This document shows, piece by piece, positions 1 to 29,905 of a stretch of 29,905 nucleotides of DNA. The DNA lies in IMG/VR virus record IMGVR_UViG_3300020446_000053, positions 1-29,905 of that record, one strand, 5' to 3'. A program made the position numbers and the translations under genes. The notes beneath the pieces are model-generated. The model ran no database searches, was not told the origin of the DNA, and worked only from the letters and a program-made list of their open reading frames with translations. The stretch comes from a virus. Position 1 is the stretch's first letter, and every line of letters starts with the position of its first letter.

Positions 1-2417
1 GTTGCAAGTGTATCTGTATTATCAAAAGCAGAACCTAATATTGCGCTTTTTACTCTTGCTATACCCTCTTGGCTTATAACGCCGTTCGCGTCTACAAACG
101 TACCTTGCTCTGTAGGTGATAATATTTTTTTTGCGTATTCTTGAACAAACTGTCTGTTTTGCGCTGCATCAATATCAAAGTCACCTCGATACAACTCTAT
201 TATCTTACTTTCAGTTAATCGTTTTGCATCCCGACTAGCACGTTCAGTTACGGACATTTGTGCTTGCGCTTCAGTGTTTGATAAATCCGCAAACTCTTGA
301 AGATTGGCAACAGTTAGGTTGTCTGTAAGCATCCGCACAAACACTGGCTGCGAAAACCCCGTAGTGTTAATACCAGCAGCTGTAAGAGCCTTTTCGTACT
401 TCGCCAAGCTTTCTGGCTGATTGGCATAGACTTCTTGCAGTGTAAGCACTCGCCCGTTGCCAGACATAATCGTTCCATCACGCGCAATGATAGGCGCACC
501 AGAACCAGACGTAGGATCATCGAGCAATCTCTCTGGGTTAAACATTGTACCAGCACGCTGCTTGCTTAGTACTTCGCTTTCTTTGCGTGATCGATCACGC
601 GGTTGCAAATTCCCTGTTGCTTGTTTCAAATCTGCAAGTTCGACTATTTTCCCTTTAACGTTGTAGTTCTTCTGTCCATCTGGCGTTTGAACACTTCTAA
701 CACCTTGGTCTGTATCTATACCAATTTCAGCAGCCTCTTGAGGATTAGGCAGTTCTGGCGCTGTATCAGTTTGCGTTTGATCCGTTGTGGCTTGTACTTG
801 TGGAGCAGCGTCCGATCCTGGCGGTTCTGGTTGTTCTGGCGCTTGCGTTTGTACGTCAACAGGCTGGGCTTGTTGCGGTATAGTCGGCTGCGTTTCTGTT
901 GTAGTTGGTTGCAATTGGCTTTGCAGCGCATTGCGTAGTACCGTTCTTTCTTGTTCTGTTAATGCAGACAACTCCGGTGCATCTTTATTGTCCAGTGTAT
1001 CTATTAACTTTTGCACAAGTTCTGGCGATTGAACTTGTGCATTAACCGCCGGAGGTGTTTGCTCGATGTTCGGTTGAGAAGCCGCAGACGGCACAACAGG
1101 CTGTTCTGGTTGTTGAAGCTGTAGATCCGTCTGCGTAGTTGCCGTCGTGCTTGGGAGTGTGTCATCGACGGGAGGAGCAACTGGTTGTTCTATTTCGGTT
1201 TGTACTTGATCTGGTTGTCTATTTCTTCTTGGTCTTGCTATAACACCTTCGGCAAGTGTAGAGCCGCCGCCAGCTAGTGCTTCTGTAACAGTTTCTTTAA
1301 AGCTAAAAGGATCACCTACAGCTGTAGTTGCCAACGCTTCACCAGCACCTTCTGAAACAGATTGTGCAGCTGTTTGTCGTGCAAGGCTGTTCTTGATAAT
1401 GTTTTGTGCAACTAAACCTTGGCCAGCTAAATCTGCCGCAGCTATAACTAAACCTCTTGTTAAACCGCGCTCGTTTGCTTCATCCATAAGTTGAGGATTA
1501 TTGAATAATTGTGAAGCAGCTTGGGGCTTAGACAAATCAATGTTATTTTCTTTTAAGAACGAATCTATTTCTGCTGCATACTCTCGACTAAATCCGCCAA
1601 GAGACATTACAGCTGCACCAGCTGTAGGGTTTCCAGTTACAAGACTTGTGGCAACACCAGCTGCTATTTGCGGTACATTTTCTGCAAGCGTTTCACCCAT
1701 AAAAGCCATAAAGCCAATTGGATCATCGGTAACGGTCGATAGCCAACCTTTAAATGTATCAGGCGCTTCGGCTAGTAATTCTCCATATGCAGCTGCCGTT
1801 GGAGATTGTGCAAACCCTTCAGCTAGTTCGAACAGTTCCCCCGCTTTTTTTGTATTAGCGGTAAGCCTTTGGATATATGGCGCTGGGTTCTGCATAGCGT
1901 CTTGGCGTGTTTGTAAACGTTTATCGACCACTTGCTGATAATTTACATTTGCTTGCGGAGAAACCCCATACTGATTCATCATCTGGTTTACTTGCACGGG
2001 ATCGCTTACTGTTGCAGCCCTAGAAGTAAAAGCTTGTGATGGTACACCAGATCTTAATATCTCATTATATCTAATTGCATCTTCTGTTTTTTGTGCATCG
2101 GAAAGCGCCCTAGCATCAGCTGTTGCCAGCATAGTAGGCAAAGCTGCATACGTTGTAACAGCACCTCTTTTTACTGCTCGACCAAAACCAGTGCCAGCTG
2201 GATCGTTTGGTTCAACCAGCGGAGAGCTAGACACAACGGGAGGATTCGGACTAACCACACTCTCAGGAGGTGAAAGCGTTTCCGCTGATTGATCGGTAAC
2301 AAATGGATTTGCAAATGGATCGTTTTTAGCAGCGTCTTGTTTTACAAACGGGTTTGCAAACGGATCTTCTTCCTCATTTTCTGGCTGTAGAAACGGGTTT
2401 GCAAATGGATCGTCCAT
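1..2417 (-). CDS. Large internal virion (gp16-like) protein with DdrB/ParB-like domain, 3' end cut by window edge
   Basis: Open for 805 codons from an ATG at 2417 to the window edge, so the C-terminus is missing. The start is fused to the upstream stop (TAATG). The N-terminus carries three exact DPFANPF motifs at residues 3-9, 18-24 and 33-39. An alanine-rich, mostly helical part with short hydrophobic stretches follows (about 60-390), then a Gln/Pro/Thr-rich linker (about 395-570). Residues about 575-770 resemble the DdrB-like ParB superfamily domain found in giant phage proteins, with GAPIIARDG followed by SGNGR at 652-656, PVFVRM, and MSVTERASRDA. Being last in a T7-like run of internal virion genes, it is most likely the large protein ejected with the DNA. 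The ParB-like fold could bind nucleotide or DNA; that role is inferred. Enzymatic domains may lie beyond the window. Confidence 0.8.
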   Translation of the reverse strand, partial: MDDPFANPFLQPENEEEDPFANPFVKQDAAKNDPFANPFVTDQSAETLSPPESVVSPNPPVVSSSPLVEPNDPAGTGFGRAVKRGAVTTYAALPTMLATADARALSDAQKTEDAIRYNEILRSGVPSQAFTSRAATVSDPVQVNQMMNQYGVSPQANVNYQQVVDKRLQTRQDAMQNPAPYIQRLTANTKKAGELFELAEGFAQSPTAAAYGELLAEAPDTFKGWLSTVTDDPIGFMAFMGETLAENVPQIAAGVATSLVTGNPTAGAAVMSLGGFSREYAAEIDSFLKENNIDLSKPQAASQLFNNPQLMDEANERGLTRGLVIAAADLAGQGLVAQNIIKNSLARQTAAQSVSEGAGEALATTAVGDPFSFKETVTEALAGGGSTLAEGVIARPRRNRQPDQVQTEIEQPVAPPVDDTLPSTTATTQTDLQLQQPEQPVVPSAASQPNIEQTPPAVNAQVQSPELVQKLIDTLDNKDAPELSALTEQERTVLRNALQSQLQPTTTETQPTIPQQAQPVDVQTQAPEQPEPPGSDAAPQVQATTDQTQTDTAPELPNPQEAAEIGIDTDQGVRSVQTPDGQKNYNVKGKIVELADLKQATGNLQPRDRSRKESEVLSKQRAGTMFNPERLLDDPTSGSGAPIIARDGTIMSGNGRVLTLQEVYANQPESLAKYEKALTAAGINTTGFSQPVFVRMLTDNLTVANLQEFADLSNTEAQAQMSVTERASRDAKRLTESKIIELYRGDFDIDAAQNRQFVQEYAKKILSPTEQGTFVDANGVISQEGIARVKSAILGSAFDNTDTLA

Positions 2418-3544
2418 TATTGCGCTCGTACAAAACGTATAATTTTATTTGCTTGGTCTAAACTAAAACCATAAGTTTTTGTTATTATGTTTGGATCGAG
2501 ATTAGCGTTAGGCTGCATTAAAAAATTAATTATGTATGCTGGCACATCGAAATTAAAGCCTTCTGTTATTGTTACTGCCGTTTGTCCCCTATAAGTCTCC
2601 GACAGCTGATTTCTCATTAATCTTAAAACATCTTCTACATCTCGATTTTCCGCAGCAGTAGTAAAATTAGATTGTATTCTTCTCATAACTGCGCTCGGCA
2701 CATCTGCAAACAAGCCACTTTCAACTGCACCTTTTATTTCCGCATCAATTAACTCTAAGCGACCTTTGGCATCTTTGGGATCAGGTGATGCTTTTTGTGA
2801 GTGGGCAAATGTTTCCTTAGTGCCGTCTGCTTTTGATACTACGGCTTCTTCACCAGGTTCTAGTTTAACCTCAACAGTCTCGGGCGCTGTGTAAGTTTCT
2901 ACCCTTCCTTGTGCGTTTGTAGTTCTAATTGTTTGACCAGCATTTAATATAATTCTGTTCTCAGACGCAGTTTTTGCTCTGTTTAATTGTTGCTCAGATT
3001 CTAATTTTGCTGTCTCTGCGTCTAATTTGTTTACTTTCCCCTGTCGCGTCTGATTTTCGGTTTCAATTTGAGCATCATAAAATCCGCCTCGCGATGTATC
3101 TGCGCCAGCTGCCGCCCTTCTTTGTTCAGCCAGTGCGTTTTCTGAATTAACTTGCGGTTGCCTTAATGCGTTTTCTGTTATTCTTCGCGACTGAGTTAGC
3201 ATAGAATCTGCTAGTCGTGACTTAGCTAAATTTTCTTCACTTTCTATTTGTGATGGACGCAAAGCATTTATTGTTTCTGTTTGCGCGTTTAGTTTTCCGG
3301 TATTAGCTAATGTTTCTTGCGCTTTAGCTATTTCAACTTGCTTTCTAGGATCTCTTAACTCATTTTCTGTTAATGTCTGCGCTTCTAACAATACCCTTCT
3401 GGCTTCTTCAGTACCCATTTGCGCTTGAGTTAAGTTTGTTCGAGCAACTTGATAATCCGTTTCCGGATCACCAATTAAAGCTCTAGTTAAATTACTAAAA
3501 CCTTGTGCTAAAAATGGATCCATTTGGTACGGGTTCTGTGCCAT
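2417..3544 (-). CDS. Internal virion protein, gp15-like position, coiled coil
   Basis: A 375-residue protein with no recognised enzymatic motif. Residues about 30-200 are a long charged coiled coil rich in Ala, Glu, Gln and Asn, with repeated phrases such as ENELR, INALR, ENALR and ENQTR, so the rod seems built from a degenerate repeat. A short beta-rich part follows (around 205-245), then a helical C-terminus ending in KIIRFVRAQ. It lies between a gp14-like gene and the giant gp16-like gene, with its stop fused to the start of the latter, so a structural role in the internal core or ejectosome is likely. A weak purine-rich site (AAGAGG) precedes the start. The assignment rests on position and composition, not on sequence identity to T7 gp15. 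Confidence 0.7.
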   Translation of the reverse strand: MAQNPYQMDPFLAQGFSNLTRALIGDPETDYQVARTNLTQAQMGTEEARRVLLEAQTLTENELRDPRKQVEIAKAQETLANTGKLNAQTETINALRPSQIESEENLAKSRLADSMLTQSRRITENALRQPQVNSENALAEQRRAAAGADTSRGGFYDAQIETENQTRQGKVNKLDAETAKLESEQQLNRAKTASENRIILNAGQTIRTTNAQGRVETYTAPETVEVKLEPGEEAVVSKADGTKETFAHSQKASPDPKDAKGRLELIDAEIKGAVESGLFADVPSAVMRRIQSNFTTAAENRDVEDVLRLMRNQLSETYRGQTAVTITEGFNFDVPAYIINFLMQPNANLDPNIITKTYGFSLDQANKIIRFVRAQ

Positions 3545-3558
3545 TGCTTTGCCTCTTA

Positions 3559-4155
3559 TTAATCTGGTTCGTACAAACTGTAACCAACACCTACTTTGCC
3601 AGCGCCTTGCAGTATTTGGGCTAATGGAGAGTTCGCCATGCTTTGTGCCGCCCTCATGCCAGTGTCTAATACGTTTGCGTTACCTCGAACAAAGTTGCCC
3701 GTAAGCATCCCAGACGCAGCTGCATCTGCAATTTTTGGTTGAATTGTTTGGCTTAAATATCTGTTTGTAGCATCTAATTTTGCTAAATTTTGTGCGTCTG
3801 CTTGTGATTTCATCATAGACGCTAATGAAGCTGCTTCTCTTTGATCCATAAATACTTTAGGTGCTGATCGCGCACTTTCGCCACTAGGAGCACGTCGGTT
3901 AGTAATTGCAGCTTTTAATATTTCAGACAACTGATTGCCAGCTGCTTCGATACCAGGAGTTGTTGCGGATGCAGTGGCAACATTTAACGCTTCTTGAATT
4001 GCCGCCGCTTGTTGATCTTCTAACGCCCTATTACGAGTTTTGTTGTCACGCATTAATAAAGCTTGTTGCTGTTGCGCTCTATTAGCTGCTCTGTTTTGTG
4101 CTGCAATACCAGCACCTTGAGCAACTGCACTTAATATTAATGTTGGTTCACACAT
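3559..4155 (-). CDS. Internal virion protein, T7 gp14-like
   Basis: A 198-residue Ala/Gln-rich protein. It begins Met-Cys followed by a hydrophobic alanine-rich segment (about residues 5-22) and a Gln-rich helix containing QNRAANRAQQQQALLMRDN, which is how T7-like gp14 internal virion proteins begin (MCW..., small hydrophobic segment, then QNAQA-type helix). The rest is helical with low-complexity Ala/Ser stretches. In T7, gp14 forms a channel in the outer membrane at DNA ejection; the same job is inferred here. Its ATG shares bases with the stop of the upstream gene (TAATG at 4155), pointing to coupled translation. The family call is moderately safe from the N-terminus and the gene order. 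Confidence 0.7.
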   Translation of the reverse strand: MCEPTLILSAVAQGAGIAAQNRAANRAQQQQALLMRDNKTRNRALEDQQAAAIQEALNVATASATTPGIEAAGNQLSEILKAAITNRRAPSGESARSAPKVFMDQREAASLASMMKSQADAQNLAKLDATNRYLSQTIQPKIADAAASGMLTGNFVRGNANVLDTGMRAAQSMANSPLAQILQGAGKVGVGYSLYEPD

Positions 4156-5975
4156 TAGTTTACTACTTTCACACTGCCGCCAGAAACGGGGTCAAAAATT
4201 CCAGCTATGGTTGACGGCGCAGTATTAGCGCCTCTTTGATTAACGGATTGCGTAACTCGTCTTGGAGATCCTGACGCAACAGCTGTTGGATCAACATTAT
4301 AAGATGGGTCGTAGGCTCGTTTTACAAAATCTGTAAAGAAATCAACAACCTCTTGCTCTTTAGGTTCTTTAAATGGTCTTGACTGCCCAACAACGTCAAA
4401 AGCATTAATAGCTGCGGTTTGAGCATTAATCGTTGGTATATCTTCGCTGTCATATGCAAGACCTTGCAATGCACTTGTGAGGTCATTGCGTCCACTTTCT
4501 ACAAAGTTTCGGTTAGCATCCATGTATTGATTAACAATGCTATCAATACGTCCTTCTTCGCCGGATTGTGCGCCAGCAAGAATACCAAGTTTATCATCAA
4601 CCCCTTGCTGAGTAAGCATACCAGCTGCTTTGAAAGTATCGTAAATTCCTCGAGTAGCATCATCATAGGCTGTGGTAAAAGCCTCTGACAAACCTCCGTC
4701 ACGATAGCTTTGCCCAAGCCTGTTATAGTAATCGTCTGTACTAAAAGAAAATTCGTTACCTAATAAACCTAGCTGTCTCGCTAATGCAGCATCACGTAAC
4801 GCTAATGCAGCAAGCAATTCTTCATTTACTTCCTCGGGAGGTGGTTCTGTACCAGGAGGCGGAGTTTCTTTGCTCCCAACAGGCACACACATTCCGTTTA
4901 CGCGTTTAAAACCTGGTGGGCATGGCGTTTCTGGTGGAGTAGGCGGTGGTGCTATTGGTGGTATTGGCGGTGGGTTTGTGGCTGGTGGGAATGTGCTTCC
5001 GCCAGGAGGTAATGTGCCTCCTACTACTGGTGGAAGTGCATTTGGATCAGGGTTAGGATTAGGTAACGCATTTATAAATGGAAACCTATTTACCCCTTGT
5101 GGATTGTTTTTACTAGCCGCATTTGGATCAAATGGATTGCCGCCATTGTAGGGTATATAGCGCGATCCGTCTGCGTTGTAGGAAAAGGTAAACGGAACAT
5201 CGTCACCAGCAAGAGAACCATCAATAGTATATTGACCATCTTTATATACTAATATGGGTGGGTTTCCAACTTGGTAAGGAGGTAACGGTGTGTTTTTACC
5301 CCCTACGCTTAAAAAGCCTGCGTCGATTAAAGATTTCGCCATATCTGCCGCTGCGGCTTGGTCTGCCTCACTCATGTTTGACGGTTGCGAATTAAATAAT
5401 CCCTGCCCAGGCGCAACCCCCGTTGCCGTGTATTGATATGGCTGGCCTTCGCTTATAGTATCTGTTTGCATTAAAACGCCATTAACATAACTTTGATTGT
5501 CAAAAGGCGTAAACAAATTTGCGAGAGTTTGTGCAAAACTGTTGCCTTGCGGCTCGGGAACAGTAGCAAAATTACCCCCAGCAGCAGCATCAAAGTTTTG
5601 CGATCTTTGTAAAGCCTCTCGTACCTCAGCTTGCGCTTGCTCTTGAATTGCTGCACGTTGCGCTGCTTCGTCTGCTCTCAGCTGCGCCTGATACCGTTCT
5701 TCTGCTTCTCTCTGTGCTTCTGCAAGACGCTTTTTACGGTTCTCTCTTGCTCGGCTACCAGCGCCACGCGCTTTGCTGGCTGGGCTAACATTTGCACCAG
5801 TTCCACTTTGACGATCAGGCGGATATGCTGGAATACCAGCAAAGCTAGGCATTTCTGCGCCGCCAGCACGTTTTAGCATCTGCCGTTCAGCTTCGTTTAT
5901 ATATGCCAGCATATGCGGTTCGCCAGCAATCATTGCTTGTTTGGGCGCAGAGTTTTGTACGGGTTTTATTTTCAT
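4155..5975 (-). CDS. Proline-rich virion structural protein with a two-cysteine loop
   Basis: A 606-residue protein. Residues about 65-125 form a very basic then acidic coiled coil (RARENRKKRLAEAQREAEE). Residues 140-300 look globular. Residues 305-385 are a proline-rich linker broken by a small two-cysteine motif, CPPGFKRVNGMCVP (Cys352 and Cys363). Residues 385-606 are helical and charged. Similar CPPG...G.C insertions occur in structural proteins of marine phages that I know of. It sits among internal virion genes and overlaps its upstream neighbour by ATGA, so it is most likely a virion or ejection protein. No catalytic motif was seen. The exact role is unknown. Confidence 0.7.
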   Translation of the reverse strand: MKIKPVQNSAPKQAMIAGEPHMLAYINEAERQMLKRAGGAEMPSFAGIPAYPPDRQSGTGANVSPASKARGAGSRARENRKKRLAEAQREAEERYQAQLRADEAAQRAAIQEQAQAEVREALQRSQNFDAAAGGNFATVPEPQGNSFAQTLANLFTPFDNQSYVNGVLMQTDTISEGQPYQYTATGVAPGQGLFNSQPSNMSEADQAAAADMAKSLIDAGFLSVGGKNTPLPPYQVGNPPILVYKDGQYTIDGSLAGDDVPFTFSYNADGSRYIPYNGGNPFDPNAASKNNPQGVNRFPFINALPNPNPDPNALPPVVGGTLPPGGSTFPPATNPPPIPPIAPPPTPPETPCPPGFKRVNGMCVPVGSKETPPPGTEPPPEEVNEELLAALALRDAALARQLGLLGNEFSFSTDDYYNRLGQSYRDGGLSEAFTTAYDDATRGIYDTFKAAGMLTQQGVDDKLGILAGAQSGEEGRIDSIVNQYMDANRNFVESGRNDLTSALQGLAYDSEDIPTINAQTAAINAFDVVGQSRPFKEPKEQEVVDFFTDFVKRAYDPSYNVDPTAVASGSPRRVTQSVNQRGANTAPSTIAGIFDPVSGGSVKVVN

Positions 5976-6592
5976 ATTAGTATCCTCGAGCGATCAGTAG
6001 GTGCAAATAATTGCGCCATTTCGTATCTGTTTTTATTTCGCGCCTCGAGTTGCGCTTGCGTGGCTAAACCTTCAGTGACGTTTGCAAAAATGTTTCCTAT
6101 TGGGCTGTATTCAGGCACTTGGGTATTAGCCATTATCTGATTTTGTGCTTGCGCTGCGATAAGTGTGGGATCAGCTAAACTAGCATTTTGACTTAACAAA
6201 TTACCTTTAATATTTGCCAGATTAGTTCGTGTAGTATCAGCAAGCGATTGACCCTTTCTTGCAGCTTCCACTTCTGCAAGTTGAAATTTTTTAAGAAGAT
6301 CATTTTCTCGATCGATGCGCTCACTGCCAACTAATTGACCGCTTCTAGCAAGAGCAATCCTTAAGTCTTTCATTGCTTGTTTGTATTGATCATCAATTTG
6401 TGGCTGTGCGTATTCCATATAATCGGCGGCTCGATCATTATAAAACTTGTCGTCAAATCCAGCAAAAGCTTTTTCAATGTTTTCTTTACCTTCAGTTATT
6501 CTAGCTTGACGTGCCGCTTCTTCCGCAAGTTGACGCTCGTATTCTGCTTTTAAAAAATCGTCGCCTCCGCCTCCGCTACCAAACAAACACAT
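5972..6592 (-). CDS. Virion-associated helical protein, unknown function
   Basis: A 206-residue, highly charged and mostly helical protein. It starts MCLFGSGGGG, a Cys2 plus glycine stretch that could be a flexible or modified N-terminus, although no true signal peptide or lipobox is present. Two coiled-coil-like regions (about 13-50 and 65-125) surround a Tyr-rich part. The start directly follows the stop of the gp13-like gene and its own stop overlaps the next ATG (ATGA). It lies between gp13-like and gp14-like genes, so an internal core or portal-proximal structural role is inferred. No enzymatic motif is visible. Confidence 0.65.
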   Translation of the reverse strand: MCLFGSGGGGDDFLKAEYERQLAEEAARQARITEGKENIEKAFAGFDDKFYNDRAADYMEYAQPQIDDQYKQAMKDLRIALARSGQLVGSERIDRENDLLKKFQLAEVEAARKGQSLADTTRTNLANIKGNLLSQNASLADPTLIAAQAQNQIMANTQVPEYSPIGNIFANVTEGLATQAQLEARNKNRYEMAQLFAPTDRSRILI

Positions 6593-7108
6593 CTAAATCA
6601 CCATACCCTTTCCGCGCCACCGAACGTTTGTGTCGGATAATCGAACGTAGCTAAAAACTTTAAAATCTTCCCCGTTTTTGCCGAACTTTTTAAGAGTACA
6701 TTCCTCTTTAAGACCTAAAAATTTTAACCACTTATGCACTTCGTCATAACCCTCTATACTGTACGCTTCAACTCTATGCGCTCTTGCTCTATCTAATGCT
6801 GGTATTATACCGCGAATAATTGCTTTTGTCAGGAAAACTCCGATACTTTTGAACTTGTCAGTCGCAAACATCCCAAGTGTCCACACACCAGGTCGGACGG
6901 GAATGTAACTTATAATAGCTATAGGATTGTTGGGCTCTTTTTCTACACAATAAACTGTTTGAAAATTAGCTAAACTATCTGCAATATCAGCTGCTAATTT
7001 TTTTTTATCTTTTGAAAATCGCAATGCGTCAATTTCTTCATAATCTCTTTGCCGCATATTCGAAGCAACATGAAATACATCTTGCGGCTCGGCCTCTCTT
7101 AATATCAT
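6593..7108 (-). CDS. T7 gp13-like (DUF2833, GNAT-fold) protein
   Basis: A 171-residue protein. I place the start at 7108, where ATG overlaps the upstream stop (ATGA); a longer reading frame from 7174 would run 70 bases into the tail nozzle gene and is less likely. The N-terminus, MILREAEPQDVFHVASNMRQRDYEEIDAL, has the shape of the phage T7 Gp13/DUF2833 family, an acyl-CoA N-acyltransferase-like fold. A middle strand (AIISYIPVRPGVWTLGMFATDKF) and the helix after it match a GNAT core, but the canonical acetyl-CoA loop (R/Q-x-x-G-x-G/A) is not obvious, so catalysis is doubtful. It sits just after the nozzle gene, as gp13 does in T7-like phages. In T7, gp13 is needed for assembly of the internal core. 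Confidence 0.75.
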   Translation of the reverse strand: MILREAEPQDVFHVASNMRQRDYEEIDALRFSKDKKKLAADIADSLANFQTVYCVEKEPNNPIAIISYIPVRPGVWTLGMFATDKFKSIGVFLTKAIIRGIIPALDRARAHRVEAYSIEGYDEVHKWLKFLGLKEECTLKKFGKNGEDFKVFSYVRLSDTNVRWRGKGMVI

Positions 7109-9171
7109 CCGCTTTCTCCCGACGTATAATGTATTGCAATATTTCCAAGCTTTGCTCGACCAGGTTGCGCACAAGTTAATCTTGGCGCTATATGTGTTGA
7201 GTATCCATTTATAGCTGCCCTACCTAATCCGAATGTTGTTTTGTTGACTGTTGCAACTTCTTCTAATGCAGTAATATCTTGCGGATCTGTTGCTATAGAA
7301 ACTGTCCAAACATTTTCACAAGTAACATCGATACTGTTGTAATCTTTAAACGTCGCTGGACTGCCGCTATCTAAAAACGGCATTTGCACAACAACTTCTG
7401 AACTGTCAAAAATATTGCCGTTTTCACCGCCAAGTGAAAATAATTTATTGCCACTTCTGCAAAGCGTTTGTCTGCCGTCGTATGCCCATCGATCTACAAC
7501 AAACCCTGGATCATATACCGACCATGCTGATACTTTTGATGAAGGAAAATAGCTAAAGACAAACATTGTTGAGCCAATTGCTAATATGTATCGACCATCA
7601 CGTTGCTCGAGCGTTGCCTTTGCTTTTTCAGCCAAGGCTCGATTATCTTGTATTGCTGCTACAATTAATTCATCTATGGGATTGCCTATGTCACCTACAA
7701 AAGCTGCGTTTGATGAGTCTCGAGAGCGCAAACTACGCAACCCAGACAAAGATAAATAAAAGACATCATTTTCACCAAATTCTACTACGCTGTCTGGGGC
7801 TATTGTGCCAGTGTTTTGCAAAACTTGGATTTGCTGGTTAAGGGCTGGATCAGGGTCTACAAACCAAATTTGTATCGCTTCTTGTGCTAAAACTGCCAAG
7901 TTATCGAAATAAGTAGCAATTGCCTTTAAATCTTCTGATCCTCTAGAATGATTTGCAAGATTAATAAACCCTGCACTTAGCGTTGTATCATTCCATTCAG
8001 TAGGGTCGTCAATTGCAGAAAAATGCAGCAAGCTATCAGATAGTGCGTACATTTTTGTTTTTACTGGCATAGCAAATTTGCCAGGTGTAAAAGCATTTAT
8101 TGTTGCGGCATCTGCACCACCATCTAAAAAATTTTGAGTTGTGGGATCAAATGCAGTAGTAACATTACCAGTCGTCGTGACGGCAACAGTTTTGTTGTTA
8201 TGTGCCGACGTGCTTTCTTTTGCAATTATATTTACAAAAGCATTAATCGCTGTAGCTTCATATTCTGGTGCAGAGGCAAAACTATTTATTTCAGCTGCAA
8301 CCTTAATTGCTGTTGCACTATGAGAAGTTTCGTATTTTACTTGTGAACCAATTATATTTATTCCGTCAACAGTAATTGCTGTTATGGCGTTATCAACACC
8401 ACCAGACATATGTTGAATGTTACCAACTGTAAAAGCGCCTGTTACCTCAAGTGTAATCTGAAAGTTATTGAAAGATATGCCAACATCGGGCGCTGTTATT
8501 GTTACAACGTCATTTGTTGCACTAGCTGTAAAGTTACTTGATCCTGTTGTGATCGCAGCTGCAATATTAGATGCAGTTAAAGAATTAGATCCATTATGGT
8601 TTACTGAATTGCCTATTAGATCTACGTTATTTATTCGCAAAAAACGTAATTCATCACCTGGATTTGAAGTACCGCCTGTTATTTGTATTGAAGCAGTAGC
8701 CGCTGTTCCGCCAACACTTCCAGCTGTAATCTGAAACGTTGCTCTTGCTCGACCATCAAACCAATCAGTTATTCTAGTTCCGTCGTAGTAGTGAAATATC
8801 CTTCCATCTGCAAATTGCGCGGCGACATAAAGCTTGCCATTGTAAAACTCAACACAATGAACGTTTGTCAAAGCTTCACCACTTGGATGCTGCAATTGTA
8901 CATAACTTAAATTTGTTGGGGTGTTAGAGGGAAACGTAACAGCCGAGGGCGCAGCTGATCCAAACGTATAAATTTGTCCGGCAGCTGCGGCCAATCCTAT
9001 AGTGTTAGACGGTAAATCGACTATTTCTACAAAAGCGGGTCTTTTTTCTATCTCACCGCCGCGAGTAATATGTGCATTTTTTAGCTCAATCAGCGTACCA
9101 GGTGGGGCAGTGACGTTCATACGTCTGCGGTCTAACCCACCTCTGAAATCTTCAACCAGAACGTAAGGCAT
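7105..9171 (-). CDS. Tail nozzle / tail tubular protein B-like (T7 gp12-like)
   Basis: A 688-residue protein beginning MPYVLVEDFRGGLDRRRM, then PPGTLIELKNAHITRGGEIEKRPAF, the usual opening of podovirus tail nozzle or stabilisation proteins (F.GGLD...aP.g.l..l.Na.vt..G.i.kRpg). Later pieces fit the beta-propeller platform of these proteins: YNGKLYVAAQF with IFHYYDGTRITDWFDG, PVKTKMYALSDSLLHFSAIDDPTEWNDT, and a long part with FYLSLSGLRSLRSRDSS. Inserted at about residues 165-354 are two tandem repeats of a roughly 95-residue beta-rich domain, each ending in a GG-(V/A)-D motif. It is coupled to the upstream adaptor gene by TAATG. The protein should form the distal tail tube below the adaptor ring. 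Confidence 0.8.
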   Translation of the reverse strand: MPYVLVEDFRGGLDRRRMNVTAPPGTLIELKNAHITRGGEIEKRPAFVEIVDLPSNTIGLAAAAGQIYTFGSAAPSAVTFPSNTPTNLSYVQLQHPSGEALTNVHCVEFYNGKLYVAAQFADGRIFHYYDGTRITDWFDGRARATFQITAGSVGGTAATASIQITGGTSNPGDELRFLRINNVDLIGNSVNHNGSNSLTASNIAAAITTGSSNFTASATNDVVTITAPDVGISFNNFQITLEVTGAFTVGNIQHMSGGVDNAITAITVDGINIIGSQVKYETSHSATAIKVAAEINSFASAPEYEATAINAFVNIIAKESTSAHNNKTVAVTTTGNVTTAFDPTTQNFLDGGADAATINAFTPGKFAMPVKTKMYALSDSLLHFSAIDDPTEWNDTTLSAGFINLANHSRGSEDLKAIATYFDNLAVLAQEAIQIWFVDPDPALNQQIQVLQNTGTIAPDSVVEFGENDVFYLSLSGLRSLRSRDSSNAAFVGDIGNPIDELIVAAIQDNRALAEKAKATLEQRDGRYILAIGSTMFVFSYFPSSKVSAWSVYDPGFVVDRWAYDGRQTLCRSGNKLFSLGGENGNIFDSSEVVVQMPFLDSGSPATFKDYNSIDVTCENVWTVSIATDPQDITALEEVATVNKTTFGLGRAAINGYSTHIAPRLTCAQPGRAKLGNIAIHYTSGESG

Positions 9172-9887
9172 TAGTTATTTCCTGTTGTCGCAATCAAAGG
9201 TGGTGGTTTAGGTGTGTACATTCCTTCTGGCTCACCGCCACCAATAACAAACGTTTCTGTTTTACTCATTCTTGCTTTTAATCGAGCGTAATGCGCTTGT
9301 GCAGCTGCCAGTTTATTTTGTGCATCTGCCTGTTTTTGCCGCGCTAAAATTTCTGCCGCTGAGTATAAAATTATTAGTTGATCGTCTAAATCAGCTGTAT
9401 CTGCTTCTGCAACAAATGGTGTAAGATTGCGAATACCGTATATTCTTACGCTATCTGTGCCAGTAGTTGCGTCTGAGTCATTTGCTGGTATCGGCCAAAA
9501 TTCTATTTGGTTATTTTCAAATGTATCAAAACGTCTAATTGGTGAAGATCTAATACCTCGATCGCTGTCATGTTGATTATATTCTTGCGCTCCAATGCCG
9601 TAATGAAGTTTTGTCCAATAATCGCCATGTTTAGTTTCGATACGCTCTATACGCTCAAACACAAGACCGTCTGGCACATCATAATATCGCTGCCCAGCGT
9701 TAATAGCTACATCACGGGTAATACGCAAAAACGGCCAGCTATAATCTTCCCATAGCCGCCGTTGTGTACGCTGCAACATATTTATAAATACATCCCTTGT
9801 TGCTTTGCCCAGATTAGGCTGTAGCGAATGACCAACCTCTGCCCTTAAATCAGTGACAAGTTGACCTAATGATGTACCTCGCGCCAT
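9171..9887 (-). CDS. Head-to-tail adaptor / tail tubular protein A-like (T7 gp11-like)
   Basis: A 238-residue protein. The N-terminal half (LGQLVTDLRAEVG, then a helix with FINMLQRTQRRLWEDYSWPFL) and the beta strands that follow (RYYDVPDGLVFERIERI) are typical of podovirus tail tube adaptor proteins. The C-terminal half holds two helices (QLIILYSAAEILARQKQ and LAAAQAHYARLKARMSK) that fit the helical bundle docking on the portal. It is placed after the capsid genes and immediately before the nozzle gene, to which its stop is fused. The role is to join portal and nozzle. Assignment is by pattern and order. Confidence 0.75.
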   Translation of the reverse strand: MARGTSLGQLVTDLRAEVGHSLQPNLGKATRDVFINMLQRTQRRLWEDYSWPFLRITRDVAINAGQRYYDVPDGLVFERIERIETKHGDYWTKLHYGIGAQEYNQHDSDRGIRSSPIRRFDTFENNQIEFWPIPANDSDATTGTDSVRIYGIRNLTPFVAEADTADLDDQLIILYSAAEILARQKQADAQNKLAAAQAHYARLKARMSKTETFVIGGGEPEGMYTPKPPPLIATTGNN

Positions 9888-9890
9888 GTG

Positions 9891-10307
9891 CTATTCCTCG
9901 ACGTATGCCTCGTTTATTTCAGTTGTGGGATCGTCAGCTATGTAGTGGCCTTTTGCATCCCTCGCTCTTTTACGAGTAGTTTTCTTTTTTACTGGTTTTT
10001 TTGGTTCTGGCGTAAATGTCGGATCAAGCAATTCAGACGGAATACGCGCAGCTTCTAATGTATCGGGAAGATCGCCATATTGGTTAAACAAATTAATAAC
10101 CTTTTGATCGCCATAAAAGTTACCTAATCGGTCGCGTTCCTCTTCTGCGGTTACAACAAACATACCGTCAACTCGTATATTCGTAACGGCATCATCGCCA
10201 TGTATAGATTGTAGCAGTTTTATTTCTGCCGGTGTTACCATAGTCTTTGGTACAACGCTGCGAATGTCTCCCCCAATCGCAACAGTACATGAACATTTTT
10301 CAAACAT
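9891..10307 (-). CDS. Small virion gene between capsid and adaptor, unknown role
   Basis: A 138-residue protein. Residues 1-75 look globular (VAIGGDIRSVVPKTMVTPAEIKLLQSIHGDDAVTNI reduced here to its flavour: a Gly-rich loop, then a helix with IHGDDAV). Residues about 100-120 are strongly basic (KKPVKKKTTRKRARDAKG) and the C-terminus is acidic. I have seen similar proteins in marine podoviruses at this position; they are unnamed. A strong ribosome site (AGGAGG) lies 6 bases before the ATG, just after the hairpin that follows the capsid gene, so it is well translated. A role in head completion or DNA contact is only inferred. Confidence 0.65.
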   Translation of the reverse strand: MFEKCSCTVAIGGDIRSVVPKTMVTPAEIKLLQSIHGDDAVTNIRVDGMFVVTAEEERDRLGNFYGDQKVINLFNQYGDLPDTLEAARIPSELLDPTFTPEPKKPVKKKTTRKRARDAKGHYIADDPTTEINEAYVEE

Positions 10308-10326
10308 ATTATCCTCCTGATTGATA

Positions 10327-10346
10327 GGAGGGCGCGAACGCCCCCC
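10327..10346 (-). terminator. GC-rich hairpin after the capsid gene (weak terminator or mRNA stabiliser)
   Basis: On the leftward transcript this is a stem GGGCG/CGCCC closed over a UUCG loop, extended by two more G-C pairs after one mismatch. It begins 9 bases after the capsid stop. No U-tract follows, so full intrinsic termination is unlikely. T7-like phages often place a partial terminator after the coat gene to set the ratio of coat to downstream products. Confidence 0.5.
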
Positions 10347-10354
10347 TGATTAAG

Positions 10355-11407
10355 TTATGAAATTTCGTAAACACCGTGACAATTCAGCTGCGTAGCTGTA
10401 AGCGCTGCGGTAGTTGTAATAGCTCTAAACATAACGTACTGGTCAGCTGGTCTAGCTGGTGAGTGCCGTTTCATTTTTTCGCCATCCATGTAGTACAAGC
10501 ATAGTTTTGATGTATCGATGATGTAACATCGTTTGCTTGGATCTTTTCCAGAAATAGTAAGATCATCCATCGTTGGATCATAAGCAAAAGTAAGACCGTT
10601 ATAGTTAATCTCACCCATACTAATGTCCTGATTTCTTGCAAAACCAGTATTACTATAGTTACCATTTCTTCGTAGTTCGTCTGCAAGACGATCTAAGAAA
10701 GCAGATCCGCAAATAGCAATATTTGGTTTACCGCCAAAACGTTTTAACTGCCTCATTTCAGTGTGCATCGTTTCGATCAACTCTTGCCCACTTGATGAAG
10801 TTGTTATTCCAACGTTAGCTCGGTTTCTCCACCATGTATTTGACACAGTTGAAAGACCGCCAACAGTTGTACCCGATGCTGTTGGATCATCTAAAATTAA
10901 GGTTTGAATACCAGCAATTGCGTTTGCATCCGCTGTACCGTCCCCAAAGATAAAATCATTTATCCCTCGAGAGTAACCTTCCATCATATCGTCCAGCTTA
11001 TCTTGGAAAAGATTTGCTAAGACGTGTACGTCACGTCCAGAATGATTGCTCACGCCAGACGAGGTTGTTGAATCAGTAACACTAATACCGTCCTTTTTAA
11101 GCTCGGTTAGTGTTAATGAAATACCAGCATGGTGTTCTTTCCAAGCGTAGTTTGCTCGTTTAATGTTTGCCGGATTTGCATACGTCACAGTATCATTGTG
11201 GGTATAACCACTTACTGTAGTTGTATACGTTCCTTTAACACCAATACTAAGTTCACCTTTACCACCTGGAAAAGTTTTTGATGCTGCGTCCATTGCTTTT
11301 AGCAATGGCTTGTCTTGTAGTGATTGAGAATAGACCGTGCCTTTATCGATAAAAAAATCGAGGGTAGCATTGGCTATGTTCTCAAGTTCGGCTGATGAAA
11401 ATGCCAT
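10355..11407 (-). CDS. Major capsid protein
   Basis: A 350-residue protein placed directly after an acidic scaffold gene, as expected for the coat protein. The N-terminus (LENIANATLDFFIDKGTVYSQSLQDKPLL) and the central region (GGKGELSIGVKGTYTTTVSGYTHNDTVTY, then YAWKEHHAGISLTLTELKKDGI) fit the N-arm and E-loop of HK97-fold coats that use a separate scaffold. The C-terminal half includes LIETMHTEMRQLKRFGGKPNIAICG and YIIDTSKLCLYYMDGEKMKRHSPARPADQYVMF, like the P-domain and A-domain segments of such coats. The RBS AGGAAAG precedes the ATG. The stop is followed by a hairpin. The fold call is inferred from context and general pattern; sequence families of podovirus coats differ widely. Confidence 0.85.
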   Translation of the reverse strand: MAFSSAELENIANATLDFFIDKGTVYSQSLQDKPLLKAMDAASKTFPGGKGELSIGVKGTYTTTVSGYTHNDTVTYANPANIKRANYAWKEHHAGISLTLTELKKDGISVTDSTTSSGVSNHSGRDVHVLANLFQDKLDDMMEGYSRGINDFIFGDGTADANAIAGIQTLILDDPTASGTTVGGLSTVSNTWWRNRANVGITTSSSGQELIETMHTEMRQLKRFGGKPNIAICGSAFLDRLADELRRNGNYSNTGFARNQDISMGEINYNGLTFAYDPTMDDLTISGKDPSKRCYIIDTSKLCLYYMDGEKMKRHSPARPADQYVMFRAITTTAALTATQLNCHGVYEIS

Positions 11408-11426
11408 TTTACTTTCCTAACATAAT

Positions 11427-12401
11427 TTAGGAGTTACCCAAAGCAGCCATTATCGCGTCTTGTAACGTTTCTGGTTGAGCCGCTGGGCTTCCTCCAAGTT
11501 TACCACCAGACGCAGTTTTCATAGGCTGTTTGTTGCCAAACGTAGCATTGTATTTTTCGTTCACTTGGTTGTAAGCAGTTTGCGCTAATTCCCTAACATC
11601 TTCTGGAGTTTGCGCTGTGTATTGTTGCCCGTTATTACCAAGTTCCCATCTTAATGCTTGAACCCTTGCGTCAACTAGATCTCTTTTGAGGTCGTAGTCG
11701 GGGTCGTTTGCCTCAGCGTTTTCTTCCCATTCATGCACAACACTAGCAAGATAATCTATATGATCGCGGTGCGCTTGAGTATTCTGCTTTTGCATTAAAA
11801 CTTCGTTTTGCTGCTTTTGCCATTGCGCATCTGCTCTCGATCGAGCCAGTTCCCGTGCCGCATCTTCATCTAAATAACCGTCATTAACTTTGGCTTGAAT
11901 ATCCTCTGGCATAATTATACCAGCTGCTTGCGATAGTTGCTGCACATAGGGTTTTAATGCTGTTAGTGCTGCCATTGGGTCAGATTTCATTTTAGCCATG
12001 ATATCTAAACCAATTGCCGCTTCCTCACCCGACAAATTGTTGTCTACCAGATAATTCTGCATTATATCAAATTTTTGTGCGCTTTCTCGTGCTTCATTCC
12101 TTTGTTCAACAAGTTCTTTAAACCTTGGATGCTTATGAAACGGTAAATTACTATAATCTTCATCCTGATCATCTAACTCAACGTTAGTTTCACTATCAGT
12201 AGATTCCGCTGCAACTACTTCCCTTTCTTCTTCCTCAGTCTCAGAGTGCGACTCTGTTTCTTCGTCGGTCTGTACGGCATCTTGTATGACACTTAACAGA
12301 TCCTCCTCAGTTTCGCTTTCTGGCGTTGACGACTCCGCCTTATCGTCCTCGATTTCTTCGGCTTCGGTGGACGTTTCCGTTGCCGTGGTCTTATCAACCA
12401 T
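11427..12401 (-). CDS. Capsid scaffold protein
   Basis: A 324-residue protein. Residues 1-100 are extremely acidic (runs of Glu, Asp, Ser and Thr), residues 100-260 are helical with coiled-coil character (FKELVEQRNEARESAQKFDIMQNYLVD; DEDAARELARSRADAQWQKQQNEVLMQKQ), and the end is a Gly/Pro/Gln linker plus a short helix (LQDAIMAALGNS). This composition and its place between portal and coat are the hallmark of podovirus scaffolds, which direct procapsid assembly and leave before packaging. The ATG is preceded by AAGGAAAGGA. A promoter-like element lies 26 bases further upstream and could give extra scaffold and coat expression. Confidence 0.85.
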   Translation of the reverse strand: MVDKTTATETSTEAEEIEDDKAESSTPESETEEDLLSVIQDAVQTDEETESHSETEEEEREVVAAESTDSETNVELDDQDEDYSNLPFHKHPRFKELVEQRNEARESAQKFDIMQNYLVDNNLSGEEAAIGLDIMAKMKSDPMAALTALKPYVQQLSQAAGIIMPEDIQAKVNDGYLDEDAARELARSRADAQWQKQQNEVLMQKQNTQAHRDHIDYLASVVHEWEENAEANDPDYDLKRDLVDARVQALRWELGNNGQQYTAQTPEDVRELAQTAYNQVNEKYNATFGNKQPMKTASGGKLGGSPAAQPETLQDAIMAALGNS

Positions 12402-12426
12402 ATTAGCGTCCTTTCCTTATATCTAC

Positions 12427-12455
12427 ATTTTACCCCTGTTGATCGCAACAATCAA
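12427..12455 (-). promoter_or_regulatory. Sigma70-type promoter before scaffold/capsid
   Basis: Reading leftward: TTGATT (12450-12455), 17 bases, then TAAAAT (12427-12432). The spacer contains an inverted partner of the -35 region (GTTGAT...ATCAAC). It lies in the short gap between portal and scaffold genes and shares sequence with the element at 25184-25212. This looks like an internal late promoter for scaffold and coat. Confidence 0.6.
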
Positions 12456-12469
12456 CAAACAGCAAAAAA

Positions 12470-14539
12470 TTACTGGTTATTATTGCCCATAGGTGAAACT
12501 GCTCCCGAACCACTAGGCAATTGCCTTGGCGCGTTATCCGCACCGCCTCCTGGCGCACCAGCTAACGCTGGATCACCAGTTCCTTGTCCTCGTCCTTGAT
12601 TCATACTAACGATTGAAGGAATTTTGTCTGCAAACGCCGAGTCAAGTTCAAGCTTGTCGTCAAGACGTTTTAACAATTCTTTTGCTAACCATTTGGGATC
12701 CATTCCAGGAATTTGCAACAAAAACGGCATAATGCGTTCAATATTTGCAAGTTCCGCTGCACGGTTGGGTTTTCCTGTTGATCCAGCTTCGATCTCTAGG
12801 AAAACTTCTTCCATAATTTGATCTCGAGTCATTTCCGGCCAGACTGCACCTTGACCTACAATTTTAACTACTTCTTCTCTGCCAAGATTAGCTAACAATA
12901 TTTGACCAGCTGCTCGAGTAATTTCAGACATAAAGCTATCAAGTTCATCGACATTAGCACCCAAGCTAGACATTCTTGCGCTTTCAGCAATCGACGTTTC
13001 TGTAGCTGTTGCTTTTGACAAACCTCCAAAGCTGCTTTCTTGTGCGCCTACAACCAACTGAATGTCGTCAAAAATTGTGCGTACTTCGTACAGATTAGGG
13101 TCTATTCCAATCTGTCCTACTGGCTGAATAACGTCATTTACCTTTTGGCCAGCTGCTAACGCTTGCAACTCTATCACCGCATTTGCTGGATGCGTTGCTA
13201 ACTTTTCCTTATCGTTATCCTCTAGTACACCAGCTGGTGCTGCATACTTCGGTCTATTTGCCCTTCGATGCTCCCGTAAACCTTGCCTGGCTCGATTATA
13301 TTCGTGCTGCATTGGCAGCAGTAAACTAACGTCGCTGGGTGGGTAAAGGTGATCTTTGTGTTCAACCTCATTAAACACAAGAGCAAAAATCGGCCAGAAC
13401 GTTTCTACGTTTACTGGCGGTGCTGTAGGCTCACGCAAAAAATCTGGATGTCCGTCTGCTACAACGTACTGAACGCCAGTTTTTCTGTCATAAACTTCAT
13501 ATACTTGCGCTAATCCCTTGGGAGCACCCTCACCTGATATACCGTCGTATGATGTAGAATATTGATTTGCGTCGTCGTGCCCTATTAATCGGCCTTTCAT
13601 ATCATACGTTTTGTAAGAATTTTTTAAATCAATATCGTATATTTCTTTTATTTCATCCGGCGTAAGATACAGTTCATGCGCTACCCATTCACACCCAACA
13701 AACCCTCTTAATTGACGACAACGAGGATCTATTATGATCGAATTTGCTTCGGGGAAATCGAACACAAGACCTTCACGAATTGTAACCATCGGCTCTTGCA
13801 ATAATGCTTGCATCGATAGCATTAATTCTTCAATTTGTGGATCGTCTTTTTGTATATTACCTTCCGACGCCTCATCTGCAACTCTACGCATAAAGTCTAT
13901 CTGTGCTTGCACATCCGCAATTTTTGCAGCAACTTCGGGTGCTCGATCAACGTCACGCTGAAAACCAACTTTTACAAAACCTACCCCAGTAGTAATAACA
14001 CGGCGCACTAATCCCTTCATTTGTGCTTTAAAAGCTGGTTGTTGCTCCTTCATGTAATAATCGAAAAGATTTTCAAGTGTTTTAGCAACATTATCGAGCA
14101 TTTTGTTTTGCGTTTTGCCAGCAGTATAATCGTTAATAATATTCCCTGCCGCTGGCGGCACGGGCATGTTCATTGCAGCTGCTTGTTCCGAGGCCATAAA
14201 TGCTTGCGCTAGAGTATCGGCATCCCCATCCCAAAATTGATAATTCATACGAGCACGTCTTTTTGCTACTGCTTTGGGATTTTTAGCGTAAAGTTGTGCT
14301 GTCCGTTGCTGCACATGACGCTGTAATATGTTGGCTACATAATTTTCATCAGACCATTTTTTTTCTTCAAAACCATTTAGCGCCGCATCCATATCACGTT
14401 TCATTGTCTGAAAAGCTTTTTTGTGAAACTCTTTGGCGTGTTTAATCCGTGCTAACCACTGATTGACTAATGCCTTTCGACGTTCTGTTGGTTCTGGTTT
14501 GTCAACGTCTGTCGTTAAAATCGTCATTTCTTCGTGCAT
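12470..14539 (-). CDS. Portal protein
   Basis: A 689-residue protein starting right after the TerL stop (TAAATG). Its length and content fit podovirus portals: an N-terminal helical part (ALVNQWLARIKHAKEFHKKAF), a motif YVANILQRHVQQRTAQLYAKNPKA, the clip/stem region around 140-250, the wing with VTIREGLVFDFPEANSIIIDPRCRQLRGFVGCEW, and the long C-terminal crown helices (ATATETSIAESARMSSLGANVDELDSFM), ending in a disordered Gly/Pro/Gln tail. The protein should form the dodecameric DNA channel at one capsid vertex. TerL, portal, scaffold and coat lie consecutively, as is usual for a head module. Confidence 0.9.
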   Translation of the reverse strand: MHEEMTILTTDVDKPEPTERRKALVNQWLARIKHAKEFHKKAFQTMKRDMDAALNGFEEKKWSDENYVANILQRHVQQRTAQLYAKNPKAVAKRRARMNYQFWDGDADTLAQAFMASEQAAAMNMPVPPAAGNIINDYTAGKTQNKMLDNVAKTLENLFDYYMKEQQPAFKAQMKGLVRRVITTGVGFVKVGFQRDVDRAPEVAAKIADVQAQIDFMRRVADEASEGNIQKDDPQIEELMLSMQALLQEPMVTIREGLVFDFPEANSIIIDPRCRQLRGFVGCEWVAHELYLTPDEIKEIYDIDLKNSYKTYDMKGRLIGHDDANQYSTSYDGISGEGAPKGLAQVYEVYDRKTGVQYVVADGHPDFLREPTAPPVNVETFWPIFALVFNEVEHKDHLYPPSDVSLLLPMQHEYNRARQGLREHRRANRPKYAAPAGVLEDNDKEKLATHPANAVIELQALAAGQKVNDVIQPVGQIGIDPNLYEVRTIFDDIQLVVGAQESSFGGLSKATATETSIAESARMSSLGANVDELDSFMSEITRAAGQILLANLGREEVVKIVGQGAVWPEMTRDQIMEEVFLEIEAGSTGKPNRAAELANIERIMPFLLQIPGMDPKWLAKELLKRLDDKLELDSAFADKIPSIVSMNQGRGQGTGDPALAGAPGGGADNAPRQLPSGSGAVSPMGNNNQ

Positions 14540-16120
14540 TTACCAACCACCCGTTTTTACGTTCATAAAATCTTGCTTTCGACGTTGTGCAGCATCCCAC
14601 TTAACCCAAGCAAGCGTGCCGACTTTTGGCCTAATAGTTGTTTTCACTATACCACCACCAGGGGTAGTAAGTCGAGATAACGCCATACCTATCCAAGCGA
14701 GGGCATCTACAAAATCATCGTTACGTCCATTTGGAAACTTTAAAATTTCATCTGTGGCTTTTTGTGTCCATACTGATTGCTTTGGAAACAATACTTTGTT
14801 CATTGCCATGCGACCCATAATACTTTGCGCTCGTTGAACTTTATTGGCTACTGGCGTTACTTCTTCGATCCGACAATACACACGTTCTTCACCCATCCTT
14901 TTACGCAAAAATGGAGCAATTGCTTTGGAAATATGGCCTTTCTCTGCCCACCATAACAACGGCTTCCATTTCTTAATAAGTGCCAGCATAGCTGTAACTA
15001 CTTTGTCTGTTGGCTGCTTTTCCCACCAGCAATCAAGCAAGTATATATCGTCGTTTTGATCGACACCTACTATTAATAAACACGTTGCATCATTTCTTGT
15101 TTTATCAACACCAACCGCATGATCGCTTGCAGCATAAATACGCAGATCTTTCGGTAAATCTGCACGGTTATAATATTTTATATTTTCTCTACGAAATAAA
15201 TCACCGTCCTCGGGCGTAGGCCGACCCTGATACAACGCACTAAAGCCTCGAGAGTCTAAACGCCGCTGCGCTTCCATAAACTCCGTATCAAATCGATCCG
15301 GCCACAACAGTTCGCCAACTTCTCTACCTAATGGATCATCTTCCTCTGCAAATGCTGGTAAGTTTATAATTTTCCACTTTGCAGCTTCTTCTGGGCTATA
15401 GTGCGGATTAGTGGGGTCAGTTAATCTACCTATTAAATCATCTTCATGCCACCTAGTCTGCACAATAACAATAGATGCGGATGCAGTCATTAGACGGGTC
15501 ATAAGCACCTGAGTAAACCATTGCCATAGCTGTTCGCGCAACGTAGGGCTGTTTGCTTCAATACTATCTTTTATTGGATCATCTAAAATAACAAAGTCAC
15601 CACCTCGACCAGTAATAGATCCCCCTCGCCCAACAAACACCGACATACCGCCAGATCCAGTTTGTATTCTTGATTTACTTGCGCCACCTTTTCGCAATCC
15701 AAAATTAGGAAAAACGTGTTTGTATTGAGGCAGCATCATAATGTTGCGTACATCTGCACCAAAGTCTTTTGCAAAATCTTCGTTATATGTAGCAAAAATT
15801 ACGTTTCTATACGGATCTCGACCCTGCAACCAAGGCACAAATCGACGCGATATAAGTTCAGATTTACCGTGTCTGGGCGGCATTGAGACTATTAATCGTG
15901 GAATATGGCCTTTTTCGACCTTTTCTAAGACTTTTGCCAATGCTCGGTGGTGTTTTGCGTCCTTAAACATACTTTCATCAATGTTTTCGGGATCATCTGC
16001 ATCTGGCATGGTGTATTTAACAAAGTCGATAAAACTTGTACGGCACTCAATAGCTTTCTTTTGCCGCTTTGCAGCTGCAATCTTGTTTTCAAGCTCATTA
16101 AGTACCTTGGCGTTAGACAT
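14540..16120 (-). CDS. terL: Terminase large subunit (TerL)
   Basis: A 526-residue packaging ATPase and nuclease. Walker A is SMPPRHGKSE (residues 79-88), Walker B is VILDDP (177-182, acidic Asp180/Asp181), followed by the coupling region (VQTRWHEDDLIGRL, 220-232). The RNase-H-like nuclease has AASDHA (Asp333) and NGRNDDFVDALAW (Asp468/Asp469, Asp472). These residues are all intact, so the protein should be active. The start overlaps the muramidase stop by 8 bases. It is coded directly ahead of the portal, but TerS lies about 9.2 kb upstream, beyond the fibre and lysis genes. Confidence 0.95.
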   Translation of the reverse strand: MSNAKVLNELENKIAAAKRQKKAIECRTSFIDFVKYTMPDADDPENIDESMFKDAKHHRALAKVLEKVEKGHIPRLIVSMPPRHGKSELISRRFVPWLQGRDPYRNVIFATYNEDFAKDFGADVRNIMMLPQYKHVFPNFGLRKGGASKSRIQTGSGGMSVFVGRGGSITGRGGDFVILDDPIKDSIEANSPTLREQLWQWFTQVLMTRLMTASASIVIVQTRWHEDDLIGRLTDPTNPHYSPEEAAKWKIINLPAFAEEDDPLGREVGELLWPDRFDTEFMEAQRRLDSRGFSALYQGRPTPEDGDLFRRENIKYYNRADLPKDLRIYAASDHAVGVDKTRNDATCLLIVGVDQNDDIYLLDCWWEKQPTDKVVTAMLALIKKWKPLLWWAEKGHISKAIAPFLRKRMGEERVYCRIEEVTPVANKVQRAQSIMGRMAMNKVLFPKQSVWTQKATDEILKFPNGRNDDFVDALAWIGMALSRLTTPGGGIVKTTIRPKVGTLAWVKWDAAQRRKQDFMNVKTGGW

Positions 16121-16628
16121 CCGCCATTCCTAATGCAAGTTCGAGCGTATGTTTGTTACGCCTTGTCCAGCCTTTGCCAAACGTATCGAATGTAGACAAG
16201 CTTTCGTAATGTTTTTGCCTACTATCAAACATATATTCAATAATATCTTTCGGCGCTTTCTCAGCAACAAGGCCAAGTGTTTTTGCGCCAATTACGCCGT
16301 CTTGTTTTGCCGACACAAACTTTTGAATACACTTCGCTGGCCTAGAACTTCCGGCATTTACAGCCCAATCAAAGGTAAAAAGTGCCAAACCATTGTCTAA
16401 ATCGTTGCAGCGGCATCGATCCCAGTATTCTTCTTTGTATACTGGGGCTACATCTTCCGGCGTAAGGTTACGCATTTCTTCTTCGGTAACGTGCCGACCT
16501 AAAAATTGCTCATAAGTACCTCGAGTAACACCTAAATTAGTCATGCCACCTGGATCTTTTGGGTGATCGACAAATCCACCCTCGTTTTTCAATATAATTT
16601 CTAGACATTCTTTAAAATTATCTGCCAT
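16113..16628 (-). CDS. Endolysin, GH108-type N-acetylmuramidase
   Basis: A 171-residue protein. I start it at MADNFKECL (ATG at 16628), fused to the upstream stop by TAATG; a longer frame would extend 30 bases into the spanin-like gene. The N-terminal glycoside hydrolase 108 domain has the motif LKNEGGFVDHPKDPGG, with Glu16 in the E-G-G catalytic position, then GMTNLGVTRGTYEQF and an EEYWDRCRC segment. The C-terminal part (CIQKFVSAKQDGVIGAKTL; YESLSTFDTFGKGWTRR) matches the peptidoglycan-binding domain commonly found with GH108. It cleaves the glycan chain of peptidoglycan. No signal sequence is present, so release depends on the holin. It lies in the lysis block next to the holin and spanin-like genes. 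Confidence 0.9.
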   Translation of the reverse strand: MADNFKECLEIILKNEGGFVDHPKDPGGMTNLGVTRGTYEQFLGRHVTEEEMRNLTPEDVAPVYKEEYWDRCRCNDLDNGLALFTFDWAVNAGSSRPAKCIQKFVSAKQDGVIGAKTLGLVAEKAPKDIIEYMFDSRQKHYESLSTFDTFGKGWTRRNKHTLELALGMADV

Positions 16629-16894
16629 TATTCTGTCTCCACTGGTTTTGTTCCCCACGTTCGGGTGTAGCCGTATTCCTCATACGCAGCCGCCCAACGA
16701 TTTTCGGTAAATGTCGCAAACTTTATTAAGCTTTCGGTGTCTGCATAAAGCTGGTCGATCCATTCGTTGTTTTCAGCAACTTGGCTCTCTAAATGCGATA
16801 TTCGGTGTGCCTGTTCGCTAATCCACCAAACACCGCCTACAAGCTGAACAGCCATTGCAAGAACTAAGGCTAAAGGTACTTTTAAATCTGCCAT
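16628..16894 (-). CDS. Small membrane protein with coiled coil, spanin-like
   Basis: An 88-residue protein starting at ATG 16894 (TAATG with the holin stop). Residues 4-24 form one hydrophobic helix (VPLALVLAMAVQLVGGVWWI), followed by a heptad-type coiled coil (HRISHLESQVAENNEWIDQLYADTESLI in part) and a polar tail. One N-terminal membrane helix with a periplasmic coil is the plan of Rz-type inner membrane spanins. Its place between holin and endolysin supports a lysis role. No separate outer membrane lipoprotein partner is obvious. An alternative is a small phage membrane protein without a spanin role. Confidence 0.6.
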   Translation of the reverse strand: MADLKVPLALVLAMAVQLVGGVWWISEQAHRISHLESQVAENNEWIDQLYADTESLIKFATFTENRWAAAYEEYGYTRTWGTKPVETE

Positions 16895-17277
16895 TATTTT
16901 TTGCCCATGAATTGTTTTGTGCCTTTCAAACCTATGGCTGCTAGGCAGACGACATAAACTAGATAAGTATACCACTCTGGTAACTCAGACAGACGAGCAA
17001 AACCGTTCTTAACTGTTTCCTCCATGCCTGGAATAAAACAAAGGATGACTGGCGCTAAGACGAGTATCGTTACCACTTCGTCTTTAATTGAGTTGTGCGT
17101 ACCTTGAGCCATTATCTTTTCCCAATCCGCCGTCGATGTTTCTTTCGAGAGCAAAATCTTCGCCTTCGCTTCCGCCTCTGTTAATTTTAGCTTTGCGTTA
17201 GCAGCTTGCGCTTGGGTTTTAGCATTGAGCCACCCCCCAGCCAATTCAGCTATTGGTGAGATTAGTGCTTGTAGCAT
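16894..17277 (-). CDS. Holin, GTA-type 3-TM family
   Basis: A 127-residue protein. The start at 17277 is supported by GGAGGC 5 bases before the ATG, so the gene begins inside the upstream EF-hand gene (32-base overlap). Residues 1-62 form an amphipathic Ala/Lys/Glu-rich helix (AQAANAKLKLTEAEAKAKILL) with a conserved-looking TADWEKIMAQ. The segment NSIKDE then leads into hydrophobic helices at about 68-84 and 103-118. This is the outline of the gene-transfer-agent holin family (Holin 3TM, PF11351), whose members carry a W-K-D-E motif here seen as IKDE. It should permeabilise the inner membrane and free the endolysin. Confidence 0.75.
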   Translation of the reverse strand: MLQALISPIAELAGGWLNAKTQAQAANAKLKLTEAEAKAKILLSKETSTADWEKIMAQGTHNSIKDEVVTILVLAPVILCFIPGMEETVKNGFARLSELPEWYTYLVYVVCLAAIGLKGTKQFMGKK

Positions 17278-17572
17278 TTTTAGCCTCCATTGCATTAAAA
17301 CCAAAGTACGCGGCAACAACCCCAGAACTCCCAATGACATAAACGCTTGCTATGTCTGTAATAAGCTCTGCGGCTTGCGATAAGCCGACGTAAGACGCAA
17401 AGATGATTGCTACGGGGTACGCCAGCATCCCAACCGTACAAGCCACCACTAAGCGCCTCTGTACGTCACGCTTTTTGTCCATATCTTCCATGTTCCGGCG
17501 ACGATCCTCGAGCATGATAGCGCGTTCATCTGGATCAATCTTTCCGTTTCCGTTTATGTCGTATTCGTTCAT
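17246..17572 (-). CDS. EF-hand membrane protein of the lysis block
   Basis: A 108-residue protein. Residues 5-16 are a complete canonical EF-hand loop (DINGNGKIDPDE, with ligand positions Asp5, Asn7, Asn9, Asp13 and Glu16), followed by a basic and acidic helix (about 20-38). Two hydrophobic helices come next (about 42-64 and 70-94), and a polar end. The start is supported by AGGAAA 5 bases ahead of the ATG. It precedes the holin gene and overlaps its start. A single EF-hand on a two-TM protein points to calcium-dependent control or anchoring, which is inferred. It could be a second holin, an antiholin or a membrane-bound accessory factor. Confidence 0.7.
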   Translation of the reverse strand: MNEYDINGNGKIDPDERAIMLEDRRRNMEDMDKKRDVQRRLVVACTVGMLAYPVAIIFASYVGLSQAAELITDIASVYVIGSSGVVAAYFGFNAMEAKNATSTNLTNS

Positions 17573-17681
17573 TAGCTTTCCTTGCTATTTTTAAGGCAAT
17601 GCCTCTATCTTTAGTTATTAGTAAAACTGATCCGTTATCATTAGTTAAAACCCACTTATTTTTTCTCTCTAATAGCTTCAA
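17535..17681 (-). CDS. Possible small basic protein with TTG start, hypothetical
   Basis: A 48-codon reading frame starting at TTG (17681), with AGGCGG 9 bases upstream. The protein (MKLLERKNKWVLTNDNGS..., ending KRKRKD) contains WVLTNDNGSVLLITKDRGIA, which reads like a folded beta hairpin, and a basic C-terminus. It overlaps the 3' end of the upstream small gene by 26 bases and the EF-hand gene by 38 bases. The composition is convincing, but a TTG start and double overlap make it uncertain. Otherwise the gap between its neighbours would be 83 bases of noncoding sequence. Confidence 0.35.
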   Translation of the reverse strand: MKLLERKNKWVLTNDNGSVLLITKDRGIALKIARKANERIRHKRKRKD

Positions 17682-17832
17682 AACAATGCACCGCCTGAGT
17701 TGCTGCTGTTACTAAAGTTTTTGCTTTTGTTTTTTCTGCTACACACGCATCTTTCGATGTGTAAACATTGCCTATTTGGTAGTATTCGAGGCCACCGCCT
17801 GTTGAAAATGATATCCATATGAGAAACCACAT
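17656..17832 (-). CDS. Small exported-looking protein of the lysis block
   Basis: A 58-residue protein whose start is fused to the upstream stop (TGATG at 17832), so it is very probably translated. Residues 1-11 (MWFLIWISFST) are hydrophobic and resemble a short signal or anchor segment. The remaining part is a small globular piece with two cysteines (Cys30 and Cys50) that could pair in the periplasm. No known family is recognised. The neighbouring genes are membrane proteins, so a lysis or envelope role is plausible. Confidence 0.6.
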   Translation of the reverse strand: MWFLIWISFSTGGGLEYYQIGNVYTSKDACVAEKTKAKTLVTAATQAVHCFEAIREKK

Positions 17833-18299
17833 CACCAGCGATCCAAATATTTGCCGAGATAAAATATACCAACAACAACTGTTGCGGCAGCCATAAAAAT
17901 TCCGGCAAATAGTTGTATAGCTTCTAGGCGTTCTTCTCTAGCTTTTTCAGCGGCTTTCTTTGCAGCTTGCCTTTGTTTTCTAGCCTCTGCTTGCCATTGC
18001 TGCCACCGATCCCAAGTTCCTGGTGGTGCGTATAATCTGCAATAACTCTCTAGCTCTTTTCGTTTAGCTTTTAAATCTTCTAGATGTTGGAACTCTTCCC
18101 AGTCTCCTTGCTGGCCTCCGGCAATAGTTCTAAGTGGATTATTTTTCTTTCGATTAATCGCGTCTTTGACATCTTCTTCTGCGCCAAGAAATTTTCCCAC
18201 AGCGCCTATAAGTCCAGCGGTTTCCCTCCCGTTACCCAGCGCCGTCTTGATCACAGAGTAGGCTGCATTTGCTGCGGCAATAGACTCTAGTATCGGCAT
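17832..18299 (-). CDS. Tail-anchored membrane protein with coiled coil
   Basis: A 155-residue protein. Residues 1-42 are Gly/Ala-rich and mildly hydrophobic (MPILESIAAANAAYSVIKTAL and LIGAVGKFLGAEE). Residues 64-90 and 98-126 are charged helices (EDLKAKRKELESYCRLYAPPGTW; QAAKKAAEKAREERLEAI), and residues 128-148 are one membrane helix close to the C-terminus. I know similar proteins from marine phages near lysis genes, but their function is not established. Its start and stop are both fused to neighbouring genes (TAATG and TGATG). Spanin-like or holin-accessory roles are possible. Confidence 0.65.
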   Translation of the reverse strand: MPILESIAAANAAYSVIKTALGNGRETAGLIGAVGKFLGAEEDVKDAINRKKNNPLRTIAGGQQGDWEEFQHLEDLKAKRKELESYCRLYAPPGTWDRWQQWQAEARKQRQAAKKAAEKAREERLEAIQLFAGIFMAAATVVVGIFYLGKYLDRW

Positions 18300-18469
18300 T
18301 ACATCCGCGTAAGGATAGAAACCAGCATAAGGATTATAGCCCCAGCAGTACCGAATATTATTTTCTCGATGCGCTTAATCCTCAGTATAGCTTCCTTCCA
18401 ACGCTCCTCGAGTTGCGTTTCTATTTTCACCACCCTCTTATCTAGACTATTTAATGTTAATTTGCTCAT
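18299..18469 (-). CDS. Small membrane protein, haemolysin XhlA-like
   Basis: A 56-residue protein. I choose the ATG at 18469 (MSKLTLNSLD), preceded by AAGGGA at a good distance, over an earlier in-frame ATG at 18502. A short amphipathic coil (DKRVVKIETQLEERWKEAIL, then KRIEK) leads to one C-terminal membrane helix (residues about 33-52, GTAGAIILMLVSIL). This is the layout of XhlA-type cell-surface haemolysins found in phage lysis cassettes. The stop is fused to the next ATG. Function by analogy only. Confidence 0.6.
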   Translation of the reverse strand: MSKLTLNSLDKRVVKIETQLEERWKEAILRIKRIEKIIFGTAGAIILMLVSILTRM

Positions 18470-18470
18470 T

Positions 18471-18499
18471 TGTATTCCCTTGATGGTCTCAACAATCAA
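18471..18499 (-). promoter_or_regulatory. Third, degenerate copy of the late promoter-like element
   Basis: The leftward strand has TTGATT at 18494-18499 and the extended match TTTGTTGATTGTTG, identical over 14 bases to the element before the scaffold gene. A GGG at the end of the 17-base spacer is also conserved. The -10 position is poor (AATACA) and sits only two bases before the chosen ATG, so it may be an operator or decayed promoter rather than an active one. Confidence 0.4.
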
Positions 18500-18507
18500 C
18501 AAATAAA

Positions 18508-18711
18508 TTAAAGAATACTGTCTGGAAGTTCTGCATTTTCAAGATCATCCTGATCTACCATTTCGGGCAAGTCTCTCAGTTCTTGCCTATAAAGCGAAAT
18601 TGCTAATTTCCGCATTGGATCATAGGGAGAGTCATCTAACATTGCAAAATCTGATGCGGCTAATGCAGCATTTCTTTGCGTTCTTAGATCATCCATATCT
18701 GTAAAAGCCAT
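18508..18711 (-). CDS. Tail assembly chaperone-like protein
   Basis: A 67-residue acidic protein. The stretch RTQRNAALAASDFAMLDDSP followed by ISLYRQELRDLPEM fits the phage tail fibre assembly chaperone family (PF16778-type: R..RN.LL..SD...L.D.P...W..YRq.LRdlP). It lies immediately downstream of the 661-residue fibre gene, the usual place for a fibre chaperone. AAGGAAAA precedes the ATG. It probably helps fold or trimerise the neighbouring fibre. Confidence 0.7.
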   Translation of the reverse strand: MAFTDMDDLRTQRNAALAASDFAMLDDSPYDPMRKLAISLYRQELRDLPEMVDQDDLENAELPDSIL

Positions 18712-18739
18712 AGTATTTTCCTTATATTAAATAATTAAA

Positions 18740-20725
18740 TTAAGCGTACGTTAAAACAGAGGTTATGGGCGCAAGATCATAAGTAGCCGCGTATAGTTTT
18801 TTTGTAGTGTTATCACCACCTATGAAAAACAATTTTGATTGACCGTACCCATGACCATTTGAGTTTTCATTACCAAATGTACTCGCCTTACCATTTCCAG
18901 CAATACTAGAAGGGTTATAGCTACTCCAAAACCCCCTGCGTTCGTGAAAACCATTACCATATGATAAACCATCAAAAGCTGTAACTACTACTTCATTGTT
19001 GCTCATAGTCATTTGTCCAGTACTAGGATTTATTTTAAATTTAATAAACTTACCGCCTGGAACTGCTTGTAGCCATTCATCCGTGCCGATATTCCAAGCA
19101 AATTCATAATAACCTTGCATCGCAATACCAAAATAAGGAGTAAGATAATTAGTAGGAAGCGCAGTAGCAGCTCCATTACTGTCGTCTATTAACCAAGCCT
19201 CACTACCATTTTCTATAATTTGGTTCCCATTTGAGAGAGTCCAAGCTGACCATGTATTTAAATTTGGTGCTCCTGTTAATACTGCACCCCAACTTCCACT
19301 TGATCTGTTTCTGCCATAAAACCCCTCTTGAAACGAATGAAAAGCATTATAGTACGGCTCGTTAGTAGAATCATACTGTTGAAAATAAAATACTGGGTAG
19401 TTGGTAGAAGTTAAGCTTGTACTAACTGGGGCAGCAGCAATGCTTGCAGCGTTTACATTGGTATTGCTATAATTATACACAAATTCTCCAATAGTAGCTT
19501 TACTATTACTAGACCTATAAGCATCTATGACATGAACCACTGCACCGCCAAGCCTACGCTCTGTAGGCGCAACGTAGTGACTGCCACTACCATAATTACC
19601 ATGCGGATACAAAGTAGTGTTATTTGTGTGAAAAGAGTCCTGACTACTCGTACTAGTAATTATAACCCCATCATACCCATAAGAATGACCAGTACCGTTT
19701 CTAGGAATATGGCCTAAGTAAGTATATCTGCCTGTCCACTCGTCACTTGCTTTACCATACGTTGAATAATCGGCCGATGAACCAGAGTTTGTGTGAGTAG
19801 TAATATTTCCCGCAAGATTAATAGCGCCCGTACTTTGGTTTGCTGAAAACAAAGCAAAGTTATGGTTCATAGTACCACCAGTATTCGCTTGGTTTTTTAC
19901 CATACAGTTTATCCCTGCATAGGCAAGAGTTGACGTGTCCATTCCTCTTATTCGGACAGACTGTATGTAAGCACTAAGGTTTGTTACTTCTAGGTTTCTG
20001 CCTACACTACTAAGATCGGTGGAAAAAGTATCTAATGTAATGTCAGCTACGGCGACTGCCGCTGTACCAGAAGATGCGGCCGTATTAACATATACCCCTT
20101 GTGCTGCGTTATATGTTAAAACTTCTCCGTCTGAAGGTGCAGTAGAAAGCACGTTATAAGCAGAATACGCAGTGTTTCCCATCCCAGAATGTTGGGAGCA
20201 AAAGTAGAACAAATTAACGCTATCTTGTTCAACAATTATTTGGGTGTATGCCCCAGCTTGGCCTGGTGTGCCTACGGTTGTAACGCCAGTAGTAAATTCA
20301 GCACCGCCACTAGCATGAGTACCGTCCGCAGTTGTTGAAAACTTTAGTGGGTGTCCAGCGTTTGATGCGTCGGATTGATCAAAACGGTAAGTTAAAGAAG
20401 GTATTAAATTTAATGCCTGTTTGTTTGTTCCATCGATGATAAATGCACCCGTTACAGCTGTTACTGTAATCGTGTTGTATAGAGTAACCGCAGCAGCCGC
20501 CGCTTGAACAGCAGCTACTTGCGTGTTTCCTTCCGCAGTTACAGCTGCGACCTGAGTATCACCTTCCGCTATAACGCCGGAAACACTATCAGGTATATTT
20601 AACGCCTCAACAGCTTTTCCTAAAAATACAAGATCTTTTGCATTAGTAGTTGAACTAGCCAAGCTTTGCGCTTTGCTGTCAATTGCTGCTATTAAGGTAC
20701 TGAAATTCGTATTTGTTGTGGACAT
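18740..20725 (-). CDS. Tail fibre/appendage protein with cupredoxin-like domain
   Basis: A 661-residue protein. Residues 1-78 repeat the N-terminal module of the 293-residue fibre protein nearby (DLVFLGKAVEAL, then EGDTQVAAV and EGNTQVAAV). Residues about 82-190 look like a small beta domain with His125 (HPLKFS) and C-x2-H-x2-M (Cys176, His179, Met182 in FCSQHSGMG), the ligand pattern of a type 1 copper site. Residues 200-661 are Ser/Thr/Asn/Gly/Tyr-rich, beta-type, without a recognised enzyme motif, and probably form the receptor-binding part. It is placed next to a tail chaperone-like gene. The host range role is inferred. Metal binding is untested; the domain may keep the fold without copper. 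Confidence 0.7.
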   Translation of the reverse strand: MSTTNTNFSTLIAAIDSKAQSLASSTTNAKDLVFLGKAVEALNIPDSVSGVIAEGDTQVAAVTAEGNTQVAAVQAAAAAVTLYNTITVTAVTGAFIIDGTNKQALNLIPSLTYRFDQSDASNAGHPLKFSTTADGTHASGGAEFTTGVTTVGTPGQAGAYTQIIVEQDSVNLFYFCSQHSGMGNTAYSAYNVLSTAPSDGEVLTYNAAQGVYVNTAASSGTAAVAVADITLDTFSTDLSSVGRNLEVTNLSAYIQSVRIRGMDTSTLAYAGINCMVKNQANTGGTMNHNFALFSANQSTGAINLAGNITTHTNSGSSADYSTYGKASDEWTGRYTYLGHIPRNGTGHSYGYDGVIITSTSSQDSFHTNNTTLYPHGNYGSGSHYVAPTERRLGGAVVHVIDAYRSSNSKATIGEFVYNYSNTNVNAASIAAAPVSTSLTSTNYPVFYFQQYDSTNEPYYNAFHSFQEGFYGRNRSSGSWGAVLTGAPNLNTWSAWTLSNGNQIIENGSEAWLIDDSNGAATALPTNYLTPYFGIAMQGYYEFAWNIGTDEWLQAVPGGKFIKFKINPSTGQMTMSNNEVVVTAFDGLSYGNGFHERRGFWSSYNPSSIAGNGKASTFGNENSNGHGYGQSKLFFIGGDNTTKKLYAATYDLAPITSVLTYA

Positions 20726-20726
20726 A

Positions 20727-20912
20727 TTAGACTCCTAAATTAAGTAAGTTTTCATCTTCTAACGCTTCAATCTTCAAATCATTGCTTACGTCAGCAGTTA
20801 GATAGTCGGGTTCATTTACATTGAAGTCTGCGCTTGATGCTTCGCCGGAGACTTCGGCCAGCGAAATTTTGCTGTCTCTCATTAAATCTGCTAGTAATCT
20901 TGCTTTAGACAT
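20727..20912 (-). CDS. Small acidic protein between fibre genes
   Basis: A 61-residue acidic protein (MSKARLLADLMRDSKISLAEV...). The opening MSKARxLADL is familiar from short segments in marine phage structural proteins, where it often heads a longer fibre protein. CAGGGAAAA lies 6 bases before the ATG. It sits 1 base ahead of the 661-residue fibre gene and is probably co-translated with it. It may be a detached N-terminal segment of a fibre or a small assembly factor. Function unknown. Confidence 0.55.
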   Translation of the reverse strand: MSKARLLADLMRDSKISLAEVSGEASSADFNVNEPDYLTADVSNDLKIEALEDENLLNLGV

Positions 20913-20927
20913 AATTGTTTTCCCTGT

Positions 20928-21587
20928 TCATTCTATTCTAAGCGCTACATAATCTTGCTGATTTATCATATTAAAAGTTATTCTTTCACCTGCGTAAGGT
21001 GCAGTATTAGAGCTACCTGGTGAAGACCGCCATTTACTAAATGAATTTGGTAATCCTGTGGTACTTTCTGCCCAAATATTACCTGAACTTCCGTACCCTA
21101 CGCCAGAAGGTACGCCAGAACGCCAACCTAAATAATAATCGCCAGTTGACGGAATAACAGGATTACCAAAAGTCTGAGGTGAATTAGCAATGTCCATAGT
21201 TTGAACTACGTTGTAGGTATTACCAATACCGTCTACTCTAAATCCATAATGTACGTCATAAGTATCACCCGCAATAAATTCAAAAACCAGAATATAAAAC
21301 GAGTTAGATTGAGTGCTTGTTCCTAACCATCTAAAAACGCCAGTAGAAACATCTTGCCCTGCGGTAAATTTATAATCAGCACCAGCATCAACGCCAAGAT
21401 ATCCATGCGACCCAGCAGAAAACCAACTCGTTGTTGCGTTTGTCATAGTTGTATTAGGATAGCCTACTTCATTACCCGCAAACGCACCACCACCACTCTT
21501 ACTAGACCTAAACCCATTAGCAGACCCACTACCAAATGTAGCCAACATGGGGGAGTATAATATCTGAGGCTTTTTCGGAAATATCAT
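20928..21587 (-). CDS. Fibre-associated beta-rich protein, unknown function
   Basis: A 219-residue protein. It begins MIFPKKPQILYSPMLATFGSGSANGF, an opening I have met in several marine phage proteins encoded next to tail fibres. The body is Gly/Ser/Thr/Tyr-rich with frequent aromatic residues and predicted beta strands, without cysteine or an enzyme motif. AGGAG precedes the ATG and overlaps the previous stop codon. Likely an appendage or receptor-contact protein, by context. Confidence 0.6.
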   Translation of the reverse strand: MIFPKKPQILYSPMLATFGSGSANGFRSSKSGGGAFAGNEVGYPNTTMTNATTSWFSAGSHGYLGVDAGADYKFTAGQDVSTGVFRWLGTSTQSNSFYILVFEFIAGDTYDVHYGFRVDGIGNTYNVVQTMDIANSPQTFGNPVIPSTGDYYLGWRSGVPSGVGYGSSGNIWAESTTGLPNSFSKWRSSPGSSNTAPYAGERITFNMINQQDYVALRIE

Positions 21588-21596
21588 TCAAAACTC

Positions 21597-22478
21597 CTAT
21601 TCGTATTTTGAAAGACTTGCTAAAGCCGTAAATGTACCAGAAGCAGTTTTTATGACTGTAACTGTGTAGGTATCAATAGCGTTTGCATTACCGCCTGTCG
21701 GCGCACCACCTACCCATTTTGTAGTAGTATTAGCAGTTGTTCCATCAACTTGTATTGCATCTACATAATAAGCCGTTCCACCTTGAGTATAGAGGAGTGC
21801 CACTGTAACAGAATCTCCTACCGCAAGAAGTGAATCTAACGTAGTACTACCATCACCTTTTAAATTTATTTGAGCGTTCGATGCTTGGTTGTTGGTAAAA
21901 TAGATAACAGCTTTTCCATCTTTCATATGTAAAGTTGTCGTTCCACCAGTACCCGTATCAATATGAACTTGCTCACTAATTGTTGCTATCTGGGATAGCT
22001 CTGTGGTTATATCTAACCCTTTGTTAAAACTCCAATTATCAGACGCAGACGCATAAGTAAGCGTAGCGTTAGCACCCTCGACTGTGATCCCTGCACCATC
22101 GGCCGCTGCCGCATCAGGCGCACCATCCGCTATTGTAATGTTTTTATCCGCAACATCTAAGGTAGTTGTATTTATGGAAGTGGTTGTTCCTGTTACAGTT
22201 AAATCAGGAATAGTAACTGCGCCCGTAAAAGTTGCGCCAGTTAGCGCCGCAAAACCACTTGCAGCCGCTTGAACAGCAGCTACTTGAGTTGTACCTTCAT
22301 TTTGTACATTGCTTACCTGAGTGTTGCCCTCTGTAATAACACTATTAACTGTTACTGTCGGGGTCAAAGCTTCAACAGCTTTACCTAAAAGCAAAAACTC
22401 TTTTGCATCCGTCGTACCTGTTGTAGCGTTAAGTTTAGTGGTTAAATTTGTTTCAACCGTTGTCGTGTTTATTGCCAT
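21597..22478 (-). CDS. Tail fibre-like protein
   Basis: A 293-residue protein. Residues 1-75 match the N-terminal module of the 661-residue protein (EFLLLGKAVEAL, EGNTQV, EGTTQVAAVQAAA). Residues about 78-140 (ATFTGAVTIPDLTVTGTTTSINTTTLDVADKNITIADGA in part) are the beta-helix-like segment often seen in fibres of marine phages. The C-terminal part has AVGDSVTVALLYTQGGTAYYVDAIQVDG and resembles a small receptor-contact domain. The start is 2 bases after the stop of the 649-residue fibre. Probably a trimeric appendage. Confidence 0.7.
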   Translation of the reverse strand: MAINTTTVETNLTTKLNATTGTTDAKEFLLLGKAVEALTPTVTVNSVITEGNTQVSNVQNEGTTQVAAVQAAASGFAALTGATFTGAVTIPDLTVTGTTTSINTTTLDVADKNITIADGAPDAAAADGAGITVEGANATLTYASASDNWSFNKGLDITTELSQIATISEQVHIDTGTGGTTTLHMKDGKAVIYFTNNQASNAQINLKGDGSTTLDSLLAVGDSVTVALLYTQGGTAYYVDAIQVDGTTANTTTKWVGGAPTGGNANAIDTYTVTVIKTASGTFTALASLSKYE

Positions 22479-22480
22479 AA

Positions 22481-24430
22481 TTAGATCCCTGCTAGAGCTA
22501 GAGTTTCAACGTCGTCGATTAACGCATCGACCGCCGTTTTGCTGTAATGGTTAGCTAGTAAGAAAGTGCCGTAAGCAACGATGCTAACCACATCACCATT
22601 CGTTGCGGCGGAATTAAGAACAATGTTTGCTCCATCTGTGGCCGTAAAATCTACGCCGTCTTGTAACTTAACTCCGTTAAGCCAAAGATGAACAAATCCA
22701 CTATCATAACTGCAAGGAAACGTTGTAAGTGATCCGGCATACGTTCCGCTGTTCGTGCCAACAACATATTGTTTGCTCTCAACCGTACCATTGACAGACG
22801 AGCCAGCGTTTTGAAAAGCGTTACCGTCGTACACTTTCATTACATCATTGGTTGTATCAAACCATAATGTTCCCTCAACCGACCCTGTGGGCTGGTTAGC
22901 ACTAACCTTATATGTCTGTGCAAAATCAGCTATGCCACTAAAATTTGCAGCTGTTTGCGTTACATCACTGCTAATCCCGCTTACTGTTGAAATGTCGCTT
23001 GCTATCCCTGCAAGCGAATTAACATTGCTGATTGCACCGCTAACAGTATTAATGTTGCTACTATTATTGTTTACAGCAGTAACGGCCGCTGAAATTGTAT
23101 TTACGCCCGTAATGTCCGTTACGATAGGCGATAAATTATTTATAGAACTTATGTTTTGTCCGACTGTATTGACGTTTGTTATAGAATTAGCAACAACTTC
23201 TATTTCACTTGTTGTTTCGTTAAGATCATTTGCTACAGTCTCTACTTCACTTATGGCCTCGTTTAAGTCCTGTGCAACCTTAACAACGCTAGTTATGTTG
23301 TTTGATACCGTAGTAACAGACCCCATATTTGATGCTAACGTGCTTAATTCAGACGTATTTAATGCTGCAATAGTCGATATGTCGGAACTTATACCACTTA
23401 CAGTAGTAATATCACTGCTTATGCCGCTTACCGTCGTTATAGCTGCATTTATACCAGCCAGCGTTGCAATGTTATTTGTAGGCGTAATTTGACCAGCAAC
23501 AGTGTTAATATTTGTTATTCCGGCCGCAACAATCGGTACATTACCCTGTGTCGCCCAGTATTTAGCAGAATATTCGTTCGTGTTTCCTACCGTTGAGCCT
23601 AATTTAGTAGCCCAATCTTTTGAAGAACCAGCACCATTATCAACGCCCGTGCCGCCTACTGCATACGATTTTGACGAATAATCCGCGCTTTCAACTAATC
23701 CTGTTGTTTTTCGCGCCCAGTTATCAGCCTCGTCTGCAAAACCGCTGGCGTTCGAGGCACTAGCAGAAGCAGCTTCGGCAGCTGCCTGTCCTACGACACT
23801 AGCGCCCCACACAATAACGTTTTCATTGCCGGACACTGTAGGTAAGCCAGGTGGGGTAAACAGTGTTAGCTGGTTGCCTAAGAGCGTGTAATCGTCAACT
23901 GGATTTAACAACTCACCGTTTACAAATACTTGTACAGAATTTTCAGAAGCATAAGAAAAAGTAAGCGTAAAAACTGTTGTTGCGCCGTCACCCTCGAACT
24001 TGTCTACTGCCGAACTAGTGCCAGATATGGCTGCGTTTGCTATTAGTATCCATCGATTAGCAGCGCTATCCGTTGCAAAAGCAGCACTAGATGTGTGTGC
24101 TGTAGTTGCTAAATACGTCCCACTGTTAAAATCTACTATGTCGCCAACAGCGTAAGCTCTAGCCGTTGTCCAATCACCTTGAGGTGAAAATCCAGTAACG
24201 TTGATTAATGCTAATGCACCTGGATCAAACGCATCTTTATGCACAGCCTGATTGCCCAGCTTGCCGTCGTCACGCTGGATCTTAGCAATGTTGGTGTTTA
24301 AATCGTCTAAGGTAAGCTTAACGGCGTTTAGTTCAGCATCTACCCTTAAACCTGGTAACGGATCGGCTGGCGACGTAGCTTGAAAGTCGTTAAAGTTAAA
24401 CTGCCTAGTGTAGTCGCGTGGTTGTGCCAT
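22481..24430 (-). CDS. Main tail fibre protein
   Basis: A 649-residue protein. The N-terminus (MAQPRDYTRQFNFNDF, then LPGLRVDAELNAVKLTLDDL) fits the tail-attachment part of marine podovirus fibres. Residues about 80-118 resemble a carbohydrate-binding module (WTTARAYAVGDIVDFNSGTY). The part around 130-210 has strand-forming FVNGELLNPVDDYTL. Residues 300-525 consist of many short repeats such as INTVAG, TTVSGISSDI and NLNETTSEIEVVAN, consistent with a coiled-coil or beta shaft. The C-terminal region has another copy of the strand motif (LWLNGVKLQDGVDFT). It starts as TAATG with the upstream gene. It probably contacts the host surface. Confidence 0.8.
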   Translation of the reverse strand: MAQPRDYTRQFNFNDFQATSPADPLPGLRVDAELNAVKLTLDDLNTNIAKIQRDDGKLGNQAVHKDAFDPGALALINVTGFSPQGDWTTARAYAVGDIVDFNSGTYLATTAHTSSAAFATDSAANRWILIANAAISGTSSAVDKFEGDGATTVFTLTFSYASENSVQVFVNGELLNPVDDYTLLGNQLTLFTPPGLPTVSGNENVIVWGASVVGQAAAEAASASASNASGFADEADNWARKTTGLVESADYSSKSYAVGGTGVDNGAGSSKDWATKLGSTVGNTNEYSAKYWATQGNVPIVAAGITNINTVAGQITPTNNIATLAGINAAITTVSGISSDITTVSGISSDISTIAALNTSELSTLASNMGSVTTVSNNITSVVKVAQDLNEAISEVETVANDLNETTSEIEVVANSITNVNTVGQNISSINNLSPIVTDITGVNTISAAVTAVNNNSSNINTVSGAISNVNSLAGIASDISTVSGISSDVTQTAANFSGIADFAQTYKVSANQPTGSVEGTLWFDTTNDVMKVYDGNAFQNAGSSVNGTVESKQYVVGTNSGTYAGSLTTFPCSYDSGFVHLWLNGVKLQDGVDFTATDGANIVLNSAATNGDVVSIVAYGTFLLANHYSKTAVDALIDDVETLALAGI

Positions 24431-24714
24431 TAGCTAGTTCCATATCCCATTGCAGAGGCCATTCGAGATTTCTTTTTAGGCTTGTTGTTTCGTAATGCCT
24501 TAAAATCAGCGCCAGTAATTCGATTGTTTGGAGGCGCTGCACTAGCAATCTTTTGCTGCTTTGCAGAAAGTTTACTGCCTCCGCTTGGACTGTGACTAAG
24601 TTTTCGACTTGAACTTGTATGCGTTGCACCAGTATGGAGTGTTCCATCCGGCATTGTATGAGTTTTGCCAGTGTATTTTTTACCATCCAAATAATGATCC
24701 ATTCCCTTTGCCAT
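24430..24714 (-). CDS. Small basic phage protein with repeated-tag C-terminus
   Basis: A 94-residue basic protein opening MAKGMDHYLDGKKYTGKTH, then repeated THT, typical of an unnamed family common in marine phages (HYL..GK.YTG.TH...). The C-terminus, KKKSRMASAMGYGTS, closely resembles that of the 57-residue protein encoded just upstream (KKKSKMAKSMGYA). Both junctions are TAATG. The low complexity and charge suggest a virion or DNA-associated role, not established. Confidence 0.65.
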   Translation of the reverse strand: MAKGMDHYLDGKKYTGKTHTMPDGTLHTGATHTSSSRKLSHSPSGGSKLSAKQQKIASAAPPNNRITGADFKALRNNKPKKKSRMASAMGYGTS

Positions 24715-24887
24715 TATGCGTACCCCATAGACTTAGCCATTTTAGATTTCTTTTTGGCTTTGTTCTTTTTGCTGTTAGGAAAACCAGCTTTCATATCAGC
24801 GTATGCTTTAGGGCTAATCGTGCTATTTTTTTTAGATCGGCTCGTGCCTGTCTTTTTACGGTTATTCATATTTTCGTATAAACTCAT
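24714..24887 (-). CDS. Very small basic phage protein
   Basis: A 57-residue protein, overlapping its upstream gene by ATGA and its downstream gene by TAATG, so its reading frame is secure. The opening (SLYENMNNRKKTGTSRSKK) and ISPKAYADMKAGF fit an unnamed family of small phage proteins (SLYxN.hxRk...). It is about 25% Lys/Arg. The C-terminal KKKSKMAKSMGYA is shared with the next gene. Function unknown; DNA binding or virion packing is possible. Confidence 0.65.
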   Translation of the reverse strand: MSLYENMNNRKKTGTSRSKKNSTISPKAYADMKAGFPNSKKNKAKKKSKMAKSMGYA

Positions 24888-25153
24888 GCTAAGTTACACC
24901 TCCATCGTTTTAATGCTGCACCCTTTCGGGTTAGTTCGCCGTTCTCGCTTGTTGCGCCTTTCATTCCCGACATTCGAGCGCAGAAACTTTTTTTACGTGC
25001 TGCCGCTTTGCCTGTTGGGTTTTTCTGTGTAACGGGCGCTTTTAGGTTAGACCCCGTTTCACGATTGTACTTGTCGCGTCCTTTTTGCGTTAAGCCAGCA
25101 CCAGCTGATGTAGGGCGTTTCTCCCCTCTACCGACCGAAAGATTTACTGACAT
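24884..25153 (-). CDS. DUF6321-like phage protein
   Basis: An 89-residue basic protein. The run PTSAGAGLTQKGRDKYNRET and KNPTGKAAARKKSFCARMSGM are very close to a conserved small phage family (DUF6321), normally found with structural or packaging genes. It contains two cysteines, in FCARMSGMKG and near the end (RWRCNLA). The role is not known. The first gene downstream of the promoter at 25184-25212, and of a 213-base noncoding stretch; its RBS is AAGGTAA. Confidence 0.75.
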   Translation of the reverse strand: MSVNLSVGRGEKRPTSAGAGLTQKGRDKYNRETGSNLKAPVTQKNPTGKAAARKKSFCARMSGMKGATSENGELTRKGAALKRWRCNLA

Positions 25154-25183
25154 TGTTTACCTTAATCGACTACTGTTGATTGT

Positions 25184-25212
25184 ATTATACCCGTGTTGAT
25201 AGCAGCAATCAA
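25184..25212 (-). promoter_or_regulatory. Strong sigma70-type promoter for the leftward block
   Basis: Reading leftward: TTGATT (25207-25212), 17 bases, then a perfect TATAAT (25184-25189); transcription would start near 25176-25178, about 24 bases before the DUF6321-like ATG. The spacer has the inverted partner of the -35 (GTTGAT...ATCAAC), also present in the promoter before scaffold. This is the best promoter in the window. Confidence 0.75.
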
Positions 25213-25367
25213 CGAAACGGAGTAAAAGTTCAAAAATGCGAAAAATTTGTAGCGACCGCCATAATACACATGACGCCACCGATCGGAATAGGGCGGGGGG
25301 TGGGGTCGATCGAGGCCACATTATTATCCAAATAGTCCCAATACAACTAATCGAACCATTGATTTTA
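25213..25367. other. Noncoding stretch with G-run next to TerS
   Basis: No good gene is seen between TerS and the DUF6321-like gene (25154-25367 in full). It holds a G-rich run at 25291-25305 (GGGCGGGGGGTGGGG), flanked by two GATCG motifs, a CGATCG palindrome, and A/T-rich flanks. A short open frame on the minus strand (ATG near 25321, 55 codons) overlaps the promoter and has no good start site; I do not call it. A packaging site or terminal-repeat boundary is possible because it lies beside TerS. Confidence 0.4.
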
Positions 25368-25826
25368 TTACGTTTTATCTGATTTTTGCGCCGTCGTTAC
25401 ATCTTTTGCCAGTTCTGCGCGTTCGTTTTCCCATCGATCGATCATACTGGCCAGCTGATCGGGCGTGAGTTCGGCCAGCTGCCGACCATCGATTGATCCG
25501 TCTGCGTTCTTTGATAGGTCGCCAGCCAGTTCAAGCGATGTCCTTGCTGCGCTTACCTTCGCGCTTGCTGGTGCGTCAGGATCGAGCATGACTTGTTTCA
25601 GCGTTTCTGCTCCCAGACTGGCAAGATCCGTTTGGTAAAGTGTTTGTCTTTGTTGCCGGATCAGCAACATTACTGAAGGGTTGCGGGTCAACTCATAAGC
25701 GGCCTGTTTAGGAAACGAATAGCCAGCCAATCGAGCAGCTTCCGTGGCGTTTTTATTATCTGCTACTAAGTAGCGCACAAACTCTTTTTGTTGGTCTGTT
25801 GCTTTCCTGACTCTAATCATTCCCAT
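25368..25826 (-). CDS. terS: Terminase small subunit (TerS)
   Basis: A 152-residue protein. I start at ATG 25826 (MGMIRVRKATDQQKEFV), preceded by AAAGG at 9 bases; a TTG start at 25850 is less likely. The N-terminal helix-turn-helix has DQQKEFVRYLVADNKNATEAARLAGYS and later NPSVMLLIRQQ, the standard TerS (Terminase_2-like) pattern. The middle helices form the oligomer core, and the C-terminal part (LTPDQLASMIDRWENE) is acidic, likely the TerL contact. It should recognise the phage packaging site. It is the first gene of the leftward region, directly after the divergent regulatory gap. Confidence 0.85.
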   Translation of the reverse strand: MGMIRVRKATDQQKEFVRYLVADNKNATEAARLAGYSFPKQAAYELTRNPSVMLLIRQQRQTLYQTDLASLGAETLKQVMLDPDAPASAKVSAARTSLELAGDLSKNADGSIDGRQLAELTPDQLASMIDRWENERAELAKDVTTAQKSDKT

Positions 25827-25845
25827 GTTTGCCAACCTTTTACGT

Positions 25846-25860
25846 TGCAACCAGGTTGCA
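25846..25860. promoter_or_regulatory. Perfect inverted repeat upstream of TerS, possible operator
   Basis: TGCAACC-A-GGTTGCA, two 7-base arms around one base. It lies 20 bases ahead of the TerS ATG in the divergent gap, where a regulator could act on leftward or rightward transcription. Its size fits a dimeric DNA-binding protein site. Confidence 0.45.
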
Positions 25861-25887
25861 GCTTATTCCCTGGTCAATAAAAATTAT

Positions 25888-25917
25888 TTGACTTTATTAT
25901 GTCGATTTTTGTATGGT
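25888..25917 (+). promoter_or_regulatory. Possible rightward promoter
   Basis: TTGACT (25888-25893), 18 bases, then TATGGT (25912-25917). The -35 is good and the -10 is moderate. The start would be near 25924, about 45 bases before the first rightward gene. No competing promoter is clearly better in this gap. Confidence 0.4.
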
Positions 25918-25938
25918 GTGTCTACAGTATGTCGATCG

Positions 25939-25961
25939 ACAGCTGTAATAGCACAGAAGGA
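25939..25961 (+). repeat. Leader repeat copy 1 (ACAGC-N4-ATAGCACARAAGGA)
   Basis: Directly precedes the ATG at 25968 and includes its ribosome binding site (AAGGA). A second copy stands at 27679-27701 before another rightward gene. Confidence 0.55.
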
Positions 25962-25967
25962 AACAAA

Positions 25968-26291
25968 ATGATTAATCAAAAAATAGTCAGTTCGCTGCAA
26001 GGCGATCAATGGAATATGTGGCTGGTAGTGCGTGAAGTAGACGTGCAGAAACTCGGCCTCAATAAAAACGATTTTACACACTACAGCCGCACAACTGTAC
26101 ACCCTCGTTACGGTTCAATTTTTGCGCTCGATCAGGACGTAGATTGCGACAAGTTTAAAAAGGCATGCAAGCAACAAAATGTTGAGCTCTTTATAAACCA
26201 GACAGAAAGAGCAGACCAACTGCACCAGATCCGCGACTGGTCGAGCATCGAGCTTATCCAAGATCATGCACAGAAGTTGAGGGCAATGTAA
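25968..26291 (+). CDS. Unknown small protein, first rightward gene
   Basis: A 107-residue protein. The start at 25968 has AAGGA 6 bases upstream; a longer frame from 25899 lies before the leader repeat and the proposed start of transcription, so I reject it. The protein has MWLVVREVDVQKLGL, HYSRTTVHPRYGSIFAL and a helical end (IELIQDHAQKLRAM), with two cysteines. I recognise no family. Its position as the first gene of a short rightward cluster, next to a divergent promoter region, suggests an early or regulatory function. This is inference. Confidence 0.65.
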   Translation: MINQKIVSSLQGDQWNMWLVVREVDVQKLGLNKNDFTHYSRTTVHPRYGSIFALDQDVDCDKFKKACKQQNVELFINQTERADQLHQIRDWSSIELIQDHAQKLRAM

Positions 26292-26476
26292 TGAACTTTA
26301 ATAAATTATATAAAGAATTTAATAAACAGTGTGATTGCATTTATCCTAGCCCAGACGACGGCGACCATTATTATTATGATCCGCGTTATGTAGAATTTTG
26401 CGATGATAACGAAATTGACGCAGATGAATTTGCCGAGCTTGTTAAACAGCGCGAAGGCTGGGGAGATTACGACTAA
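26291..26476 (+). CDS. Small acidic protein, unknown
   Basis: A 61-residue, strongly acidic protein with many Tyr and Asp residues (PDDGDHYYYDPRYVEFCDDNEIDADEF). It has two cysteines near the N-terminus (CDC). Its ATG overlaps the upstream stop (TAATG), and its stop overlaps the next start in the same way, so it is almost surely translated. The acidic surface could mimic DNA or bind a basic protein, as seen in some phage antidefence proteins; no evidence beyond composition supports this. Confidence 0.6.
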   Translation: MNFNKLYKEFNKQCDCIYPSPDDGDHYYYDPRYVEFCDDNEIDADEFAELVKQREGWGDYD

Positions 26477-27246
26477 TGACTTACCAGTTTGATTTGTTTG
26501 ACCTCGGCAGCGCTTCCCAAACTGGGGAGCGCCAAACTGATTTGGAGGAACTAATTGACGAAAGCAAACGTCACACCAAAGTATTAGTTGGTTGCGAAAC
26601 CTCCGGCATAGTTCGGGAGGCTTTCCTTGCAGAAGGTTACGACACTTGGTCGTGCGATATATTACCAGCCGACACAGCAACAAACCGTCATATACAGGAC
26701 GATGTTCGCAACGTTCTTAAAATGGAAAGCTGGGATTTGGTATTTATCGGGCATCCGCCTTGTACAAGGCTTTGCAATAGCGGCGTTCGATGGTTGCACA
26801 AAGCACCGCCAGACAGAACCAAGGCTGAATTATGGCGAGAACTAGACGAGGGTTGCGAATTGTTTGCTGAACTATTCAACGCAAACGTTCCCTGTTTAGC
26901 AATCGAAAACCCAGTGATGCACCGCTACGCGAAAGAGCGTATTCAAAAACTGTCTAAATTGCCATTTCCTTGGAAAGCAAACCAAACAGTACACCCTTGG
27001 CACTTTGGCCATGATCCAGACGGTGAGGACGCAGTGAGCAAGCAGACTTGTTTTTGGACACGCAACTTACCGAACCTCGAAAAAACTGGAACGCTTACAA
27101 AAGATCAGGCGCGTGACGATATACACAAAGCACCACCTAGCGCCGATCGATGGAAGATCCGGTCAAAGTTTTACCCAGCATTAGCGGCAGCAATGGCACA
27201 ACAATGGGGCAGACACGCCTCGATCAATAGGAGGGCAGCAGCATGA
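26476..27246 (+). CDS. Compact C5-cytosine methyltransferase-like protein
   Basis: A 256-residue protein. Residues 36-44 (VLVGCETSG) fit the SAM-binding motif I, Asp61 after SC lies where the ribose contact is expected, HPPCTRLCNSG has the PPC at 94-96 with Cys96 in the catalytic position of motif IV, and ENPVMHRYA (144-152) corresponds to motif VI (ENx). The end, RSKFYPALAAAMAQQWG, resembles motif X. There is no large target recognition domain between motifs VIII and IX, so it is smaller than typical C5 enzymes (over 320 residues). It may methylate phage DNA to avoid host restriction. It is coupled by TAATG and ATGA to its neighbours. Activity is not certain; a related SAM enzyme with another target is possible. 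Confidence 0.75.
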   Translation: MTYQFDLFDLGSASQTGERQTDLEELIDESKRHTKVLVGCETSGIVREAFLAEGYDTWSCDILPADTATNRHIQDDVRNVLKMESWDLVFIGHPPCTRLCNSGVRWLHKAPPDRTKAELWRELDEGCELFAELFNANVPCLAIENPVMHRYAKERIQKLSKLPFPWKANQTVHPWHFGHDPDGEDAVSKQTCFWTRNLPNLEKTGTLTKDQARDDIHKAPPSADRWKIRSKFYPALAAAMAQQWGRHASINRRAAA

Positions 27247-27509
27247 CTACACGACCTTGGAATATCCCACAATTAAGGAAACCTGATTGGCACGTTGTTT
27301 TCTACAATGTCGATGATGAAAACGGTCAGGATGGATTAGCTGATCATTGGCAAATTTTTGAAGATCGAGAGGAAGCAATCAAACGTTATAATGAATTGCT
27401 CGAGCGCGACGACTTGTCAAGCGCGGGTATTGCTCCGATCGATTTGGAATATAAAACGGATTGGCCAGAATATAAAAGCTGGCAAAACGGTCAATGGGTG
27501 CAGCAATGA
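27243..27509 (+). CDS. Unknown Trp/Asp-rich small protein
   Basis: An 88-residue protein overlapping the methyltransferase-like gene by ATGA and the next small gene by ATGA. It contains WHVVFYNVDDENGQDGLADHWQIF with a following helix (DREEAIKRYNELLERD), a beta-beta-alpha type layout, and ends WQNGQWVQQ. Seven tryptophans in 88 residues are unusual. No family is recognised. Confidence 0.6.
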   Translation: MTTRPWNIPQLRKPDWHVVFYNVDDENGQDGLADHWQIFEDREEAIKRYNELLERDDLSSAGIAPIDLEYKTDWPEYKSWQNGQWVQQ

Positions 27510-27634
27510 TTCACGCAATCGAGACAATCAAACGCTGGCTTACGAGCGAAACCACCGAGATACTGGCCGACGTACTGGCTTGTGTAGGCTTGTTTGCTAC
27601 ATGCGGTATACTGCTAATCATATTCACAGCTTAA
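27506..27634 (+). CDS. Tiny membrane protein
   Basis: A 42-residue protein starting in the stop of the upstream gene (ATGA at 27506). Residues 1-20 are amphipathic (IHAIETIKRWLTSETTEIL), and residues 21-41 form a membrane helix (VLACVGLFATCGILLIIFTA). Many phages carry such tiny membrane proteins in their early regions to affect the host envelope, but the function here is unknown. The gene ends just before a hairpin. Confidence 0.5.
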   Translation: MIHAIETIKRWLTSETTEILADVLACVGLFATCGILLIIFTA

Positions 27635-27644
27635 CACTATCAGC

Positions 27645-27665
27645 AAGCGCCCTACTGGGGCGCTT
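27645..27665 (+). terminator. Stem-loop with 8-base stem in the rightward cluster
   Basis: AAGCGCCC, loop TACTG, GGGCGCTT. It stands 10 bases after the stop of the tiny membrane gene. There is no clear U-tract afterwards (CGTGATG), so it may be a weak terminator, or it may protect the mRNA end. It separates the first rightward genes from the next leader repeat. Confidence 0.45.
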
Positions 27666-27678
27666 CGTGATGTTGTTA

Positions 27679-27701
27679 ACAGCATCGATAGCACAAAAGG
27701 A
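27679..27701 (+). repeat. Leader repeat copy 2 (ACAGC-N4-ATAGCACARAAGGA)
   Basis: Directly precedes the ATG at 27711 and supplies AAGGAG as ribosome binding site. It matches the copy at 25939-25961 at all positions of the consensus. A copy before each of two transcription or translation entry points suggests an independently started gene. Confidence 0.55.
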
Positions 27702-27710
27702 GAAAAAATT

Positions 27711-28292
27711 ATGTCTACACGAGCAACTTATCAAATTTTTGATGATACTTTTTATATCCATCACGACGGTTATTTAGAGGGCGCAGCCATGTACTTTTTT
27801 AATATGGTTCAAGCTTCTCGACATATCCGTAATGGCATATGGGATTGGAGCAAACCAAAAGGCGGCGCACCGTTCGCATTTATTCGAGGCAATGCAAATT
27901 GTGAGCCAACAACAGGCCACGACGCGCACGGCGATACAGAATATAAGTACACACTATTCAAGGAAAACGATGTCTTAAAGCTTATTGCATTAGAAAGAAC
28001 TGGTTGGGCGACGGAAAGCTGGCATGGTGTTTTTTGTGGTTCGCTTTGCGATTTTGTTAATAAATATTACAACCACCCAGTTAATCAAATTGTTGATGTC
28101 AACGACAAATATTCGAATTATTTATGCACACGAGAGCAAGCACTAAAAGCAGCCGAAGGATATTTAGAGCAATCTAATAAATTTAATGACGATAACCCAA
28201 ATAAAATAGGTTACTTAAATACTGTAAAAGCCTTAAATACAGCTTTAGATAACCTCAAGCTTGAGCAAGAGCTATCAACTCTTAACGCCTAG
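27711..28292 (+). CDS. Conserved phage protein of unknown function (MSTRATY family)
   Basis: A 193-residue protein. The opening MSTRATYQIFDDTFYIHHDGYLEGAAMYF is typical of a widespread phage protein set (MSTRATY...YxHxDGYPEG) of unknown function. The middle contains FIRGNANCEPTTGHDAHGDTEYKYTL and ALERTGWATESWHGVFCGSLCDFVNKYY, with several His, Cys and Asp residues that might bind a metal. The C-terminus is a helix (AAEGYLEQSNKF). The gene has its own leader repeat. Its 3' end overlaps the converging DUF6378-like gene by 18 bases. Confidence 0.7.
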   Translation: MSTRATYQIFDDTFYIHHDGYLEGAAMYFFNMVQASRHIRNGIWDWSKPKGGAPFAFIRGNANCEPTTGHDAHGDTEYKYTLFKENDVLKLIALERTGWATESWHGVFCGSLCDFVNKYYNHPVNQIVDVNDKYSNYLCTREQALKAAEGYLEQSNKFNDDNPNKIGYLNTVKALNTALDNLKLEQELSTLNA

Positions 28293-28646
28293 CACTTGCT
28301 CGGCGGCTTCATCGAGGGCGGCTAGGTGGTCGCCCTTTTTATTTTCGGTTGCTGCTATTTCATAACCGATCGAGGCATAGCCCATTATATCCAACCAGTT
28401 GTCTAAGTGATAAGGATTAAACGAGTTGCGCGACATTTTATGCAGAACACCAATTGCAGCACCGTCTACCGCCTCAATGCTTTCAACTGATCGATTATAA
28501 AGATATGCGCGGATCATTTCAGCAAATCGAGTCATGTTTTCGGTCGGGTCGCCGTGTTCTTTGTCTCTATCCCCATCGACTAAATCGATAACTCGGGTTA
28601 ACGCAGTTGCTCTAATCGATGATGTTTCCAAATGGGATCGGGTCAT
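28275..28646 (-). CDS. DUF6378-like phage protein
   Basis: A 123-residue protein. ALTRVIDLVDGDRDKEHGDPTENMTRFAEMIRAYL and the later AAIGVLHKMSRNSFNPYHLDNWLDIMGYASIGYE give the pattern of DUF6378 proteins (LV.GDR...HGdp..N...iA.....y; K..R....D.w.DiaGYa). This all-helical family is common beside nucleotide metabolism or early genes in phages and may be related to dUTPase/MazG-type all-alpha NTP pyrophosphatases; this relation is an inference. AGGAGG precedes the ATG (28646), so the 35-base overlap with the upstream gene is real. Confidence 0.75.
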   Translation of the reverse strand: MTRSHLETSSIRATALTRVIDLVDGDRDKEHGDPTENMTRFAEMIRAYLYNRSVESIEAVDGAAIGVLHKMSRNSFNPYHLDNWLDIMGYASIGYEIAATENKKGDHLAALDEAAEQVLGVKS

Positions 28647-29229
28647 TTAAATCGCCTCCTGTTTTTATATTGATAATTTTTGAATCTTTAAATTCTTTCT
28701 TTGCTGCTTCCACCAACGGCTGTTGAAAGCTTTTGATGATCCGGCAAACTTCATCGAGCGTGTATACAATCGGGTATTTGTCTCGATCGATCGCCGCCGC
28801 ATCGCTTCCCCATTTAACGATAGCAAAGTTATATTCTCCGCAGTCAGGTGGTGCTATCCCATACCACACTTCGGCACTACCTGGCTTATGTCCAGCTTCG
28901 ATCGCTGTTGTTTCTAACTTACGCCACCCAGTAATAAGGTTGTTGGCTTTTTGAACGAGGTAATCGCTATCATCGAGGTGACAAGCTTCGCTGAAGTTCT
29001 GCCTTGCTTGCTCGAACTTCACTGCAAGGTTTGGCGGTGCTAGTTCCTCGAGCTTACCGATCCCCCACTTCATTTCTAGTTCTCGCGCTACAGCATCGAC
29101 ACTGTTTACGGCTGCACGGCAAATCTCTGCCCTGCTATCAGACCACATTGCTGAAGGTGTAAACCGTTCGATAGCATCATCTTGCTTACGCCTTCTCTTT
29201 ATCCTGTTATATCTTCCCTCAACTGGCAT
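28612..29229 (-). CDS. Unknown phage protein, early region
   Basis: A 205-residue protein with a basic N-terminus (YNRIKRRRKQDD) followed by mixed helices and strands. Phrases such as VWYGIAPPDCGEYNFAIVKWG and YPIVYTLDEVCRIIKSFQQPLVEAAKKEF are typical of a folded globular protein, but I know no named family. The ribosome site is weak (GGGGCAG before ATG 29229), so a shorter start at the internal Met (residue 28) is possible. The DNA just upstream is the hairpin and TTCCGC repeat region, so its expression may be controlled from there. Confidence 0.6.
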   Translation of the reverse strand: MPVEGRYNRIKRRRKQDDAIERFTPSAMWSDSRAEICRAAVNSVDAVARELEMKWGIGKLEELAPPNLAVKFEQARQNFSEACHLDDSDYLVQKANNLITGWRKLETTAIEAGHKPGSAEVWYGIAPPDCGEYNFAIVKWGSDAAAIDRDKYPIVYTLDEVCRIIKSFQQPLVEAAKKEFKDSKIINIKTGGDLNDPIPFGNIID

Positions 29230-29260
29230 AACGCTGCCCCGCTTCGATGCCTGTCCATAT

Positions 29261-29310
29261 CCCCTTAAAAGTACTACTATTCCGCGCTGGCGGAAGTAGT
29301 ACTATAGGGG
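29261..29310. repeat. Long imperfect hairpin with TTCCGC/GCGGAA at its tip
   Basis: Left arm: CCCCT, a few unpaired bases, AGTACTAC, TA, TTCCGC. Loop: GCTG. Right arm: GCGGAA, GTAGTACT, unpaired ATA-type bases, AGGGG. Fourteen inner pairs are perfect apart from a two-base bulge, and five outer pairs flank them. It lies 31 bases upstream of the leftward gene at 29229, and at the edge of the TTCCGC array. It could be an origin structure, a regulatory site or a terminator for the gene to its right. Confidence 0.7.
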
Positions 29311-29456
29311 TATGGGGGTTTACTTCCGCTACACTTCCGCCCATTTCCGCCCCATTTCCGCTAATTCTGGTGCTTTTCATTCGTCACTTCCGCTAATTTC
29401 TTCTAAAAACGTCGCCACTTCCGCCGTTTCTGAGGTTTGACCCCGTTCATTTCCGC
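29280..29456 (+). repeat. Array of CAyTTCCGC direct repeats spaced by whole helical turns (iteron-like)
   Basis: TTCCGC occurs eight times in the same direction at 29280, 29324, 29335, 29345, 29356, 29388, 29419 and 29451; the seven after the hairpin have (C/T)A(C/T) before them. Start-to-start distances are 44, 11, 10, 11, 32, 31 and 32 bases, all near multiples of 10.5. The last three sit inside the 3' end of the gene at 29377-29709. Such phasing places copies on one face of the helix, as in iterons of replication origins or cooperative operators. Confidence 0.7.
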
Positions 29457-29709
29457 CGCCGGAAGTAACGTTATCTGCGGCCGAAAACTCTATTTCTTTG
29501 ATTGTCCAATCGCGTATGTTTGCTACTGGGATGCTTAGACTTGCTCTATTATTAAAATCGAGGAAGCATAGTATTCCGCCGTCGGATGCTTGATCTGCAA
29601 GGTACTTTGATATGCCGCTGCCAGCACTAATCTCATACTCTTTTACTTCACCATCGAGGAACGTAACTTCCACTATAGATCTTGCCGCTTTGTATTTTCT
29701 TTCTCCCAT
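29377..29709 (-). CDS. Unknown small protein whose 3' end contains the repeat array
   Basis: A 110-residue protein. Residues 9-77 look folded (IVEVTFLDGEVKEYEISAGSG; IPVANIRDWTIKEIEF), like a small beta-barrel, and residues 78-110 are acidic and Gly/Ser/Thr-rich (SGGGNERGQTSETAEV). The tail is coded by the GCGGAAGTG-like repeats of the iteron-like array, so its sequence may be set by DNA needs. AGGAGA precedes the ATG, which is fused to the upstream stop (TAATG). Being beside the array, it could be a DNA-binding or replication accessory protein; this is a guess. Confidence 0.6.
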   Translation of the reverse strand: MGERKYKAARSIVEVTFLDGEVKEYEISAGSGISKYLADQASDGGILCFLDFNNRASLSIPVANIRDWTIKEIEFSAADNVTSGGGNERGQTSETAEVATFLEEISGSDE

Positions 29710-29905
29710 TATACTTCTCCTTTGGGTCTAGGTTTTGGTTTGATTGGTGTGCTGCTTCTAACTCTGGTTTTGTCGCACCACATATAAATTCTGTTATCTG
29801 TCGCAACGTGATCCGCTATGTAGTCATACATTGGTTCGAGGTAATCCATTGCATCGAGGCATTGATCATAACTATCAAGCCAGAACCGTGTTACGATCCG
29901 TTCTC
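29709..29905 (-). CDS. C-terminal end of an unknown gene, cut by window edge
   Basis: The last 64 codons of a leftward gene whose start lies beyond the right edge. The visible part contains RFWLDSYDQCLDAMDYLEPMYDYIADH, then DNRIYMWCDKTRVR and a Pro/Lys-rich end (PIKPKPRPKGEV). Two Cys and several aromatic residues are present. Its stop is fused to the next start (TAATG). Function cannot be told from this part. Confidence 0.55.
   Translation of the reverse strand, partial: ERIVTRFWLDSYDQCLDAMDYLEPMYDYIADHVATDNRIYMWCDKTRVRSSTPIKPKPRPKGEV

Follow-up and report, generated by a model that had tools for sequence, protein, structure and literature searches.

In the alpha protein of phage P4, a single chain combines a primase of the bacterial (Toprim) type with a helicase, and its C-terminal winged helix binds origin repeats (PMC4234260). 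ORF904 of the pRN1 family has a PrimPol–helicase–winged-helix arrangement, and its origin, which includes an essential stem-loop, is located 3′ of its own gene; in the oriV of the IncQ plasmid RSF1010, the initiator recognises iterons and the primase acts at the hairpins ssiA and ssiB (PMC4234260). In addition, the parts of the PrimPol-PV1 study considered here (Kazlauskas 2018, PMC5862659) describe some members in which an AEP primase is fused to a helicase of the RepA family and ends in a winged helix, and suggest that the C-terminal winged helices of primase–helicase fusions may recognise origins. The protein architecture and this suggestion are already published. In the literature that we searched, the coverage of which was incomplete, we found no description of the cognate sites, of a fixed geometry or of a co-segregation between domain and repeat. 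For most environmental phages, the replication origin has yet to be located. Here, we describe a repeat array and an adjoining hairpin that very probably form the iteron-type replication origin of a tailed phage, with the winged helix at the C-terminus of its own primase–helicase as the likely binder.

The window, by which we mean the whole 29,905-nt fragment analysed (IMG/VR virus record IMGVR_UViG_3300020446_000053, positions 1–29,905), contains eight TTCCGC cores on its plus strand (29280, 29324, 29335, 29345, 29356, 29388, 29419 and 29451), with core-to-core steps of 44, 11, 10, 11, 32, 31 and 32 bp. The initial annotation had reported these eight same-direction copies and their spacings, as well as a YAY prefix on seven of them, and all were recovered exactly as claimed. 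It had also described every step as close to whole DNA turns, which holds for all steps except the 44 bp to the hairpin copy. Computed for a 10.5-bp period, the phasing of all eight copies gave R = 0.87 (P = 0.0004), while the seven non-hairpin copies gave R = 0.975, a value that none of 20,000 random placements reached. The extended motif CAYTTCCGC occurs six times in the 29.9-kb record, always within the array, and dinucleotide-preserving shuffles of 29161–29556 (n = 5,000) produced at most four copies, compared with the eight observed; an isolated ninth TTCCGC copy is found at 29574. Since both flanking ORFs are encoded on the minus strand, the repeat is best read as the 9-bp GCGGAARTR (Table 1). 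No DnaA-box-like site was identified close to the array, the nearest DnaA-like site being ~1.1 kb away, and promoter and terminator searches gave no matches above chance, with no sigma-70-type promoter match in the array.

Table 1. Positions of the array, the hairpin and the flanking ORFs in the window.
Feature	Position	Strand	Basis or remark
205-aa ORF, 3′ of the hairpin	28612..29229	-	kept in close relatives
Conserved hairpin	29255..29315	-	folding and covariation
Tandem block of four iterons GCGGAARTR (cores 29324, 29335, 29345, 29356; steps 11, 10, 11)	29321..29364	-	same positions in relatives
AT-rich spacer between the tandem and spaced blocks	29362..29384	.	base composition
110-aa ORF	29377..29709	-	overlaps three iterons (29388, 29419, 29451)
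Three iterons at three-turn spacing (cores 29388, 29419, 29451)	29385..29456	-	also in relatives
Degenerate inverted iteron CCGGAA	29459..29464	+	

Relatives were located via both flanking ORFs, and in those examined the array and the hairpin were retained rather than lost where the flanking genes are kept. Across 30 distinct arrays, the direct copies are positioned at about 0, −11, −21, (−32), −64, −96 and −128 from the last copy and the inverted copies at about −136, −146 and −156, with the hairpin copy at +34; a few arrays are partial or deviating (e.g. L053 and L071). In many relatives, the place of the degenerate inverted iteron is occupied by one to three intact copies at these −136/−146/−156 positions. 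The gap left by a lost copy is usually 43 bp (32 + 11) or 22 bp (11 + 11), indicating that helical phase is kept despite copy loss. At the place of the spacer, the AT content is 57–80% in nearly all relatives, and that of the tandem block is 38–54%.

The 50-base hairpin that had been claimed at 29261–29310, including the first TTCCGC copy, is real, and its stem extends to the limits given in Table 1. The outer stem is formed by CCATACCCC/GGGGATATGG and the inner stem by TACTACTTCCGC/GCGGAATAGTAGTA, with a two-base bulge and a 4-base loop, and the structure holds an inverted repeat pair, the inverted copy being located in the arm at 29290. Among relatives, 88% of cells were paired and 16 were compensatory, which none of 500 shuffles matched and which compares with 0–4 in slid controls. 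Across families, hairpin strength 3′ of the arrays had a median rank of 0.23, compared with 0.61 on the 5′ side, and the strongest 5% of hairpins were found at 11 of 46 arrays on the 3′ side and at 2 of 46 on the 5′ side. The hairpin is thus strongly conserved in window-like phages and modestly enriched 3′ of arrays across families, and it constitutes a conserved stem-loop 3′ of a replication gene, as in the pRN1 type. Its covariation, together with the overlap in some relatives between its 3′ arm and a GGAGG ahead of a GTG start, could also be taken to indicate an RNA element, in which the hairpin and GCGGAARUG repeats act in mRNA, e.g. by masking the ribosome-binding site of the 205-aa ORF. 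However, whole-turn spacing is kept even after copy loss, the repeat type goes with a domain predicted to bind DNA (see below), no Rfam family matched, and other families possess arrays without the 205-aa ORF, so that we consider a function in RNA very unlikely.

A large group of relatives carries a different gene upstream, exchanged right up to the edge of the array, and the array persists. An exchange at exactly this point would suit a packaging (pac) or recombination site, where arrays mark DNA cutting or a mosaic breakpoint, but the terminase genes are kilobases away and the repeat tracks the C-terminus of the primase–helicase, making such a site highly improbable. Taken together, the kept phase, the compensatory changes in the hairpin and the survival of the array through gene replacement show that selection acts on the DNA itself, as the initial annotation had supposed. 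Several copies do reach into coding sequence, the last three cores lying within the 110-aa ORF. This ORF had no match in a family search, and there are relatives in which the array persists but unrelated sequence takes the place of the ORF; therefore, it is not the reason for the array. In the more distant families examined, the array was not accompanied by the 205-aa ORF, whose predicted fold is of low confidence. When annotated phages were searched for distant DNA or protein matches to the flanking ORFs, none were returned. The neighbouring ORFs were rejected as binders of the array, which persists without them; the small neighbouring proteins had been put forward for this role, for which the C-terminal winged helix of the primase–helicase is the likelier candidate.

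Several further observations were made around the array. In L011–L016, compared with L007/L008, the gene upstream of the array changes to unrelated sequence exactly at the array edge, forming a sharp mosaic breakpoint. Near the array, the window also encodes a DNA methyltransferase (PHROG 757; 26476–27246) and a 123-aa protein (28275–28646) matching PHROGs labelled phosphofructokinase, a doubtful label for a protein of this size.

In relatives, the array is located 3′ of a primase–helicase gene; in L007, whose ORF matches that of the window at 95%, a PrimPol–AAA_25 gene lies ~1 kb upstream of the array. Judging from these relatives, whose adjoining ORF reaches 95% identity, the corresponding gene of this phage probably lies just past the right end of the window, outside the 29.9-kb fragment. 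Pfam assigns Prim-Pol and AAA_25 to the protein. Matches to IncQ RepA span about residues 337–615 and place the helicase in the RSF1010 RepA type, and the helicase relatives include IncQ RepA proteins and gp5 of Wolbachia phage WO, itself annotated as similar to RepA of RSF1010. Scanning IMG/VR with the DNA pattern alone (three tandem repeats) identified 66 places, compared with 2 for the reversed pattern, and a primase–helicase gene was present within the fetched stretch at 46 of the 66. The element is not unique to this phage but one member of a widespread family. The same triple repeat was found at 59 places in genome contigs, three of them beside a primase–helicase (L112, L148 and L153). 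The last of these, from a Chelatococcus MAG, encodes the helicase and the C-terminal domain with no primase in the same open frame (L153:3430-4545), adjoining a GCGGAAGT array in a cellular genome. In two other loci (L020:4385-6696 and L026:1352-3662), the primase–helicase frame is split into two overlapping frames, which may reflect decay, frameshifting or an error in sequencing.

A winged helix is predicted for the last ~85 residues of the primase–helicase: AlphaFold2 placed helices before a two-strand wing (H-H-H-E-E; core pLDDT about 91), and Foldseek returned weak matches (best E 0.05), mostly to winged-helix proteins and including TubR. The domain, at about residues 619–714 of the L007 protein, is named in neither Pfam nor NCBIfam, and no PDB sequence matched it significantly. 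Trained exclusively on window-like phages, an HMM covering the C-terminal ~95 residues matched array-associated primase–helicases with E values from 9e-60 to 6e-4 and none of L092–L095. Comparisons with L007 further separated this domain from the helicase. L058, whose repeats are GCGGAAGT, scored 21 bits over the helicase and 58 bits over the C-terminus, whereas Rhizobium phage Y3_1 scored 210 bits over the helicase with no match at the C-terminus, and carries TGGGAAC repeats and a terminal hairpin directly after the gene. This decoupling argues that the association between repeat and domain is not merely shared helicase ancestry, and at the sequence level it is the C-terminal domain, not the helicase, that tracks the repeat. 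In support of this notion, repeats were predicted beside the gene in two domain carriers found among annotated phages by protein similarity, and the prediction held: 12 GCGGAGA copies directly follow the gene in phage RHph_N65 and nine GCGGAAG copies in EBPR siphovirus 5. Idiomarinaceae phage 1N2-2, which has no such domain, carries CGGTACA repeats.

The association was also examined blindly, by taking the densest 7-mer cluster (at least five copies) per locus with no motif specified, in loci fetched by conserved peptides of the primase–helicase or by the Y3_1 protein and in the annotated phages described above. Clusters were found in 33 of 56 domain carriers and in 15 of 18 non-carriers, and shuffled loci never exceeded four copies. 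CGGA(A/G)-type clusters accounted for 32 of the 33 beside carriers and for none of the 15 beside non-carriers, which had GGGAACG, CGGTACA and other types (Fisher P = 1.5e-11, a value that ignores relatedness, most non-carriers being close relatives of Y3_1). All 33 carrier clusters were positioned 3′ of the gene. The only one not of the CGGA type consists of nine CTGCGGC copies ~2.1 kb 3′ of the helicase (L219). Among the 35 carriers whose downstream sequence extends for 3.4 kb or more, seven had no cluster, which the origin model leaves unexplained unless their arrays are further off or degenerate. Microcystis phage Mae-Yong1326-1 (L274:5200-5500) encodes a RecA-family ATPase with a somewhat similar C-terminus; several CTGGCGC copies come after it, which may make this another domain–repeat pair. 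A second element, TAAGTCATTGAAA (variants TAAGTGCTTGAAA and TAAGGCATTGAAA), is located between the repeats in L037, L046, L092, L153, L157 and L172; since these arrays include both domain types, the element is more suggestive of a host factor or an opening site than of the winged helix.

The pairing extends to phage-plasmids. The 38-kb circular phage-plasmid Caenibius p1 possesses both domain and repeat: around twelve CGGAAG(T/C) copies follow its primase–helicase, and no other replication gene is annotated. The Agarilytica plasmid pSU2 combines GGGAACG-type repeats with the other C-terminus. Plasmid centromeres resemble direct repeats phased at about 11 bp, as found here, and TubR was among the weak fold matches, both compatible with a centromere-like partition site bound in the parC/tubC manner by a small winged-helix or ribbon-helix-helix adaptor. 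Here, though, the tracking domain is part of the primase–helicase chain and not a free adaptor, and no ParM, TubZ or ParA is annotated in Caenibius p1 or RHph_N65; a partition function is, therefore, hardly plausible. Phased repeats also suit cooperative repressors, and plasmid iterons often autoregulate too. An autoregulatory or cooperative operator, where the winged helix or a phage repressor would control the replication genes or the 205-aa ORF, would further agree with the position of the array ahead of that ORF in window-like phages. Yet the array sits on the 3′ rather than the 5′ side of the gene that encodes the tracking domain, the gene following it differs among families, and it contains no sigma-70-type promoter match. 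In RHph_N65, moreover, the array lies between convergent genes (helicase on the plus strand, next CDS on the minus strand), a poor place for an operator. The initial annotation had left the choice between origin and cooperative operator open; the origin is now much better supported, and the operator has become improbable.

The origin reading rests on a repeat matched to a domain of the primase–helicase, a protein with the expected replication role, and on the occurrence of this pair on the circular Caenibius p1. As in iteron origins, the direct repeats are in register, and an adjacent, repeat-specific initiator gene is found in relatives, which points to the same arrangement beyond the end of the window. 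We infer that replication starts at the array, where GCGGAARTR on the minus strand would be recognised by the C-terminal winged helix encoded ~1 kb away. The iterons, set on one helix face by the 10/11- and 32-bp steps, would gather several protein molecules; the joined RepA-type helicase would then open the AT-rich spacer and load, and the joined primase would begin synthesis, perhaps at the single-stranded hairpin. The hairpin may thus serve priming, which is the weakest step of the model. A GC-skew switch, which the initial annotation had proposed to look for, was absent at the array in four longer relatives. More generally, exchangeable C-terminal winged helices might read matching iterons in at least two pairs (CGGA(A/G) and GGGAACG), with primase, helicase and origin reader swapping independently, origins readable from the protein and arrays ending in a priming hairpin, a generalisation to which we give about even chances. 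If the pairing holds, origins and initiators could be located from sequence in many uncultured phages and phage-plasmids, and one domain plus a short DNA would suffice for testing initiation by one protein.

Compared with the described systems, each part of the locus has a precedent, namely the winged helix of P4, the stem-loop 3′ of the gene in pRN1 and the iterons, RepA and hairpins of RSF1010, and by analogy these lend support to the origin reading. P4 resembles the present case in its single chain with a C-terminal winged helix (here predicted). The P4 alpha helicase belongs to SF3; the modules found here are not P4-like but a PrimPol and a RepA-type helicase (Pfam Prim-Pol and AAA_25), with different, helically phased 9-bp repeats and a hairpin. 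pRN1 shares the PrimPol–helicase–winged-helix architecture (again predicted here), the element 3′ of the gene and the stem-loop, but has an SF3 helicase and no iterons, whereas here a RepA-type (AAA_25) helicase accompanies an iteron array and a smaller hairpin. RSF1010 has a homologous RepA-family helicase and iterons, but separate RepA, RepB′ and RepC proteins and the ssiA/ssiB pair, in place of one chain, 9-bp repeats and one large hairpin. The PrimPol-PV1 proteins are likened to ours by architecture; the parts of that study considered here name no cognate sites (PMC5862659), and, if the pairing holds, the arrays described here offer sites that the winged helices proposed as origin readers in primase–helicase fusions may bind.
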